Below are positions 1-64,000 of a stretch of 64,000 bases of DNA, one piece after another. Location of the stretch: positions 1 to 64,000 of the forward strand of contig JAAWBS010000002.1 of the NCBI GenBank assembly GCA_022792815.1, in the 5' to 3' direction. This stretch comes from Hungatella sp. GTDB taxonomy: Bacteria > Bacillota > Clostridia > Lachnospirales > Lachnospiraceae. Below the pieces are notes generated by a model that did not search any database, was not told the origin of the DNA, and worked only from the letters and a program-made list of their open reading frames with translations. Made by a program: the position numbers and the translations under genes. Each line of letters begins with the position of its first letter. Positions within the stretch are counted from its first letter, which is position 1.

Positions 1-145
1 ATTCGTTCTGAATTTTCTCAAATTCAAGGCATTCCAAACTTCTCTTTCATGCCTTTTTATTTGGAATTTTCAGGGTCTTGCATACTGTTCGATCTTTGAT
101 TTTCAAGGTTCTCTTTGTTGTTGGCTTTTCAGCGGCAACTCATTT
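1..145 (-). other. probable rRNA operon leader (transcript leaves left edge)
   Basis: This stretch lies just downstream, on the minus strand, of two strong promoters and has no credible reading frame. At 98-111 the minus strand carries a boxA-like element (GAACCTTGAAAATC), of the kind found in Firmicute rRNA leaders and spacers. A 7-bp stem (AAGGCAT/ATGCCTT) with a 16-base loop lies at 26-55. I infer a 16S rRNA gene beyond base 1, but no rRNA sequence itself is visible. Confidence 0.55.
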
Positions 146-174
146 ACTATATCACATCTGTTTCGCTTTGTCAA
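146..174 (-). promoter_or_regulatory. sigma-A promoter P2, proximal of a tandem pair
   Basis: On the minus strand a consensus -35 TTGACA (169-174) is followed 17 bases later by TATAGT (146-151). It points leftward, away from cvpA. It shares exactly its boxes and spacing with a second promoter 86 bases upstream, the arrangement typical of stable-RNA operons. Confidence 0.8.
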
Positions 175-231
175 CAACTTTTTATCGGTTCATCTAAAAG
201 ATGGAAACACCGCACTCTCACGGTGGGTATA

Positions 232-260
232 ACTATAGCATTTCATTTTTAAATTGTCAA
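232..260 (-). promoter_or_regulatory. sigma-A promoter P1, distal of a tandem pair
   Basis: TTGACA at 255-260 and TATAGT at 232-237 on the minus strand, spacing 17, identical hexamers to P2. AT-rich sequence with A/T runs lies upstream (270-300) and could act as an UP element. A small CACCG/CGGTG hairpin sits just after the predicted start. Confidence 0.8.
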
Positions 261-358
261 GGGATTTGTGTCATCTTTTTAAACAATTTTTTTAAGGATT
301 TCCCAAACCACAAAATATGCCCTGTTTTCTTTGTTTTCTCTATATTTTGTGGTTCTGC

Positions 359-403
359 AAAAAGGCTGCCAAAACCGGAAGAACGGAGTTTGGCAGCCTT
401 TTT
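359..403 (-). terminator. rho-independent terminator after cvpA operon
   Basis: The arms AAAAAGGCTGCCAAA (359-373) and TTTGGCAGCCTTTTT (389-403) form a 15-bp stem ending in a T-run on either strand, so it can act in both directions. It lies 65 bases beyond the cvpA stop and closes the leftward operon before the rRNA promoters. Confidence 0.85.
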
Positions 404-467
404 GTTCTAATTGTGTGTACATTATATTTAATTTAATGTTTTTCTCCGTCCCAGATCTACTGTCCGG

Positions 468-1154
468 CTAATGGAACACGACCTTCGTGAGGCCCAGCAC
501 AAGTTTCGATATCGGATTATAGTGATACAGAAACGGAAGCCATCTGCTGTCCTCAATCTGCACGATCAGACTCCCGGCCCAATCGCTTTGGGAAAATGCG
601 GTGATCAGCGCAAATAGAAGCCAGACAAACAGGATTCCCTGCACACACCCCAGCACCGCTCCCGCCAGTCGGTTGATTCCTGACAGGATCGGCAGCTTTG
701 CCATGATGTCCAGACACTTCATAATAAGGTGGATGCCCACGTAAACCAGCGCAAACAGCACCGCAAATCCTACTGCATTGATGATCAGTTCCGTCAGACA
801 CCTGCTGATGTATCCTCCCAGGGTGTCATACAGGCCAAAGCCATCACCGGAAAGCAACAGTTCCTGAATCTCTTTAGGGAGATTCAATTGCTGAATTGCA
901 GCCTGATACTCTGCGGAATCAGCAAAATCCCCCTCGGAAAGCAGAGTCTGCTCAATGCCCTCCTCCAGCCGGCTGACTACCGAAGTCTCATTTTTTATGA
1001 ATGTTATCGCCGGCGGCAGCGCTATATGGACAATCACAAAGGACAGGACCAGCGCCGCCATGGAAACCGCCATCCGGAGGAATCCCCGATAATGGCCATA
1101 CAGAACCATGGCCAATAAATACAATCCTACCCCTATTTCAAACCAATTTTTCAT
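468..1154 (-). CDS. CvpA-family membrane protein
   Basis: A 228-residue integral membrane protein resembling the CvpA (colicin V production) family. Four hydrophobic segments are visible: near residues 8-25, 28-50, about 125-148 and 160-190. The first two are joined by a short polar turn containing GxxRG (HYRGF), which is typical of CvpA. A variable extracytoplasmic loop lies between segments two and three. The start follows GAGG at good spacing, and the gene begins 7 bases after the HAD hydrolase stop, so the two are co-transcribed. The molecular role of CvpA proteins is poorly defined; envelope maintenance or export is the usual suggestion. It is the last gene before a strong terminator. 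Confidence 0.75.
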   Translation of the reverse strand: MKNWFEIGVGLYLLAMVLYGHYRGFLRMAVSMAALVLSFVIVHIALPPAITFIKNETSVVSRLEEGIEQTLLSEGDFADSAEYQAAIQQLNLPKEIQELLLSGDGFGLYDTLGGYISRCLTELIINAVGFAVLFALVYVGIHLIMKCLDIMAKLPILSGINRLAGAVLGCVQGILFVWLLFALITAFSQSDWAGSLIVQIEDSRWLPFLYHYNPISKLVLGLTKVVFH

Positions 1155-1161
1155 AGATGCC

Positions 1162-1995
1162 TCACATGAGAGGCGAGAGTACCAGCTTCTCTATCATTTG
1201 GGCAACCCCCGCCTCGTCATTACATGGTGCCGTGTAGTCTGCCTGCTGCTTCAATTTCTCGTCGCCGTTTTCCATCGCCACGCTGATTCCCACTTTGCCG
1301 ATAATGGAAAGGTCATTTTCTCCGTCTCCAAATGCCATGGTCTCCTCCTTTTTCAGGCCCAGGATCTCAGCCAGACGGCGAATCCCCTCTCCCTTCGAGG
1401 CTCCCAATGCATTGATCTCCAAATTATTGGGAAATGAGGAACTCACCAACACATCCCCTCGTTCTTTCAGCTCGCTGCGCAGCTTAGCCCTCTCTTCCTG
1501 ATCCGCAAAAAACAGATTTAGTTTGTCGACCTTACAGTTGTGGCTGACAATGTAGTCTCTCACGCTGTCAACAGGAGTCCTTGTCTTTCGAATCAGCTCC
1601 TGAACCACCGGAGGAAGTCTATATTTGTCCATATTCTCATAGCAGCGGCGATTGGAATAACCGGCACCTTTGATATATGCATCGCACATGACTTGATATG
1701 CATCTGTCATCTGATAGATCTCGGCCGCTGTCTGTGGGGAAAGCAGCCTTTCATCCAAAATCTTGTCTTCTTTTAAATCTGTCAGGGTGCCTCCGTTGAC
1801 CGTAATCGCGTAGCGAATTCCCGGCAGCCCGAGAATCTCTTCAGGGATTCCCAGGACGATCCGCCCGGTACAGGGGACTATGAGAATCCCCCGAGCGATG
1901 CAGGCCTCAAGAGCCTTTTTGTTCCTCTCAGGAAGCCTTTTTTGACTGTCCAGAAGGGTATCATCCAAATCCAATGCTATCAGCCTTATACTCAT
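1162..1995 (-). CDS. Cof-type HAD-superfamily hydrolase
   Basis: A 277-residue cytoplasmic phosphatase of the Cof/IIB HAD subfamily. Motif I is DLDDTLLDS near residue 9 (nucleophile and general acid Asp). The Cof-type alpha/beta cap occupies the middle of the chain. Motif IV is GDGENDLSII near residue 222, which binds Mg. Members dephosphorylate sugar phosphates or pyridoxal/FMN-type cofactors; the substrate cannot be read from sequence. Length is normal for the family. It sits between a giant repeat protein (15 bases upstream) and cvpA, apparently in one operon, with no obvious functional link to either. Confidence 0.88.
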   Translation of the reverse strand: MSIRLIALDLDDTLLDSQKRLPERNKKALEACIARGILIVPCTGRIVLGIPEEILGLPGIRYAITVNGGTLTDLKEDKILDERLLSPQTAAEIYQMTDAYQVMCDAYIKGAGYSNRRCYENMDKYRLPPVVQELIRKTRTPVDSVRDYIVSHNCKVDKLNLFFADQEERAKLRSELKERGDVLVSSSFPNNLEINALGASKGEGIRRLAEILGLKKEETMAFGDGENDLSIIGKVGISVAMENGDEKLKQQADYTAPCNDEAGVAQMIEKLVLSPLM

Positions 1996-2010
1996 ATAGC
2001 CTCTCTCTCT

Positions 2011-5000
2011 TTAAATAAAATGCTCTTCTTTCAGAATCAGCAGACCGTCTTTGTCGTATTTGGAAGAAAACACTCCTTTGATCAACCCTCCAAGAGATGG
2101 TTTCTCCGCTCTGTCTGCGGCCTCCTCTATCAATTCTTCCGCGTTGGTTCTGGTCAGGGGAATCCCGTCCTCCTCCATGATCTCGATGCGCTCATACAAA
2201 GCCAGCATACTTTTTCCGGTAATACTGCAGTCGATTTCCTTAGCGTAGTCGACGGCATAATCAGCAAATTCCTTGAGTTCCAATTCTTCGTCATCTACGT
2301 AATCATCTTCATAGGGCTCTTCATATTCACCGTCTTCATATTCCTCATCACGATAGCCGCTGTCCTCGTATTCGTCATTTTCGTAATCATCTGCTTCATA
2401 TTCGTCGGACTCATCCTTCGGATACTCCTCTTCAGCCCCGTCTTCCGGATGCTCCTCCTCGTAATCATCTTCCTCTTCAGACTCGTCTTCCGGATACTCC
2501 TCTTCGTAATCGTTTTCCTCGTCGGACTCGTCTTCCGGGTACTCCTCCTCATAGTCGGTTTCTTCGTCGGACTCGTCCTCCATATACTCTTCCTGGTCTT
2601 CTTCCGAATACTCTTCACTTTCCGGCTCTTCCTCCGCCTCGCTCTCTCCTTCGCCCTTTCGCGACTCCTGCCCCTCGTCTTCCGCTTCCGTCTCTGACTG
2701 AACCTCTGACTCCACTTCCGATTCCTGTACACCCTCCTGAATGGTCTCCCGAGATAACTCTTCCGGCCAGGACTCGGTCACTTCCGCCTCATCCTCTCCG
2801 GCGTTGATGCATCGGAAGAGATTGACAAAGCCCGGATTCTGCTGATGCAGTTCCTCCATCTGGTATGGATTGTCGATCAGTACGACGATCATTCCCGTCT
2901 CGTCCCGCTCTAACAGCATCTGAAGTTCTTCCAGGTCTTTCTGAGTCAGATCCCCGGCTTCCTCGATAATCAGATCTTTCCCGGCCAGCTTATCGGAGAC
3001 ATTAAAAATCCCCCGCAGGCTCAGTTTACTTCCTGCGATCTTGATCACCTGATTGTTGACCCCATTTTCCTGATGGATCTGTTTTAAAATCTCTATGGCA
3101 AGCTGAAAACCTTCTTCGGGAGTTTTGGACTCTATCATCAGATGGTGCGGGACATAGCTGCGCTCGTGATATACCTTCTCCCGCTCCATGTCCTCTGCCG
3201 TCTGCTTCCTCACATAGTGCATAGGCCGGACAGCATTTCTTTCCCCGAAAATCTTCGTATGACCGGACGGATATTCCGGCTCCCGATAACCTGAGGCGGA
3301 AATTCGTGACATCTCTGCTGCCAGTTCCTGCTCCGCTGCTTCCTGGTGCAGATTCGCCATCATCTCTTCGTCTACTCCTCGATTCCGGCCCATGGGCAAT
3401 GAAGCGTTCCATGTGCCGGACGGTTTCTGCATCCGAACAGACTCCTGTTGCGCCATCCTCCGTCCGTACATCTCCTCTTCGGCCCATCCCTGTTCCGCCT
3501 CATAGGCTCCTTCCGGCTCATAATCTCTGTCTTCGACAAGATAAGTTCCGTCTTCATCAGAGCCATAGGCACTGTTTTCTTCTATATATCGCGAGTCGGT
3601 CTGATAACCGCGCTCAGTTTCATAAGCCGGTTCCCGGCCATAATTTTCCTCTCCGATGTAAATCTGCCTTGGGTCATCACTTCCTCTGAAACTATAATTC
3701 CCCTGGCCCTCATATGCAGCTTCCACTCCGTCATCTCGATAATTCCCATAAGAAGGATCGGCTCCTCCCGGCCTGTAAGCTTCTCCGGCTCCGTAATCCC
3801 CGGTGCCATAATTCTCTTGCGCTCCGTAAGCCTTCGCAGCTTCGTAATTCCCCGATACTCCGTAGACTCCTTCAGTTCCATAACCCCCCTGGGCCCTATA
3901 GGTCTCCCCGGCTCCGTAATTCCCCTGGGCACCATAAGCCTCTCCGGCTCCGTAATTTCCCTCTGTCCCGTATACTTCTCCGGCACCATAATTCCTTTCT
4001 GTTTGGTAATTTCCCCGAATGCCATAAGTTCCTTCGGCTCCGTAATTGGCCTCCGTTCCGTAAACTCCTCCGGCTTCATAATCACGCTCTGCCCCGTAAG
4101 ACCCTCCGGCTCCATAATCTCCCTCTGTCCCGTAAGACCCTCCGGCTCCATAATTTCCCTCTGTCCCGTAGGCTCCTCCGGCTCCATAATTTCCCTCTGT
4201 CTCGTAGGCCCCTCCGGCTCCGTAATTTCCCTCTGCTCCGTAGGCCCCTCCGGCTCCGTAATTTCCCTCTGCTCCGTAGGCCCCTCCGGCTCCGTAATTT
4301 CCCTCTGCTCCGTAGGCTCCTCCGGTCCCATAGTTTTGTCCGGTGCCGTAGGTCCCTTCGGTTTCATAATTCCCCTGAGTGCCGTAAGCCCCGTTTACTC
4401 CATAGGCTGCCTGGGGCTGATAGGTTCCTCCCTGTTGATAGACTCCTTCGGCATGATACGCCCCGTCTGCAGTGGGAACATCCTGAGACTGTTCCATGCC
4501 GCCGCCAAAGTTTGTCGGACTCACATATCCCTGCATCCCGCCCAGGATTCCGTTTTCGTATTCTTGTTCTACAGCCCGAAGCCGCTCTTCATATACCTCT
4601 TTGTTTTCTGCCAGATTCCTCTGGTAGTGATTCAGCGGCGCATACCTCTGTTTTAGATCCATGGCCCGCTCCACATAGGTTCCGACACCGAAGAGAAGGA
4701 TCATCTTATCACACAGCTGAACACATTCTGCACTTCGTCCGGCACGGGCGTACAAGTCTGCCAGCTCATACAGCCACTTCTCATCCAGCTCTGCGGCTGT
4801 ATAGCGCTCAAGCGCACGAATCAGCTGATCGATAGGAGCTTTTTTCTCTTTCAGTATCAGATATCGGAGAATATGCTGTCTTGAATCCTCCGGCGCCAGG
4901 TCACAGAATTCTCTGTAATAATCTTCTGCCTCTGAGATGCTCCCTTCCCTCAGCGCCAGTTCTGTCAGCTTATACAGAAGGCGTTTGCCGATGGGCGCCC

Positions 5001-5205
5001 TCTCATAGGCCAGAAGCAGTACTTCCTTTGCTTCCTGGTATTCTCTGTTCTTTTCGTATACCTGTGAGATCATCGACAGAAGATTGGCATTGCGCACTCT
5101 CCTCCAGTCAATGGTATCAGCAATTTTCATGGCTGTGGCGAAGTCATTTTTATTTACCAGCTTTTTTATCTGCTCAACTTTAATGTTAAACTCGTACTTA
5201 TCCAT
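2011..5205 (-). CDS. giant TPR / Gly-Tyr hexapeptide repeat / AAA-like / acidic protein
   Basis: About 1064 residues with five visible parts. Residues 1-230 are helical and TPR-like. Residues 250-520 are a low-complexity array of GxYGxx hexapeptides. Residues 675-800 resemble the SpoVK/CbbX AAA+ fold: LIIEEAGDL stands where Walker B (LLIDEAG) is expected and DNPYQMEELHQQNPGF matches the family's sensor helix, but no Walker A GxxxxGKT precedes them, so ATP binding is probably lost. Residues 820-965 are almost wholly Asp/Glu/Tyr, with repeats such as YPEDESDEE. The last 95 residues are ordinary. I chose the ATG at 5205 because GGAGG sits 5 bases upstream; an in-frame ATG at 5217 lacks this. No signal peptide or membrane segment is visible. 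It follows recR. Function unknown; a scaffold is my inference. Confidence 0.8.
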   Translation of the reverse strand: MDKYEFNIKVEQIKKLVNKNDFATAMKIADTIDWRRVRNANLLSMISQVYEKNREYQEAKEVLLLAYERAPIGKRLLYKLTELALREGSISEAEDYYREFCDLAPEDSRQHILRYLILKEKKAPIDQLIRALERYTAAELDEKWLYELADLYARAGRSAECVQLCDKMILLFGVGTYVERAMDLKQRYAPLNHYQRNLAENKEVYEERLRAVEQEYENGILGGMQGYVSPTNFGGGMEQSQDVPTADGAYHAEGVYQQGGTYQPQAAYGVNGAYGTQGNYETEGTYGTGQNYGTGGAYGAEGNYGAGGAYGAEGNYGAGGAYGAEGNYGAGGAYETEGNYGAGGAYGTEGNYGAGGSYGTEGDYGAGGSYGAERDYEAGGVYGTEANYGAEGTYGIRGNYQTERNYGAGEVYGTEGNYGAGEAYGAQGNYGAGETYRAQGGYGTEGVYGVSGNYEAAKAYGAQENYGTGDYGAGEAYRPGGADPSYGNYRDDGVEAAYEGQGNYSFRGSDDPRQIYIGEENYGREPAYETERGYQTDSRYIEENSAYGSDEDGTYLVEDRDYEPEGAYEAEQGWAEEEMYGRRMAQQESVRMQKPSGTWNASLPMGRNRGVDEEMMANLHQEAAEQELAAEMSRISASGYREPEYPSGHTKIFGERNAVRPMHYVRKQTAEDMEREKVYHERSYVPHHLMIESKTPEEGFQLAIEILKQIHQENGVNNQVIKIAGSKLSLRGIFNVSDKLAGKDLIIEEAGDLTQKDLEELQMLLERDETGMIVVLIDNPYQMEELHQQNPGFVNLFRCINAGEDEAEVTESWPEELSRETIQEGVQESEVESEVQSETEAEDEGQESRKGEGESEAEEEPESEEYSEEDQEEYMEDESDEETDYEEEYPEDESDEENDYEEEYPEDESEEEDDYEEEHPEDGAEEEYPKDESDEYEADDYENDEYEDSGYRDEEYEDGEYEEPYEDDYVDDEELELKEFADYAVDYAKEIDCSITGKSMLALYERIEIMEEDGIPLTRTNAEELIEEAADRAEKPSLGGLIKGVFSSKYDKDGLLILKEEHFI
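2290..2745 (-). repeat. acidic repeat tract (Glu/Asp/Tyr-rich)
   Basis: The C-terminal third of the giant protein contains imperfect 14-residue units of the form DYEEEYPEDESDEE, then looser YEDxEYE units. The tract has several dozen net negative charges and almost no hydrophobic residues apart from Tyr and Pro, so it should be disordered. Confidence 0.85.
3760..4470 (-). repeat. 36-bp tandem repeats coding GxYGxx hexapeptide pairs
   Basis: Inside the giant protein gene, a 12-residue unit (GAYGAEGNYGAG and variants) is tandemly iterated. Units between about 4080 and 4330 are nearly identical at DNA level, while the flanks are more diverged. This suggests recent expansion from the centre and probable length variation between strains. 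Confidence 0.9.
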
Positions 5206-5259
5206 CGTTTCCTCCATTAGCGCCAGAAACGCGCCCTGAGTTAAAAGGGAAAACTGCCG

Positions 5260-5856
5260 TTACAGCAGCACTCTTCCTTCCAGTGCGCGGAGCAAGGTCA
5301 CTTCGTCTATATACTCTAAATCTCCTCCTACCGGAACACCGCTGGCAATCCGGCTGACTGTAATCCCCGTAGGTTTTATCAGCTTGCTGATATACATGGC
5401 CGTGGTCTCGCCTTCCAGGCTGGAGTTAGTAGCGATGATCACCTCTTTTACATCGCCCTGGAGGCGCTGCATCAGCTCTTTCAGTTTGATCTCTCCCGGT
5501 CCGATGCCAAGCATAGGGGAGATAGCTCCGTGGAGCACATGGTAAACGCCGTCGTATTTGCCGGTCTTCTCATAGGCTGCAAGGTCTCTGGGATTCTCTA
5601 CTACCATTATCGTCTGATGATCCCGCTTGTCGCTGCTGCAAATAGGGCACAGCTCCTGATCCGTCAGGGTATAGCACTCCCGACAGTAGCGCACCTGCTT
5701 TTTGGCCTCCAGCATGATGCCGGACAGGCGCTCCACCTGCTCCTGGGGCATGTTGATAATATGAAACGCGAGTCTCTGAGCCGATTTCGTGCCTATGCCG
5801 GGAAGCTTGGACAGTTCTTCGATCAACGTGGTGATCTGGTTGCTGTAATAGTTCAT
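5260..5856 (-). CDS. recR: recombination protein RecR
   Basis: A 198-residue RecR of normal length, a ring-forming DNA-binding clamp that works with RecO/RecF to load RecA on gaps. The N-terminal helix-hairpin-helix ([16 protein letters not shown]) is followed by a four-cysteine zinc finger (CRECYTL...CPICSS, residues 57-75). A Toprim domain begins at VVENPRDL. The segment [12 protein letters not shown] matches the family's conserved Toprim/Walker-B-like region. It starts 2 bases after the ybaB stop, the usual ybaB-recR coupling. Identification is secure from sequence and context. Confidence 0.97.
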
Positions 5857-5858
5857 AA

Positions 5859-6203
5859 TCAGAAGGGAAAGCCTCCGCCTAAACCGCCTGTCAGTTTTGC
5901 CATGGCGCTGCTGGACTCCTCCTCCATCTGACGAAAAGCCTCGTTGACAGCTGCCATGATCATATCTTCCAGCATCTCCACATCGTCCGGATCCACTGCC
6001 TCCGGGGCAAGTTTGACCGCTGTAACCTCTTTTTTGCCCGATACGGTCACAGTCACTGCGCCGCCGCCGGAAGAAGCCGTATACTCCTTGGCCTCCAGCT
6101 CTTTTGTGGTCTCCTCCATCTGTCTCTGCATCTTCTGCGCCTGTTTCATCAGATTGTTCATGTTGCCGGGCATCCCGCCCGGAAATCCGCCTCTTTTTGC
6201 CAT
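5859..6203 (-). CDS. YbaB/EbfC nucleoid-associated protein
   Basis: A 114-residue member of the YbaB/EbfC family of small dimeric DNA-binding proteins. The N-terminus is Gly/Met-rich ([19 protein letters not shown]), followed by an amphipathic helix ([15 protein letters not shown]). The conserved core [20 protein letters not shown] leads to a final acidic helical region. Length and order are typical. It is sandwiched between dnaX (25 bases upstream) and recR, a linkage conserved across bacteria and thought to relate to replication and repair. Confidence 0.95.
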
Positions 6204-6228
6204 GATATCTCCTCCTCTTTCAACTCCG

Positions 6229-7860
6229 CTAATCTTCTATCGTAATATCCATATGGATATGGTCTTTCAATTCTTCATCACTCACATAGATGGTGTCCGC
6301 CCGCTCCCCTTTTCCCAGAAGCCGGGTCTTAAAGTAGATGTCCTTGCCGTAGGTCTGTTTCACGTAAGTTTCCAGCTCTCCCATGACCGTAGGCCTGCGG
6401 CCGATCTCATAGTGATCCACGTCGGCAAATGCCACACACAGACAGCTGTCGCCGCTGGGCTCCACCACGGTATTCCGGAAGCTGGAACGGATCACGCCGC
6501 CTAAACTGCGGATAATCTTTCCCCACTCATTGCGGATCAGCCGCAGATCTTCCAGCTGAGCCTTGGGCAGGACTACCTGGGCAGGAGGCTCTGCCGCCTC
6601 CTGCGGTCGGGCCAGAGCCTCACCTGTCTGCGGACTCCCGCTGCCTGCCGTCCCACTGTCCGGAAAGGAAACTGCCGAAACAGGCAGGCCGGGATTCACA
6701 GGAATCCCCTCTTCCAACTGTTCCTCAATTCTGTTAAGCCGTTCCACGATGGAATCATAGTTGTGTTCCATCTGGGGCTTCGTCAGTTTTATCAGTGCCA
6801 GTTCTACCAGAACCCGCTTCTGACTGGCGTAGCGGATCTGGTTAGACAGCTCGGAGAACACCCGGATATAGCGCATCAGGGTCCCCTGGTCTGTCAGCCT
6901 CGCGTCTTCTTCTAATGTTTTCTTATTATCCGCAGACATGTCCACGATCCCTTCCGTATCGTCTGCGGCCTGTATCAAAAGCAGATTTCTCAGATACCAG
7001 ATAAAATCCGTGACAAACTGTCCCAGCTCCCGCCCCTGGATGATCAGCTCCTCCAGCTGCCGGATACAGTCTGTGGTCCTCTGCCGGTTCACCGCCTTGA
7101 ACAAACTGCTGAATATCCCCGTGTCCACGGCTCCCAAGATGTCCAGCACATGGTCGTAGGTGAGCCGCTCTCCAAAGTGGAAGGCCACGCACTGGTCCAG
7201 CAGGCTCAATGCATCTCTCATGGAACCGTCCGCCGCTTTGGCGATATAGGCGAGAGCCTTCTCCTCCACATCGATGTGCTCCGCCTCGGACAACTCCTTC
7301 AGGCGGTCGGTCAGAGTCTTTACGGTAATCCGCTTAAAGTCATACCGCTGACACCGGGACAGCACCGTGATCGGAATCCTCTGGACCTCTGTGGTGGCCA
7401 GGATAAAGATCACATAGGACGGCGGTTCCTCCAGTGTCTTTAACAGTGCGTTAAATGCCCCCGTAGAAAGCATATGCACCTCGTCTATAATATAAACCCG
7501 ATATCTGCCCTCCGTGGGCGGGTACTGGACCTGATCCCGGATATCCCGGATATTCTCCACGCCGTTGTTGGAGGCGGCGTCGATCTCCACCACGTTTAAG
7601 GAGGTGCCGGAAGCGATCTGACGGCAGCTGGCGCACTCTGCGCAGGGGCTGCCGTCCTTAGGATGCTCACAGTTTACGGCGCGGGCAAATATCTTGGCGA
7701 TGCTGGTCTTTCCGGTGCCCCTTGTCCCGCAGAATAAATAGGCATGGCCGATTCGGCCGGATGTAATCTGATTTTTTAAAGTCTGTACGATGTGGTCCTG
7801 GCCCTTGACATCCTCAAATCCGGCCGGACGCCATTTGCGGTATAGCGCCGTATAAGACAT
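6229..7860 (-). CDS. dnaX: DNA polymerase III subunits gamma/tau
   Basis: A 543-residue clamp-loader ATPase. Walker A is GTRGTGKT (residues 45-52). A four-cysteine zinc module (CEH...CAECASC) follows near residues 64-79, and Walker B/DExx is IIDEVHML. The SRC arginine-finger motif is [10 protein letters not shown]. The gamma III oligomerisation region is followed by a Pro/Ala-rich linker (about residues 385-425) and a tau-specific C-terminal domain. Length fits Firmicute tau. It lies between pfk and ybaB in the conserved dnaX-ybaB-recR order. I saw no obvious programmed frameshift site, though I did not examine this exhaustively. Confidence 0.97.
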
Positions 7861-7872
7861 GTTTTTTATCTC

Positions 7873-8952
7873 CTACTCGTCTCCGAAACAGATTCCTACC
7901 AGTTTTGCCTCTTTGATCATGGAGCAGCTCGGATCCACGGTCTTAAGCCGGCCGGCTACCTCCTCCAAAGGCACCTTGTCCACTTCACCATTCTTCATAC
8001 AGACCATATAGCCATAGGTCTTCTCCTTGATCAGCCTGGCAGCTGCGGCTCCCACTCTTGTGGACAGAACTCTGTCATATGGACAGGGCTCCCCTCCTCT
8101 CTGCATATGGCCCGGAACCGTGACACGGACTTCCTGTCCTGTCATCTCCTCGATCTTGGCCCCCAGCTCATAGGCAACGGACGGGTAGACTACCTGATTC
8201 TTCTTTTTCTCTTTTAATTCTTTCTTGGACAGTTTTGCGTCCTCCTTGGAAATGGCGCCCTCGGCCACTGCCAGAATAGAAAATCTCTTTCCCTTTCGGT
8301 TTCTCTCCCGAAGAGCTTCTACCACCACATTAATGTCATAGGGAATCTCCGGGATCAGGATAATATCCGCGCCTCCGGCAATCCCCGCATAAAGGGTCAG
8401 GGCTCCCACCTTATGTCCCATGACTTCTACGATAAACACCCTCCCGTGGGAAGCGGCAGTGGTGTGGATGCAGTCGATGGCATTGGTAGCCACATTCACG
8501 GCACTGTAAAATCCGAATGTCATATCGGTGCCCCAAAGATCATTGTCAATGGTCTTCGGAAGGGATACGATGTTCAGTCCTTCTTCTCTCAGCAGGTTGG
8601 CAGTCTTCTGGCTGCCGTTGCCCCCCAAGACCACCAGGCATTCCAGCTTCAGCTTCTTGTACGTGTGCTTCATGGCCGCTACCTTGTCCAGCCCGTTCTC
8701 ATCCGGATTCCTCATCTGCTTAAAAGGCTGGCGGGATGTTCCTAAGATCGTTCCCCCTTCTGTCAGAATCCCGGAAAAATCCGATGGCTTCATGGGATGA
8801 TAATCTGCATAGATCAATCCCCTGTACCCGTCCTCGAAGCCGATGATCTCCACGTCTTCACCGTACATCCTGTACAGCGACTTGGCGACTCCCCGCATGG
8901 TAGCGTTCAGGCTCTGGCAGTCTCCCCCACTGGTCAACATTCCTACTCTCAT
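7873..8952 (-). CDS. 6-phosphofructokinase, atypical clostridial group
   Basis: A phosphofructokinase of about 359 residues, phosphorylating fructose 6-phosphate in glycolysis. The N-terminal MLTSGGDCQSLNA is the phosphate-binding loop. PKTIDND carries the catalytic Asp with a Lys in place of the Gly found in classical ATP enzymes (PGTIDND). GGNGSQKTA has Gly, not Asp, at the position that separates ATP users (Gly) from pyrophosphate users (Asp). I therefore predict ATP use within the mixed group III type, without certainty. I prefer the ATG at 8952 (MRVGMLTS), matching family N-termini, over one at 8976. It is 12 bases upstream of dnaX, an unusual neighbour. Confidence 0.9.
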   Translation of the reverse strand: MRVGMLTSGGDCQSLNATMRGVAKSLYRMYGEDVEIIGFEDGYRGLIYADYHPMKPSDFSGILTEGGTILGTSRQPFKQMRNPDENGLDKVAAMKHTYKKLKLECLVVLGGNGSQKTANLLREEGLNIVSLPKTIDNDLWGTDMTFGFYSAVNVATNAIDCIHTTAASHGRVFIVEVMGHKVGALTLYAGIAGGADIILIPEIPYDINVVVEALRERNRKGKRFSILAVAEGAISKEDAKLSKKELKEKKKNQVVYPSVAYELGAKIEEMTGQEVRVTVPGHMQRGGEPCPYDRVLSTRVGAAAARLIKEKTYGYMVCMKNGEVDKVPLEEVAGRLKTVDPSCSMIKEAKLVGICFGDE

Positions 8953-9136
8953 CTCTTTATCATTCCTTTCCTCCATTTGAAGTGCACAAATCCCATTCTG
9001 TAATTATAATACAAAGGTTTTCTGCGGGCAAGGGAAAAGTATTACAATATCCTTTAAAAAGACAGGTTTTTTTCTGATAGACAGATGAGAAAAAGCATGG
9101 TACAGTGGGGTATTGGGACTCTGGCATCCTGACACA

Positions 9137-9176
9137 GCAAAAACTGCAGGGAGAAATTCCTCTCTTCCTGCAGCTG
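9137..9176 (-). terminator. rho-independent terminator of the SRP RNA
   Basis: On the minus strand CTGCAGG and CCTGCAG (9144-9150 and 9167-9173), with inner GAGA/TCTC pairing, form a hairpin followed by TTTTTG. It lies 45-80 bases beyond the SRP RNA 3' end. Confidence 0.85.
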
Positions 9177-9220
9177 TAGATTCTGAAATATCCTGTTTTA
9201 TATTTGTTTATAAATGAATT

Positions 9221-9482
9221 CCGTGCGTCTCACTTTGTGCTGCTGCCACAGACGTTACCTGTGCAGTTAACTCAGCCCAGGCTGCCTCGCGGCACACAGA
9301 AGATTCCGCTTAGTGCTGCTGCATTCCTGCCCTGACACGGTTCACAGAGTTCTGTTGCGCAAGACCCAGACGTCATCGCCACTTACACAGGGCAGCTCTG
9401 CAGCACACAGCCCGAGGTGAGACATCACCCCTGCTGGAGCGGATTGCAGGTACAGGGCACCGCTATCTCCCCGGCTGCACGG
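9221..9482 (-). ncRNA. ffs: large signal recognition particle RNA
   Basis: About 262 bases on the minus strand. The 5' end CCGTGC pairs with the 3' end GCACGG. Next to the 5' end is the Alu-domain region, where GGGGAGATAGCGGTGCCCT and the following CTGCAATCCGCT match Firmicute SRP RNAs. In the S domain the Ffh-binding helix 8 region is recognisable as GTGAACCGTGTCAGG, then GGAATGCAGCAGCACTAAG. The RNA scaffolds Ffh for co-translational membrane targeting. Its place between tadA and dnaX is conserved in B. subtilis and relatives. It has its own promoter and terminator. Exact mature ends are inferred from the closing helix. Confidence 0.95.
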
Positions 9483-9540
9483 AAGCTTTCTGACTTGATC
9501 TTTGCCGCCAGACTTTCTATAGGCGGCCTTTGCATGTTAA

Positions 9541-9569
9541 AGTATACCTGCCGGGACAGGGTTTGTCAA
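9541..9569 (-). promoter_or_regulatory. SRP RNA promoter, overlapping the tadA stop
   Basis: Minus-strand TTGACA (9564-9569) and TATACT (9541-9546) with 17-base spacing. The -35 box overlaps the last bases of tadA. The start should be near 9533, leaving a leader of about 50 bases with a GGCCGCC/GGCGGC hairpin before the mature RNA. Confidence 0.85.
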
Positions 9570-10066
9570 GGTGAAATCGTGTTTTCCCGGTCCGCTGCCT
9601 TCCCTGCCGCCCTGGCCAGACGCAGGGCTTTGAAAAAATCCTTCAGCAGTGCAGAGCACTCCTCCCCCAAGAGCCCGGTCTCTGTCTCCACCTGATGGTT
9701 GAACCCGGGTTCATGGAGCATATCCAGCACGGAGCCGGCGCAGCCGGCCTTGGGATTCATGCAGCCCATGACCACCTTAGGGATCCGCGCCTGGACGATG
9801 GCTCCGGCACACATGGGGCAGGGCTCCAGCGTCACGTACATGGTACAGTCCTCCAGCCTCCAGTCTCCCATCTTTTTGCATGCTTTTTTGATGGCGATCA
9901 ACTCTGCGTGGGCCAGCACGTTCTTGTCCGTGATCCGCCGGTTATATCCGCGGCCGATGATCTGCCCTTCGCAGACGATGACGCAGCCGATGGGGACCTC
10001 GTTCAGGGCTTTTGCCTTCTTCGCCTGGCGGATGGCGGCTTTCATGTATCGTTCTTCTTCGGTCAT
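9566..10066 (-). CDS. tadA: tRNA adenosine(34) deaminase
   Basis: A 166-residue zinc-dependent deaminase that converts A34 of tRNA-Arg(ACG) to inosine. The zinc/catalytic signature is complete: HAE in NVLAHAELIA near residue 51, and PCPMC in LEPCPMCAGAI near residue 81. The KMGDWRLEDCTMYVTLEP stretch and the closing GLLGEECSALLKDFFKALR helix match TadA. Length is normal. It lies upstream of the SRP RNA as in many Firmicutes, and no gene overlaps its start. Confidence 0.96.
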   Translation of the reverse strand: MTEEERYMKAAIRQAKKAKALNEVPIGCVIVCEGQIIGRGYNRRITDKNVLAHAELIAIKKACKKMGDWRLEDCTMYVTLEPCPMCAGAIVQARIPKVVMGCMNPKAGCAGSVLDMLHEPGFNHQVETETGLLGEECSALLKDFFKALRLARAAGKAADRENTISP

Positions 10067-10172
10067 GGGGGCTCCTCTTTGTTAACATTCCATATTCTGC
10101 TGTCAATTATAACTCATGTTTTCAGAAAAGGAAAACTTTTTTTATCTCTGATAACCGCATAAATGTTAAAAG

Positions 10173-10860
10173 CTACCGATACCACTCCGCCTGAGCACGA
10201 TAAAGCCGGGCATAGATGCCTTCCTTTGGCTCATACATCCCACACAGCAGATTGACAAATATAGACTTGCCGGAGCCGCTGGCCCCTACAATGGCAATTT
10301 TCTCCCCCTGTTTAATGGTCAGGGAAATATCTTTCAGCGCCATTGTTATAGTCTCCATCATTCTACATGCGATTGATAACTTTGTCCTCCAACTGTTCAA
10401 AAAAAGGAGAGGATAGTATGAAAATTTCCCTCTGTTGGTCTCTGTCTCCACACCCCCGCCATACCTCTCGGCAACCACCAGCGTTCTGCATGCTTCTATG
10501 GCATTATCCAGTACATTTCAAAAAAATCGTGACTTCCGCGTCATTTAGAAAAAGGCGGATCTGTTCCGATGTGATCTCTATCCGAATGCCTGCAACGGAT
10601 GCCATAATCATCTTTTTCATCGGAAGTTTCATCTTTCCAGCCATCTTCCTAAAAAAGAAATACCATATGGTAAACAGCATGGCTCTGCAAAAGATAGTAT
10701 AGATAAGGCGATAAACAGAATATCCGGAAATGATACGAGTGACAGGCTGACTGTCTGCCAAGATCATTCCCCAAACTATTCAACCAGTCAAGGCCATTGT
10801 TAAGCATTTTGGCCGTCTCCTCAATGGGATTCCCGACGGTATACAAGAGCGTCAAAAAGG
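10173..10860 (-). pseudogene. decayed ABC transporter remnant
   Basis: Several short minus-strand frames add up to a broken transporter. The clearest piece, near 10173-10350, encodes [20 protein letters not shown] and then a Walker A (GASGSGKS). Eleven residues after it ([11 protein letters not shown]) it jumps to [14 protein letters not shown], which is the usual C-terminal tail of such ATPases. The Q-loop, signature and Walker B, well over 100 residues, are missing. Upstream frames (10504-10767 and 10649-10855) encode hydrophobic segments such as YTIFCRAMLFTIWYFFF in different phases. No single frame joins the parts. I judge it non-functional; boundaries are approximate. Confidence 0.6.
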
Positions 10861-10881
10861 GAGGCGCCTCAGGCGCCTCCC
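10854..10881 (-). terminator. rho-independent terminator of the 669-aa gene
   Basis: GGGAGGCGCCT/AGGCGCCTCCC (10859-10881) forms an 11-bp GC-rich stem, followed on the minus strand by TTTTTG. It lies 23 bases after the stop of the proline-repeat protein. Confidence 0.9.
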
Positions 10882-10903
10882 TGCTTACAGTAAAAATCTC
10901 ATT

Positions 10904-12913
10904 TTAGTTTCCCAGCCGCACATCCGTGTACCAATATCCAAATCTTCCGTCCCCTTCAGGCTGAATCTTCGACAGCACGAAATTGGGAAATCCGAACATG
11001 GATGCCATGTACTTCTCATTGCTGTAGTAATGGCCCGGCACTCCCAGAAGGTATCGGGACCGCCCTTTTTGACCGCCCAGCCGGGCAAATATGATGTAGC
11101 GATGACTGTAATATCCGTGAAGAAGAAAACTGTTGTTTCCGTATCCCCATATCTCTCTTGGAAGCAGGCCGATATCCTGGGGCTTGATCGTCAAAATCTC
11201 ACAGCCTCCGTTGTAGTCAAAAGCCTGGATTTTCGGGTATCTTTTGTAGAATTCCTGCCATATGGCCTCGATTCGGGGCTCCTCTTCCATAGGCCCCATC
11301 TTAGGTCCGGACGGCTGCTGCACTCCATGCTGCATGGTTGGGTCGGCGGGCTGCGGGATCTCCGGCTGTACTGCCGGACCGGCGGGCTGCGGATTCTCTG
11401 GCTGCACCGACGGACCGGCGGGCTGTGGAATCTCCGGCTGTACCGACGGACCGGCGGGCTGCGGGATCTCCGGCTGTACCGACGGACCGGCGGGCTGTGG
11501 AATCTCCGGCTGTACCGACGGACCGGCGGGCTGCGGGATCTCTGGCTGAGTCAGCGGGCTGAGTGGCTGCCCAATCTCCGGCCGCGAATCTCCGCGATTA
11601 CCGGATTCTCCCCTTGTCCTTGTCCGAATCTGCCCCCCAAAGGGAGACTGCTGGGCGGACCGACGCTGCAGGTCAGGCTGCCCCTGCTGAGTAAACTGCC
11701 CCTGATGGCCAAATTGAGTTTGCTGGTTCCACAGAGACTGCCTGCTCTGCTGGCTCCACCATCCTGGCAGCCCAAACAGATTCATCCGGTCAGAGCGGCT
11801 GTGTTGAGACTGGGGCTGTGATTCCGGACAGCCGGAAGCCATGTTGGCATTTGGAAATGTCTGTTTCGGTGTGAAAACCTTCAGTTCCGATGATTCGGGA
11901 TCGCTCTGTATTCTGGTATCCGGAATCAGCTCTGTACTCTCCTCGACGGTGGCCGCAGCTCCTGACTCCGCCTCGGTCCCGTCAGCCTCCTGCATCATAG
12001 ACCTTTTGGAAAACATAAGCGAATCTTCGGCAGCTCCGGTGTCACCTGCCCCTGACTTTCTGCTCTGTGCCGTGTTCTCCCCCCACGCCGGCCCCGGATT
12101 TTGCTCCGGTCCCTCGTCTGTCATAGAGCCCAGGCTCTGCACCTGCTTTACCCCCTGTACTATCCCGCCAGCCCTCCTTCCCGTTTCCTCCTCCCTGACC
12201 TTGCCCGAATCCGCCTCCGGCTCTTTAGCGGAATCCATATCGCTGTCAGATTCTTTTCCCGTATTGTCCTCGCGCTTTCCCACGATGGGCAGCACCTCCA
12301 TGGGCCTGATCTCCATGGCCCCCACCTCTGCAGGTTCCGTTCCCAATTCCGGGAGGCAATCCGTTTCCTTCGCAGGCACTGCAGACGGCGGCAACGGCTC
12401 TTCCTTCCTCCGACGTGCCTGTTCCTCCATGCGGCTCTGAGCCTCGATCTCTGCCTCCACGGCATCCGCAACCAAGCCTTCTTTAAGCTCTGGTTTGGGG
12501 TCTCTCTGCTCTATTTTCTCCGAAGTGGCTTCCTCTAAAGCCACCTCCGCCGCGTGGGCCACAGCATCCTCCCAGATGGTGGTATAACTCTGCCAGGAGT
12601 CGGACAGGTTATGGACCGTCAGGCCGTAGCACTGATCGATATTCTGTCCGGAACCTGCGATGTTTGTCACCGGCACGATAGCCCGGAATTCCCCGGCTCC
12701 GTTTCGGATGAAGACTTTCCCCACCAGAAGCTCTTTGCTTTCACTCAGCAGAAACACACCTGTATCCTGGCTACCGATGAACACATTCCTCACATTGACC
12801 TGAATCTTGCACTGGCCGTTTCGCACCTCTAATTTTGCAAAACCCACATTTTTTCCTTTTATTCCGCCTTCATAGGCATATATGTATGAAATTAATCTGC
12901 GATAATTGGACAT
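10904..12913 (-). CDS. proline-repeat protein with conserved ends (DUF6128-like)
   Basis: A 669-residue protein with folded ends and a long disordered centre. Residues 1-115 form a beta-rich domain beginning SNYRRLISYIYAYEGGIKG. Residues about 120-455 are low complexity, rich in Glu, Ser and Gln. Residues 455-535 hold 12-residue PQPAGPSVQPEI repeats. The last 125 residues are conserved-looking and aromatic (AFDYNGGCEILTI, LLHGYYSHRYI, GVPGHYYSNEKYMASMFGFP). I associate this N-domain/C-domain pair with uncharacterised Lachnospiraceae proteins (DUF6128). There is no signal peptide or membrane segment. The start is preceded by AAAGGAG. It is transcribed alone, divergent from nagB. Function unknown. 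Confidence 0.75.
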   Translation of the reverse strand: MSNYRRLISYIYAYEGGIKGKNVGFAKLEVRNGQCKIQVNVRNVFIGSQDTGVFLLSESKELLVGKVFIRNGAGEFRAIVPVTNIAGSGQNIDQCYGLTVHNLSDSWQSYTTIWEDAVAHAAEVALEEATSEKIEQRDPKPELKEGLVADAVEAEIEAQSRMEEQARRRKEEPLPPSAVPAKETDCLPELGTEPAEVGAMEIRPMEVLPIVGKREDNTGKESDSDMDSAKEPEADSGKVREEETGRRAGGIVQGVKQVQSLGSMTDEGPEQNPGPAWGENTAQSRKSGAGDTGAAEDSLMFSKRSMMQEADGTEAESGAAATVEESTELIPDTRIQSDPESSELKVFTPKQTFPNANMASGCPESQPQSQHSRSDRMNLFGLPGWWSQQSRQSLWNQQTQFGHQGQFTQQGQPDLQRRSAQQSPFGGQIRTRTRGESGNRGDSRPEIGQPLSPLTQPEIPQPAGPSVQPEIPQPAGPSVQPEIPQPAGPSVQPEIPQPAGPSVQPENPQPAGPAVQPEIPQPADPTMQHGVQQPSGPKMGPMEEEPRIEAIWQEFYKRYPKIQAFDYNGGCEILTIKPQDIGLLPREIWGYGNNSFLLHGYYSHRYIIFARLGGQKGRSRYLLGVPGHYYSNEKYMASMFGFPNFVLSKIQPEGDGRFGYWYTDVRLGN
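11344..11550 (-). repeat. 36-bp minisatellite coding PQPAGPSVQPEI
   Basis: Five to six tandem 36-base units. Two variants alternate (minus strand: ATCCCGCAGCC and ATTCCACAGCC), so the array also has a 72-base period, a sign of recent duplication of unit pairs. The outer copies are more diverged. Confidence 0.9.
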
Positions 12914-12952
12914 ATCATCACTCCTTTGCTTAATATTTTATGTAATTGCCCA

Positions 12953-12981
12953 TTGAAAGTATGACAAAAAAATGCTATCCT
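12953..12981 (+). promoter_or_regulatory. nagB promoter
   Basis: TTGAAA (12953-12958) and TATCCT (12976-12981) are spaced 17 bases apart, upstream of the nagB ribosome site GGAGGTG. A possible minus-strand promoter for the divergent 669-aa gene (TTGTCA at 12962-12967, TACATA 17 bases on) overlaps it, so the two units may compete. Confidence 0.65.
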
Positions 12982-13029
12982 AGTTAAAAGAAGTTAAAAA
13001 AATTATTTTTATTTTGTGGAGGTGTCTGT

Positions 13030-13761
13030 ATGAAACTGTATCGCGCAAAAGATTACAAAGACATGAGCAGAAAAGCTGCCAACATTATTTCCGCTCAGGT
13101 GATCATGAAGCCGGACTGCGTCCTGGGACTGGCAACCGGTTCCACGCCTATCGGGATCTATCAGCAGCTGATTGACTGGTATAACAAGGGGGATCTGGAT
13201 TTCTCAGAGACGAAATCCGTCAATTTAGATGAATACAAGGGGCTTCCCAGAGACAATGATCAGAGCTACTACTATTTTATGTACAACAATCTGTTTAAGC
13301 ATGTAAACATCAATCTGGACAATACCAATGTGCCCAACGGCATGGAGCCGGATTCCGACAAGGAATGCCAACGCTACGAGAAGGTTATCGCAGATCTGGG
13401 CGGGGTCGATCTGCAGCTGCTGGGCCTGGGCCATAACGGCCACATCGGCTTCAATGAGCCTGATGAGGCCTTCGGCACCATCACCCACTGTGTAGACTTA
13501 ACCCAGAGCACCATTGAAGCCAACAAGAGGTTCTTCGCCTCCATCGACGATGTGCCCAAGCAGGCCTACACCATGGGAATCAAGACCATCATGCAGGCTA
13601 AGAAGATCCTTCTGGTAGTCAGCGGAGCGGATAAGGCAGAGGCTCTTTACAAGACGGTGTGCGGCCCTGTCACCCCGCAGGTTCCCGGATCTATCCTCCA
13701 GCTCCACAACAACGTGGTGGTGGTTGCGGATGAGGCCGCACTGTCCAAGATCACTCTGTAA
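13030..13761 (+). CDS. nagB: glucosamine-6-phosphate deaminase
   Basis: A 243-residue NagB that isomerises and deaminates glucosamine 6-phosphate to fructose 6-phosphate plus ammonia, linking amino-sugar use to glycolysis. The phosphate-binding loop is GLATGSTPIGIYQQL (near residue 37), the active-site Asp lies in NLDEYKGL, and LGLGHNGHIGFNEP carries the catalytic Asp/His region. The length matches the short Firmicute form without the allosteric C-terminal extension. GGAGGTG precedes the start by 6 bases. Its stop overlaps the 3' end of rsmA by about 11 bases, tail to tail, and no nagA is nearby. Confidence 0.96.
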   Translation: MKLYRAKDYKDMSRKAANIISAQVIMKPDCVLGLATGSTPIGIYQQLIDWYNKGDLDFSETKSVNLDEYKGLPRDNDQSYYYFMYNNLFKHVNINLDNTNVPNGMEPDSDKECQRYEKVIADLGGVDLQLLGLGHNGHIGFNEPDEAFGTITHCVDLTQSTIEANKRFFASIDDVPKQAYTMGIKTIMQAKKILLVVSGADKAEALYKTVCGPVTPQVPGSILQLHNNVVVVADEAALSKITL

Positions 13762-14626
13762 GTCCGTCTGCCAGCATGGCAAACTGTTCCAGTGTCAGGG
13801 TCTCTCCCCGAACCGTCGGGGAAAGGCCCTGTTTTTCTATGGCCGCCGCGATAACTTCCTTGGAGAAGTCAAGCTCCGGAGAATTGCTCAGGCCGTTGAG
13901 AAGGGTCTTTCGCCTCTGATTAAAGGAGGCACGGATCAACCGGAACATCAGCATTGGATCTCTCACAGATACAGGCGGCTTCTCGTGCCGGGTCAGGCAA
14001 ATCACCGCGGAACCTACCTTGGGACGGGGGATAAAGCAGTTGGGCGGCACATTGGCGGCAATATAGGGACTTGCATAGTACTGCACGGACAGGGACAGGG
14101 CGCCGTAGTCTTTGCTTCCCGGCCGGGCCTGCATCCGCTCTGCCACTTCCTTCTGTACCATCACCGTGATATTGTCCACCGGCGCATTACTTTCAAAGAG
14201 CCCCATGATAATAGGGGTAGTGATGTAATAGGGCAGATTCGCCACCACCTTTAAGGGGCGGGACTGATGATACGTGCAGGCCAGAGCCCTGATATCCACC
14301 TTCAGGATATCATCGTTGATCACTGTGATATTGTCGTAGCCCTCCAGCGTCTCCGAGAGAATGGGGATCAGATTTTTATCGATCTCCACTGCCACCACAT
14401 GGCGGGCCCGCTCTGCCAGACACTGAGTCATGACACCGATGCCAGGACCGATCTCCAAGACGCAGTCTTCCTCGGCTATACCGGCTGCCCGGATGATCTT
14501 CTCCAGGACATGGGAATCGATGAGGAAATTCTGCCCGAATTTCTTCTGAAAGGTAAAATTATATTTTTGAATGATTTCTATGGTCTTCTGGGGAGTCTCC
14601 AATCTAAATCTCGAGGTCTGCTCCAT
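13751..14626 (-). CDS. rsmA: 16S rRNA A1518/A1519 dimethyltransferase
   Basis: About 291 residues. RsmA (KsgA) uses S-adenosylmethionine to dimethylate two adjacent adenines in the 3' hairpin of 16S rRNA late in small-subunit assembly. KKFGQNFLID is the conserved N-terminal motif, VLEIGPGIGVMTQCL the SAM loop, and NLPYYITTPII the catalytic NLPY motif. FIPRPKVGSAVI is typical of the family, and the C-terminal helical domain is complete. The ATG at 14626 follows AGAGAGGAG at good spacing and is preferred over an in-frame ATG at 14683 that would overlap tatD. It follows tatD by 17 bases, a common pairing. Confidence 0.95.
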   Translation of the reverse strand: MEQTSRFRLETPQKTIEIIQKYNFTFQKKFGQNFLIDSHVLEKIIRAAGIAEEDCVLEIGPGIGVMTQCLAERARHVVAVEIDKNLIPILSETLEGYDNITVINDDILKVDIRALACTYHQSRPLKVVANLPYYITTPIIMGLFESNAPVDNITVMVQKEVAERMQARPGSKDYGALSLSVQYYASPYIAANVPPNCFIPRPKVGSAVICLTRHEKPPVSVRDPMLMFRLIRASFNQRRKTLLNGLSNSPELDFSKEVIAAAIEKQGLSPTVRGETLTLEQFAMLADGLTE

Positions 14627-14643
14627 AAATCCGGTCTCCTCTC

Positions 14644-15414
14644 TCACTGGTCCAGGCGGTACAGGGCTCTCCCATTGTCCCATGTCACCCGAATCACTTC
14701 TTCTTCCGATACGCCCTTGATCTCACTGACTGCCTTTACCACATGAGGGAGATATAGGGAGGAGTTTCGCTTTCCCCGGAAAGGGACCGGGGAGAGGTAT
14801 GGGCAGTCAGTCTCCAGAACCATGCGGTCCATGGGCATGTACTCTGCCACCTCCTTCAGCTTCTTTGCATTCTTAAATGTCAGGACTCCGCCGATGCCCA
14901 GGTAAAATCCCATGTTCAGATATTCCCTGGCCAACTCCACTCCATAGGAAAAGCAGTGAATCACTCCGCCGATCTCATCGGCTTTCTGTTCTTTCATGAC
15001 AGTAAGGGTATCCTTGGCCGCATCACGACTGTGAATTACCACCGGAAGCCCGGCCTCCCGGGCCAGCTGCAGCTGTCGGACAAACCAGTGCTTCTGGGTC
15101 TCCCGGTCCGGCTCATCCCAATAATAGTCCAATCCGATCTCTCCGACAGCCACCACCTTGGGCTGTCTGGTCATCTCACCCAACCAGTCCATGAGGTGAT
15201 CATTCAGCTCCCCGGTCTCATTGGGATGAACTCCTATGGCCCCGTAGACGAAAGGATAACGTCTGGTCAATTCCAGGGTGTTTTTGGTAGTCTGAACGCT
15301 GGCTCCGATATTTACCACTGCTCCGATTCCCCGAGCGGGAAGACCTGCCAAAAGCATGTCTCGGTCCTCATCAAATGCTTCGTCGTCATAGTGAGCGTGA
15401 GTGTCAAAAATCAT
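14644..15414 (-). CDS. tatD: TatD-family metal-dependent hydrolase
   Basis: A 256-residue TIM-barrel deoxyribonuclease of the TatD/YabD family. Metal ligands are visible: FDTHAHYDD at the N-terminus, GEIGLDYYW (Glu ligand), PVVIHSRDA, GVIHCFSYG, and LETDCPYLSP with the catalytic Asp. These enzymes act as 3'-5' exonucleases in DNA repair and quality control. Length is normal. The start overlaps the stop of the Rpn-type nuclease gene by 4 bases, implying translational coupling, and rsmA follows closely. Confidence 0.93.
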   Translation of the reverse strand: MIFDTHAHYDDEAFDEDRDMLLAGLPARGIGAVVNIGASVQTTKNTLELTRRYPFVYGAIGVHPNETGELNDHLMDWLGEMTRQPKVVAVGEIGLDYYWDEPDRETQKHWFVRQLQLAREAGLPVVIHSRDAAKDTLTVMKEQKADEIGGVIHCFSYGVELAREYLNMGFYLGIGGVLTFKNAKKLKEVAEYMPMDRMVLETDCPYLSPVPFRGKRNSSLYLPHVVKAVSEIKGVSEEEVIRVTWDNGRALYRLDQ

Positions 15415-16412
15415 GGTGTGGCTCCTTTTCCTGTCCTCTCTCCTTCCGGCTCGTCCATTGCTTTTCTGAATTCACTGAACGCCGCTGCTTTGGCCGCAAG
15501 CTTCAGCCAGCTGCTCAATATACTGTCTTCCTTCTGCTCTCGGACTTTTACTGTAATATCTTCAGGTATATCTCCCAATTCTCCAAGCAATTCAAGGATA
15601 CTGTCTGCTCTTCCCTCTGCTTTGCCTTCCATCTTACCTTCTGCTCTTCCTTCTGCTCTTCCTTCTGCTCTTCCTTCTGCCCTTCCTTCTGCTCTTCCTT
15701 CTGCCCTTGCCTCTTCCCTTTCCAGAGTCATTTCTTCCCACATCTGCATAATCTTCACTCCTGTCTTCTCTGACTGCTTTACTTCTTTTACTCTCTTATG
15801 TATGATCTTCATTCTCTCGCTTGTGGTTGCCTGAGCCAATGCATCAGAAGATTCTGTAATGTACTCCATAAAATCCAGAAATTCCTCAGTGAATTCGCCC
15901 CGATTCTTTCCTTTTGTATTGATGAACACCCTCCATACCCCATCTCCGATCTCCAGGTCGGGACACTCTGCACATACTCCCCTAAAGGTATATCGGTACA
16001 GTCCTCTGCCAAAGACATCAAACGGTGTCACCATAATCTGACGCAGATCCCGCAAACTATTAAAGTCCACGGTTCCCGGCACCATTAAGGACACATCTAC
16101 ATGGCCCTGATAAATCCTGCTTCTCTTCTCCAGATTCTTTGTGTTCCGCTTTTGCATCTCGACCATATAGACCCTGTATCTTTCGTCTACAGCCACAGAA
16201 TCCATCCTGGCCTGCCGCAGCTCCGGAGACAGACGGAACTCATTCTCTGTCTCTGCCTTGCCCAGAAGCCTGATCTCTTCGCCCAACAATATGCTGACCG
16301 TCGCCTCGAACGCATCCTGATACTCCATGACTTCATTGAAAAGAAATTGATCAACAAGATTCATCTTGTCCAATCTGGTTTTTACTTCCTGACTTGTCAC
16401 CTTTTGTGTCAT
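15411..16412 (-). CDS. Rpn-family PD-(D/E)XK nuclease / transposase-like protein
   Basis: About 333 residues. The segment RQARMDSVAVDERYRVYMVE followed by MQKRN carries the D...ExQ core of PD-(D/E)XK nucleases of the Rpn (recombination-promoting nuclease) or PDDEXK_2 type, and RIYQGHVDVSLM is the usual helix after it. These proteins are common in gut Firmicutes and often repeated in the genome. Residues about 245-280 are a run of RAEG/KAEG tetrapeptides, likely a charged helix. The ATG at 16412 follows GAAAGGAG; an upstream ATG at 16553 would add 47 residues unlike the family. The stop overlaps tatD by 4 bases. Confidence 0.82.
   Translation of the reverse strand: MTQKVTSQEVKTRLDKMNLVDQFLFNEVMEYQDAFEATVSILLGEEIRLLGKAETENEFRLSPELRQARMDSVAVDERYRVYMVEMQKRNTKNLEKRSRIYQGHVDVSLMVPGTVDFNSLRDLRQIMVTPFDVFGRGLYRYTFRGVCAECPDLEIGDGVWRVFINTKGKNRGEFTEEFLDFMEYITESSDALAQATTSERMKIIHKRVKEVKQSEKTGVKIMQMWEEMTLEREEARAEGRAEGRAEGRAEGRAEGRAEGKMEGKAEGRADSILELLGELGDIPEDITVKVREQKEDSILSSWLKLAAKAAAFSEFRKAMDEPEGERTGKGATP
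15604..15720 (-). repeat. 12-bp tandem repeats coding AEGR
   Basis: About nine copies of a 12-base unit (GCAGAAGGAAGA or near variants on the minus strand), with two Lys/Met-containing variants. Slippage would change the number of tetrapeptides without changing frame. Confidence 0.9.
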
Positions 16413-16657
16413 ATGTTCTCCTTTCGGCAGGTAAATCACCCGGGTTCCTCTGTACCCCTGATGTTCCTGCCTTTTCCTAGTATTGTGAATTTCAAAGCAG
16501 GATTTCCTGACAGAAAGATAAGAACTTTCACAGACACAGCCTATGGCTGCCAAATGGTCTTAGCCCCCTCGGCGGGGGCTAAGCCTAAGAAATCATTTGC
16601 TTTACAGGCATTTTATCATACGATTTCCCTGTTGGCAATCCTAAATATTTCCCCCTG
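16413..16657 (-). promoter_or_regulatory. leader of the Rpn-type gene with a strong hairpin
   Basis: A 245-base gap. On the minus strand TTGCCA then TAAAAT 17 bases on (about 16608-16636) make a possible promoter. Downstream, CTTAGCCCC and GGGGGCTAAG (about 16558-16584) form a 9-10 bp hairpin with a 6-base loop and no T-run, so it would sit in the 5' untranslated leader. Its role is unknown. Confidence 0.45.
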
Positions 16658-17380
16658 TCAGCGGACTGCGAGGAGATACAAAATCAGCAGGTGGGACGGA
16701 TAGAATGCATAGAAAAACCATTTCCAATTCCTCTTTCCCCTTGTCCCGTCATACATGCGGATGGGGATCATAGCCAGAGGAGCCGTCACTTCCCACGCCA
16801 GGGCGATGGCTCCCAGGATCGTCTGCTGCCGGACCTGGCCGTGAAGCAGATACAAAAGCACTACAAAAAACACTCCGAATGCTCCGTAGTCACTTTTCAG
16901 CAAAACAGCCCCGCAGCAGCAGACCGCTACCGTGAGAGCCTGTTTCCACAGGCTTCCCTCCAGCTGAAATTTTTTAAGCCCGATCAGAGCCAAAAGTCCC
17001 AGAAAAAGGGTGACATAGACGTTCTGATAGTTCGGATAAAACCACCGGTCAAAGACTGCCAGGTCAAAGGGAATCTCCGACAAAAAAGCAAAGGCCAGAA
17101 GCCTTGCGCCGTACCTTCTTACATCTCTTGTGTGAAGAAAGCCCTCCACGATCAGATAGCAGAAGATCGGGAAAGCCAGACGTCCGATGCAGCGCATCAC
17201 CATGTCGATCTGCCGCCATCCGGCAAAATAGGCCATCGCTTCCGCCGTGCCGGTCTGGTAGGGAGAACTGCCTCTCAGAATCCGGTTCTCGATGAAAACC
17301 ACTGCCGTATGGTCTATGAGCATGGAGATAACGGCAATCATCTTTAACTGATTGCCGCTTAGACATTTTATGGATTTCAC
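16658..17380 (-). CDS. TraX-family membrane protein
   Basis: A 240-residue polytopic membrane protein with about seven to eight hydrophobic segments. It begins IKCLSGNQLKMIAVISMLID, followed by HTA. The opening (LKMIAVISMLIDHTA), the RCIGRLAFPIFCYLIVEGF segment and the closing ..FYAFYPSHLLILYL all match TraX-like proteins. The name comes from an F-plasmid pilin acetylase, but chromosomal Firmicute members are widespread and their substrate is unknown; membrane-bound acyl transfer is an inference. No conjugation genes are nearby. It appears to be a single transcription unit. Confidence 0.82.
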   Translation of the reverse strand: MKSIKCLSGNQLKMIAVISMLIDHTAVVFIENRILRGSSPYQTGTAEAMAYFAGWRQIDMVMRCIGRLAFPIFCYLIVEGFLHTRDVRRYGARLLAFAFLSEIPFDLAVFDRWFYPNYQNVYVTLFLGLLALIGLKKFQLEGSLWKQALTVAVCCCGAVLLKSDYGAFGVFFVVLLYLLHGQVRQQTILGAIALAWEVTAPLAMIPIRMYDGTRGKRNWKWFFYAFYPSHLLILYLLAVR

Positions 17381-17435
17381 GAAAAGTCCCCCTGTCTTTG
17401 CAGATGTTTTTGTCTGACCTTATCTAAAGCTTATT

Positions 17436-18434
17436 TTATACTATATCATCTTTGTCGTCACAAAAAAAGGGGGTCTCTTTTATTTTCATCAAAAGATCCG
17501 GTCTGTTGGTTATGATCCCATGACACCCCAGATCCCACAGTTGTTTCAACTCCTTCGGGTCATCAGGAGTGTAGGGATTCACCAGGATTCCTTTGTCCGC
17601 CAGCCGGGAGATCATGGATTGATCCTGCAGCACCATCTGATAGTTTGGATGAAGGAAGTCCATTTTAAAATCCAGGTGCCCGATATAGCTGTCAAGATCC
17701 TGCTGTCTTCCCCATAGATCTTCCACCTGTCCTAAATCCAGGTTCGGGTAAATGGCACTTAAGCTGTGGGCCAGCTCCACCGCCACATCCTCCGGCTCAC
17801 GCGCCACGATGTCTGCCTGTCCGAGAATATGTCTCTCTTCTTCTGTGAGAAGGATATCCTCCCTGCATATGGCGGAGAGAGGCTTGTGGACCGGAAGGGC
17901 GCTTCGAACAATCTCCATGATGGGAGAGCCGGAAGCAGAGGGGGGCAGCACAAGAGCCCCTACCCGAATCTCAGGACACAGCTTCTTCGCCCGGGCAAGG
18001 AGGCTGTGGTCAAAGGCAGACAGGATCACATTTGACTCCATATGAAATCGCCGGACGGTTTCCACTACCGCTTCTACATAGGGAAAATCCCGGTCCATCG
18101 GAGCCTTCAGTTCCAGGTTCACGATGGCGAGTGGACGGACCGTCTCCAGACATTCCTCTAACGTGGCGATCCGAAGTCCTCTGTAGCGTTCCCCCCGATA
18201 ACTGCCAAAGTCCAGAGTCTTTAGCTCTTTCAAGGTCATCTCCGAGATTTTTCCCGTTCCGTCAGCAGTCCCGTCGACGGAATAATTGTGGTGGATCACC
18301 AGCTGACCGTCCAGAGTAAGCTGAATATCCGTCTCGATTCCGTCAATCTTCATTTCTACCGCATCCTGAAAAGCAGGAAGTGTATTTTCCGGGGCCTGAA
18401 GCCAGACACCCCGATGGGCAATCACATAACTCAT
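17436..18434 (-). CDS. glycerophosphodiester phosphodiesterase
   Basis: About 332 residues. The GDPD TIM-barrel begins at YVIAHRGVWLQAPENTLPAF with the catalytic His and substrate Arg. GIETDIQLTLDGQLVIHHNY carries the Glu/Asp metal ligands and the second His. NLELKAPMD gives the third metal Glu, and GIITNRPDLL closes the barrel. The enzyme splits glycerophosphodiesters into sn-glycerol 3-phosphate and alcohol. I chose the ATG 6 bases after AGAGGTGA; a GTG two codons earlier abuts that site. It follows an MFS transporter by 13 bases, suggesting uptake and cleavage of one substrate. No signal peptide, so it acts in the cytoplasm. Confidence 0.92.
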   Translation of the reverse strand: MSYVIAHRGVWLQAPENTLPAFQDAVEMKIDGIETDIQLTLDGQLVIHHNYSVDGTADGTGKISEMTLKELKTLDFGSYRGERYRGLRIATLEECLETVRPLAIVNLELKAPMDRDFPYVEAVVETVRRFHMESNVILSAFDHSLLARAKKLCPEIRVGALVLPPSASGSPIMEIVRSALPVHKPLSAICREDILLTEEERHILGQADIVAREPEDVAVELAHSLSAIYPNLDLGQVEDLWGRQQDLDSYIGHLDFKMDFLHPNYQMVLQDQSMISRLADKGILVNPYTPDDPKELKQLWDLGCHGIITNRPDLLMKIKETPFFCDDKDDIV

Positions 18435-18447
18435 AGACACTCACCTC

Positions 18448-19824
18448 TTAATCTTCCACGGCTTTTACGGCTTCCGACAGCGCCTCTTCCTCTTCTGTAC
18501 TCATATTCTCCCCGTGTTTTACCCTGCGGATACAGATTACCGCCAGGATGGAGGCCAGCATACAGAAGACCTGGAGCGTGTTGTAGGTGCCGGTAATACC
18601 GATGAGAAAGCCGATCACTGTAGGGCAGATCACAGCAGCTGTAAATGTGGCAGTATAGTAGTAACCGGTAAAGGCGCCGAAACGGCTTTTTCCTCCGATT
18701 GCCAGCATGATAGGCAGTGTATTGATATTGATCAGTATAAATGCCCCTGCATAGATAAAATACAGGACAGTGAGCAGAGTCCCCACAGCCGCTCCGCCTA
18801 CATAGGGCAGCATAAACATCAGCACATGACAGGTGATTACAATGGACAGTCCTGCTGTGATGGTTTTTTTCCTACCCAGCTTTCTTCCGAGAATTCCGGC
18901 CGGAAGGGCGAGGAGGATGGCTCCTAATGTCCCGGCAGTTTTAACCAATGTAGCCTTTGCGGCATTCATCTGCAGAAGTTTGACAGCGTAGAGAGTAAAA
19001 TAGGTGCCAAAGCCATCACTTGAACCAGAGATACAAAGCAGGGCAAACATCATAAAGAACATGCTCATCTTTACATCTGCCGGAAGATTCAGATTGCGGA
19101 TGGATTCTTTTCCTGTCTGCTTTCCATCAGCCTTCTCGACGGCATCCTTTCGGTTGTCCGGCCATTTTACGGCAAACAAAATAATGAGGAGAAACAGAAC
19201 CGTCAAAAGGGCCCCAAACACAAAAACGGAGGTGTAGTCCCCGGAGGCGATGGCCTCTTTAAATCCCAGAAGTCCCATAAGGGTGGCAGACAGAGTCCCC
19301 ATAATCGTGGCCACCGCGGCGACCATGTTGACAACCGCGTTGCCGTCACTTTGATATTCCGGCGGTACCAGATCCGGCATAATGGCCACGCAGGGCGCAC
19401 GCCAGGTTGACATAATGAAATTAAAGGTAATCACGACCACCATCAGACAGAGGATCCCGGCAGTACCCTGGATCTTTGCCGCCAGCGGCATCAGGATGAA
19501 CAGCAGGGCACAGGATGGGATTCCGGCAAGCAGATAGGGCATGCGCTTTCCGAAACGAGAACGCATATGATCCGATCTGCGGCCGAACACCGGCTGAAAT
19601 ATGAGGCCGAAAAAGTTATCGATGGTCATGATAAAACCGGTCAAAGTCGATATGGTGGTGGCAGATAGCATGATGCTTCCAAGGTTGTGAAGTTTTGCGT
19701 CTAAGATTAGCGGAATAAATGAGTTATAAATAGACCAGAAAACACATACAGAACCAAATCCCAGGCTGGCGATGGCCAGCTGAAGATTGCTGTAGCCCCG
19801 TTTTTTCTTTTCTTTGCTTGACAT
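18448..19824 (-). CDS. MFS transporter (GPH/SLC45-like sugar porter)
   Basis: About 458 residues with twelve predicted membrane spans. DNFFGLIFQPVFGRRSDHMRSRFGKR is long but diagnostic: the loop between spans two and three has the D-x-x-x-D/R pattern of sucrose and glycoside-pentoside-hexuronide symporters (GRRSDHMRSRFGKRMPY). A matching loop, GILGRKLGRKKT, occurs in the second half. The start at 19824 follows AAAGGAGA; the long upstream in-frame extension has no family similarity and crosses the regulator promoter. Co-transcribed with the phosphodiesterase, so the cargo may be a glycerophosphodiester or a glycoside. Control is probably by the divergent TetR protein. Confidence 0.85.
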   Translation of the reverse strand: MSSKEKKKRGYSNLQLAIASLGFGSVCVFWSIYNSFIPLILDAKLHNLGSIMLSATTISTLTGFIMTIDNFFGLIFQPVFGRRSDHMRSRFGKRMPYLLAGIPSCALLFILMPLAAKIQGTAGILCLMVVVITFNFIMSTWRAPCVAIMPDLVPPEYQSDGNAVVNMVAAVATIMGTLSATLMGLLGFKEAIASGDYTSVFVFGALLTVLFLLIILFAVKWPDNRKDAVEKADGKQTGKESIRNLNLPADVKMSMFFMMFALLCISGSSDGFGTYFTLYAVKLLQMNAAKATLVKTAGTLGAILLALPAGILGRKLGRKKTITAGLSIVITCHVLMFMLPYVGGAAVGTLLTVLYFIYAGAFILININTLPIMLAIGGKSRFGAFTGYYYTATFTAAVICPTVIGFLIGITGTYNTLQVFCMLASILAVICIRRVKHGENMSTEEEEALSEAVKAVED

Positions 19825-19887
19825 TTGCGGCTTGTCTCCTTTATTCTTTTTGTGTTTTTGCGAAAAATCATGATTTAATTCGACATA

Positions 19888-19911
19888 TTTATAGTGTATA
19901 ATAGCTATAAA
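19888..19911. promoter_or_regulatory. candidate TetR operator over a -10 box
   Basis: The inverted repeat TTTATAG...CTATAAA with a 10-base spacer encloses TATAAT (19897-19902), a plausible plus-strand -10. It lies midway between the divergent MFS gene (start 19824) and the TetR gene (19967), a placement expected for autoregulation with control of the transporter. Confidence 0.5.
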
Positions 19912-19966
19912 CGGAAAACAAGAAACAGATTGGACGAAATGTTTCACAAAATGTCTTGGGGGGCAC

Positions 19967-20521
19967 ATGAGAAAGCAAAGTGAAGTGAAACGGAAAGCAT
20001 ATACAGCTTTAAAAGAATTGGTGGCAGTAAAATCTTTTGAAAAGATCAATGTCAATGACATCCTGGCTCAGGCAGGCATATCCAGGGCTACCTTTTACCG
20101 GCACTTTATGGATAAATATGACTTGCTGGACCAGGCGGTGATCGACCAGGTGGACTTAATCTACACAGATGACTGCGATTTAGACCTGTGGAGAGAGCGG
20201 TTTGCAGATATGTTTGAGCTGATAAAAAAGAAGGAGATGCTCTTGGCTATGGGGCACAAATATGAGGCGGAACATCTCTACACCATGCATTACCAGATGG
20301 TACGGCGGCTGTGTCTGAAAAGAATGAACCGAGTCAAGGGCGGAGTCGTGACCGATCAGGAGATGCGCGCCATCAAATTTTTCAGTGCCGGTGTTGCGAA
20401 AATCCTTGTGGACTGGACACAGAATGGGTATGTGGTTCCGGCAAGGATTCTGGCCGGAGAGTGCAGCGACTTCTTTCCGCCTGTTCTGAAAAAGGCCATG
20501 TCATCACCAAAAGAAGGGTGA
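19967..20521 (+). CDS. TetR/AcrR-family transcriptional regulator
   Basis: A 184-residue regulator. The N-terminal HTH reads VNDILAQAGISRATFYRHFMDKYDLL, the classical TetR recognition helix, at residues 27-52. The C-terminal ligand domain resembles the TetR_C group with DLDLWRERFADMFELIKKKE and a closing aromatic segment (ILVDWTQNGYV). A G-rich ribosome site precedes the start. Divergent from the MFS-phosphodiesterase operon with 142 bases between, so it most likely controls that operon and itself. The inducer is unknown. Confidence 0.88.
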   Translation: MRKQSEVKRKAYTALKELVAVKSFEKINVNDILAQAGISRATFYRHFMDKYDLLDQAVIDQVDLIYTDDCDLDLWRERFADMFELIKKKEMLLAMGHKYEAEHLYTMHYQMVRRLCLKRMNRVKGGVVTDQEMRAIKFFSAGVAKILVDWTQNGYVVPARILAGECSDFFPPVLKKAMSSPKEG

Positions 20522-20571
20522 CCGCAGCAGGGCCACCCTCTCAGATCTTTTGTCCGCCGTCACTTTTCCCG

Positions 20572-20602
20572 GAGCGTGTCTGAACATTGGATTCTGACAC
20601 GC
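20572..20602. terminator. hairpin between convergent tetR and metG
   Basis: AGCGTGTC/GACACGC with further GAA/TTC pairing forms a stable stem-loop in the 82-base gap between two convergent genes. There is no T-run on either strand, so it is only a possible terminator. Confidence 0.4.
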
Positions 20603-20603
20603 G

Positions 20604-22613
20604 CTAGCAGATCTCTGCCCCCGACGGCATGGATTTCTCCGGAATCATCAGGGCCAGACTGCCGTCTGCATCCTCGGCGCACAAAAGCATCCCCTCCGAC
20701 AGCTTCCCCGCTATCTCTCTGGGCGCTAGGTTCACCAGGACCATGACCTTCTTCCCCACCATCTCTTCCGGTGTGTAGCAGGCTTTGATGCCGCTGACGA
20801 TCTGCCTCACCCGGCTTCCGATCTTCACCTGGCTGCACAGCAGTTTCTTGGACTTCTTCACGACCTCGCAGGCGATGATTTCACCTACCTGAAACTGCAG
20901 CTTCACAAAATCGTCATAGGTGATCTCCGCCTTGGGCTCTATATCCATGTCCGCGGTTTCCTGCCCGCCTTCTGTTTTTGTCTCCTCTGTCTTTGCGCCT
21001 TGGCCGGCTTCTTCCTTCGCCGCCTCTGCCGCTTCCATCTCCTCCACCTTAGCCATCACTTCTTTGATATCCCCGCGGGCAAAGAGGATCTCCGGCTTGT
21101 CCGTCACCTTAGTTCCGTCCGGATACAGACCAAAGGTATCCATCTTGTCCAACTCTCTCTTCTCCGTGTTCAGCTGCTTTAAAATCTTGGCGGAAGTGTC
21201 CGGCATAAAGGACTCCAGCAGAGAAGCGCCTATGGTGATGGCCTCTGCCAGATTATAGAGTACCTCTGCCAGCCGTCCGTGCTGTGCCTCGTCCTTGGCC
21301 AGAGCCCATGGCATGGTCTCGTCGATATATTTGTTGCTTCTGCGGAAAATACTGAAGATCTCACTGATCGCATCAGCCACTCTCAGCTGTTCCATCTTCT
21401 CGTCGGTTTTTTTCACTGCCTCCAGCACCACGGCCTTCAGATCCTCATCTACCGCTTCCGCCGCTCCTGTATGTTTCACGGTTCCTCCGAAATATTTGTT
21501 GGACATGGAGACAGTACGGTTTACCAGGTTGCCAAGGATATTGGCCAGGTCGGAGTTTAACCGCTCCACCAAAAGCTCCCAGGAGATGCTTCCGTCATTG
21601 TCAAAGGGCATCTCGTGAAGCACAAAATACCGAACCGCATCCACACCGAAGAAATCCACCAGAGTGTCCGCGTAGAGCACATTCCCCTTGGACTTGCTCA
21701 TCTTGCCCTCACCCTGCAAAAGCCAGGGATGTCCGAATACCTGCTTGGGCAGCGGGAGATCCAGAGCCATCAAAAAGATAGGCCAGTAGATGGTGTGGAA
21801 CCGGATGATGTCTTTCCCGATCAGGTGCAGATCGGCCGGCCAGAATTTCCGAAACTGTTCTGTGCCGTCTCCGCCGCAGTCATAACCGATACCGGTGATG
21901 TAGTTGGTCAGAGCGTCCAGCCACACATAAGTCACATGCTTGGGATCAAAATCTACCGGAATACCCCACTTGAACGAGGTTCGGGACACACACAGGTCCT
22001 GGAGCCCCGGAAGCAGGAAGTTGTTCATCATCTCATTTTTCCTGGAAACGGGCTGAATAAACTCCGGGTGGTCGTTGATATGCTTGATCAGGCGGTCCGC
22101 ATATTTACTCATCTTAAAGAAATATGCCTCCTCCTTGGCGGGCTGCACCGCACCGCCGCAGTCGGGGCACTTGCCGTCCGCCAACTGAGACTCGGTAAAA
22201 AAAGACTCGCAGGGAGTGCAGTAGAGGCCCTCATAATACCCCTTATAGATATCTCCCTGGTCATACAGCTTCTTAAAGATCTTCTGTACCTGCCGCTCGT
22301 GGTCCGCATCCGTGGTGCGGATAAACTTATCGTAGGATGTGTTCATCAGATCCCAGATCCCCCTTACCTGACCGGCGACCTTGTCCACATACTCTTTTGG
22401 AGACATTCCCGCCGCCGCCGCTTTCAGCTCGATCTTCTGGCCGTGCTCATCGGTTCCGGTCTGGAAAAACACATCATACCCCTGAGCTCTCTTATATCTG
22501 GCAATACTGTCTGCCAGGACGATCTCGTAGGTGTTGCCGATGTGAGGTTTTCCCGACGTGTAGGCGATGGCTGTGGTCATATAATAAGGCTTATTTCTGC
22601 AGTCTCTGCACAT
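20604..22613 (-). CDS. metG: methionyl-tRNA synthetase
   Basis: A 669-residue class I synthetase that charges tRNA-Met in the cytoplasm. The ATP site has PHIG (HIGH motif, residues 22-25) and KMSKS (near 302). A zinc knuckle is seen in CTPCES...CPDCGG. The anticodon-binding helical domain follows, then a Glu/Ala/Lys-rich linker (about 535-565). A fused C-terminal EMAP/Trbp111-like tRNA-binding domain starts at ITYDDFVKLQFQVGEI and ends GAEIC, which dimerises the enzyme. GGAGG precedes the ATG by 9 bases. No T-box is visible in the 210-base upstream gap. Confidence 0.97.
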   Translation of the reverse strand: MCRDCRNKPYYMTTAIAYTSGKPHIGNTYEIVLADSIARYKRAQGYDVFFQTGTDEHGQKIELKAAAAGMSPKEYVDKVAGQVRGIWDLMNTSYDKFIRTTDADHERQVQKIFKKLYDQGDIYKGYYEGLYCTPCESFFTESQLADGKCPDCGGAVQPAKEEAYFFKMSKYADRLIKHINDHPEFIQPVSRKNEMMNNFLLPGLQDLCVSRTSFKWGIPVDFDPKHVTYVWLDALTNYITGIGYDCGGDGTEQFRKFWPADLHLIGKDIIRFHTIYWPIFLMALDLPLPKQVFGHPWLLQGEGKMSKSKGNVLYADTLVDFFGVDAVRYFVLHEMPFDNDGSISWELLVERLNSDLANILGNLVNRTVSMSNKYFGGTVKHTGAAEAVDEDLKAVVLEAVKKTDEKMEQLRVADAISEIFSIFRRSNKYIDETMPWALAKDEAQHGRLAEVLYNLAEAITIGASLLESFMPDTSAKILKQLNTEKRELDKMDTFGLYPDGTKVTDKPEILFARGDIKEVMAKVEEMEAAEAAKEEAGQGAKTEETKTEGGQETADMDIEPKAEITYDDFVKLQFQVGEIIACEVVKKSKKLLCSQVKIGSRVRQIVSGIKACYTPEEMVGKKVMVLVNLAPREIAGKLSEGMLLCAEDADGSLALMIPEKSMPSGAEIC

Positions 22614-22823
22614 ATCTGGTTTCCTCCTGATTATTTATTTTAAAAATTCATTGTTCTTAGTGTACCTTTTTAAATACCTTTCGTCAATCTTTTTTCATGA
22701 GTTGTATTTCCGGGAAATATAAATTATACTGATACCAGGGGCAAACGGTCATGGATGACGTGCCTGTATGCCGATCTATGACTTTGTGACCCTAGAATAC
22801 TTGATATAAGGAGGCCTGTCGCT

Positions 22824-24680
22824 ATGAACCGATATCCGTCACCCGTGTTTCGTTTTTTCCTCCCTCTGTCTCTCGCCTTCTCCCTGATCTTAGGCTGCGG
22901 GCGGGGCGCCTCTCCCGGCGGGACGGACTATGAAACCTACACTGCCTCTTCCTCCCAGGAGGAGACTTTCTCCGAATCCGGTGCAGACCCTGCGGAAATT
23001 CAGAAGGCTCAGGCCGATTTTGAACGGTTCTGTGACCAACTTTTCCGCGATCAATTGTCTGACAGCTACTTAAATCTTCATTATACCCTGGCGGACCCTG
23101 CCGCATACGGCATCACCGACTGCCCTAAGGAGTTGGGGGAATTCTCTCTCGACCTGTTGAAGGAAGCCAGTGAGACCGAGAAAGAGGAAAAGGCCCTCCT
23201 CGACACCATCCCTATGGAGCTTTTAACGGAAGACCAGCAGCTGACCTACCGGATCCTCCAGGCATCCTATGAGGCGGAGGAGGAATTTGAGGGTTTGGAG
23301 CTGTACTATCAGCCTCTGGCTCCTACTGTAGGGATCCAGGCCCAGCTTCCGGTGCTTCTGGCCGAGTATATTTTTTATGGAAAACAGGATGTGGAGGACT
23401 ATCTGGCCATCTTGTCCTCCATAGATGACTATTACCGGCAGATTCTGGAATTTGAACAGGAGAAGGCGAAAGCCGGCCTCTTTATGACCGACGACTGTGT
23501 GGATACCATCGTGTCGGACTGCAGTGCCTATGTTCTGGCTCCGGAAGAGCATTTTCTCGCCAGTACTTTTGACGAGCGGGTGGAGGCCCTCAAAGATCTG
23601 ACCGAGGAGGAGAAGGCCGGCTACAAGGCGCAGAACCTGAAAGTTCTCACCGAACATTTCATCCCGGCTTATGAACTTCTTCTCAACGGTCTCACAGAGC
23701 TTAAGGGAACCTGTACCAACGAGCAGGGGCTGTGCTACTATCCGGAGGGGAAACGGTATTACGAATACCTGGTCAAGTCCTCCACCGGTACCACCTACAG
23801 CACCATCGACAAGCTGAGGGATGCTGTTGACCTTCAGATCAATTATGACATGGCAGCCATGTATAAGCTGATGACAGACCATGAAGAGCTGATGGAAGGC
23901 CTCGATGACTATGAGTTTGCCTACACGGAACCGGATGAGATTCTGGAGCACTTAAAGGACGTGATCCAGGCGGACTTTCCGGCGCTGGAATCAGCCAACT
24001 ACGCCACCAAGTATGTGCCGGAATCCTTAGAGGAGGCTTTGAGTCCCGCCTTCTTCCTGGTTCCCCCCATGGACCGCTATCAGGACTGTGTCATCTACAT
24101 CAACCGGGGTTCTGTGAACACCTCCGGCGACCTTTACACCACCCTGGCCCATGAGGGATATCCGGGCCATCTCTATCAGAATGTGTATTTCCTGTCCAAC
24201 TGCAGTTCCCCTGTCCGGAATGTCCTAAGCTTTGGCAGCTACACAGAAGGGTGGGCCACCTATGTGGAAAATTATGCCTACACCACGGACAACGGCCTCT
24301 CCCCCGAGTTGGGGCAGCTGCTGGCCCACAACGCCTCTGCTACCTTGGGGATCCACGCTTTGTTGGATCTAAACATCAACTATTACGGCTGGAGTAAGGA
24401 GGAAGTGGCTGATTATCTGTCCCAAATCTTCGGTATCTCGGATGAAGATACGGTCAATGACATCTATCAGCATATGCTCAGCGCTCCTGTCAATTATCTG
24501 GAGTACTATGTAGGGTATCTGGAGCTGCGCCATATGAAGGAACAGGCCCAAAAGGCTCTGGGAACCAAGTTTCACTTAAAAGAATTTCATCAGTTTATCC
24601 TGGATCTGGGGCCTGCGCCGTTTACAGTGATCAAGCCGTATTTCAATGAGTGGGTGAACGGGCAAAAGGCGGGGAAATAG
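22824..24680 (+). CDS. DUF885-family metallopeptidase-like lipoprotein
   Basis: A 618-residue exported protein. The signal peptide (FRFFLPLSLAFSLILGC) ends in a lipobox, LILGC, with the acylated Cys near residue 28, followed by a Gly/Ser-rich tether. The body matches DUF885, a thermolysin-fold relative of M2/M32 carboxypeptidases: LAHEGYPGHLYQ near residue 443 is the family's zinc site (HExxxGH form), and GSYTEGWATYVENYA supplies the third Glu ligand region. I infer a surface-anchored peptidase. It is monocistronic, with AAGGAGG before the start and a terminator after it. Confidence 0.88.
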   Translation: MNRYPSPVFRFFLPLSLAFSLILGCGRGASPGGTDYETYTASSSQEETFSESGADPAEIQKAQADFERFCDQLFRDQLSDSYLNLHYTLADPAAYGITDCPKELGEFSLDLLKEASETEKEEKALLDTIPMELLTEDQQLTYRILQASYEAEEEFEGLELYYQPLAPTVGIQAQLPVLLAEYIFYGKQDVEDYLAILSSIDDYYRQILEFEQEKAKAGLFMTDDCVDTIVSDCSAYVLAPEEHFLASTFDERVEALKDLTEEEKAGYKAQNLKVLTEHFIPAYELLLNGLTELKGTCTNEQGLCYYPEGKRYYEYLVKSSTGTTYSTIDKLRDAVDLQINYDMAAMYKLMTDHEELMEGLDDYEFAYTEPDEILEHLKDVIQADFPALESANYATKYVPESLEEALSPAFFLVPPMDRYQDCVIYINRGSVNTSGDLYTTLAHEGYPGHLYQNVYFLSNCSSPVRNVLSFGSYTEGWATYVENYAYTTDNGLSPELGQLLAHNASATLGIHALLDLNINYYGWSKEEVADYLSQIFGISDEDTVNDIYQHMLSAPVNYLEYYVGYLELRHMKEQAQKALGTKFHLKEFHQFILDLGPAPFTVIKPYFNEWVNGQKAGK

Positions 24681-24691
24681 AAGTGTAATAG

Positions 24692-24744
24692 AACGGACTG
24701 CTAAAAACAGAGGTCATTCTCTCCGTTTTCCGCAGTCCGTTTTG
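24692..24744 (+). terminator. terminator after the DUF885 lipoprotein
   Basis: AACGGACTGC (24692-24701) pairs with GCAGTCCGTT (24732-24741), with a second small internal hairpin, followed by TTTTG. It lies 12 bases after the stop codon. Confidence 0.8.
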
Positions 24745-24784
24745 TCTCAGGTCTCAGAAACCTGTCTTCTTATATCTAAGCCTG

Positions 24785-25381
24785 TCACTCTTCCAACACC
24801 AGATAATCCTCGTCGCCCTGACTCACATTGTCGCTGGTGTAGTTGGCACCTTCGATCAGCAGCTTGATCTTGTCCAGTTCATAGTTCTCGATAAAGGTAT
24901 TGGCCACCGCCTGAAGGAGCAGCTTCTCCTTGGCCGCGTCAGCCTTGGGAAATCCGGTCAGATCCAGGGTTCCGATCCGCTCGCCGTCACCTGCCGCTTC
25001 TGCTGTCACTCCGGGGCCTGCCTTCGCTCCGCCGTCGATATCAAAGCCGTTGACCTCCGTACCTTCCTCCAGCACACCTCTCTCGATCAGACAGGCAACC
25101 AGCGCCTCCTCTGTCAGCTCCTCCAGATCCACCAGCTCTCTGGTAAGCTTGGCACCGCTGGCATCTATGGAATAGACAAACGCCATCTCGAGAATGGGAG
25201 CGTTGGGATCCGGAAGCTTCTCCTCGGCTCCGTTGCTCTCCCGCACCATCTCCGGGGTGATGCCCGCCGGATGTGCGCCTCCCACCGGCTGGGGGATCGT
25301 CTCATCCACTTGAGTAGGCGTACACGCTACCAGCGATAACGCCGTCAAAATTCCTGTCAATAACATCATCCATTTTTTCAT
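24785..25381 (-). CDS. GerMN-domain lipoprotein
   Basis: A 198-residue lipoprotein. Signal MKKWMMLLTGILTALSLVAC has the lipobox SLVAC at residue 20. After a Pro-rich stretch, the C-terminal two thirds resembles the GerMN domain of spore germination protein GerM: AFVYSIDASGAKLTRELVDL, then GTLDLTGFP, then LLQAVANTFIENYELDKIKLLIEG. Such proteins are found in spore peptidoglycan remodelling and also in vegetative membrane lipoproteins, so the role is open. A MarR-type gene lies 62 bases upstream on the same strand. No terminator was seen between them. Confidence 0.8.
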   Translation of the reverse strand: MKKWMMLLTGILTALSLVACTPTQVDETIPQPVGGAHPAGITPEMVRESNGAEEKLPDPNAPILEMAFVYSIDASGAKLTRELVDLEELTEEALVACLIERGVLEEGTEVNGFDIDGGAKAGPGVTAEAAGDGERIGTLDLTGFPKADAAKEKLLLQAVANTFIENYELDKIKLLIEGANYTSDNVSQGDEDYLVLEE

Positions 25382-25443
25382 AATCTAAGATATCCTCCTT
25401 TAAACGTTCATGCAGCTTCTGATGTTGCACCGGCCTGCTCTCA

Positions 25444-25929
25444 TCAAGGCTTCCGGTCAGCCCCTTCATGGCAATGATCCTGCCAGCCTCGAAACCATCG
25501 GTTCAGCTTCGTCAGAGTTCTGACCAGCATCTCCATCTCTTCCTCGTCCAGCTCTTCTGAGACACTGTCAATCATAGCCTTATGAAATCTGGCATGGTGC
25601 TCATAGGCCCCTCTCCCTTTCTCTGACAGGGAGATATAGACCTCCCGGCGGTCTGCGGTTCCCCGCTCCCGGATCACATATCCCTTCTTCACCAAACTGT
25701 TCATAGCGATGGTGAGCGTCCCTACGGTAACAGATAAAAGACGTGCTATGGAAGACATATTCCTGGCCTCACCGATTCCGATGGCCTCGATCACATGCAT
25801 ATCATTATTCGTCAGGTCTTTATATTCCTCGGTGATAATCGCTTTCTGTTCAATGTCCATGACATCGCGAAACAGATTCACCAGTACTTCATTCAACGTT
25901 TGGTACGTGTCCACAGTCTGTCCTTTCAT
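25444..25929 (-). CDS. MarR-family transcriptional regulator
   Basis: A 161-residue winged-helix regulator. The DNA-binding core runs NDMHVIEAIGIGEARNMSSI, ARLLSVTVGTLTIAMNSLVKKG, YVIRERGTADRREVYISLSEKG, where DRRE is the family's wing signature. Flanking helices provide the dimer interface. Length is typical. It has its own promoter and probably regulates the lipoprotein gene downstream; an effector cannot be inferred. The final residues (RGWQDHCHEG) are His/Cys-bearing, a minor oddity. Confidence 0.88.
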   Translation of the reverse strand: MKGQTVDTYQTLNEVLVNLFRDVMDIEQKAIITEEYKDLTNNDMHVIEAIGIGEARNMSSIARLLSVTVGTLTIAMNSLVKKGYVIRERGTADRREVYISLSEKGRGAYEHHARFHKAMIDSVSEELDEEEMEMLVRTLTKLNRWFRGWQDHCHEGADRKP

Positions 25930-25957
25930 CTGATGACTTCATTTTGGCGTGATTTTT

Positions 25958-25986
25958 ATTATACATGATTTCCCCGGACACGGCAA
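25958..25986 (-). promoter_or_regulatory. marR promoter
   Basis: Minus strand TTGCCG (25981-25986) and TATAAT (25958-25963), spacing 17, about 30 bases before the MarR-type start codon. Confidence 0.7.
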
Positions 25987-26042
25987 CCACCTAAACCTTA
26001 TAGATTTCTTATATTTTCTTAACAAACTCTAAACATTTTTCC

Positions 26043-26567
26043 CTACATCAGCCTTCCAAGGACCACGCTCATACCGATCCCTGTCAGGGTCGCCAGCAGT
26101 GCGCCGGGCAGCGTATATCTGGTCTTTTTGATTCCCACCGTGAGAAAATAGACACTCATGGTATAGAATACGGTCTCCGTACAGCTGAGCATCAGCGAAG
26201 CCATCAGTCCCAGTTCTGAGTCCGGTCCATACTGCTTAAAAAGATCCAGAGCCAGCCCTGTGGCTGCACCGGAAGAAAACAGCTTCACCAGAGCCACGGG
26301 AAAGAGCTGTGACGGAAAGCCCAGTTTTTGGAAAAAAGGGCTCAGAACGATTCCCAGAGCATCCAGAAATCCGGAGGACCGCAGCACTCCTACCCCCACC
26401 ATCAGTCCTACCAGGGTGGGCATGATCCCCGCCACGGTTTTGACTCCCTCTTTGGCCCCATTCACAAAATCGTCATACACCGGGCGCCTCATCAAAAGGC
26501 CGAATCCCACGATATAAAACATGGTCAGAGGGATGATGTAATCCGACAGATACAAGATGATTTTCAT
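26043..26567 (-). CDS. spmB: spore maturation protein B
   Basis: A 174-residue polytopic membrane protein of the SpmB family (nucleoside-recognition/gate domain). It acts in core dehydration during spore formation and is usually paired with SpmA. Recognisable segments are VKTVAGIMPTLVGLMVGVGV, SSGFLDAL, PVALVKLFSSGAATGLALDL and SLMLSCTETVFYTMSVYFL. I chose the ATG at 26567, 8 bases after GGAGA; an earlier in-frame ATG at 26588 lacks a ribosome site. In most spore formers spmA lies directly upstream; here spmA is at 53.8-54.4 kb. It supports a spore-forming host. Confidence 0.93.
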   Translation of the reverse strand: MKIILYLSDYIIPLTMFYIVGFGLLMRRPVYDDFVNGAKEGVKTVAGIMPTLVGLMVGVGVLRSSGFLDALGIVLSPFFQKLGFPSQLFPVALVKLFSSGAATGLALDLFKQYGPDSELGLMASLMLSCTETVFYTMSVYFLTVGIKKTRYTLPGALLATLTGIGMSVVLGRLM

Positions 26568-26644
26568 AAATAATTTCTCCGGTCTCAACGGATCTCTCTA
26601 CTAAAATATAGAAAACTTCTCCGTTTTATTACGTTTTCCCCCCT

Positions 26645-26672
26645 TTTCAAAGGAATCTCTTTTGTGTAAAAT
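26645..26672 (+). promoter_or_regulatory. promoter of the ArsC/Spx-like - reductase operon
   Basis: TTTCAA (26645-26650) and TAAAAT (26667-26672), spacing 16, followed by AAAGGAGG before the ATG at 26704. Confidence 0.55.
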
Positions 26673-26703
26673 AGGGCTGGATTGACAAAGGAGGATATGA
26701 AAG

Positions 26704-27063
26704 ATGAACTTATTATTTGTTCAATATCCGGCCTGTTCCACCTGTAAAAAGGCTAGGACGTGGCTGGATCACAATCATCAGACCTACACGGACCGTCATA
26801 TCAAGGAAGCAAACCCGTCTGCCGATGAGCTGAAAGCCTGGCACAAGAAAAGCGGGCTGCCCTTAAAGAAATTTTTCAACACCAGCGGACTGCTCTACAA
26901 AGAGATGAAGCTGAAAGATAAACTGCCGTCCATGAGTGAGGAGGAACAGTTTCAGCTGCTGGCCACAGACGGGATGCTGGTAAAGCGGCCTCTGCTGGTG
27001 GGAGATGACTTCGTTCTGGTCGGATTTAAGGAAAATGAGTGGAAAGAGAGGTTACATGTATGA
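26704..27063 (+). CDS. ArsC/Spx-family thioredoxin-fold protein
   Basis: A 119-residue protein with the ArsC/Spx fold. YPACSTCKKARTWLD has the N-terminal CxxC redox pair (Cys11 and Cys14), unlike true arsenate reductases, which use one Cys. RHIKEANPSADELKAWHKKSGL and the KRPLLV motif near residue 95 are typical of the family. Members include Spx-type regulators and YffB-like proteins of unknown substrate. The last codons overlap the reductase gene (ATGA), so the two are translationally coupled and a redox partnership is plausible. Not a convincing Spx, because the RNA-polymerase-binding Gly is not evident to me. Confidence 0.83.
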   Translation: MNLLFVQYPACSTCKKARTWLDHNHQTYTDRHIKEANPSADELKAWHKKSGLPLKKFFNTSGLLYKEMKLKDKLPSMSEEEQFQLLATDGMLVKRPLLVGDDFVLVGFKENEWKERLHV

Positions 27064-28607
27064 CATGGATTGACCCGCAGATTTTCAAGGCGGATTTTGA
27101 AGAATTCCGGGAGAAAACCAAGGCTTTTTATGCCGGAGAGCTGGACAAAGGGGCTTACAAGAAATTTTCCGGATACTTCGGGAGCTATGCCCAGAAAGGC
27201 GGCAAAGCAAACATGCTGCGGCTGCGTATGCCTGCCGGGGTGGTGACGAAAGAGCGGCTCGCGTTTACTGCCAGGATGGTGGAGACCTATGGAATACCAA
27301 GAGTTCATTTTACTACCTGCCAGACCATCCAGCTCCACGATCTGGGAGCGGATGCCGCGTGTGAGATCATGGAGGAAGCCCTGAAAGCGGGCATCGTCAC
27401 CCTGGGCGGCGGCGGAGATTACCCCCGCAATGTCATGTGCTCCCCTCTGTCCGGTGTGGAACAGGACGAATATTTCGACGTGCTCCCCTGGGCCCTGGCG
27501 GCGGGAGATTACCTGCTGACCTTTCTGAAAGCAGAAAAGCTTCCCCGGAAGCTGAAGGTGGGATTCTCCAATTCCCTGAGAAATCAGACTCATGCCACCT
27601 ATCGGGACCTGGGATTCACCGCGCGGTGTGACGGCAGATTTGACGTGTACAGCGCCGGGGGCCTGGGCAATCAGCCGCGGTTCGGTGTAAAAGTGGCCGA
27701 GGCCGTGGAGCCGGAGAAGATCCTTTTCTATATCAAGGCCATGTGGCTTACCTTCCGTGCCTACGGCAATTACCAGAATCGGGGCAAAGCCAGAACCCGA
27801 TACATGCAGGAATCTCTGGGCGGACCGGAGGCCTACAAGACGGCCTATCTGGAAAAACTGGAGGAGGTGTTCTCCTCCGGCGAGGACTTGACCGTCCACC
27901 CGGATCTTTCCTCCGTGACAAAGCAGGGAGACGGAAAATCAGTGAAAAATCACCGGGCTCTGCCTCAGAAACAGGCCGGGCTCTACACGGTGGTGTGGCA
28001 CCCCATCGGCGGACAGGCTGACCCGAGGGTCTTGTGCGCCCTCAGCGAGGCTCTCTCCTCCGTCCCGGATGCACAGCTGCGCCTGGCTCCCGATGAGACG
28101 GCCTATGTCATCAATCTGACCGGAGCCGAGGCCGAAACCGTATTAAAAATCACCGAGGACAGCGCCGGTACCCTGTTTGAATCCTCTGTAAGCTGCATCG
28201 GCGCCGGTACCTGTCAGCAGGGCATCCGGGACTCCCAGGCTCTTCTCGCCGCCTGTGTGGAGGCAGTCCGCCGGGCCCAAATTCCGGACGGGGCTCTTCC
28301 TCAGATCCACATCTCCGGATGCCCCTCCTCCTGCGGTACCCATCAGACCGGGTCCATCGGCTTCCGCGGCGGCGCCAAGAAGGTGGACGGCGTGCTCTCC
28401 CCTGCCTTCTCCGTCTATGCAGGCGGCGACGACCGACAGGGCAGCGAAGTCATGGGGCAGGAAGTGGGTGTGATGACGGAGTCTTCCATCCCGGATTTCC
28501 TGGTAAAGCTGGGATGCGCCGTGGCAGAAAGCGGTCAGGATTATGAGGCCTGGAACCGGGCCAACCCGAAAGCCTTCCGGGAGATCGCCGAGGAGTTTCT
28601 GGTTTAG
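27060..28607 (+). CDS. siroheme nitrite/sulfite reductase
   Basis: About 515 residues with two ferredoxin-like half-domains and two siroheme domains. The [4Fe-4S]-siroheme ligands are complete: CIGAGTC (C-x5-C, near residue 378) and CPSSC (C-x3-C, near 419). The substrate arginines are suggested by LRLRMPAGVV and GGDYPRNVMCSPLSG. It is predicted to reduce nitrite or sulfite by six electrons in the cytoplasm; which one cannot be decided by eye. The start is the ATG overlapping the upstream stop (ATGA), with AGAGAGG before it. Siroheme synthesis genes are not in the window. Confidence 0.9.
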   Translation: MTWIDPQIFKADFEEFREKTKAFYAGELDKGAYKKFSGYFGSYAQKGGKANMLRLRMPAGVVTKERLAFTARMVETYGIPRVHFTTCQTIQLHDLGADAACEIMEEALKAGIVTLGGGGDYPRNVMCSPLSGVEQDEYFDVLPWALAAGDYLLTFLKAEKLPRKLKVGFSNSLRNQTHATYRDLGFTARCDGRFDVYSAGGLGNQPRFGVKVAEAVEPEKILFYIKAMWLTFRAYGNYQNRGKARTRYMQESLGGPEAYKTAYLEKLEEVFSSGEDLTVHPDLSSVTKQGDGKSVKNHRALPQKQAGLYTVVWHPIGGQADPRVLCALSEALSSVPDAQLRLAPDETAYVINLTGAEAETVLKITEDSAGTLFESSVSCIGAGTCQQGIRDSQALLAACVEAVRRAQIPDGALPQIHISGCPSSCGTHQTGSIGFRGGAKKVDGVLSPAFSVYAGGDDRQGSEVMGQEVGVMTESSIPDFLVKLGCAVAESGQDYEAWNRANPKAFREIAEEFLV

Positions 28608-28622
28608 GGAAGACTGTAACAC

Positions 28623-28648
28623 AGCGAGTCCGGTGCTCCGGACTCGCT
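28623..28648. terminator. hairpin between convergent reductase and helicase genes
   Basis: AGCGAGTCCGG/CCGGACTCGCT is an 11-bp perfect stem with a 4-base loop, lying between convergent stops. There is no T-run on either strand, so intrinsic termination is uncertain. Confidence 0.5.
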
Positions 28649-28651
28649 GAC

Positions 28652-30211
28652 TCAATCTTCCCTCTTGTACATCTTCAATCTCTTCATACAGCTCCAATAA
28701 TTTCTGTCACTAACATATTTCTCCCCGTTCTTCCTCTCCTCCAGATCAGCCGTATCCCGAAGCCAGTCCGAGCGGACGCATCCCAGCCGCAGACAGCGCA
28801 TGGCCTCTCTGATCTTCTCCCCGGACGCTCCGGAGTCTCCCATATCCCTTAAAAGCGCTTTCGCCGCCTCATCGTAGGCAGGGTTTAAAAACCGCCCGGC
28901 TCCCGGCAGATATTCCAACTCAAATATGGCATGCCCGCTTCCGCCCGGAAGGTAACAGTCATCCTCCGAGGTCTCCACGATGTGCAGATAGTAGAGAGAG
29001 GCGCTTTTTCCCTTCCTCTGCCGGATGATCCGCCCAAGCCTCTGGATCCTCTGCCTCCTGGCAGCCGTCCCCGAAAGGACGATTCCCACCGCAGCATCCG
29101 GCACGTCCACCCCCTCATCGATGGACTTGCAGGCGATCAGGATCCGCAGCTCCCCGTCCCGAAACCGCTCCAGCACATTTCGGTTGGCCTGCTGCCCCAT
29201 ACCGGAGTGGCAGCGCCCCACTCTCCCCGGATACCTCCCGGCCAGAAGCCGGTATATCTCCTCTGCCTGGCTGATCCGCTCCCCGAACAGAAGTATCTTC
29301 TCTCTTTCGTCCAGTCTCTGTACCAGATCACAGGCACAGGAAATCCTGGCAGAAGCCAGACAGACCAGACTTTTCCTCTTATAGGAGAGGGACAGATATT
29401 GTTTTGCTGTCTCGGCGATCCTTCGGTTTTTATCGCCGCAGAGGCTCTTTAACAGCTCAAAACACTCCCCCTGGCTCATCGTTCTCAGAGACGGGTAACT
29501 CTGACACAGGCAGTTGTAGAGTCTGATCATCCGTTCGCTCAGCTCGTCATATTCAACCCGCTCCCCCTTCTCAAAGGAGAGCCCGATGTGATAGATCTCA
29601 TACCGGCACACAGTGGCCATCGCCATGGCCTTCTCCATGCCATAGGTGTAGATCCCCGGCCCCAGGACGGAGGCAAGATACTGTCTCGCCTCGCCGCCCG
29701 GCAGGGTGGCCGACAGCCCCATGGAAAAAAAACGCTCCTCGTACTCCCCGATATGGGGCAGGAACTCAAAGATCAGCTGGTTTTGGCCGCTTACATAGTG
29801 GTGGCACTCGTCCGCAATCAAAAACACCGTATCTCCCTGCCGCAGCTCCGCCAGAATCTGCCTGGCCAGCTCATAGCGTGCGGAATTGACCACATAGATC
29901 AGATACTTTCGGTCTGCGGGGGCCGTGTGCCCGCTGCCTCTCATGCCGATATCCCGGCGCCTTTCTTCCCCTCCCAGGCTGTCTCTCGGAAACTCTCTTA
30001 GAGCCTGTGCCCACTGCCGCATCAGAGCTCCGGTGGGGACTACGATCCGGACTTTCAGCTTCTCCCCGGCCAGCTCTTCCAGCCGGGCCGCCGCCGTCAG
30101 CGCCATCCGTGTCTTTCCGGAACCGGTCACTGCCTGCACCATCCCTCTGCCGCCTGCTGCCTGCCATCGCTTTAAGCAGTCCTCCTGCCATGAATAAAGG
30201 TCACGATTCAT
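28652..30211 (-). CDS. SF2 DEAD/DEAH-type helicase
   Basis: A 519-residue superfamily 2 helicase. The Q-like N-terminus (YSWQEDCLKRW) is followed by motif I TGSGKT (29-34). Motif Ia is VVPTGALMRQW and motif II DECHH. Motif III is SATLPGG, and motif V/VI region is IACKSIDEGVDVP then QRIQRLGRIIRQRKG. The DECHH and R(L)GRIIRQ forms recall XPB/Res-type DNA translocases rather than RNA helicases. No nuclease domain is visible. It is divergent from, and shares a 207-base control region with, a three-gene operon encoding two P-loop ATPases, and helicase plus DUF2791 ATPase pairing is known in BREX type 2 (BrxHI/BrxD) and Ter-associated systems. I infer a joint DNA-processing role. Confidence 0.88.
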   Translation of the reverse strand: MNRDLYSWQEDCLKRWQAAGGRGMVQAVTGSGKTRMALTAAARLEELAGEKLKVRIVVPTGALMRQWAQALREFPRDSLGGEERRRDIGMRGSGHTAPADRKYLIYVVNSARYELARQILAELRQGDTVFLIADECHHYVSGQNQLIFEFLPHIGEYEERFFSMGLSATLPGGEARQYLASVLGPGIYTYGMEKAMAMATVCRYEIYHIGLSFEKGERVEYDELSERMIRLYNCLCQSYPSLRTMSQGECFELLKSLCGDKNRRIAETAKQYLSLSYKRKSLVCLASARISCACDLVQRLDEREKILLFGERISQAEEIYRLLAGRYPGRVGRCHSGMGQQANRNVLERFRDGELRILIACKSIDEGVDVPDAAVGIVLSGTAARRQRIQRLGRIIRQRKGKSASLYYLHIVETSEDDCYLPGGSGHAIFELEYLPGAGRFLNPAYDEAAKALLRDMGDSGASGEKIREAMRCLRLGCVRSDWLRDTADLEERKNGEKYVSDRNYWSCMKRLKMYKRED

Positions 30212-30258
30212 CTGCTGCCCACCTGTCCTGACTTTTTGTCGTTTTCCTAGATAGTTGG

Positions 30259-30267
30259 ATTATATCA
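30259..30267 (-). promoter_or_regulatory. extended -10 promoter of the helicase gene
   Basis: Minus-strand TGATATAAT provides an extended -10; no good -35 is seen at 17 bases. It lies about 50 bases upstream of the helicase ATG. Confidence 0.5.
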
Positions 30268-30344
30268 CAGGAAGGCTTGGTTTGTATTTTTTATGAAGAA
30301 AAATTTTATTTTTGTGACAGCCCCCATCTATTTCCGAAAAAATC

Positions 30345-30373
30345 TTGAAAACACCGCATATTTCATATATACT
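30345..30373 (+). promoter_or_regulatory. promoter of the three-gene ATPase operon
   Basis: TTGAAA (30345-30350) and TATACT (30368-30373), spacing 17. The start would fall near 30380, about 40 bases before the first ATG. It lies back to back with the helicase promoter. Confidence 0.7.
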
Positions 30374-30418
30374 TTTTATAGTTTTGACACTCAAAAAATA
30401 AATAAAAAGGATGAAACC

Positions 30419-31198
30419 ATGAATTACGAAAATCTGTATCAGACGTTGCAGCCTGAGGAAAAGTCGGTAAAGGACGCTTTGGCCTCTCTTCAGAAGCTCT
30501 CCAAATCCGTAGGACGCGAGACGGAGAGCGGAGACTTAAAAAATCTTGTAAAAGACATCAATGCCATGGCAGACACCGCTGCCGTCCTCTCAGCCGCTTT
30601 GGAACGGATCCGATCTGCCATCGGAGATTTTGACGCCAAGGCTTATTTTGAAAGCGGTGATTTCGCGGCTCAGATGCTGGAAGAATGCCGGGAAAAGGGA
30701 GTAGACGTCCGCGGCGCCTCTCCCGTCTACGAGATGTTTCCCTACAAAGTGCGTCTGGACATGGAGAATCAGGATATTTACCTTGACCGCAAAAAAGTGC
30801 AGTGTGTGCGCCCCTTAAGCTTCGTGGAAACGGTCCGCAGCGGCCAGGAGAAGTTAAACAAGGCTCCCTTCAACGCTGCCTCCTTTGCCGGCGAGCTGTC
30901 GGATGCCTATGATCTGGCCGTCTTAAAGCTGAACCGTCAGCCTGAGTCGGATATCTATCTGACCAGTCTGTACAAACTGCTGGCTCCCATGAGCCGCTTC
31001 CGAAAAGATTATGACCTGCAAAGCTATGCATTTGATCTGGCCCGGCTGTATATCTCTTATATCTCAGGAACCGATACCGCCAAGAACGGAAGGAAATTCC
31101 AGTTCGGCCCCAACAGGGAGAGCAAGAAATCCATCCGTATTCTGGACCAGAACGGCAATGAGCAGCATCTGTCCACCATCCGTTTCTACCGTGAATAA
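30419..31198 (+). CDS. uncharacterised 259-aa protein of the helicase/ATPase module
   Basis: I do not recognise this family. The first 90 residues are helical and probably coiled-coil (SVKDALASLQKLSKSVGRE, MADTAAVLSAALERIRSAI). The centre has a beta-like stretch, EMFPYKVRLDMENQDIYLDR, ending in a conserved-looking KVQCVRPLSF. The C-terminal helical domain (ESDIYLTSLYKLLAPMSRFR) ends in a basic tail, KFQFGPNRESKKSIRIL. No signal peptide or membrane span. The ATG at 30419 follows AAAAAGGATG; an earlier in-frame ATG at 30293 lies upstream of the promoter. It is separated by only 11 bases from the first ATPase gene, so the product likely acts with it, perhaps as an adaptor. Confidence 0.75.
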   Translation: MNYENLYQTLQPEEKSVKDALASLQKLSKSVGRETESGDLKNLVKDINAMADTAAVLSAALERIRSAIGDFDAKAYFESGDFAAQMLEECREKGVDVRGASPVYEMFPYKVRLDMENQDIYLDRKKVQCVRPLSFVETVRSGQEKLNKAPFNAASFAGELSDAYDLAVLKLNRQPESDIYLTSLYKLLAPMSRFRKDYDLQSYAFDLARLYISYISGTDTAKNGRKFQFGPNRESKKSIRILDQNGNEQHLSTIRFYRE

Positions 31199-31209
31199 GA
31201 GGTGAGATT

Positions 31210-32415
31210 ATGATGTCCGAATTCAGAGAACAATTAGACATCACCCGGACCGGCGGTTTATCCGGTGCCGTGGAGCTGACCTGCGGAATCCGGTTTCTCA
31301 CCGATTTCTGGCGCGAAAAATATCTTCAGGAGTATATCAAAGACGGCGGCAGCAAGATTAAGTTCGTCACAGGCCGACAGGGAAGCGGCAAGACTCACTT
31401 TCTGCGCCTGATGATCGCTATCGCCCGCAAAGAACACTACAAGACCGTGTCATTTTCCGCAAAAGATGTGTGGATGCATGATTTCAAGGAGATCTATGTG
31501 GAGATCCTCCGTCAGTGCGGGCTTATGGAGTGCTTAGAGGCTCTTGGATGCCGTCTGATTCAGGAGATGGGTTTTGACCCGGATGAGATCCCGGAAGGCA
31601 TGAAATTTATCGACTATCTCTCCCACAACGGCATGGGGGATGCCATAAACAAGCGGGAGATCCGCGCACTGCTGAAACAGACCTTTCTGGACAATCCCAT
31701 GCTGGACAATAATTTTGCCTTGGCGTGCAGTATGCTGACCGGAAGTGTCCTGGGCTACCCTGTGCTGGAGGACCAGAGCCGTGACATGCTTCTGGCGTGG
31801 CTGGAGGGAGACCGGACCGTCAAACTGGCACAGCTGCGGGCGCTGGGCTTTTATCCCAGCCGCATCACCAAGTTTAATGCCCGGCATATGCTCCGCTCCT
31901 TAGCGGAGGTGGTCCGCCTCGGCGGATATTCGGGCCTGTTCATCACCATCGACGACCTGGAGATCCTGGTCAGCCGCTCCAGCTTAGAACCGGTACATTA
32001 CACCAAGATGAAGCGGGAGGATACCTATGAGAGCATCCGCCAGCTGATCGACGACATCGATACCATGAAAAACATCATGTTCGTCTACGCCTTTGACCGG
32101 GAGCTGGTGGATCACGAAAACGCAGGGATCAAGTCCTATCAGGCCCTGTGGATGCGGATACAAAATGAGATCATCGGAGAGCGGTTCAACCGTTTTTCTG
32201 ATATGATCGATCTGGATCTGCTTGCCATGCAGGAATATACGCCGGAGGTGATCATCTCCATATCAGAGAGTCTTGCCGGCTTACAGAAAAACACTCCCCT
32301 GGCTCCCCTGGATCTGGAAACTGCCAGGACCGTCGCGTCCCAGGCCCGCACCGGAGCCATGGGAATCCCCAGACTGATTCAGATCGCTATGGAGGAGGTG
32401 AAGACCGATGTATGA
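31210..32415 (+). CDS. P-loop ATPase 1, BREX-associated (DUF2791/BrxD)-like
   Basis: A 401-residue ATPase. Walker A is GRQGSGKT (55-62), directly after a strand KFVT. Walker B is LFITIDDLEIL near residue 242, with tandem Asp. A later sensor-like segment is NIMFVYAFDRELVDHE. The helical insert between them (residues 90-220) and the C-terminal helical region resemble BREX ATP-binding domain proteins (DUF2791, AAA+-like). It is not closely similar to the next gene product outside the core motifs, so the two may form a heteromeric ring. Its last 8 bases overlap the start of ATPase 2. GAGGTGA precedes the start. Confidence 0.8.
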   Translation: MMSEFREQLDITRTGGLSGAVELTCGIRFLTDFWREKYLQEYIKDGGSKIKFVTGRQGSGKTHFLRLMIAIARKEHYKTVSFSAKDVWMHDFKEIYVEILRQCGLMECLEALGCRLIQEMGFDPDEIPEGMKFIDYLSHNGMGDAINKREIRALLKQTFLDNPMLDNNFALACSMLTGSVLGYPVLEDQSRDMLLAWLEGDRTVKLAQLRALGFYPSRITKFNARHMLRSLAEVVRLGGYSGLFITIDDLEILVSRSSLEPVHYTKMKREDTYESIRQLIDDIDTMKNIMFVYAFDRELVDHENAGIKSYQALWMRIQNEIIGERFNRFSDMIDLDLLAMQEYTPEVIISISESLAGLQKNTPLAPLDLETARTVASQARTGAMGIPRLIQIAMEEVKTDV

Positions 32416-33604
32416 CATGGAAGCCAGGCACATCATAGAAGCCCTGCGCTCCGGCGTCCCGTCCCGGGCTGTGGGCCAGTACTTCTCCGAGGCTCGTCCC
32501 AAGATTATGAAGGAATTGTCGGGACGCCTGGATCTGGTGTGCGACAAGAACAAATCAAGCGGAATGATCATCAGCGGCAAGTATGGGGAGGGGAAGACCC
32601 ACCTGCTGAACACGGTCTTTAATCTGGCCCATCTGAACAATATGGTGGTCTCCTACCTTTCCTTGAGCAAAGAGACTCCTATGGACAAGCTTTATCTCGT
32701 CTACCAGAAGACCCTCCAGAACACCTATCTTCCGGGGCGGCAGCAGCCGGGAATCATGCAGGAGCTGGAGAAAATATCGGCCAACAGTCCCCTGGCCGGG
32801 GAGATGCTTCCCTTTGCCCTCAAATCCTTAGAGACGGATAAGCTGTACTATCTGTTCCGCTCCTACTTAAACACCGAGGATTCGGACGAAAAGTTCCTCC
32901 TCCAGGCTGACCTGGAAGGCGATTTTGTGGCTAACGGCTCGTTAAAGAAGATCTATCGCCGCATCTTCGGCCAGCCTGTGAAATATAACGAAAATTTCTC
33001 CAAGACCCGCCACTGCGGCGACTATTTTGCTTTCATGAGCCATCTGTTTACCCATATGGGATACCACGGGTGGGTGATCCTCATGGACGAGACGGAACTG
33101 ATGGGCCGCCTGAGCAAAAAGGCCCGGCTCAATGCCTATCGCAATATGGCCAGGTTTCTCCTTCCGGAGCTCTGCCCTGAATCCACCTTCACTCTGTTCG
33201 CTCTCAGCTCTTCCTACGTGGAGGATGTCATCGAGGGCAAACACGATTACGAGAACCTGGAACAGATCTACCCCATCAGCCTGCAGCCTGCCAGAACCGT
33301 CCTGGATATGCTGGTGAAGGCTCCCCAGCTGGTACCTTTAACCAGGGAGGAGGTCAGCAGCGCTCTGGCCAAGATCCAGGATTTCCACGGTCGGGCCTAC
33401 GGCTGGACCCCTAACGTGTCTGCCGAATCCCTGACAGAGGCCACTCAGTCCGGCGGCTATCTGCTCCGCACCAAGATCCGGGCTGCCATCGAGTTTCTAG
33501 ATCAGCTGTATCAGTACGGCAAGGCCGGGAAGACGGTGATCAATGAACTGGGGGAGGAGAGCCTGGCCCAAGAGGACGTGCCTTTGCTGGAGGAGGATTG
33601 GTAG
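32408..33604 (+). CDS. P-loop ATPase 2, BREX-associated (DUF2791/BrxD)-like
   Basis: A 398-residue ATPase. The N-terminal helix IIEALRSGVPSRAVGQYFSE with GRLDLV is the usual DUF2791/BrxD opening. Walker A is GKYGEGKT (57-64), followed by HLLNTVFNLAHLNNMVVSYL. Walker B is WVILMDETELM near residue 222, and an arginine-bearing stretch (SKKARLNAYRNMARFL) follows. These features fit BREX system ATP-binding proteins. The start overlaps ATPase 1 in ATGTATGA and has GGAGGTG 7 bases upstream, giving strong coupling. It is the last gene of the operon; a strong hairpin follows. No PglZ, PglX or other BREX gene is present. Confidence 0.85.
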   Translation: MYDMEARHIIEALRSGVPSRAVGQYFSEARPKIMKELSGRLDLVCDKNKSSGMIISGKYGEGKTHLLNTVFNLAHLNNMVVSYLSLSKETPMDKLYLVYQKTLQNTYLPGRQQPGIMQELEKISANSPLAGEMLPFALKSLETDKLYYLFRSYLNTEDSDEKFLLQADLEGDFVANGSLKKIYRRIFGQPVKYNENFSKTRHCGDYFAFMSHLFTHMGYHGWVILMDETELMGRLSKKARLNAYRNMARFLLPELCPESTFTLFALSSSYVEDVIEGKHDYENLEQIYPISLQPARTVLDMLVKAPQLVPLTREEVSSALAKIQDFHGRAYGWTPNVSAESLTEATQSGGYLLRTKIRAAIEFLDQLYQYGKAGKTVINELGEESLAQEDVPLLEEDW

Positions 33605-33634
33605 AGCAGGGATTGTCCGGATTGCAGGTACAGC

Positions 33635-33674
33635 TAAGGGCGTCCGTGTCGGTGAACCGACACGGACGCCCTTA
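33635..33674 (+). terminator. 18-bp perfect hairpin after the ATPase operon
   Basis: TAAGGGCGTCCGTGTCGG (33635-33652) and its exact complement (33657-33674) enclose a TGAA loop. There is no T-run after it, so it is a very stable transcript end or RNA-stabilising hairpin rather than a textbook intrinsic terminator. Confidence 0.6.
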
Positions 33675-33710
33675 ATAAGACCCGTACTTTAAACTCAATC
33701 TCCCATCGCT

Positions 33711-34640
33711 TCACTCCAATAATGCTGATGATAAAGATCCGTAAACCGATTTATACTCTTTCTCCTGAATCAGACAGCTGGCCGACTGGGAAAAGGCGGC
33801 AAACGGCTCGGGAGCCGTACACTCCAGCTCCGCCAAGTCCACCAGGGACAAAGTAGTGCTGCTTCCCTGGCCTTTCTGAGCGCAGAAGCGCACGAAGTCA
33901 TCGGCGATCTGCCTGCCGATCTCCAGGGTAGGCATAGACGGATCTTCCGAAAGCTTAGTCAGCCAGTCCATATAGTACCAGCCATACCCGGATTCCGTCT
34001 CCTCCGAGGCGATCATGTAATCTCCGTACTGCCCCAGCATCAGGGCATTCTCCATCGTCGCCATCAGACATGCGTCAAAGCCGATGAAATCAAAGGTGGT
34101 TCCCCCGTCCTCCAGAGCCTTGTCGATGCCCGCCAGCGTCATAGAGCCCGACTTGGGGTATTTCTGGTCATACCCATACCCGCTGACAGAACCGTCTCCG
34201 TGATCCCAGAAGATCAGCTGTCTCCTGTTGGCCGGATAGCGTTCGCTGCACCATCGGATAAACTCCGAGAGAGTCTCCGGCTTTGTCATGGACACATCTC
34301 CCATATCCGGTTCCAGGCACACCAGGCCGCCCCCTTTACCTGATAGATCTGGTTCACCCTGCTGCTGACCACCTGGTTTTTCCATCCGGTACAGCCGCCG
34401 GTGTAGACCAACACATTGACCCGGTCGCTCAATGTCGCTGCTGCCATCTCCTTAAGGTCCGAGGTGGCCATGCCGCTTCTCGACTCCAGGTCCGTTCCGC
34501 ACATATAGATCATGACCGTGACCGTATCCTGGCCGCCGCCATTGATAACCGTCCGCTTCTCTCTGGCCCCCGGCGCCACGGAAGTCTCCAGCACGCCGGT
34601 GTTGGAGCCCCCCTCCAAACCAGTTCGCCCCACTCTCAGT
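33711..34640 (-). pseudogene. frameshifted clostripain-type (C11) cysteine peptidase remnant
   Basis: Two minus-strand frames encode successive parts of one C11 peptidase. Frame one (34286-34633) has VTVMIYMCGTDLESRSG and the start of the catalytic domain. Frame two (33711-34385) continues QLIFWDHGDGSVSGYGYD with the catalytic His and FDFIGFDACLMATMENAL with the catalytic Cys. The phase changes within a G-run near 34335-34345, consistent with a one-base indel. There is no signal peptide at the front, and the usual C-terminal region is absent, so it is truncated at both ends as well. Non-function is my inference; a sequencing error could explain the frameshift but not the missing ends. Confidence 0.75.
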
Positions 34641-34661
34641 ACATGTAATAACCCGATGACT

Positions 34662-35198
34662 TTAATAGTTCTCTGCGCTCACCTCAAAATAGCTCTGAGG
34701 ATGGCTGCAGGTAGGACATACCTCAGGGGCATTGGTCCCTACTATGATGTGTCCGCAGTTCCGGCACTCCCAGACCTTGACCTCGCTCTTGGCAAATACC
34801 TGAGCTGTCTCCACATTATTCAGAAGTGCACGGTATCTCTCTTCATGGTGCTTCTCGATGGCACCCACCAGGCGAAACTTGGCTGCCAGCTCCGGAAATC
34901 CCTCTTCCTCGGCGGTCTTGGCAAACCCTTCGTACATATCGGTCCACTCGAAGTTCTCACCGTCTGCCGCTGCCGCTAAGTTCTGGCTGGTATTGCCGAT
35001 GCCGCTCAGCTCCTTAAACCACATCTTAGCGTGCTCCTTCTCGTTGTCAGCGGTCTTTAAGAACAGGGAAGAGATCTGCTCATATCCCTCTTTCTTGGCC
35101 ACAGAGGCGAAATAGGTGTACTTGTTCCTGGCCTGGGACTCTCCGGCAAATGCCGCCTCAAGGTTCTTCTCTGTCTGGGTTCCTGCATACTTGTTCAT
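34662..35198 (-). CDS. rbr: rubrerythrin
   Basis: A 178-residue peroxide-scavenging protein. The ferritin-like di-iron domain carries [21 protein letters not shown] and, later, [13 protein letters not shown] and [15 protein letters not shown] with Glu/His ligands. The C-terminal rubredoxin domain has CRNCGHI and CPTCSHP for one Fe(Cys)4. It reduces hydrogen peroxide in the anaerobe cytoplasm. I chose the second of two close ATGs (35198), 9-10 bases after AAAGGAG. The PerR-type gene and a rubredoxin-bearing flavoprotein lie just upstream on the same strand, so shared oxidative-stress control is likely. Confidence 0.96.
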
Positions 35199-35237
35199 GT
35201 TTCTCATTCTCCTTTTTTGTATTGAATCTATAGGCAC

Positions 35238-35288
35238 TTGCGAAACTCAAAACTTGGCTGAATATTCTCTCAACCTTGACTTTCGCAA
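35238..35288. promoter_or_regulatory. long imperfect palindrome upstream of rubrerythrin
   Basis: TTGCGAAACTCAA (35238-35250) and TTGACTTTCGCAA (35276-35288) are inverted copies with a single C/C mismatch, 25 bases apart. Flanking CTATAGG and CCTATTG extend the symmetry. It lies in the 220-base gap before rubrerythrin and may be an operator or a leader RNA stem; it does not resemble the PerR box upstream of perR. Confidence 0.5.
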
Positions 35289-35420
35289 TTACCTATTGTA
35301 TGGAATCGAATCGGGGAGTGTTTTCCCGATCCGCCGCGCAGGCCGCTGCTCTGACAGCACATCCTTCCGCGGGCCTGTGCACCTTGCAGACAGTCCGGCG
35401 CAAACCAGCGCCCTACTGCT

Positions 35421-36806
35421 TTAAGCGTGCTCAATATTGGTATATTCTGATATCTCCCGGCTGATGGTACACAAATCATCCACCGACAGCTGGTGGATAT
35501 CCTCATGACCGGTGATCCTGGCAAAGGTCTCTAACTCTTTTGCAGAACAGCCGAGATAGTTGGCCACCCGTTTGGCTGCCGCCTCCACATGAAGCCGTTT
35601 TCTCAGATCCGGGTCCTGGGTCGCCACTCCCACGGGGCACATGCCCGTTCCGCAGATCCGGTACTGCTGACATGCCGCAGCCACCATGGCCGCCGAGGCA
35701 ACTGCAACCGCTGTGGCTCCCATGGCGATGGCCTTCGCGAAGTCGGAAGACACCCGAAGACCACCTGTGATCACCAGATCGATATCCGCTCCCACTTTGT
35801 CCAGATATTTCCTGGCGCGATAGAGGGCATAGACGGTGGGAACACTGGTGGAATCCCGTATGATCGACGGAGATGCGCCCGTCGCGCCTCCCCTTCCGTC
35901 GATGGTAATGAAATCGGGGCCCGCAAATACACAGTACTCCAGATCCCTCTCGATCCGCCCTGCCGCAATCTTGATGCCCACAGGCCTTCCCTGGCTGCGG
36001 GAGCGAAGCTGATCTACAAGCCGTTTTAAGTCCTCCTTGGTGTCAATCCCCGGAAATCTGGAAGGGCTGATGACATCCTGTCCCAGAGGCTTATTCCGAA
36101 TAGCCGCGATGTCGGGAGTCACCTTGCTTCCCGGAAGGTGTCCCCCCATCCCCGGCTTGGTCCCCTGACCGATCTTGATCTCGATGGCATCCGATGTCCT
36201 CAGATTCTCATCCGTCACACTGTACAAGTTGGGCACATACTCAAATATGTACTTATATGCGCTTTCCTTTTCCTCCGGCAAGATCCCGCCTTCGCCGCTG
36301 CACATAGCCGTCTTTGCCGCCGCGCTTCCCCTCGCTAGGGCAATCTTGGTCTCCTTGGAGAGAGCCCCGAAGGACATGTGGGAAATGTACACCGGCATGT
36401 CAAGGGCCATAGGCTTTTCGGCGTGTTTTCCGATGATGGTCTTTAAAGATACCGGGGCATGCTCGTCCAGAGGAAGAGGGTTGAGCTGAGCCCCCAGAAC
36501 CAGGATATCATCCCAGTCCGGCATCTTCATCCGGGTTCCCATGGCCTCGATAGCCGGCTTGCCAGTCACAGCCATCTCGTGTATCTCTTTCATATACCGA
36601 TAGCAGCTGTCCGTCTTCCTCGTGTCCGCCGGATAGTCCAACTCCGGCTCTTCCCGCGGGACTGTCTCCTCCTTAGGTTCCGGCTGTACCTGCTCAAACT
36701 TCGAGACCGGCTGCTTACACAGAGGACACTGGGTCAATTCCGAAAATGGTTTTCCCTGCTGCTCCTCGTCAAACACATATCCACAGACCGTGCATCTGTA
36801 CACCAT
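35421..36806 (-). CDS. rubredoxin-domain glutamate synthase-like flavoprotein
   Basis: About 461 residues. A short N-terminal rubredoxin-like module (CTVCGYVF ... CPLCKQ, residues 5-31) precedes a glutamate synthase FMN-binding TIM barrel. The barrel shows ISHMSFGALSKETKIALARG, IEIKIGQGTKPGMGGHLPG, FITIDGRGGATGASP and the 3Fe-4S cysteine cluster CGTGMCPVGVATQ. It lacks the amidotransferase and C-terminal GXGXG domains of GltB, so it is one of the short archaeal/clostridial-type homologues whose activity is uncertain. The ATG at 36806 follows AGGAGG. It lies 11 bases after perR and upstream of rubrerythrin; electron transfer in a peroxide response is an inference. Confidence 0.87.
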   Translation of the reverse strand: MVYRCTVCGYVFDEEQQGKPFSELTQCPLCKQPVSKFEQVQPEPKEETVPREEPELDYPADTRKTDSCYRYMKEIHEMAVTGKPAIEAMGTRMKMPDWDDILVLGAQLNPLPLDEHAPVSLKTIIGKHAEKPMALDMPVYISHMSFGALSKETKIALARGSAAAKTAMCSGEGGILPEEKESAYKYIFEYVPNLYSVTDENLRTSDAIEIKIGQGTKPGMGGHLPGSKVTPDIAAIRNKPLGQDVISPSRFPGIDTKEDLKRLVDQLRSRSQGRPVGIKIAAGRIERDLEYCVFAGPDFITIDGRGGATGASPSIIRDSTSVPTVYALYRARKYLDKVGADIDLVITGGLRVSSDFAKAIAMGATAVAVASAAMVAAACQQYRICGTGMCPVGVATQDPDLRKRLHVEAAAKRVANYLGCSAKELETFARITGHEDIHQLSVDDLCTISREISEYTNIEHA

Positions 36807-36817
36807 ACCGCTGCCTC

Positions 36818-37183
36818 CTATTCTTCTTTCTCTCTGCACTCCGGGCAGAGGTAAAAAACTTTCAGGTCGTAGGAGAGGATCCCCTCTCCCAGTTGTCTCT
36901 CCAGTTTCCCTGTCAGGTCCTCAAAGCAGATATCAGAGATCCTTTTGCACCGTCTGCAGACCAGATGATCATGCTTTTGTGCCTTGTCGTACCGATCCGG
37001 AGAGCCCTCCACGGAAATCTTTCGGATCAGACCTTCGCTGCAAAGCCCGTTTAAATTATTATATACCGTGGCCAGAACGATCTTGGGTTCTGTCTTCTTC
37101 AGTTCCAGAAAGATTTGCTCTGCCGTCATGTGAGCCTGGGATTCCCTGACCATGTTCCATATCAGCTCTGCATATCGGGTCAC
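36818..37183 (-). CDS. PerR/Fur-family metalloregulator
   Basis: A 121-residue Fur-superfamily repressor. The winged helix is HMTAEQIFLELKKTEPKIVL followed by ATVYNNLNGL (recognition helix). The C-terminal domain has DHLVCRRCKRI and LCPECREK, the two CxxC pairs of the structural zinc site. RYDKAQKHDHLVC supplies regulatory-metal His/Asp residues. Neighbours (rubredoxin flavoprotein, rubrerythrin) favour peroxide sensing over iron or zinc. A PerR-box palindrome overlaps its promoter, indicating autoregulation. The protein is slightly short at the N-terminus relative to B. subtilis PerR. Confidence 0.9.
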   Translation of the reverse strand: MTRYAELIWNMVRESQAHMTAEQIFLELKKTEPKIVLATVYNNLNGLCSEGLIRKISVEGSPDRYDKAQKHDHLVCRRCKRISDICFEDLTGKLERQLGEGILSYDLKVFYLCPECREKEE

Positions 37184-37199
37184 GCTATCACCCTCTTTT

Positions 37200-37241
37200 T
37201 ATAATTATTCTAATTATAGAACAAATGGCAAAAAGTGTCAA
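37200..37241 (-). promoter_or_regulatory. perR promoter with overlapping PerR-box palindrome
   Basis: Minus-strand TTGACA (37236-37241) and TATAAT (37213-37218), spacing 17, is a consensus promoter. The perfect palindrome TATAATTA-TTC-TAATTATA (37200-37218) covers the -10 box and resembles the PerR consensus TTATAATnATTATAA, so repressor binding would block polymerase. Confidence 0.8.
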
Positions 37242-37355
37242 TTCTTTTTGAGGAAAAGCGCCTCTTTTATCATGTGACCTACTATAACTGCTCACAGGTG
37301 CCCTGTGAACATAACCCCATATGGGGCGGCCTGTGACTGTACACGGGAATTTCCA

Positions 37356-37411
37356 CAAAAATGCTCCCCTCTGCACCCCGGCCATACCTCAGCCGGTTTA
37401 CAGAGGAGAGC
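37356..37411 (-). terminator. terminator of the beta-glucoside PTS operon
   Basis: Minus-strand GCTCTCCTCTG and CAGAGGGGAGC form the outer stem, with an inner CCGG/CCGG helix, followed by ATTTTTG. It lies just after the stop of the 6-phospho-beta-glucosidase. Confidence 0.75.
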
Positions 37412-37422
37412 TTCAAGAACCT

Positions 37423-39281
<1,859 letters not shown>

Positions 39282-39310
39282 ATTGTTCCCTTTCTTATAA
39301 TTAATGACAT

Positions 39311-40579
39311 TTATGCGTTGGCCTTCGCCGCTGCCTTAGCCGCCTTGGCCGCAGACCGCTCTTCCTCTTTCTTAAGCTCTGCCTTGTCCGCTGCCTTGAA
39401 GAACGGATACCAGATCAGGGCGGCGATGACAAAGTTAATGCAGACCAGAAGTACGTTGCGGACGTCTCCGCCGGACATGAAGAATGCGGAAACCGCGTTG
39501 GGCGCAAAATTCATATCAAAATTCACATAGTTGATAGTGCCCCAGCCCATGACGAACCACAGATAGGAGAAACCCGGCAGGATGACGGCGATGAGAACCG
39601 TGGGAATCAGCATAAAGGGATTGCCCACCACCGCACCGTACTGCAAAGGCTCATTGATGTTGAACACCGACGGAACCAAAGTAGCTTTGCCCAGAAGGCG
39701 GAACTTTTTCGACTTGGCCTTGAGCATGAACAGGGCGAGAGGAAGCGTGGCGCCCTGGCCTCCGATGTGGTGGTAACGGCTGAAACCGTAGGCATAAATA
39801 TTCTTGGGAGCCATGCCTGCCGCCACCAGGGAGGCGTTCTCCGCGATGGCCGCCTGGGTGATGCTGCGCGTCACGGGAGTGAACACCCAGCCGGACACGC
39901 CGAAGAAATAGAAAATGTTCTGCAGAAATACGATGAGCACCACGCCGGGAGCGCTCTGTGCAAATCCGGTGACAGGCTTCATGATGATCTGCACCATGGT
40001 GAACACGTCGATCTTCAGCGCGTAGGTGAAGATATACCCTGCTGTCAGGCTCAAAATGATGGCGATAATATTGTCAAACCAGTTCTTGATAAAATCAGGA
40101 AGCACGCTGTCCTCGCTGAAGAAGGAGAACTTGTTCATGGCTTTGTACACGGCGGACACCAGAATGCCGACCACTATGGCGGTGAACATGCCGCCTGCGC
40201 CGAACTTGGACATGGCTACCAGGGAGCCTCCCTCCACGGTCTCGAAGTTCATACACATCATAAACGTGCCGATCCCCGTAAATCCGGCGATCATGGCCCG
40301 GTCTTTCTTACCGATCTTGTTCATACAGTTATACGGGATCACATAGGCCACAAACAGACCGATCAGACCGAAGGAAAAGGTACTGAGCGGGGAGATGTCC
40401 GGCAGAGCCGGGACAAACCGCCTCAAAATCGCCCACAGGGATGGTATCGTACTGACCATGGAAAACGGAACGATGTAGAGGATGGCATCAGCCACGATGC
40501 TGAACCAGAAATTCTTCGTGATCTTGTTGACGACGGGGACCAGATTTTTCTCAATCCACGCCTGTATCTTATTCATCAT
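39311..40579 (-). CDS. PTS cellobiose-type IIC permease
   Basis: A 422-residue membrane permease of the Lac/Chb EIIC family, with about ten hydrophobic segments. VPFSMVSTIPSLWAIL and SFGLIGLFVAYVIPYNCMNK are early spans. The conserved sugar-binding region near NINEPLQYGAVVGNPFMLIP contains the essential Asn-Glu-Pro motif. The Ala/Lys-rich C-terminal tail (AAKAAKAAAKANA) is cytoplasmic. It carries and phosphorylates a beta-glucoside such as cellobiose with IIB and IIA. The gene follows IIB by 67 bases. Confidence 0.94.
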   Translation of the reverse strand: MMNKIQAWIEKNLVPVVNKITKNFWFSIVADAILYIVPFSMVSTIPSLWAILRRFVPALPDISPLSTFSFGLIGLFVAYVIPYNCMNKIGKKDRAMIAGFTGIGTFMMCMNFETVEGGSLVAMSKFGAGGMFTAIVVGILVSAVYKAMNKFSFFSEDSVLPDFIKNWFDNIIAIILSLTAGYIFTYALKIDVFTMVQIIMKPVTGFAQSAPGVVLIVFLQNIFYFFGVSGWVFTPVTRSITQAAIAENASLVAAGMAPKNIYAYGFSRYHHIGGQGATLPLALFMLKAKSKKFRLLGKATLVPSVFNINEPLQYGAVVGNPFMLIPTVLIAVILPGFSYLWFVMGWGTINYVNFDMNFAPNAVSAFFMSGGDVRNVLLVCINFVIAALIWYPFFKAADKAELKKEEERSAAKAAKAAAKANA

Positions 40580-40646
40580 AACATTTTTCTCCTTGTTTCA
40601 TAAAGTTGCCGTCCCGCGGGACGGAATTGCCGATGACAGCCGCCCT

Positions 40647-40961
40647 TTACGCTTCGTTGTAAAAATCAATGGCAGACTCCAGGATGCTCTCTCCGTCCAG
40701 AGCTCCGTAATCGTCCGGGTCGATGGAAGTCACCTTCACGTTGTGGCTCTTCAGCATCTCCCGGTACTCCGGCACCTCGGCCGAAAAATGAGGTCCCAAA
40801 AGCAGCACGTCAATCTTGTCCGCGTACTCCGACACCTGGGATTTGCTGACCGCGTGGATGGTCACATCCAGTTTCTTGGCCTTCGCCGCCTTCCTCATGT
40901 TGGCAGCCATAAATCCGGTGGAAGCCCCGATGCCGCATGCAAGTAAAATTCTGATCATAAA
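40647..40961 (-). CDS. PTS cellobiose-type IIB
   Basis: A 104-residue EIIB of the Lac/Chb type. The N-terminal loop ILLACGIGASTGFMA has the phosphorylated Cys (residue 7), and HAVSKSQVSEYADKIDVLLLGPHF is the usual continuation. The ATG at 40961 (MIRILLACG) follows GAAAGGGG at good spacing; an earlier in-frame start at 41066 would lie inside the upstream palindrome. It is the first gene of the PTS operon, 318 bases after the regulator gene, with the candidate operator and promoter between. Confidence 0.94.
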   Translation of the reverse strand, partial: FMIRILLACGIGASTGFMAANMRKAAKAKKLDVTIHAVSKSQVSEYADKIDVLLLGPHFSAEVPEYREMLKSHNVKVTSIDPDDYGALDGESILESAIDFYNEA

Positions 40962-41010
40962 CCGATTCCCCTTTCTGCTTTTTACATAGTTTTCTGTTCC
41001 TTGTGAACCT

Positions 41011-41093
41011 ATTTTAGGATATAATCCACAATTAATAAAATATAATTCTTTCCGGCAAGGCGGCAATATAGGCAGATTGCCGCCTTGCCGGAA
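41011..41093 (-). promoter_or_regulatory. PTS operon control region with 17-bp perfect palindrome
   Basis: TTCCGGCAAGGCGGCAA (41050-41066) and its exact inverse (41077-41093) are separated by 10 bases. Downstream on the minus strand, TAAAAT at 41011-41016 is a plausible -10 with a poor -35, as expected of an activator-dependent promoter. The palindrome lacks a T-run, so I read it as an operator for the adjacent PRD regulator rather than a terminator. Confidence 0.55.
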
Positions 41094-41165
41094 AAATGCT
41101 TATACTGACAGCAGCCACTCTCTCATCCCGGCACTCCATCCGGGCGACAGAACATACCGTCCACG

Positions 41166-41230
41166 TCATAAAAATAATAAAAGGATCCACAGCGCCGGCC
41201 TCTCATGTGCCGAAATGACGCTGTAGATCC
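41166..41230 (-). terminator. terminator of the PTS regulator gene
   Basis: Minus-strand GGATCTACAGCG and CGCTGTGGATCC flank a 24-base loop and are followed by TTTTATTATTTTT. It lies 50 bases after the regulator stop and separates it from the structural operon. Confidence 0.8.
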
Positions 41231-41279
41231 CAAATCCCAGATGCAGAGTCCGACAAAACCGTCTCCACATCCCCCGCAG

Positions 41280-43172
41280 TCAGATGATCCGCCTGCAGAA
41301 TTCTTCAAATGTACCTGTCTTTAAAAGCTCGATGGTCCGGTTGGTGGAGTTAAACAGATCCACCACCAGGTCAAAAGCCGGGGTGAAATATTTCATCTCC
41401 TGCCTGGCGATTCCCACCAGGAGGATAAAGTGGACCGTCTTCCTGCCCCACCGGATAGGCATATTGTTGTGGACCACACAGATAAAGGACCGCTCCGCAT
41501 TCTGGCTGATGGCGTGGGGCATGGCAAGGACGTCGGTAAAGGCCGTGCTGGAGACCGACTCCCGCAGCACCACATCCTGGATAAAGGCCTCCTTAATATA
41601 CCCCTGCTCCAGGCACCGCTGCCCCATAAACCGGATGTAGGCCTCCTCGTCCTCCAGGACAAGATTCCTGAAATAGAGCTCTTTGTGAAACAGACTCTGG
41701 AAAAAAGTCCTGGTGTGCTCCAGCTTTTTCTCCTCCTCGATCTGATCCAGCTTCCCCCGGATGTCATCTATATTTTTTCTGGTCAGAATCGGACTCACCT
41801 GAACGATGCGCCGCCCCTCACTCTCCACCGGCAGGGTGGTGATCACCAGGTCACTGACCGTGGCGTGCTGGAGAAAACAGCTGATGGACAGCACATTCCG
41901 GATCAGAAGACGGTCTTTAAAGGTCTCGCTGATGTGGCTGACCAGTTTTTTGGAATAGGAATGGTAGGACTCCACCACGATGGTACAGGTGACAAGTTCC
42001 TTGTGCTGTCTGCTGTTTTCCAGATACGCGCCGAAATGAAAGGCGATAAAGGCGATCTCGTCCTCATTGAAGCTCACCTGATAAATGTGATCAAAATTGT
42101 GGGCGAAAAACACCGCCATGTCGTAGACCGGCGCATAGTCTTTCTTCAGCTGAGGGCCCACCGGGTTGGGAATCCCCATCTGATAGGCGCACCGCTGGTA
42201 GGCATAGTATACGTGAAGGACAAACTGCATAATAAAATCATTGTCAAACTCCGGGATGCAGTAGCGCTCGGACACCAGGGAGAGGACGGAGGTCACATTG
42301 CTGATAAACTCATGGCTGATGACGCTGCGGATATTCACCGTCTCGTGCTCCGCCGAAAGAGCAATGAGAATCAGGATCTGCTGATAGTCCCTCTCCGGGA
42401 TCTGGATCCCGTGGTTCTCCATAAAATTGGCGGAGATCATGTCCGCCAGAGCCTTGATCTCCTCCCTGTCGTAGAGAGACTCCAAAAGGCCGTCTGTGGA
42501 GACCCGGGCTTCCTGCTCCTCCAGGCCGTCTCCCGACTGAAGCCGGATCAGGATCACCAGGATGTGGACCATCAGGTTGTTCAGGGAGTAATCGTTGAGG
42601 TAAATCTGAGCCTTCTGAAAAACCGGATACAGCTCCTGCATGATCCCGTCCACGTCCTGATGGGGAAACAATTGGAGAAGGGACTCGTCTGTGTTCCAGA
42701 AGCTGTAGGAATCGCTGGTGGCGATATACCCGATGAGCCTCCTCTTATTCCACTCGCTCCCCTTAAGATAAAACTGATAATTGCTGGACTCTATGCAAAG
42801 GCCGTACTCTTTCACCATGCTTTTTATCCGGGGAATGATCACATTGACCACTGTGCTGGCACTGACGAAGAGCCTCTCCGCCTCATCGAAGGCATTGATC
42901 CCCTCCTTGCTGGTGAGCAGGTCGGAAAGCACCTGCCAGGAACGGGCCTCATTCTCAGAAAGGCCGTTATCCTGGGCGGCGGCCCCCTTCTCCAGACGAT
43001 ATCCCTCCCGGGAGGAAACGATGGAGACGTCGCCGCTCTCATTCAGTACCTTTATGTAATTGCGGACCGTCCTCTCGCTGGCTCCCAGCATCCCTGCCAG
43101 GATCGCCGCCGGGATGCTCTTGTCCGCCTCTGAAAGAATCCTGAGCAGCTCATTCTGCCTGTTATTTTTCAT
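41280..43172 (-). CDS. PRD-containing PTS transcriptional activator (LicR/MtlR type)
   Basis: A 630-residue multi-domain regulator. Residues 1-65 form an HTH_11 domain (AILAGMLGASERTVRNYIKV), with a second winged-helix-like region near 85-150. Two PTS regulation domains follow, with PRD histidines in segments such as IALSAEHETVN and FIAFHFGAYLE. An EIIB-like region (about 395-480) comes next, and a C-terminal EIIA-2 domain has DVLAMPHAISQNAERSFI, with the phosphorylatable His. Such proteins activate beta-glucoside PTS operons when the substrate is present and HPr-P signals availability. It lies directly upstream of the PTS operon and downstream of an HPr gene. Confidence 0.9.
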   Translation of the reverse strand: MKNNRQNELLRILSEADKSIPAAILAGMLGASERTVRNYIKVLNESGDVSIVSSREGYRLEKGAAAQDNGLSENEARSWQVLSDLLTSKEGINAFDEAERLFVSASTVVNVIIPRIKSMVKEYGLCIESSNYQFYLKGSEWNKRRLIGYIATSDSYSFWNTDESLLQLFPHQDVDGIMQELYPVFQKAQIYLNDYSLNNLMVHILVILIRLQSGDGLEEQEARVSTDGLLESLYDREEIKALADMISANFMENHGIQIPERDYQQILILIALSAEHETVNIRSVISHEFISNVTSVLSLVSERYCIPEFDNDFIMQFVLHVYYAYQRCAYQMGIPNPVGPQLKKDYAPVYDMAVFFAHNFDHIYQVSFNEDEIAFIAFHFGAYLENSRQHKELVTCTIVVESYHSYSKKLVSHISETFKDRLLIRNVLSISCFLQHATVSDLVITTLPVESEGRRIVQVSPILTRKNIDDIRGKLDQIEEEKKLEHTRTFFQSLFHKELYFRNLVLEDEEAYIRFMGQRCLEQGYIKEAFIQDVVLRESVSSTAFTDVLAMPHAISQNAERSFICVVHNNMPIRWGRKTVHFILLVGIARQEMKYFTPAFDLVVDLFNSTNRTIELLKTGTFEEFCRRII

Positions 43173-43217
43173 ATGGTAGGGCTCCTTGTCTTGTACTGGC
43201 TGTCGTGGGCCTGGCCG

Positions 43218-43478
43218 TCAGAGATTCTTCTCGGCAAACTCTCTCAGGGCTTCCATGGCCTCCTCCTCCCGGTCTCCGTCCGTCTCCAGGGTGATCTCCT
43301 GGCCGCACTTGACGCCGAGGCCCATGACCCCGAAAATCTTCTTGGCATCCGCCCTGCGGCTCCCCTGTATGACGGTGACCCGGCAGGGAAAGGACAGGGC
43401 CAGCTTGGTCAGAAAACCTGCCGGCTGGGCGTGAAGGCCCATCTTGTCGGTGACAGTGTAGTGGAATGATTTCATTGG
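43218..43478 (-). CDS. HPr-like phosphocarrier with altered regulatory site
   Basis: An 86-residue HPr-fold protein. The phosphorylation site GLHAQPAG keeps His15 but has Gln at position 17, where Arg is nearly universal. The helix-2 region reads DAKKIFGVMGLGVKCG, with Lys at position 46 where Firmicute HPr has the Ser phosphorylated by HPr kinase, and Gly at 52. It should therefore be phosphorylated by enzyme I but blind to HPrK/CcpA control. GGAGG precedes the ATG at 43478. It sits upstream of the PRD regulator gene (45 bases), suggesting a dedicated carrier for this PTS. Confidence 0.88.
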   Translation of the reverse strand, partial: PMKSFHYTVTDKMGLHAQPAGFLTKLALSFPCRVTVIQGSRRADAKKIFGVMGLGVKCGQEITLETDGDREEEAMEALREFAEKNL

Positions 43479-43497
43479 TGAACCTCCCCGTATCATA

Positions 43498-43626
43498 TTA
43501 CTTCGGCCTCTTGATGCCGCCTTTTCTCTTTAATCCAAGCCCGTGAAGATAGATCTCAGGCACGTTGATCCTGCCATCCGTCGTCAGTCTGTGTATATCA
43601 TATTGCCATGTCCATCTTTCATCACC
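43498..43626 (-). pseudogene. C-terminal remnant of an unidentified gene
   Basis: A 42-codon open frame without a start, reading ..HRLTTDGRINVPEIYLHG then LGLKRKGGIKRPK and a stop, ends 19 bases before the HPr ATG. In-frame stops lie immediately upstream. The composition looks like real coding sequence, so I read it as the tail of a gene whose body was deleted. The family is not recognised. The rest of the gap up to 43770 shows no gene. Confidence 0.35.
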
Positions 43627-43772
43627 CTATGACTAAATCAGGACTTCCCGGGACTCATTTAAAACTATTTTATCCTATATTCAGTTATTAAGCAATCGTC
43701 AATCATCAAAAGAGCCACTCATTCTGTATGGCCCCTGTCTCTGCTGTCTAAAATATCTTCCTTTATTAACAA

Positions 43773-43801
43773 TTGTAAACAACTCCTTTTTCGTGTAAAA
43801 T
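43773..43801 (+). promoter_or_regulatory. sbcDC promoter
   Basis: TTGTAA (43773-43778) and TAAAAT (43796-43801), spacing 17, about 50 bases before sbcD. A near-palindrome (TTAACAATTGTAA) covers the -35 box. Confidence 0.7.
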
Positions 43802-43859
43802 GACAGCATAAAGACGCCAAATCCCATTTAAAATACCTGCAGAACCGGAGGCAAACGCC

Positions 43860-45011
43860 ATGAGATTTTTTCATCTGTCCGATCTCCATATCGGCCTGAA
43901 ACTGATGAACCGCGATCTCCTCGAAGATCAGAAATACATCTTAAACCAGATCACCGACTTAGCCCGGCAGGAGAAGCCGGACGCGGTGGTCATCGCAGGG
44001 GATCTCTACGACAAGGCGGTTCCATCCGCCGAGGCGGTGGAGGTGCTCAGCCATTTTGTCACGGACTTAACCCGGGCGCTTCCGGATGCGGCCGTCATGA
44101 TGATCAGCGGAAACCACGACAGCGGTCCCAGAGTGGACTGTTTCCGGAGCGTGCTCTGCCGGCAGAACCTCCACATGATCGGGCTGCCTCCCCAGACAGA
44201 GGCGGAGCACATCGAGAAGGTGGTCCTGGAGGATGCCTTCGGGAAGGTCAATTTCTACCTTCTCCCCTTCGTAAAGCCGTCCATGGTCAAATCCGTCGTG
44301 GGTGCGGACAGCCACGGAAACAACCGCTCCTACGACGAGACCATACGCCGGCTCATCGACAGGGAACATCTGGACGACAGCGAGAGAAACGTCCTGGTAA
44401 GCCACCAGTTCTACCTCCCTGCCGGGACCCGGGCGGAAGACGTGGAGCGGATGGACTCGGAGATCCGGACCGTGGGCAACATCGACGAAGTGGGCTCCGA
44501 TGTGCTGGAGAGGTTTGACTACGCCGCCCTGGGCCACATCCACAAGCCCATGAAAGCGGGCAGCGGCTCTCACCGCTACTGCGGCACTCCTCTGGCCTGT
44601 TCCGTCAGCGAGGCAGGGCAGGAAAAAGGGGTGATCCTGGTGGACTTACAGGAAAAAGGCCGGGCTCCTCAGATCACGGTTCTTCCCCTAACTCCCCTCC
44701 GTCAGGTCCGGGTCATCCGGGGAGAGCTGAAAGACCTGCTGTCTCAGGCCTGCGGCGACTACGTGACGGTGATCCTGACAGACAAGGCGGACCTGGACGT
44801 CATCGACATGCAGGACCGGATACGCACGGCCTTTCCCTTCCTGTTGGAGATTCGCCGGGAGGGAGTGAGGAAAGCAGACTACACCGGGGACGTGAAGGCC
44901 GAAGCGCTGCTGAATCCTTTTGAGCTGTGCTGCGCCTTCCTGAAGGATCTGGATCAGGGAGAAAAAGACATATTGAAAGACGTGATTCACACGGTTCAGG
45001 GGGTGAAATGA
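43860..45011 (+). CDS. sbcD: exonuclease subunit SbcD
   Basis: A 383-residue Mre11-type nuclease. The calcineurin-like phosphoesterase motifs are complete: LSDLHIG (residues 6-12), GDLYDKAVP, GNHDSG, VSHQFY and GHIHK. The C-terminal capping domain follows. It forms the SbcCD complex, which cleaves DNA hairpins, blocked ends and stalled forks using Mn2+. The gene starts after CGGAGG and ends 1 base before sbcC, a fixed operon pair. Length is normal for Firmicutes. Confidence 0.96.
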   Translation: MRFFHLSDLHIGLKLMNRDLLEDQKYILNQITDLARQEKPDAVVIAGDLYDKAVPSAEAVEVLSHFVTDLTRALPDAAVMMISGNHDSGPRVDCFRSVLCRQNLHMIGLPPQTEAEHIEKVVLEDAFGKVNFYLLPFVKPSMVKSVVGADSHGNNRSYDETIRRLIDREHLDDSERNVLVSHQFYLPAGTRAEDVERMDSEIRTVGNIDEVGSDVLERFDYAALGHIHKPMKAGSGSHRYCGTPLACSVSEAGQEKGVILVDLQEKGRAPQITVLPLTPLRQVRVIRGELKDLLSQACGDYVTVILTDKADLDVIDMQDRIRTAFPFLLEIRREGVRKADYTGDVKAEALLNPFELCCAFLKDLDQGEKDILKDVIHTVQGVK

Positions 45012-45012
45012 G

Positions 45013-48000
45013 ATGAGACCGCTTACATTGACTATGGAGGCGTTCGGCTCCTACGGGAGAAGGACGGTTATCGACTTCCAAAAGCCGGATCAGAACCTGT
45101 TTCTCATCACCGGGGATACAGGGGCCGGGAAGACCACGATTTTTGACGCCATCGTGTTTGCCCTCTACGGGGAAGCCAGCTCCACCTCCAACAAAAAGGA
45201 CGGCGCGGAGCTGCAGAGCCAGTTTGTGGGCCTCCATGTGAAGCCATTTGTGGAGCTTACCTTTTCCGAGGGAAACGGCCCCGAGACTCTGGTCTACAAA
45301 GTGCGCCGGGAGCCCAGACATCTGCGGCCTCTGAAAAGGGGAGCGGGAGCCAAAGAGGAGAGCGAGACCGTGTCCCTCACCATGCCTGACGGCTCTGAAT
45401 ACCCTCAGAAGGAGACGGACCAGAAGCTGGAAGAGATCGTGGGGCTGACCAAAGGACAATTTATGCAGGTGGCCATGATCGCCCAGGGCGAATTTATGGA
45501 CCTGCTGCGGGCCAAATCCGACGACAAAAAGAAGATCTTTCGGAAGCTCTTCAAGACTGAGCTGTTTCAGATGATCTCGGACGAACTGGGCCGAAGAAAA
45601 AAAGAGAAGGAGAAGGAGATCGCCACCATCCGCACCGTGTATCAGACGGAAGCCGCCCATGTGGTGATCCCCGATGGATATGAACGGCGGGATGAACTGC
45701 AGGCACAAAAGGATAAGGTCAGCAGACCGGACCGGCTGACTGCCGCAGATATGGAAACGTTTTTAGAGGAGCTGAGACTGGTCCGGGACTGGCTGAGAGA
45801 AGTGCGGGACCAGAAAGCGCAGGAGCGGCAGGCCGCCGGAGAGCTTCGGGACGAGAAGCGGGCGGAATTTACCAGGGCCGAAGGCCTGCTGAAATCTTAT
45901 GAGCAGCTGGACAAGGCTCTCGCAGAATCAGAGCGGTATCGGGAGATGGAAGAAGAGATGAAGGAGACCGAGACCCGGATCACCCGGCTGCGGGATTCCT
46001 ATGAGATCAAAGACCGGTACGATCAATATGGCGGAGCTCTCTTACGGCAGGAAGCCACCGCGTTTTCCCTAAAACAAGAGGAAGCACTGCTGCCGGGCCT
46101 GAAAAAGGAGGCCGAGGAGGCTGCCGCCATGGAAGCTGCGGCTAAGGAGCTGTATGAAACAGAACTGGAGTATTTCACCCAGACAGCCGAGAGAGTGAGA
46201 AAGGCCCTGGAATTTTTTGATAAGATCAAACTGGCCGAGGAGGAGGTCTCACAGGATCAGAAGAAGGCCGAAACGGCCCGGGAAAGCGCCAGAAAAGCCC
46301 GGAACGAGCTGGCGGCGCTGGAGAAGCAGGAAACGGACTGGAGAAAGCAGGCGGAAGAACTGGGAGACGTAGAAGGACAATTAAGCCTCTGGAATAAAAA
46401 AAATCAGGAGACAGCCGGCCTGAAAGCGGACCTGTCAGCACTCATCGGCCAGAGACAGGAAGCAGACAACCAGAAAAATCTGGCAGTCCGATCCAGGAAA
46501 GCCTACGCCCTGGCCGCCCGGACGTACGAAGAGAAAAACAGCGGGTACGAATCCAAAAGAAAAGCATTTCTGGATGCCCAGGCCGGTTTTCTGGCCCGGG
46601 AACTTTGCCCCGGAATCCCCTGCCCGGTCTGCGGTTCCCGGGAGCACCCCAGCCCCTGCCCCCAGACAAACGATCACGAAGAGCTTTCCAGAGAGGCGCT
46701 GGAAGCGCTGGCTGAAGAGGTGGGCCGACTGAGGACGGCCCAGGAAAAACAGGCGGCCAAAGCCCAGGCTGATCAGGCTCTGGCAGACGAGAAAGAGGAG
46801 TCGTGGGCCACGGCCATGAAACGATTTTGCCGGCGCCTGGCCGGAGCTATGTCCAAAGACACAGCCGAACCTGCAGCAGAACTCTCGGAATCCGTCACTC
46901 TGACGCAAGCCGAAGAACGGACGGCGGCATTGGAAAAAACCGTCCTGGAAGAAGGGATTCGGCTGAAGGAAAAATCCGGCATCCTGGAGAAAGTTCTGGA
47001 TTCTCTGAGCAAAGTTGACCAGAAGAAAGGGAAACTGAGAGAAGCGGCGGAAAAAGCCCAGGAGGTGGTGGTGACAGCCACGGCTGCCCTGTCGGGAAGT
47101 CAGGCTCAGTTAGAGACGCTCCGAAAAGAAGCGTCGAAGGATTACGCCACCGCCCAGGAGGCCCTCCTGGCCAGAAAAACCGCTGAGGAGAAAAAGGATC
47201 AGCAAAATACGGTCTACAAAACAGCTGCCGAAAAAGCCCGGAAGGCAAAGGCGGCAAAGGAGCAGTCCGAGACGCTGATCGGAAAATACAGGAGGGACCT
47301 TCCCGCTCAGAAGCAGGAGACCATGGAGCAAGAAGCCTCCTACGAGACTCTGAGAGAGCAGAAACACTTAAGCGAATCCCAGTGGAAATCTCTCGTGGCC
47401 GCCTATGACAGAGAGACGGCCAACAGGATGCAGGTCATGGTAGAGGAGTACAACCAGGAAAAATCTGCCGCCCTCGGCATGGCGGAAGCCGCAAACGGAG
47501 CCATCGACGGCAGAAAGCGCCCGGATCTGGCAGCGCTCACCCTGGAAAAACAGGAGGCGGAACGTCGGTACGAACTGGCAGACGAGAGCTGGAATCAGTG
47601 TCAGGCCTGCTGGCAGACAGAAGAGACCATCCTGTCGTCTCTGGCCCCTAAGATGGAGGAGCGGGGCCGGGTGGTGGAGGAGTACGCCCGCCTGGACGTT
47701 CTGTACCGCCTGGTCTCCGGCAATGTAACCGGCGCCAGGATGGACCTGGAAACCTATGTCCAGCGGTATTATCTTGAAAAAATCCTCCGCAGCGCAAACC
47801 GGCGGTTCTATGAAATGTCGGCAGGACAGTTTGAGCTTCGGATGTGCGGGCTTGCGAAAGCCGGGGAGGGGAAAAACCGAGGCCTGGATCTCATGGCCTA
47901 CTCCACGGTCACCGGAAAGGAACGGGAGATCCGCACCCTGTCCGGCGGAGAGTCCTTCATGGCCGCTCTCTCCCTGGCCCTGGGCATGGCAGACCAGATT

Positions 48001-48231
48001 CAGGAGTCCTCCGCCGGCCTGAATCTTGACATGATGTTTATCGACGAAGGCTTCGGCTCCTTAGACGAGCACTCCAGAAACCAGGCTGTAAAAGTGCTTC
48101 AGAGGATGGCCGGCGGCTCCAAGCTCATCGGCATCATCTCCCATGTGTCCGAGCTGAAACAGGAGATCGAGGACCAGCTGATCGTCAGCAAAGACGACGA
48201 CGGGAGCTGCGTCAGGTGGCAGATCAGCTGA
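45013..48231 (+). CDS. sbcC: exonuclease subunit SbcC
   Basis: A 1072-residue Rad50-type ATPase. Walker A is GDTGAGKTT near residue 35. Two long coiled-coil arms (about 180-520 and 560-890) surround a zinc hook, CPVCG near residue 536, with extra Cys just outside (LCPGIPCPVC and HPSPCPQ). The ABC signature is LSGGESFMAALSLAL near 976, and Walker B is MMFIDEGFGSLD near 1012. A His-switch follows (IISHVSELK). It binds DNA ends and powers SbcD. Expected length and order. Confidence 0.96.
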   Translation: MRPLTLTMEAFGSYGRRTVIDFQKPDQNLFLITGDTGAGKTTIFDAIVFALYGEASSTSNKKDGAELQSQFVGLHVKPFVELTFSEGNGPETLVYKVRREPRHLRPLKRGAGAKEESETVSLTMPDGSEYPQKETDQKLEEIVGLTKGQFMQVAMIAQGEFMDLLRAKSDDKKKIFRKLFKTELFQMISDELGRRKKEKEKEIATIRTVYQTEAAHVVIPDGYERRDELQAQKDKVSRPDRLTAADMETFLEELRLVRDWLREVRDQKAQERQAAGELRDEKRAEFTRAEGLLKSYEQLDKALAESERYREMEEEMKETETRITRLRDSYEIKDRYDQYGGALLRQEATAFSLKQEEALLPGLKKEAEEAAAMEAAAKELYETELEYFTQTAERVRKALEFFDKIKLAEEEVSQDQKKAETARESARKARNELAALEKQETDWRKQAEELGDVEGQLSLWNKKNQETAGLKADLSALIGQRQEADNQKNLAVRSRKAYALAARTYEEKNSGYESKRKAFLDAQAGFLARELCPGIPCPVCGSREHPSPCPQTNDHEELSREALEALAEEVGRLRTAQEKQAAKAQADQALADEKEESWATAMKRFCRRLAGAMSKDTAEPAAELSESVTLTQAEERTAALEKTVLEEGIRLKEKSGILEKVLDSLSKVDQKKGKLREAAEKAQEVVVTATAALSGSQAQLETLRKEASKDYATAQEALLARKTAEEKKDQQNTVYKTAAEKARKAKAAKEQSETLIGKYRRDLPAQKQETMEQEASYETLREQKHLSESQWKSLVAAYDRETANRMQVMVEEYNQEKSAALGMAEAANGAIDGRKRPDLAALTLEKQEAERRYELADESWNQCQACWQTEETILSSLAPKMEERGRVVEEYARLDVLYRLVSGNVTGARMDLETYVQRYYLEKILRSANRRFYEMSAGQFELRMCGLAKAGEGKNRGLDLMAYSTVTGKEREIRTLSGGESFMAALSLALGMADQIQESSAGLNLDMMFIDEGFGSLDEHSRNQAVKVLQRMAGGSKLIGIISHVSELKQEIEDQLIVSKDDDGSCVRWQIS

Positions 48232-48254
48232 CACGGCGTCTACAGAGAACGGCA

Positions 48255-48286
48255 GGGCCGGGAATCTGTCTTTCGATTCCCGGCCC
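48255..48286. terminator. hairpin between convergent sbcC and dehydrogenase genes
   Basis: GGGCCGGGAATC pairs perfectly with GATTCCCGGCCC across an 8-base loop, in the 60-base gap between convergent stops. No T-run follows on either strand, so it is a probable transcript end of uncertain mechanism. Confidence 0.55.
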
Positions 48287-48291
48287 ATGAT

Positions 48292-49200
48292 TCATCGGCA
48301 TTGCTGCTCCTTGAGATACAGCCGTATATTGTCCAGAACCTTTTTGCTGAGAAGTTCAAAAGCCTGTCTGGTTCTGCCCACGGAAGTCCTCACACAGATC
48401 ACATTGTCCCTCTCGATCAGTTTCCCCGACGGGTCGCCGATGGCTGCCTCCGTATCACAGCAGTACAGATTGTCCTCCGACTCCAGCCAGGCTGCCAGGG
48501 CCTCCGTGTCCGAGGCCGGCCCGATGGAAGTGTTCATGAGGATCTTCTTGGCTCCGAGGCTTTGAAACTGCTCGTCGTGAAGCAGGATCACATTCTTGTT
48601 GAGACAGGTGATCACCACCTGATTTTGTGACAGCAGCCGGTCAAGGGGAAGGTACGCGATGCCTGCCGCCTCTTTTTCCGGCTTTCTGGTCCTGCTGTAG
48701 TAGGACACACAGGAGCCCATCATCAGAAGGGCATCGGCAATCATTCCGCCTGACACTCCCAGTCCCACGATCCCCACCTTCAGCCCGGTCAGCTCCAGAG
48801 GTTCTTCCTGCCACATGGGGAAGTCAAAGCCATGCAGAATCCGGACCAACTGGTACAGCACATACTCCACCACTCCCCGGTCTCCATAATCCCGGATCCC
48901 CAGAACCCGGATGCCCCGTTCCCTGGCATATGCGATGTCCACATTGGCACTGGCCTCCGAGTACAGGCTGCAGCACATGCCGATATACCTCACGTCGGGA
49001 CATCTCTCCAGGACAGAGCGGCCAATCTGGGAGGTATAACTGACCAGCACTCCGTCGGCATCTCCGATCCTTCTTACCATCTCGTCCTCATTTTCCGGGA
49101 CATCGTCATACAGGATCACCTGTTCGGCATATTGCTTTAACTCCTCCTGGGCCGCCGGAATCAGGCTTACCGGCTCTATCGCCACAATTTTTTTGAACAT
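48292..49200 (-). CDS. D-isomer-specific 2-hydroxyacid dehydrogenase family protein
   Basis: A 302-residue NAD-binding oxidoreductase. The dinucleotide fold is LKVGIVGLGVSGGMIADALL (near residue 138), and the catalytic Arg/Glu regions of D-2-hydroxyacid dehydrogenases are weakly visible (NTSIGPASDTEAL in the place of the usual N-x-x-R-G). The usual catalytic Arg after NTS/NxxR is not evident, and the family HxxG is replaced by CVRTSVG. Specificity or even activity may therefore be altered. It lies 18 bases after the aspartate dehydrogenase-like gene, in an apparent operon. Confidence 0.75.
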   Translation of the reverse strand: MFKKIVAIEPVSLIPAAQEELKQYAEQVILYDDVPENEDEMVRRIGDADGVLVSYTSQIGRSVLERCPDVRYIGMCCSLYSEASANVDIAYARERGIRVLGIRDYGDRGVVEYVLYQLVRILHGFDFPMWQEEPLELTGLKVGIVGLGVSGGMIADALLMMGSCVSYYSRTRKPEKEAAGIAYLPLDRLLSQNQVVITCLNKNVILLHDEQFQSLGAKKILMNTSIGPASDTEALAAWLESEDNLYCCDTEAAIGDPSGKLIERDNVICVRTSVGRTRQAFELLSKKVLDNIRLYLKEQQCR

Positions 49201-49218
49201 GTTTAAATCTCTCCTCTC

Positions 49219-50010
49219 CTAAAACATAATGGGGGATGCCAGGTTCTGCAGAAGCGCCACCACGCTCCACCCTGCGATCGCGCTGGTGCCGGAGTAGACA
49301 TCTACCACAGCCTTCACCCCGTCGATCTGAGCCGTGATCCTGTGATCGTCTCCCACCATCCCCGGCACGCTGACAATGGAAAATTTCGTCTTCTCCGTCC
49401 CTGCCGTGGCGAGGGAGGCTGCCACCGCCACATTGACTTTGGTCGGAAGAAGTCTTATAGCCTCCTTGGCATTCCCTCCAAAGACCTCGGTCTCCTCCTC
49501 ATCCTCCATCATCCCCTCCCGAAACACCGGTGTGTTCCGCAAAGATCCCGGCCCTTTGTGGGTGACCATCTTCGTCTCAACCTGCCCCATAAGCGATATG
49601 GTCCGAAACACGTCAAAACCGCCGATAGCGCCGGAGGCAATGTGAACTCTGGTCCCATACTCTTCTGCCGCAGACCTGATGTGCTCATAAAATTCCTGGT
49701 CTGCAAATGCTCCGACAGACAGAACCACCAAGCTGGCCCCTGACTTTAACACCGGCTCCGCTATATCCTTCACCAGCTGTACAGAAGCCATCTCCGCCAC
49801 ATAGTCCGGTTTGGTCTCCAGCAGCTCCCGGAGGTCCCGGCACGCCGGGCACCCGGCCTTCTTTGCCATGGCATTTGCCCGGCCAGGGTCTCTCCCCAGA
49901 ACTCCCACCACCTCATACTCCGGCAAAAGCCCGTCTCTCCAGGCATCCATCACGATATTTCCCAGAAATCCGCAGCCTGCTATGGCAAGCCTTTTTTTCT
50001 CCTTAATCAT
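49219..50010 (-). CDS. L-aspartate dehydrogenase-like oxidoreductase
   Basis: About 263 residues. The Rossmann loop is LAIAGCGFLGNIVMDAW at the N-terminus. VLSVGAFADQEFYEHIRSAA and HIASGAIGGFDVFRTIS match the aspartate dehydrogenase (NadX-like) family, including the conserved GAIGG region. KVNVAVAASLATAGTEKTKF is the C-terminal catalytic-domain helix. Members convert L-aspartate to iminoaspartate for NAD synthesis or act on related amino acids. I chose the ATG at 50010, 10 bases after AAGGAGG. It begins 5 bases after the JetD stop, so it is likely on the same transcript, although a metabolic gene after JetD is odd. Confidence 0.82.
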   Translation of the reverse strand: MIKEKKRLAIAGCGFLGNIVMDAWRDGLLPEYEVVGVLGRDPGRANAMAKKAGCPACRDLRELLETKPDYVAEMASVQLVKDIAEPVLKSGASLVVLSVGAFADQEFYEHIRSAAEEYGTRVHIASGAIGGFDVFRTISLMGQVETKMVTHKGPGSLRNTPVFREGMMEDEEETEVFGGNAKEAIRLLPTKVNVAVAASLATAGTEKTKFSIVSVPGMVGDDHRITAQIDGVKAVVDVYSGTSAIAGWSVVALLQNLASPIMF

Positions 50011-50015
50011 GTCTC

Positions 50016-51302
50016 TCAAACCTCCTTGTCTCTTTGTTCTTCTATATCCCGAAACAGGAAACATTCCTGCTCGATGACCTTTTTCTCAGCCACGATTTTT
50101 TCAATCAGAGGCTGCAGCAAGGGTTCCTCCATCTCTTTTAACTCCTCCCAGGACGATGTCTCCATATCCACCGCATATTCCCGATATCGCTCATACTGCT
50201 GGGCATCCATCTGCCAGGGCCTGAGCTCGGGAAACAGGTTTGTCCTGATATAGCGGAAGATCCGGACTCCGCCGTAATCCAGATCCCCTGTGTGGTAATA
50301 CCGGATTTCGGCTCCTGCCCGCCTCTGTTCCTCCAGAACCTGTTCCAGCTTCGTCAGAAATTCCAGCTCTCTGGGGGAGAAAAATCCGTGACAGAACAGG
50401 ATCAGCGTCCCTTTCTCAGAGGGCATGGACATGTAATTGGCCTTATTCTCCACGGTCACGATCTTCCGGATCTCCTGCTGCCGGGGGATCTCTGCATTTT
50501 TCAAGGTCTCCGTATTCAGCACCAGCCCGTAAGGGAACAGGGACAGATCTGCCTCCCGCCCTGCCAGCAAGATCTTCAGCTCTCCTTTCAGCTCCAGCTC
50601 CTGGGCATAGGTTTCCAGATACAACTGGGAAAGGACCTGCTGGTCTTTCATGGCCTTGTCGATCATGGGATGGTATTTTCTTCCTATGCTGACAACCCTG
50701 GACTTTAATGTATCCTCAAATACTTTGGAACCGCCCAGATATCGGCTGCTGAATACTCTTATATAAACCGGCTCCCGGAGCTTTTCCACCATGTTCAGGC
50801 ACAAAAACAGCTTGCCCCCATATTTTTTCACATCCTCGGGATATTTCCCCTCATCAATATCCCGGAGCATCTCCTGATAATATGTTTGAAGCCAGGGAGA
50901 CTCTGTCCCCCGACTATACTCGCTGACGCAGTTTGACGCTTCCTGAAGGCGGCTTTTCTCCGACTGCTTTCCCTCTATCTCATAGAACCTGTCCATATCT
51001 TTAAGATGATAGCTGACTTTCTCCACATCGGATCCGCCGCTGAAATATTTCGCCCGGATCAGCCCCTGCCGTTCCAGTTCCCGGATCTCTGTGATCAGCT
51101 CCGTCTTTCCAAATGCGTCATAATCTTCCTGCTGGATCCGGATACTCTTGTTTCCGGTCTTCTCCTGCCGCCAGTCGCTTTTGGTAGTTCTGTTCTCATA
51201 CTTTCTTATAATCTTGCACAGAATATAGTACCTTCCGCCGCAGGGCTCCTGGTTCTTCTTGGCCATACCGTCCCCGACCCTCTGCACCGTCCTTTTTCTC
51301 AT
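50016..51302 (-). CDS. JetD-like (DUF2220) Toprim endonuclease subunit, orphan
   Basis: About 428 residues. The N-terminal 110 residues look like winged-helix DNA-binding repeats (TELITEIRELERQGLIRAKY). The C-terminal half is the DUF2220/JetD Toprim region related to topoisomerase VI-A: IVTVENKANYMSM carries the catalytic Glu, TLILFCHGFFSPRELEFL follows, and YYHTGDLDYGGVRIFRYI has the DxD metal pair. In Wadjet, JetD cuts plasmid DNA extruded by the JetABC condensin. No JetA, JetB or JetC gene is in the window. The start is uncertain; 51266 is an alternative ATG. The immediate upstream genes are an ATPase/Toprim pair. Confidence 0.82.
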   Translation of the reverse strand: MRKRTVQRVGDGMAKKNQEPCGGRYYILCKIIRKYENRTTKSDWRQEKTGNKSIRIQQEDYDAFGKTELITEIRELERQGLIRAKYFSGGSDVEKVSYHLKDMDRFYEIEGKQSEKSRLQEASNCVSEYSRGTESPWLQTYYQEMLRDIDEGKYPEDVKKYGGKLFLCLNMVEKLREPVYIRVFSSRYLGGSKVFEDTLKSRVVSIGRKYHPMIDKAMKDQQVLSQLYLETYAQELELKGELKILLAGREADLSLFPYGLVLNTETLKNAEIPRQQEIRKIVTVENKANYMSMPSEKGTLILFCHGFFSPRELEFLTKLEQVLEEQRRAGAEIRYYHTGDLDYGGVRIFRYIRTNLFPELRPWQMDAQQYERYREYAVDMETSSWEELKEMEEPLLQPLIEKIVAEKKVIEQECFLFRDIEEQRDKEV

Positions 51303-51442
51303 CTGTCTCCATTTCCCATGTGATCGTTCCCGGCATTGTGCCTGATTGATCTTCCGTCTTCCGGCGTCCTTTTTGGTTCATGGAAACCAAAGTGTCTAAA
51401 CAACTCGCCTCTGATTTCCGTATCCGTATATCACAGTTTCTT

Positions 51443-52123
51443 TTATTTCTGAAAAATCAGATGCATATTGGTGTGCCGATTCAAAGAGTTTTTATCCTTC
51501 TCAATGTAGTCCCAGGTCTTCTGATATGTACCTGGAACAGCGACAGCAGAAGCCGATATAAATTCTATGAACTCATCTGATTTTCCGTCATACCGATCCG
51601 CAAAATCATCTGATCGTATCTGCTTCTCCTCATCAGAACAATCTTTCAGTTCGCCGTACAGTACATGTTCCAAATTACGGGAATTAAAATATATCCGATA
51701 AGGTATATGATTGATTTTTCCTGTCTTCCTAAGCTTATAGAGAATATCCCCTTTTCGCTTATTTCGTTCTTCAATCGCGCTCACATTCTTTGCCGCAATA
51801 TGATCTTCATAGTATTCAATTTCCTTCTTATCCCCTTCTCTAATATCTGAGTCCGGAATGTATACACCATCCATATCAACGATATGAATAATCTTTATAA
51901 AATCATCCTGAACATATCGATATCTTCTCTTTACCCTATCAATCTGTTGATTAATTCTTTTCAAAATATCGTCACTCGAAACATAATCTTTCAGCGTAAG
52001 ATCACCATGCACAACAATGAACTGCACTTCATTACCGGAAAAATACTCTTTCATAATGGTTCCAAGTGCAGCTTCATCACTCGGTCCCTCTACTATGAAT
52101 ACAACAACTTTCTTTTCACTCAT
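51443..52123 (-). CDS. Toprim-domain nuclease-like partner of AAA ATPase
   Basis: About 226 residues. VVVFIVEGPSDEAALGTIM supplies a Toprim catalytic Glu at the N-terminus and KIIHIVDMDGVYI the DxD pair near residue 85. The remaining chain is charged and helical. It resembles stand-alone Toprim proteins encoded beside AAA ATPases in phage-defence systems (OLD-like, PARIS AriB), but I cannot assign a named family. The ATG at 52123 overlaps the ATPase stop by 8 bases (ATGAGTGA), so synthesis is coupled. The DNA is clearly more AT-rich than flanking genes, suggesting transfer. Confidence 0.72.
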   Translation of the reverse strand: MSEKKVVVFIVEGPSDEAALGTIMKEYFSGNEVQFIVVHGDLTLKDYVSSDDILKRINQQIDRVKRRYRYVQDDFIKIIHIVDMDGVYIPDSDIREGDKKEIEYYEDHIAAKNVSAIEERNKRKGDILYKLRKTGKINHIPYRIYFNSRNLEHVLYGELKDCSDEEKQIRSDDFADRYDGKSDEFIEFISASAVAVPGTYQKTWDYIEKDKNSLNRHTNMHLIFQK

Positions 52124-53507
52124 GCTGTATCGTTCTTCCCGCCTTTCTAAATGCACGCGCAATTCTCAAACTGTCTGTCTCCTCATAAATCGCTTCGTCC
52201 TGACCGCCAAGGGTAATTCCTCTAAGATAGGTATCTCTTAAATTGTTTGATGTTTTTACATTCTTCATTCGGATATATCTTCTATCCGGATTTACCGTAG
52301 AAAACATGATGCTGTCTTTATCCAGCATCTCCAAAGCGCGCAGATTATGGGATGTAAATATCAGCTGTCCCTTCGCACTTTTATTAAAAATGTCAAGCAG
52401 CTCCCCAAGCATATACTCAAAGATGCCTGCATCCAATTCATCAATTGCAAGACAGATGGAATAATTTCCAAATGCCTGGATCAAAGCATTTAAAATAGAA
52501 ATAATCTTGATAATTCCCTCGGATTCCATTCGAATCGGAATCGGCGGCATCCCATTCCGAATAGAAACAAGTTCTATCCTATAACCGTTTTCTCCGGAAT
52601 CGGTCAGCTGCATCCCATAATTATGAACATCTATCTTCATTCCCGGAATAATCGTAAATAGAACCGTATTAACCTGTTCTATGATAGTATCTAAAATTGC
52701 TTTTCTCCCTTCTTTTAAAACCACTGGCTCTGTTAATGGAATAGCAAAATCCCCTTTCATTCCGATTTCGTTCTGCTCAATTTTAAATGCCATAGGAAGT
52801 AAAAAATTAGCAGAAATCACACCGGAATGTGTATTGCGGATTACAAACAAATCCTGTAAAGCGAATTTAAATAATGCCTTTATCACTTCCGAATAATGCC
52901 TAAAATTATTTTCATAATTCCGACAGAAAATTTCCCGGCTGCTCTCTCCAAAGATATAAGAACAATTACTCTTCTCTGCGATCTTCCTGGCCACAATCAG
53001 ATCTGTCTTATTTTCCGTATTGGCTTCTACAATCTCATCTAATCTTTTTTTCGGAGCAAATACAATTTCTTTATTCGAACGCTGATAATCGATAAATACA
53101 GTTTTATTGCTTCTGGAGTCACCTGTATTGACGGCACAGCTTAATGTCTCCCGAACAATCTTTGCTCCATGACCGCTTTTTTGAAAAGTTATCTTATAAC
53201 TCACTTCATAAATAACTGTTTCCGCAAAAATATTAAAATCTGCTGCAATCTCTGCCTGATTCTCATTCGCATCAATATAATCTGCGATTTCTTCCTCAAG
53301 CGTGCTGCCAATCATGATTCTCTGCAAATAGTACAGTGTATCAATAATCGCAGTTTTTCCGGAACCATTCTGACCATATACTCCTAACACTTCTGCTGTA
53401 TGATATGCCAGTTGCTTTCGGTAGGCATTGGGCATGACGATCTGCCCGGTTCTAACATTTTTGATATTAGAAATCTTCAATGAAGATAATCTTATAACGG
53501 TCTCCAT
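52116..53507 (-). CDS. OLD/SMC-like AAA ATPase of a two-gene defence-type pair
   Basis: A 463-residue ABC/SMC-class ATPase. The N-terminus LSSLKISNIKNVRTGQIVM followed by VYGQNGSGKTAI (Walker A, residues 45-52) is typical of AAA_15/AAA_21 proteins. Walker B is ICLAIDELDAGIF near residue 360, and the His switch is LIFTSHNLRALEML. ATPases of this type act with a Toprim nuclease in OLD, Gabija, PARIS and similar systems; here the Toprim is on the overlapping downstream gene. Strong promoter and AGGTAAATAA-type site upstream. The gene is AT-rich compared with the genome around it. Confidence 0.82.
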   Translation of the reverse strand: METVIRLSSLKISNIKNVRTGQIVMPNAYRKQLAYHTAEVLGVYGQNGSGKTAIIDTLYYLQRIMIGSTLEEEIADYIDANENQAEIAADFNIFAETVIYEVSYKITFQKSGHGAKIVRETLSCAVNTGDSRSNKTVFIDYQRSNKEIVFAPKKRLDEIVEANTENKTDLIVARKIAEKSNCSYIFGESSREIFCRNYENNFRHYSEVIKALFKFALQDLFVIRNTHSGVISANFLLPMAFKIEQNEIGMKGDFAIPLTEPVVLKEGRKAILDTIIEQVNTVLFTIIPGMKIDVHNYGMQLTDSGENGYRIELVSIRNGMPPIPIRMESEGIIKIISILNALIQAFGNYSICLAIDELDAGIFEYMLGELLDIFNKSAKGQLIFTSHNLRALEMLDKDSIMFSTVNPDRRYIRMKNVKTSNNLRDTYLRGITLGGQDEAIYEETDSLRIARAFRKAGRTIQHE

Positions 53508-53530
53508 AGTTATTTACCTCCATAGCTATC

Positions 53531-53559
53531 ATTCTAACATAAGCCCACTCTTATTACAA
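53531..53559 (-). promoter_or_regulatory. promoter of the ATPase/Toprim pair
   Basis: Minus-strand TTGTAA (53554-53559) and TAGAAT (53531-53536), spacing 17, then TATGGAGGTAAATAACT before the ATG. Upstream sequence to 53740 is very AT-rich and shows no convincing gene. Confidence 0.7.
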
Positions 53560-53739
53560 TTATTTTTTCTGATTTTATATTTTTTATTCCTTTTTTCAAA
53601 AAAGAACAGCATTTTTTTGTTTTTTCCCTCTGATGTGAAAGTGCCGGAAACAGTAACGTTTTCTTTATCTGTGACACAAAGAAATCTTGATATCAGTCCT
53701 AAAGAAAACTTTACCATTACCAACTAAATAATTGTAAAA

Positions 53740-53771
53740 CGATAAAAGCAGAGAGTCATCTCCTCTGCTTT
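53740..53771 (-). terminator. spmA terminator, overlapping its last codons
   Basis: Minus-strand AAAGCAGAG and CTCTGCTTT (53763-53771 and 53745-53753) form a 9-bp stem followed by TATCGTTTT. The left arm lies in the final spmA codons (Lys-Gln-Arg-Arg). Confidence 0.75.
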
Positions 53772-54394
53772 CTATCCATACTTTTACAAAAAATCACCGC
53801 TGCCAATGTGCTCACCGCCGTAGCCACGATCGCCGGCCCGACGATCGTGGCAGGATTCACACTCCCATACTGGCTCCGATAGGCAATCATATTCACCGGG
53901 ATCAGCTGCAGCGACGAAATGTTAAGAATCAAAAAGGTACACATCTCATTACTTGCCGCACCTTTCGGCATACCCGCAATGCTTCCCCGTCTCTCCTCCT
54001 CCAGCTCAGAAAGCTCCTCCATAGCCCGAAGCCCGGCCGGGGTCGCCGCCCAGCCCAGACCCAGCATATTGGCGATCACATTGGCGGCGATGGCCTGTGA
54101 GGCCGGGTGATCCTCCGGCAGATTCGGAAAGAGGAACTTAAGCACAGGCCGCATCTTCCCGGTGATCTGTTCCACGAGTCCGGCCTTCTGTCCGATCTCC
54201 AGTATGCCGGTCCAAAGGGACATGACTCCCAGCATAGTGATGCACAGGCTCACCGCCTCCTTGGCCGAATTCAGGGCTCCCTGGGTCACCTGACTCATGT
54301 TCCCGTGAAACGCCCCCCATAAGATTCCCACCATCATCATAGATGCCCACAGATAATTTAACATAGACTTTTGCCATACTATCATTTGTTTCAT
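53756..54394 (-). CDS. spmA: spore maturation protein A
   Basis: A 212-residue polytopic membrane protein of the SpmA (nucleoside recognition/gate) family. It works with SpmB in spore core dehydration. Diagnostic segments are MLNYLWASMMMVGILWGAFHG, VMSLWTGILEIGQKAGLVE, ANVIANMLGLGWAATPAGLRAM and LILNISSLQLIPVNMIAYR. Its usual partner spmB is 27 kb away in this window. Start uncertain: ATGs at 54394, 54385 and 54364 are in frame and none has a clear ribosome site; family alignment would favour 54364. Confidence 0.92.
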   Translation of the reverse strand: MKQMIVWQKSMLNYLWASMMMVGILWGAFHGNMSQVTQGALNSAKEAVSLCITMLGVMSLWTGILEIGQKAGLVEQITGKMRPVLKFLFPNLPEDHPASQAIAANVIANMLGLGWAATPAGLRAMEELSELEEERRGSIAGMPKGAASNEMCTFLILNISSLQLIPVNMIAYRSQYGSVNPATIVGPAIVATAVSTLAAVIFCKSMDRKQRR

Positions 54395-54416
54395 CTTATG
54401 CCGTCAGCCGGTCTGT

Positions 54417-54620
54417 CTATTCCTCCCCGTTCGCACCTACTCCCTTATGCGTTCTGTACGTCACTTCTTCTCCGCCCTTATACGCATACAGGACGGTCTC
54501 CACGGCTCCTTCCTCTGACACTACCACCATCTGAAATCCCCTGGCGGTAAATCCGAGATGGAAGTGACAGCCCTTCCAAAACCTATTGTCCCCAAGGCCC
54601 AAAAAAGATATAATAGCCAT
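54417..54620 (-). CDS. possible small 67-aa protein upstream of spmA
   Basis: A 67-codon frame (AIISFLGLGDNRFWKGCHFH ... TYRTHKGVGANGEE) that reads like a folded small protein and ends 22 bases before spmA. No ribosome site precedes the ATG, and the dus promoter -10 box (54609-54614) lies within its third and fourth codons on the other strand. It may start at a later Met (MVVVSEEG) or be spurious. No family recognised. Confidence 0.3.
   Translation of the reverse strand: MAIISFLGLGDNRFWKGCHFHLGFTARGFQMVVVSEEGAVETVLYAYKGGEEVTYRTHKGVGANGEE
54586..54614 (+). promoter_or_regulatory. dus promoter
   Basis: TTGTCC (54586-54591) and TATAAT (54609-54614), spacing 17, about 50 bases upstream of the dus start. 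Confidence 0.75.
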
Positions 54621-54663
54621 AACAGCCGTCAGGCCCAAACAGACGAGAGGAGATGACGATTCC

Positions 54664-55611
54664 ATGGAAATCCGACAGCTGCGCATCGGCGGTCTTCTTC
54701 TGCCCTCCAACGTACTCATGGCACCTCTTGCCGGGTACACCTGTTATCCCTTCCGCCTTCTTGTCCGCCGGATGGGCGCCGGACTTTGCTTTACGGAGAT
54801 GGTCAGCGCCAATGCCCTGAAATATGAGGATCGGGCCACCAGGCAGCTTTTGTTCACCACCGAACAAGAGCCAGTCAAAGCAGTCCAGCTTTTGGGCGGC
54901 TCCCCGGCAGTCATGGAACAGATGGCCCAGAGCCCTCTTCTTGAGCCCTTTGACTTGATCGACATCAATATGGGCTGTCCGGTGCCCAATGTGTTTAAAA
55001 GCAAAGAAGGGAGCGCTCTGATGCTGGACATGCCCAGGGCCTCGGCCATCATCCGGGCATGTAAAAAAAGCGGAAAACCAGTGTCGGTCAAGTGCCGCAC
55101 CGGAATCCGGGAAGATGAGATGTTTGCGGCGGAATTTGCCCGCATGTGCGAAGCCTCCGGAGCCGATATGATCACCATCCACGGCCGCAGCCGCAGCATG
55201 ATGTACGACGGAGCTCCCCACTATGACGAGATCGCCCGAGCCAAGGCCGCCGTCTCCATCCCCGTCATCGCCAACGGAGGAATCTTCTCCGCCGCGGATG
55301 CCCATGTGATGGCGGAGCGGACCGGAGCCGACGGCGTGATGATCGCCCGTTACGCTCTGGAGAATCCTTTTATCTTCAGTGAGCTGACAAAAACTCCCTG
55401 CCGCACATCGGCCCTGGACCTTCTTATGGAACAGCTGGAGCTGACCAAAACCTGCTATGACGAGACCTTCACCCTGACCTATTTGAAGAAGCTGGCATCC
55501 TATGGCATGAAAAAGCGGAAGGGGACCAAACAATACAAACAGAAGCTGTACCAGTGCGGCAGTCTGAAGGAACTTGCCGCGCTTCTTGTGACAATCTTTA
55601 CAGACAGGTAA
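54664..55611 (+). CDS. dus: tRNA-dihydrouridine synthase
   Basis: About 315 residues. The FMN TIM barrel shows MAPLAGYTCYPFR at the N-terminus, EMVSANAL, DLIDINMGCPVPNVFKSKEG with the catalytic Cys, and VKCRTGIRED. Further on are MITIHGRSRSMMYDG and VIANGGIFSAADAH with GADGVMIARYALENPFIF. It reduces uridines in the tRNA D-loop using NAD(P)H. A start at 54664 follows AGAGGAG; an in-frame ATG at 54586 lies within the promoter. Single gene divergent from spmA. The C-terminal helical domain is complete. Confidence 0.94.
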   Translation: MEIRQLRIGGLLLPSNVLMAPLAGYTCYPFRLLVRRMGAGLCFTEMVSANALKYEDRATRQLLFTTEQEPVKAVQLLGGSPAVMEQMAQSPLLEPFDLIDINMGCPVPNVFKSKEGSALMLDMPRASAIIRACKKSGKPVSVKCRTGIREDEMFAAEFARMCEASGADMITIHGRSRSMMYDGAPHYDEIARAKAAVSIPVIANGGIFSAADAHVMAERTGADGVMIARYALENPFIFSELTKTPCRTSALDLLMEQLELTKTCYDETFTLTYLKKLASYGMKKRKGTKQYKQKLYQCGSLKELAALLVTIFTDR

Positions 55612-55716
55612 GCCTGCAATTTTTCAAAACCGTTATGCCTATACTTACCAAACACCCTCCGCGGACAAGGGTCTTCATGTCCTGGTTCACGGGGAACAGA
55701 GGAGCGTAAAATCACC

Positions 55717-58700
55717 ATGATCAACACTGACAAGGAATCTGAATTTCACATAGACCAAGACGTCCTTCTCTCCTATCAGGGAAGAGCGGAATCCGTCACC
55801 GTCCCGGATGGAATCCGCGTCATCGGAACAGGGGCCTTCAAGTCCTGTGTATCTTTAAAAAAGGTCTCCCTCCCTGAGAGCCTTCACACCATCATGGCGG
55901 AGGCCTTCAAAGGCTGCCGCAAGCTGGAGGACATAGAGCTTCCCTCCAAAGTCTCCTGCATCGGAGCCTATGCATTTCACCGCTGCCACAGCCTAAAACA
56001 AATCGCCCTCCCGCCTTCTGTAGAAGAACTGGGGGACTGCGCCTTTCTCTACTGTGACAATCTGACCCGCATGGCCATGCCGGGAGTCCGCCGTCTGGGG
56101 AAACAGGCATTTGTCAATGATGTTCTGTTAAGAGAACTGGTCATCTTTCGAGACCTGGAGGAAGACTGTATCTGTGATGTGTTCACCAGCTGCTCCTCCC
56201 TCTCCTGTGTCGCATTCCCCGACGGAGAGCTCTATGAGTTTCCCAATGCCGTGGAAGTGGTGGCCGGTGAGATGAAGGTTCCCGCCCTGGTCCGCGCCAT
56301 CGCCGTGGATGTGCTGCGCATGATGGAGCTGGACGGGCGGCGGGCGGTAAAATTCCTGACCAACCTAAAACATGTGGACATCCCAGAGGGCATAGAATCT
56401 ATCGGAAAAAGCTGTTTTTTCGACAAGAGAGGTATCCTGTCCGTGACGCTGCCTGCCTCCTTAAAGGAGATCGAAAGCCGGGCCTTCCGCAACTGCATCG
56501 GACTGGAGACGGTGTCTTTCCACAATGACAAGGTGTTTATCCACAAAGATGCCTTCGAAAACTGCACTTCCCTGCGACATATCCACATAGGAGCCGGGGC
56601 AGAGTACACATTTCAGGGAATCCTGGGTCTGTCCGGCCAAAAGATCCCTCCTCTGGTCCGTACCATCCACCGGCAGGTCATGGATCATTTTCTCATCAGC
56701 GGAACCGTCCTTTTAAGATACCTTGGCAGTGAATCCAGAGTGGCCGTCCCCCAGGGGATCACCGCCGTCGCCGAGGAGGCTTTTGAGGGAAATGAAGCCG
56801 TGGAGCGGGTGATTCTTCCCGACAGTCTTGTGGAGATCGGAGCTCATGCCTTCCATGGCTGTCTCCTTCTCCAGACTGTGGAATTTCCCAGCAGGCTGAC
56901 CCGACTGGGGGCCGGAGCATTTGAAAACTGCGTCAAACTGATCCGGGCCCTCCTCCCGCCGGGACTTGTAACGATAGAAGCAAGCACCTTCAAACACTGC
57001 CGCGCACTGAGGGAAATCATCCTTCCTCCAGAGATGACAGCCGTCGGTGAGGAGGCGTTTTACCAATGCGGCTCCCTGAGAGAAGTCTGTCTTCCCGAAA
57101 CCCTGGTTTCCATAGGGGAGATGGCGTTTTACCGCTGCAAAGGCCTGAAAGAAATATGTCTCCCCCCGGCTGTCACCCGGATCGGCAGCTTGGCATTTGC
57201 CCTGAGCGGCGTGAAAAAAGCCCGGATCTTCGGAGACGGCCTGGGTTTTGGCAGGGATATCTTCTCCGACTGTCCCCGCCTTAAGAGCCTGATCCTGGAA
57301 CCGGGAGTCCGCCGCATCCCCGACCGGCTGGCTTTCGGATGCAGTGCCTTAAATCAGGTGGTCCTGCCTGATTCTCTGGAATCTGTGGGGATACATCCAT
57401 TTGAACACACGGGTTTTCTGGAACATCAGAGGGAAAAGGCAGGCAACGACAGCATGGCTTCTGAGGCAGACGAGAGCCCTGAAACCGGAAAGCTCTCCGC
57501 TATCGACAGGGTTTTGTGGGACGGAACCGCTCTGTCGGGAGACGTGATTCTCCCCAGAACCATCAGAATCGTGGCAGGCGGGGCTTTCTACGGAAACAAG
57601 CACTTAACCCGGATCCATTTCCCTGAGACCGTGGTCTGGATCGGCCCGGCTGCCCTGAAGGGCTGCGTCAATCTCACTGCCGTCACCTGGCCCGATTCGA
57701 TCGAAACGGCGGAATCGGAAGTGTGCTCCGGCTGCGTCAAGCTGGAAACTCTCGACACAAAAGCCAGATTTTCCGCTATAGGAGAGCGAGGATTTTTCGG
57801 CTGTGAAAAGCTGAGAAAGCTTCCGCTGTGCCATGTCCGGTCTCTGGGAAAGGAGGCTCTCCTGGGCTGCCGCTCCCTGGCCGTCCAACCGCTTCCCTCC
57901 TTGACACGGGCCGGGGAACGGGCCCTGGGAGAAACCTTATTTCCCCATATCGTCGGCTCCGTCCTGATCTCGGGACAGGACTGCAGCGGGGAAGTCTGTC
58001 TCCCTGAGGGAATCTGTTCCATCGCCCCCTATGCGTTTGCTGCCAATCAGGCTGTCACCGGCATCCGTTTTCCCTCCAGCCTGGTCCACATCGGGGAAGG
58101 GGCTTTCTGGGGGTGCAGACATCTGGAAACCGCCGTCTTTTTCCGCAGCAGCCCCGACAGGCAGGCGGACTTCCCTGCGGGAAACGCCTCTGAGAGTTCG
58201 CTTCCTATGTGCCGTATCGACTCCAGGGCCTTTGAAAAATGTACCTCTCTGAGAGAACTGTCTGTCCCTGCGGATCATGTGGGCGGCCAGGCATTTTCCT
58301 TTTGTACCTCACTGAAAAAAGCCGTCCTCACCGGGCCTGCGGTCCTGAGCAAAGGGCTCTTTGAGGGCTGCCGGAGCCTGGAGACCTGTGTCTGTCCACA
58401 GGCAGAGATCGTGGAGGAGCGGTGCTTTGGCGGCTGCATACGTCTGAGCGCTTTTGATTTCACCGGCATCCGCCTTGTGGGGAGCCGGGGATTTCAGGAC
58501 TGTGACGGCCTCACCGCGCTGACGTTCGAGGACGGGACCACCCTCATGCCCCATGCCTTTGAAGACTGCGGACAGATGATACAGATTGAGCTGACCGGTC
58601 CCCTGGGACTCCTCTGTCTCCGGGAATACGCTCTTTCCGGATGCACTGCCCTGAAAAAGGTGGTTCACAACGGCCGGGAGTGGAGACTTGACACTTACAG

Positions 58701-59802
58701 GGATATCCTGTCTGACCGGCTTCCCCGGACGGTCCGGCTGATTTTCCACAGCGCTTACAGCTGTTTCCACATAGAAGAGGAGGAAATCCTCACGGGATAC
58801 CGGGGACTGGGACGGATCATCCGCATACCGGAGGGCATCCGGCAGATCAGCGCGGAAGTCTTTCGGGACCGGATGATGCTCCGTGAAGTGACATTCCCCC
58901 ACACCTTAGAGTACATCGGGGCAAGAGCGTTTCACGGCACCGCCTGGCTGAAAGAAAGGCAAAGACAGTGTCCTCTGGTTGTGGTAAATCACATGCTGCT
59001 GGACGGTTCCTGCTGCCGGGGCCAGGTGACGGTTCCGGAATCGGTGACTCTGGTGTGCGGATGGGCCTTTGCAGGCGGGACGGGCATCAGCCGGATCCGC
59101 CTTCTCTCCGACCGGATAAAGGTGGAGGAGTACGCGTTCCGCAACTGCACCGGTCTGGAAGAGATGGAACTGGCCGACGGATCGGTCGTCGTGTTTCACG
59201 GGATCTCCGACCGGCAGCGGCAGCTTCCCCCTGTGGCCATGCAGGCGGTGACGGACAGCCTGAACTGTTTCAAGACCGACGAAAATGATGTGCTGGTGGA
59301 GTGCACCGGCAACATCTCGGATCTTCGGGTGGCGGACGGGATCACTGCCATCGGAGAGTGCGTGTTTCAGGACGGAAATCTCCTGTCCCGCATCCGCCTG
59401 CCGTCCACGGTTCGATCCGTCGGCCGGTGCGCCTTCGCCGGGTGCCGATGGCTGACCGGGGTGGAACATGCCGTGGGGGTGGAGCGGATCGATGCCATGG
59501 CATTTTCCGGGTGCGGGCGCTTAGAGCGGGTGGAACTGTCCTCCAGGCTTAAGCTGATCGGAAACCGGGCTTTTGAAAACTGTACTTCTCTGCGGGAGAT
59601 CCTGATTCCGGAGGGTGTGGAGGAGATTCCTGAACGGGCCTTTTTCCGCTGTCACAGCCTGGAGACGGTGAGGCTTCCTTCCACCTTAAAGCGAATCGGG
59701 AGGGAGGCATTTGCCTTCTGTAAAAATCTTCGGATGCCGGATGTGGGGGACGACATCGTCGCAGAAGACCGGGCCTTTTGGGGCTGCGGCGGACGGCCCT
59801 GA
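55717..59802 (+). CDS. giant BspA-type leucine-rich repeat protein, no export signal
   Basis: A 1361-residue protein made almost wholly of LRR_5 (BspA) repeats of about 23 residues. Typical forms are GTGAFKSCVSLKKVSLPESL, IGAHAFHGCLLLQTVEFP, IGEMAFYRCKGLKEICLP and IGREAFAFCKNLRMP. They come in at least four blocks separated by less regular segments beginning with lines such as DDVLVECTGNISDLRVADGI and GTALSGDVILPRTIRIVA. The many conserved Cys at one repeat position could stack on the convex face. BspA proteins are normally secreted adhesins, but there is no signal peptide, lipobox or membrane span here; it begins INTDKESEFHID. The next gene encodes a membrane-anchored protein. Function unknown. 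Confidence 0.88.
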   Translation: MINTDKESEFHIDQDVLLSYQGRAESVTVPDGIRVIGTGAFKSCVSLKKVSLPESLHTIMAEAFKGCRKLEDIELPSKVSCIGAYAFHRCHSLKQIALPPSVEELGDCAFLYCDNLTRMAMPGVRRLGKQAFVNDVLLRELVIFRDLEEDCICDVFTSCSSLSCVAFPDGELYEFPNAVEVVAGEMKVPALVRAIAVDVLRMMELDGRRAVKFLTNLKHVDIPEGIESIGKSCFFDKRGILSVTLPASLKEIESRAFRNCIGLETVSFHNDKVFIHKDAFENCTSLRHIHIGAGAEYTFQGILGLSGQKIPPLVRTIHRQVMDHFLISGTVLLRYLGSESRVAVPQGITAVAEEAFEGNEAVERVILPDSLVEIGAHAFHGCLLLQTVEFPSRLTRLGAGAFENCVKLIRALLPPGLVTIEASTFKHCRALREIILPPEMTAVGEEAFYQCGSLREVCLPETLVSIGEMAFYRCKGLKEICLPPAVTRIGSLAFALSGVKKARIFGDGLGFGRDIFSDCPRLKSLILEPGVRRIPDRLAFGCSALNQVVLPDSLESVGIHPFEHTGFLEHQREKAGNDSMASEADESPETGKLSAIDRVLWDGTALSGDVILPRTIRIVAGGAFYGNKHLTRIHFPETVVWIGPAALKGCVNLTAVTWPDSIETAESEVCSGCVKLETLDTKARFSAIGERGFFGCEKLRKLPLCHVRSLGKEALLGCRSLAVQPLPSLTRAGERALGETLFPHIVGSVLISGQDCSGEVCLPEGICSIAPYAFAANQAVTGIRFPSSLVHIGEGAFWGCRHLETAVFFRSSPDRQADFPAGNASESSLPMCRIDSRAFEKCTSLRELSVPADHVGGQAFSFCTSLKKAVLTGPAVLSKGLFEGCRSLETCVCPQAEIVEERCFGGCIRLSAFDFTGIRLVGSRGFQDCDGLTALTFEDGTTLMPHAFEDCGQMIQIELTGPLGLLCLREYALSGCTALKKVVHNGREWRLDTYRDILSDRLPRTVRLIFHSAYSCFHIEEEEILTGYRGLGRIIRIPEGIRQISAEVFRDRMMLREVTFPHTLEYIGARAFHGTAWLKERQRQCPLVVVNHMLLDGSCCRGQVTVPESVTLVCGWAFAGGTGISRIRLLSDRIKVEEYAFRNCTGLEEMELADGSVVVFHGISDRQRQLPPVAMQAVTDSLNCFKTDENDVLVECTGNISDLRVADGITAIGECVFQDGNLLSRIRLPSTVRSVGRCAFAGCRWLTGVEHAVGVERIDAMAFSGCGRLERVELSSRLKLIGNRAFENCTSLREILIPEGVEEIPERAFFRCHSLETVRLPSTLKRIGREAFAFCKNLRMPDVGDDIVAEDRAFWGCGGRP

Positions 59803-59826
59803 CAGGCAAAGAAAGGAGATGTGTAT

Positions 59827-60903
59827 ATGAAAACAAAGCACCATAAGAGACTGGTATTGATTCTGACGGCCATTGTCGTCATGGTCATTTCCCTGGGATA
59901 TTTTGTGACGGGAACTGGGGCAAAACGGGGACAGCACTCCGGGGAAATTTTCTTATACGGGGAACAGCACTCGGTGGAGCAAATCCTGGAAAAGGAATTT
60001 GAATTGTGGTCCTCTTATTACCGTCACGACGGCATGCGCCATCTGTTTGTAGAGCTTCCCTACTATACGGCACAGTATCTGAATCTGTGGATGAAGTCTG
60101 ACAGTGATGACATTTTAGATTCCCTGTTTGAAGATTGGGACGGTACAGCCATGTGTTCTCAGGAGGTGTTCCGTTTTTATAAGCGGATCAAGGAGGAATG
60201 TCCGGAGACCGTCTTCCACGGAACCGACGTGGGACATCAATATAGCTCCACCGGAAAACGTTTTTTAGAATACCTGGAGTCCACAGATCAGAGCCGTTCC
60301 CGGATGTACGCCCTAGCACAGGAAAACATCGGCCAGGGACAGTATTACTATGAGCATTCCGACCACGCATATCGGGAAAATACAATGGTCGAAAACTTCA
60401 TCCGGGAATTTGACAGTCTGAGCGGAGCCGATGTCATGGGAATCTACGGCTCGGCCCACACCGACGTGGAGGCCATGGATTACGGGACCCGCTCGGTGCC
60501 CTGTATGGCAAACCAGCTTCATCAAAGATACGGGGAGACTCTGCACACCGAAGATCTGTCCTCCCTGGCTCTAAGCAGAGAACCATACCGGACGGATACC
60601 ATCAAAATCGGAGAGAAGGAGTATTCTGCCCTGTATTTCGGAAAGACCGATTTATCCGCGATGCTTCCCGACTACCAGTACAGAGAGTTCTGGCTCCTGG
60701 AAGACGCATATGACGATTTCAAAGACTGTTTTGTTACGGGAAATGTTCTGCCCTACAACAATTATCCCATGAAAATCGAGACAGGCCAGATATTCGTCAT
60801 AGATTACAAAAAGACGGACGGTTCTTTGGTGAGAGAATATCATCGCTCCGACGGAAACTCATGGCAGGGCATGCCTGCCACGGAGGAATTTCACATCGAT
60901 TAG
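59827..60903 (+). CDS. membrane-anchored EreA/ChaN/TIKI-superfamily-like protein
   Basis: About 358 residues. A single N-terminal hydrophobic segment (LVLILTAIVVMVISLGYFV, residues 8-26) without a lipobox suggests a membrane anchor with the body outside. The body has GEIFLYGEQHSVEQI, then HLFVELPYYTAQYL and VMGIYGSAHTDVEAM, the spaced H/E/H pattern of the EreA/ChaN/TraB-TIKI metal-dependent fold. Known members include erythromycin esterase, haem-binding ChaN and TIKI peptidases, so the activity is open. ATG at 59827 is 8 bases after GGAG; a GTG two codons earlier is less well placed. It starts 24 bases after the LRR gene. Confidence 0.7.
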   Translation: MKTKHHKRLVLILTAIVVMVISLGYFVTGTGAKRGQHSGEIFLYGEQHSVEQILEKEFELWSSYYRHDGMRHLFVELPYYTAQYLNLWMKSDSDDILDSLFEDWDGTAMCSQEVFRFYKRIKEECPETVFHGTDVGHQYSSTGKRFLEYLESTDQSRSRMYALAQENIGQGQYYYEHSDHAYRENTMVENFIREFDSLSGADVMGIYGSAHTDVEAMDYGTRSVPCMANQLHQRYGETLHTEDLSSLALSREPYRTDTIKIGEKEYSALYFGKTDLSAMLPDYQYREFWLLEDAYDDFKDCFVTGNVLPYNNYPMKIETGQIFVIDYKKTDGSLVREYHRSDGNSWQGMPATEEFHID

Positions 60904-60968
60904 GGGCAAGGCTCTTTGCCCTTCCCGGACGAGGTGACTCCTTTTAAAAGAAAGTCGAGGTTTTTGCC

Positions 60969-62051
60969 ATGCGTTATCGAAAGCTGGGCAGCACCGGTCT
61001 GACGGTCTCAGAGATCGGCTTCGGCACCATCCCGGTACTGAAAGGAAGCGTCCCCGTGCTGCCGGACTACTACAATCTCAGCGATGCCGAGGCCCTTGCT
61101 GTCATGGAACACGCCCGCAGTTTAGGGTGCAATCTCTATGACACGGCCATCGTACCGGAGTACGGCGACGCGGAGCTGAAACTGGGGAAATTTGCCGCCT
61201 CCCTGGACAGGGGAGAAATCGTCATCTCCGACAAGGCAAGATTTTATGACGGCAATGACATGTACCGGGCAGTGGAGACCTCCTGCGAAAATCTGGGAAC
61301 CTGGGCTGACGTCTATTTTGTCCACCAAGTGGATTTTGACAGCCAGAACCAGGTCTTTGGGAGAGGCGGCGCCCTGGACGCTCTGACAGAGCTGAAAACC
61401 CGGGGACTGATCCGGCACACGGGCATCGCCTCCCACTACTATGACATCCTTCTTCGGGCCGCCTCGGACAGCCGGGTGGACGTGCTTCAGGGCAGCGGCA
61501 ACCTTCTGGAGAGAGGGATGCTGGACCGCATAGAGAAGGAGCCCCTGTTTCGCGGTAAGGGGCTCCTCGTAAACAAAGTCTATGCCGCAGGACTTCTCCC
61601 TGCCTTCTTTCCCGTGGAGACGCTGCTGGATACGGTGCTGTCCTACCCGGTGTCCAGCGCTCTCATCGGCATCGGAACCGTAAAACAGGCTGACGCTGCC
61701 ATGGGCTTTCGCCCCGATAGCCCGGACAAGATTCCCTCTTTCGGGCAGGTGCTGTCTGCCCTCGAGCGATATTACTCCCCCATCCCCTGCGACCGCTGCC
61801 AGAGGTGCGTGTGCCCCCACGGCACGGAGATTCACACGGTATTTCGCCAGTACCAGTACTATTTCCTTGGTAAGGAGCACTGGGCGCTGCGGAAGCTGAA
61901 TATGGGCATCGAAGAAAGTGCCCGGCTGTGCAGGGCCTGCGAGACCATGGAGTGTGTGGCCATGTGTCCTATGAGGCTTCTGATTCCGCTTGAGATGGAG
62001 AAGATCAGAAGGTTGGTGGAAAGCCATTACTCTCCGGGTTATTCCAAGTAA
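60969..62051 (+). CDS. aldo/keto reductase with C-terminal 4Fe-4S-type motif
   Basis: A 360-residue protein. Residues 1-270 are an aldo/keto reductase barrel: LGSTGLTVSEIGFGTIPVL, LYDTAIVPEYGDAELKLG (catalytic Tyr expected here), DVYFVHQVDFD and the NADPH-site LIGIGTVKQADAAM. The C-terminal extension has CDRCQRCVCPHG and CRACETMECVAMCPM, two cysteine clusters of the kind binding 4Fe-4S clusters. Fused reductases of this class are common in anaerobes; substrates are mostly unknown. The GAGG ribosome site precedes the ATG. It follows the TIKI-like gene by 65 bases, with a weak GGGCAA/TTGCCC hairpin between, so it may be a separate unit. Confidence 0.87.
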   Translation: MRYRKLGSTGLTVSEIGFGTIPVLKGSVPVLPDYYNLSDAEALAVMEHARSLGCNLYDTAIVPEYGDAELKLGKFAASLDRGEIVISDKARFYDGNDMYRAVETSCENLGTWADVYFVHQVDFDSQNQVFGRGGALDALTELKTRGLIRHTGIASHYYDILLRAASDSRVDVLQGSGNLLERGMLDRIEKEPLFRGKGLLVNKVYAAGLLPAFFPVETLLDTVLSYPVSSALIGIGTVKQADAAMGFRPDSPDKIPSFGQVLSALERYYSPIPCDRCQRCVCPHGTEIHTVFRQYQYYFLGKEHWALRKLNMGIEESARLCRACETMECVAMCPMRLLIPLEMEKIRRLVESHYSPGYSK

Positions 62052-62075
62052 TCATGTCAATATCTCCCGGTGTTT

Positions 62076-63236
62076 TCACGATATCCGAACGTGGGCGATC
62101 CCTTCCACAAGCAGGTTCGCACTGCGGAAGCCAAAGGTATCTTCAATATATGGCACGGCTCCCTGTTCCTGATAATCAACACCGCATTCCAGAACACCGC
62201 CCGGATGCCCGATTCGTATGCACTGTGTATCCGTATTCTCACAAAGTACCTGGTTCACCACGCTTCCCGGTACTACCGCCGCCGCCGCGGTACACATGGC
62301 GCCGGTCATGGCATAGCTTGGATGGGTCTTCTGCATGGACATCATCCTGGACAGAAGGTCTATTTGGTCTTTCTGTATCTCTCTGCCGTCCCAGGTCACA
62401 TACGTCTCTGCTTCTGCGACAAAGGTCATCTTGGGAATCCCCGGCGTATCCCATGCCGACCTGGTGTAGTCCCGGATCAGGCCCAGCTTTACGGCTGCCA
62501 TCCCTCTCACGGCCTCCAGAAGCTCCAGCTTTTCCTGGCTGGCATTCAATGCATCAGGAAGTTCCCGTCCGGAAAGTCCCAAATCTTTTGCCTTTACAAA
62601 TACAAGAGGATTGGCTGCGTCGATGATGGACACCTCCACCTGGCCCAATCCCGGCACATCCAGGACATCCACCACGTTTCCTGTGGGAAGCAGGCCCTTT
62701 CCAAGGGTTCCCGACGGCTCCACGAATCTCAGCCTGATGGGTGAGGCCGTCCCGGGAACACCTGCTATGGCAAAATCACCGTCATACTCCACTCTTCCAT
62801 CCTTTGTTTTCACATCGGCAACGATCAGTTTTTCCGTGTTCGTGTTAAAAATACGAACCGATGTCATCCCGTCTTCTGCCTCGACCAGTCCCCGCTCAAT
62901 GGCAAAGGGACCTACCCCGGAAGAGATATTTCCGCAGTTTCCTTTATAACTTACCAGGGGTTTATCTACAGATACCTGAGCAAAGGTATAGTCCACATCC
63001 GCATCCGACCGGGATGATTTTTTTACGATGGCAGCTTTGCTGGTTACGGACTGGGCGCCGCCAAGTCCGTCAATCTGCCTTTGATCCGGGCTTCCCATAA
63101 GTCTCAAAAGAATAGGTTCCCAGTCCGCCTGATTTTTTGGAAGATCCTCCTCCAAAATATATACTCCCTTGCTGGTTCCCCCGCGCATGATCATGACAGG
63201 CAGCTTCAAAACCACATGGTCCTTCTCTCGCATCAT
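62076..63236 (-). CDS. PrpF-family (DUF453) isomerase
   Basis: About 386 residues. The family opens VMIMRGGTSKGVYILEEDLP, with the catalytic Lys region following GGTSKG. GLGGAQSVTSKAAIVKKSS and YKGNCGNISSGVGPFAIERG contain the second active-site Cys/Lys region. GKGLLPTGNVVDVLDVPG and RIGHPGGVLECGVDY close the fold. Homologues isomerise 2-methylaconitate, 4-oxalomesaconate or 2-methylene-3-methylsuccinate; the exact substrate cannot be told. The ATG at 63236 follows GGAGGG. An in-frame extension upstream to 63413 is unlike the family. Divergent from a LysR regulator that probably controls it. Confidence 0.88.
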   Translation of the reverse strand: MMREKDHVVLKLPVMIMRGGTSKGVYILEEDLPKNQADWEPILLRLMGSPDQRQIDGLGGAQSVTSKAAIVKKSSRSDADVDYTFAQVSVDKPLVSYKGNCGNISSGVGPFAIERGLVEAEDGMTSVRIFNTNTEKLIVADVKTKDGRVEYDGDFAIAGVPGTASPIRLRFVEPSGTLGKGLLPTGNVVDVLDVPGLGQVEVSIIDAANPLVFVKAKDLGLSGRELPDALNASQEKLELLEAVRGMAAVKLGLIRDYTRSAWDTPGIPKMTFVAEAETYVTWDGREIQKDQIDLLSRMMSMQKTHPSYAMTGAMCTAAAAVVPGSVVNQVLCENTDTQCIRIGHPGGVLECGVDYQEQGAVPYIEDTFGFRSANLLVEGIAHVRIS

Positions 63237-63393
63237 AAATACCCTCCGGATTTTTATTTGGGGCAGTCTGGCCCAACCGCCTTTTGATTCACCTGTACCG
63301 TTTTTGGCGGGTTCCAAAGTCAGCAATCTCCCTGTAAGAAAGTCTGCGTCGGATTCCTGACGTTTCGTCCCTGGTATCATCATAATTGTAATA

Positions 63394-63451
63394 GAATAGT
63401 TTGTAAAATTCATAATTTCTATGGAAATAATAGATTATAGGAATAGTTTGT
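63394..63451. promoter_or_regulatory. PrpF/LysR intergenic region with direct repeats
   Basis: GAATAGTTTGT occurs at 63394-63404 and again at 63441-63451, 47 bases apart. The second copy leads into TGATATACT, an extended -10 for the LysR gene. The spacing (about 4.5 helical turns) and place suit a LysR binding region. No gene is seen in 63237-63490. Confidence 0.5.
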
Positions 63452-63490
63452 GATATACTTGCTAAAAGAATCAGGACGGAGGCATGTAAC

Positions 63491-64000
63491 ATGGATTTTA
63501 AAGATCTCACTTATGTGGCTGCCATTGCAAAGTATCAGAATATTACAAAGGCTGCCGATTCTCTGTATGTCACCCAGCCGACGCTGACCAAGTTTCTCCA
63601 AAATCTTGAGAGAGACCTGGGGCAAAAGCTTTTCCGAAAGCTGGGACATCGTTTTGTTCTGACCTACGCCGGAGAAAGGTATGTCAAAAAGGCTACGGAA
63701 ATTCTGAACTTAAAAAAAGAACTGGATCAGGAAATGAGCGATATTATCAAAAACAATCAGGGCTCTTTAAAAATCGCCTTTCCGGTCATGCGGGGCACCT
63801 ATATGCTTCCCTGTACCCTTCCCATATTCAACAGCCTCTACCCCAATGTGCGCCTGAATATCCTGGAGGAAGATTCCAGTTCCCTTGAGAACATGCTGCT
63901 AAACGGAGAGGCAGACCTGGCTTTTTTCAATCTTCCCATTAAAAGCCCTGATATCGATTATGAAGTCATTGGTCATGAAGAACTTCTTCTGCTGATTCCA
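63491..64000 (+). CDS. LysR-family regulator, truncated by right edge
   Basis: The first 170 residues are visible. The N-terminal winged helix begins MDFKDLTYVAAIAKYQNITK, then AADSLYVTQPTLTKFLQNLE, then LGQKLFRKLG, the standard LysR DNA-binding domain. The linker helix and the start of the effector domain follow (GSLKIAFPVMRGTYML, NVRLNILEEDSSSLENML, GEADLAFFNLP). GGAGG precedes the ATG. It is divergent from the PrpF-family gene, so control of an organic-acid or dicarboxylate catabolic set is likely. The remainder lies beyond base 64000. Confidence 0.9.
   Translation, partial: MDFKDLTYVAAIAKYQNITKAADSLYVTQPTLTKFLQNLERDLGQKLFRKLGHRFVLTYAGERYVKKATEILNLKKELDQEMSDIIKNNQGSLKIAFPVMRGTYMLPCTLPIFNSLYPNVRLNILEEDSSSLENMLLNGEADLAFFNLPIKSPDIDYEVIGHEELLLLIP

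Follow-up and report, generated by a model that had tools for sequence, protein, structure and literature searches.

A Horizontally Variable Four-Gene Module with Two PF10923 ATPases and an XPB-like Helicase in a Hungatella Genome

Gene Layout, Protein X, and the Helicase

The window, by which we mean the whole 64,000-nucleotide stretch of Hungatella sp. DNA that was analyzed, contains an SF2 helicase gene on the minus strand (HEL, 28652-30211, 519 aa) and three genes on the plus strand: X (30419-31198, 259 aa) and two PF10923 ATPases, A1 (31210-32415, 401 aa) and A2 (32408-33604, 398 aa). All four open reading frames (ORFs) were confirmed. A first-pass annotation had described HEL as divergent from a three-gene operon, X-A1-A2, with a common control region, and this layout is real in the sequence, with an intergenic region of 207 bp (30212-30418) between HEL and X. 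The 8-base overlap of A1 and A2 was likewise confirmed from the ORF coordinates. An in-frame ATG upstream, at 30293, offers an alternative start for X that would give 301 aa, and a ribosome-binding-site-like AAAAGGA precedes the start at 30419. The 207-bp region holds a sigma-70-like site on the plus strand (30345-30373, 10/12 match), and the number of promoter-like sites in it, five, is not above the shuffle expectation of 3.1 ± 1.9. A scan of positions 20000-45000 with Rfam gave no RNA family at gathering scores. The window genes scanned around the module are sulfite reductase, Gate-domain, and clostripain genes.

Protein X has no Pfam family above that family's own cut-off, none from PADLOC with an E-value of 1 or lower, and only a chance-level match in NCBIfam; a Pfam scan of 15 X proteins returned families with one or two members at weak E-values (best 0.00024). 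An AlphaFold2 model of X (pLDDT 86.9, pTM 0.64) predicts a coiled-coil hairpin at residues 3-69 followed by an alpha/beta part. The predicted order at the C-terminal end, helix-helix-helix-beta, would fit a winged helix. A fold comparison performed with the helical hairpin only (residues 1-72) matched generic coiled coils.

HEL matches the Pfam families ResIII (66.4 bits), Helicase_C (60.3 bits), and ERCC3_RAD25_C, and its GKT, DECH, and QRxGR positions are conserved in 95% or more of a set of 77 near-full-length sequences that includes the window. The solved structures most like HEL are those of RAD25/XPB (E 2.8e-26). In the PADLOC defense library, the closest match of its helicase domain is PbeA of the PbeABCD (CxC-type) systems, at 193 bits. 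PMC10853773 describes PbeA as a fusion of an HKD nuclease with a helicase; HEL aligns only to positions 251-631 of the 672-position PbeA profile and thus does not contain the N-terminal part, and no nuclease domain was recognized in it. A Pbe/Dnd restriction system was rejected on this partial coverage, on a TIGR04095 score of 143.7 bits where the cut-off is 600, and on the failure to find DndC in the genome by a search whose control matched in 5 of 14 genomes, all below cut-off. The first-pass annotation had also invoked the brxD-brxHI pairing of BREX type 2. That comparison fails at the helicase: judged from the PADLOC, NCBIfam, and structure searches, HEL is XPB/PbeA-helicase-like and not BrxHI-like.

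Co-inheritance and Genomic Neighborhood

The 97 sequences compared here were collected through X, so X is present in each by construction. A1 accompanies it in all 97, A2 in 94, and HEL in 81. The contig ends first in the three sequences without A2. HEL is lacking at five loci where 207-726 bp separate X from the end of its contig, and in 11 deep relatives. Near-full-length copies number 94 for A1 and 90 for A2. All locus counts leave out the weak X matches G460 (E 4.5e-5) and G708 (8.6e-4), and also G388, a fragment. More broadly, relatives of X occur in 141 genome stretches, and the partner genes are found in the 80 that were kept, contig ends excepted. The distribution is patchy. A1 turns up in nine of the 26 genomes from the genus (counting the own genome) and in none of 11 family members from other genera, and across 299 genomes of the family nine carry X, again counting the own genome. 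A comparison of two genomes of the same genus (G009 and G010) is especially direct, as exactly these four genes are present in one and absent from the other between flanks of ~91% identity, at a site that adjoins a type III RM system. Pairwise distances among the module genes also correlate, with r values of 0.83-0.92 in which host relatedness is contained. The proposed co-conservation of the four genes is therefore upheld, both by the counts and by their unit-wise presence and absence, and they form a horizontally variable, co-inherited unit. A housekeeping gene set was rejected on the patchy presence and the empty site in a same-genus genome. A phage-borne module was also set aside, as A2 matched no relatives in phage records and X had none in viral contigs.

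Enrichment near defense genes, a further prediction of the first-pass annotation, was not seen in the close clade. PADLOC families were not enriched in 118 nearest flanking ORFs relative to 118 farther ORFs, picked at random from 240 and 241 dereplicated ORFs, respectively; families rather than ORFs were tallied, among the best 25 of 30 and the best 25 of 40. Defense neighbors do appear among deep Bacillota relatives, where 5 of 13 loci, counted without a control, have CRISPR-Cas (L147-L149), BrxL (L154), or BrxC (L151). A role of the module in defense is likely. These same observations bear on the unlikely alternative of an accessory DNA-repair or replication-restart module, in which the AAA+ pair would load an XPB-like helicase at the cell's own damaged or stalled DNA with no role against phage. 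The resemblance of HEL to RAD25/XPB and the lack of defense-gene enrichment around the close-clade loci speak for this alternative. It sits poorly with the patchy presence and the empty site, with the deep relatives lying within CRISPR-Cas loci and beside BREX parts, and with HEL being the least conserved of the four proteins (mean identity to the window 0.53 vs 0.76 for A2).

Motifs of the Two ATPases

Both ATPases had been likened to BREX-associated DUF2791 proteins, and both indeed score far over the gathering cut-off of 22.2 bits for PF10923 (BrxC/BrxD), with 105.5 bits for A1 and 84.6 for A2. They are the only PF10923 matches in their own genome. Against the NCBIfam BrxD equivalog NF033438, A1 (75.2 bits) and A2 (42.5 bits) both fall below the curated cut-off of 350. 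In PADLOC, SngB is the top-ranked family for A2 and the second-ranked one for A1. The Walker A (GRQGSGKT, GKYGEGKT) and Walker B (ITIDD, LMDET) letters read as originally quoted.

Across relatives, the two proteins keep different parts of the catalytic apparatus. A2 retains Walker A and a DE Walker B, with K63, D227, and E228 each present in 90 of 90 sequences, as well as a C-terminal Arg pair (R354 in 90/90, R358 in 89/90) that we label sensor-2-like, and it does not have the Arg-finger-like SYxALxxR motif of the family. A1 keeps the Arg of that motif, R316, in 94 of 94 sequences. Its Walker A has been lost only in some deep relatives, which leaves 87 of 94 intact, and its Walker B position 249 is Glu in only 1 of 94; Asp takes its place in the A1 of the window and might still permit hydrolysis. 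By comparison, Walker A, DE, and Arg are all present in each of eight single BrxD/SngB-type ATPases. A1 and A2 thus look subfunctionalised, and these complementary motif losses suggest that the earlier idea of a heteromeric machine is probably correct. From its motif and spacing, we infer that R316 of A1 is an arginine finger. When the A1 profile was run against the PDB, DnaA and other proteins matched at the P-loop, and no clear relative emerged.

A precedent for such a division of labor may be found in BREX type 1. PMC13326643 describes BrxB as inserting an Arg (R182) into a pocket of BrxC, so that a subunit with the ATP site is paired with an Arg-donating subunit that has no Walker motifs. 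By analogy, the A1/A2 arrangement resembles BrxB/BrxC. The parts themselves differ, since BrxC is ~1200 aa and BrxB is without Walker motifs, whereas A1 is nearer to a full ATPase. A profile comparison of the BrxC ATPase with A1 aligned only the P-loop region, and a PDB search with the BrxC query returned no match.

Relation to BREX and Shango

The absence of a BREX core, noted at the outset, is in line with the search for PglZ (PF08665), which gave no match in the ~89% complete own genome with a control that matched in 2 of 14 genomes. DUF6079/BrxC (PF19557) also gave no match in this ~89% complete genome, where the control was weak (one genome, none over cut-off). A full BREX system elsewhere in the genome was rejected on these two results together with the restriction of PF10923 to A1 and A2. 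PMC12839542 describes the brxD-brxHI pair of BREX type 2 as the close linkage of an SF2 helicase with an ATPase of the ORC/Cdc6 type; in its account BrxD retains an arginine finger and is proposed to be a helicase loader. The module shares this pairing and differs in having no PglZ match, a helicase that is not BrxHI-like, and two ATPases plus X. One could regard it as a functionless remnant of BREX type 2 from which the other genes were lost, given that A1 and A2 belong to PF10923 and that on an Aulosira plasmid a relative of the module stands directly behind PglX-PglZ-BrxD-BrxHI. We find this very improbable in view of the catalytic motifs of HEL and A2 kept across relatives, the presence or absence of all four genes as a unit, and the 141 genome stretches with X relatives, with partners kept as described above.

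Shango offers a further comparison. Its first E. coli report is said to be that of Millman et al. (2022), and its TerB protein is named SngA. Like the module, Shango is a small stand-alone set in which a BrxD-type ATPase is joined by a helicase and one further gene. The claim that such an assembly is not a named system did not survive, because the combination of a helicase with a BrxD-like ATPase outside BREX already carries the name Shango (SngB in PADLOC; PMC10250203), a system which that paper gives as anti-phage in P. aeruginosa and as reported also for E. coli. The X-A1-A2-HEL module itself is not described in the literature covered on BrxD, BrxHI, DUF6079, and Shango, a body that takes in few subscription papers. 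Nor was a mechanism of Shango's ATPase found in the literature examined. Could the module be a divergent Shango in which X replaced the TerB protein and the ATPase was duplicated with its mechanism unchanged? A1 aligns to an SngB-type ATPase at 25% identity (E 4e-16), and in profile comparisons both ATPases of the module score 99% against three SngB-type ATPases. The remaining genes make this reading improbable. Three Shango-like plasmid loci have first genes of 645-833 aa (TerB_N by annotation at L158 and L160 and hypothetical at L159) to which X is unrelated (hhalign probability 0.1), and TerB (PF05099) was not found in the own genome (control matched in 4 of 14); TerB_N (PF13208) gave no match there with a silent control. 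The helicases of these loci (723-762 aa) are longer than HEL and gave it no significant blastp match, SngC is not among its best 25 of 46 PADLOC rows, and a 93.6% profile match to an SngC-type helicase may be explained by the common SF2 core. Shango, moreover, has three genes and one complete ATPase, where the module has two complementary ones. Classical Shango was rejected on the missing PF05099, the dissimilar first genes, the two ATPases, and the blastp result.

We lean, at slightly better than even confidence, toward a four-gene module that stands on its own and varies horizontally. Most likely directed against phage or mobile DNA, it would work in the manner of brxD-brxHI and of Shango, with its ATPase split in two. 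X would bind or recognize DNA and act as a scaffold, and A1 and A2 would assemble into a mixed AAA+ ring or dimer, with ATP bound and hydrolyzed by A2 and the arginine finger contributed in trans by A1. This A1-A2 switch would load or activate HEL on the target, and HEL, as an XPB-like DNA translocase, may block replication of the target rather than cut it. What BrxD does in BREX is, in the literature examined, only a proposal (PMC12839542). Complementary losses in a split ATPase indicate the residue to be expected from each half, and the helicase-loader idea becomes testable by introducing point changes into a compact system of four genes. The module also links type I CRISPR loci, some of them at least, with Shango and BREX through one common ATPase module.

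A wider and more tentative idea, to which we give somewhat less than even credence, is that X-A1-A2 is a portable split-ATPase core to which separate lineages have attached interchangeable DNA motors. Its two duplicated BrxD subunits would share out catalysis in parallel to BrxB/BrxC, with the ATP site in A2 and the arginine finger in A1. Candidate motors would be XPB-like, BrxHI/SngC-like, SNF2, BrxL, and perhaps Cas3 in the type I CRISPR loci. The split core, if real, would amount to a new class of defense machine that loads helicases. Some deep relatives are indeed accompanied by other motors. Relatives on Desulfomonile and Aulosira plasmids combine X and two ATPases with a BrxHI/SngC-type helicase, and in these two A1 looks like a complete ATPase because the Walker B Glu is still present.

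A coherent four-gene unit

The module occupies window positions 28652-33604 as four intact open reading frames (ORFs). HEL (28652-30211, minus strand) encodes an SF2 helicase and is separated by 207 bp from a divergent plus-strand operon for the 259-aa protein X (30419-31198) and the ATPases A1 (31210-32415) and A2 (32408-33604). A structure-database search gave RAD25/XPB as the best solved relatives of HEL (E 2.8e-26), and in PADLOC it best matches the helicase part of PbeA (193 bits, over positions 251-631 of the 672-position profile); it falls below the cut-off of the Dnd restriction equivalog (143.7 vs 600 bits). X matched no family above cut-off, and its predicted structure combines a coiled-coil hairpin with a C-terminal part of winged-helix-like element order. 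The first-pass annotation had called both ATPases BrxD-like, which was borne out by A1 (105.5 bits) and A2 (84.6 bits) exceeding the PF10923 (BrxC/BrxD) cut-off of 22.2 bits, and neither reached the 350-bit BrxD equivalog (75.2 and 42.5 bits). The assembly gave no PF10923 match elsewhere. The further claim that no other BREX genes are present holds for PglZ within an assembly that is ~89% complete, where TerB (PF05099) and DndC were likewise not found; DUF6079 and TerB_N also gave no match, in searches whose controls were weak or silent.

Conservation of the genes as a unit, as that annotation had proposed, was then assessed with loci gathered through X. An X alignment searched against 84,980 species genomes gave 141 relatives among 150 stretches, of which 80 were kept; a phylum sample matched X in 17 of 398 genomes (own included) and supplied 16 further loci, with a fragment in G388 excluded. 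X is therefore present by construction in the resulting 97 sequences, window included. A1 is found in all 97 and A2 in 94, the other three contigs stopping before it. HEL is found in 81; it is absent from five loci whose contig ends 207-726 bp from X, and tblastn did not find it in 11 deep relatives. Where present, HEL is divergent and upstream in 77 cases, downstream in the same direction in three, and upstream in the same direction in one. The A1 and A2 genes overlap in 77 of 94 loci. Pairwise distances of the four proteins are correlated, with r values of 0.83-0.92 that include host relatedness (64 dereplicated of 70 complete loci). Module genes also recur together in same-genus and family relatives, some sets being cut by contig ends. 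The four-gene unit is coherent, and the finding is real. Remnants occur as well: one genome gave no more than the final part of X (L196:7961-8116), L112:9437-9565 is a very short helicase match, and the HEL match is split into two hits in each of L082 and L083.

Distribution of the unit is patchy. By title, most of the 80 kept loci belong to Lachnospiraceae or other Clostridia/Eubacteriales and some are named just "bacterium", with one Sphaerochaetaceae MAG (L118) and one Bacilli (L123) as outliers. A1 occurs in 9/26 same-genus genomes (own included) and 0/11 other-genus family members, with weak matches in 3/24 other-family genomes, and X occurs in 9/299 family genomes (own included). In G009 the module fills 5.3 kb, with no further non-overlapping ORF of at least 70 aa; one flank is a gene that, read by eye, resembles an ABC-transporter binding lipoprotein, and the other is a type III restriction-modification pair (Mod 383 bits, Res 53 bits). 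In G010 the same flanks, ~91% identical, lie 208 bp apart and the module is absent. The module of the window and those of three relatives are located 3' of a sulfite-reductase gene; this gene occurs in 8/26 genus genomes, and in three genomes lacking the module its downstream side is different. Direct searches of phage records with A2 and of plasmids with X gave no match, and no X relative was found in viral contigs; distant plasmid relatives were reached through A1 instead.

Complementary ATPases

Eight single ATPases served for comparison: three Shango-like ATPases, four more plasmid hits, and one BREX-operon BrxD. All eight carry Walker A, a DE Walker B, and ~60 residues on an Arg in SYxALxxR or similar. 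Profile alignments place this family Arg at R316 of A1 and show it absent from A2. R316 is invariant in 94/94 near-full-length A1 proteins, in which the Walker B Glu position is occupied 67 times by Asp, 20 times by Asn, and once by Glu. Walker A of A1 is intact in 87/94; L147-L150, L153, and L157 have lost it, and L142 has GR instead of GK. Among 90 A2 proteins, the Walker A Lys and Walker B Asp-Glu are kept in all, as is R354, and R358 is kept in 89; we label this Arg pair sensor-2-like by position. The SYxALxxR Arg column holds Arg in 5/90 A2 proteins and is gapped in deep relatives. Taken together, the residues kept by each protein suggest that A2 holds the cis parts of the ATPase and A1 the trans part.

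A solved parallel is found in BREX, where one subunit inserts an Arg into its partner's ATP pocket. BrxB is described as having no Walker motifs (PMC12839542), and BrxB R182 enters the BrxC pocket where a second BrxC would supply R330 (PMC13326643). By analogy, we infer that R316 may be an arginine finger equivalent to that of BrxB. Alignment of A1 with the BrxC ATPase at L151 covered the P-loop alone. In two plasmid relatives (Desulfomonile and Aulosira) A1 has both DE and Arg, and A2, read by eye, has DE, Ala for the first P-loop Gly, and no SYxALxxR. From these sequences it looks as if A2 lost its Arg motif first and A1 its Glu after.

Exchanged motors, neighbors, and a possible mechanism

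Deep relatives swap the motor and are often located among defense genes. In Bacillota, BrxL immediately follows A2 in L154 (304 bits Pfam, 358 bits PADLOC), and two genomes (L153:12898-15221, L157:12857-15273) share a conserved pair behind X-A1-A2 that consists of an SNF2 helicase and a protein of 186-193 aa. Two plasmids, pDESTI.01 of Desulfomonile tiedjei and plasmid3 of Aulosira laxa, have X-A1-A2 together with a helicase of the BrxHI/SngC type (291 and 327 bits vs BrxHI), all in one direction; their X proteins match window X by profile (95.7% and 90.8%) over the C-terminal two thirds. The Aulosira copy lies immediately behind PglX-PglZ-BrxD-BrxHI, and an AbiE pair lies 3.3 kb upstream of the Desulfomonile module. 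Among ten plasmid A1 matches, the first gene before ATPase and helicase is TerB_N in five and hypothetical in one (one of these six lacks an annotation for the ATPase gene), with one DUF805-named first gene, two of the four-gene type, and one unannotated. Bacillota relatives of the module also lie within type I CRISPR-Cas loci (L147 with Cas1, Csc2, and Cas10d; L148 with Cas1, Cas3, and Cas7b; L149 with Cas3 and a Cas1 piece), and BrxC (2092 bits) is ~2.5 kb away in L151. CRISPR-Cas, BrxL, or BrxC thus occurs at 5/13 deep Bacillota loci (L147-L157, L194, L195), a raw count with no control; one of the 13, L152, is a 3.5-kb contig that cannot show neighbors.

The expected enrichment near defense genes did not appear in the close clade. 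PADLOC families (E 1e-20) were scarce in the 118 nearest flanking ORFs, and no scarcer in 118 farther ones: among the families listed, the nearest (25 of 30) had three mad3 and one member each of reverse transcriptase, JetD, Cas1, and homing endonuclease, and the farther (25 of 40) three mad3 and one each of PDC-M01, PDC-M10, PDC-M13, and PtuA. The scanned neighbors of the window module encode sulfite reductase, a Gate-domain protein, and clostripain. Both observations speak against a defense role, and a DNA-repair role is possible.

The module is a variant of the BrxD-helicase kind, to which the BREX type 2 dyad and Shango belong, and not a wholly new kind. Calling it "not a named system" was too broad for the kind as a whole; the split-ATPase variant is new, and the available text of PMC12839542 holds no description of this module that we found. 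What makes it interesting is that its ATPase is split and that motors are exchanged. This exchange fits the common unwinding role ascribed to BrxL and SF2 helicases in that text, where helicase loading is also proposed for BrxD in BREX type 2. In the mechanism we propose, X would mark or bind DNA, A1-A2 would assemble there with ATP and load or activate HEL, and HEL would translocate, blocking the target's replication.

Several further genes adjoin the module or its relatives. Three deep relatives have related genes immediately before X (L151:10460-11716, L155:8985-10058, L194:10757-11797), one of which gives a near-cut-off helix-turn-helix match; these could encode a regulator or further component. 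In the window, a clostripain-family (PF03415) ORF of 224 aa (33711-34633, minus strand) covers just profile 64-226 of 359, and its start is overlapped by a second same-strand ORF in another frame, so the gene looks broken. In one relative a 575-aa ORF (L016:6276-8003) sits between the sulfite reductase gene and HEL; it matched no PADLOC family at E 1e-5. At L156:3901-10509, X-A1-A2 is followed in the same direction by an HSP70-like gene with an unknown gene on either side, and then by a beta-CASP-type metallo-hydrolase. Finally, the very distant L197:6646-10126 has a 286-aa protein and two ORFs weakly matching A2 beside helicase-like ORFs, possibly another branch of the X-A1-A2 kind.
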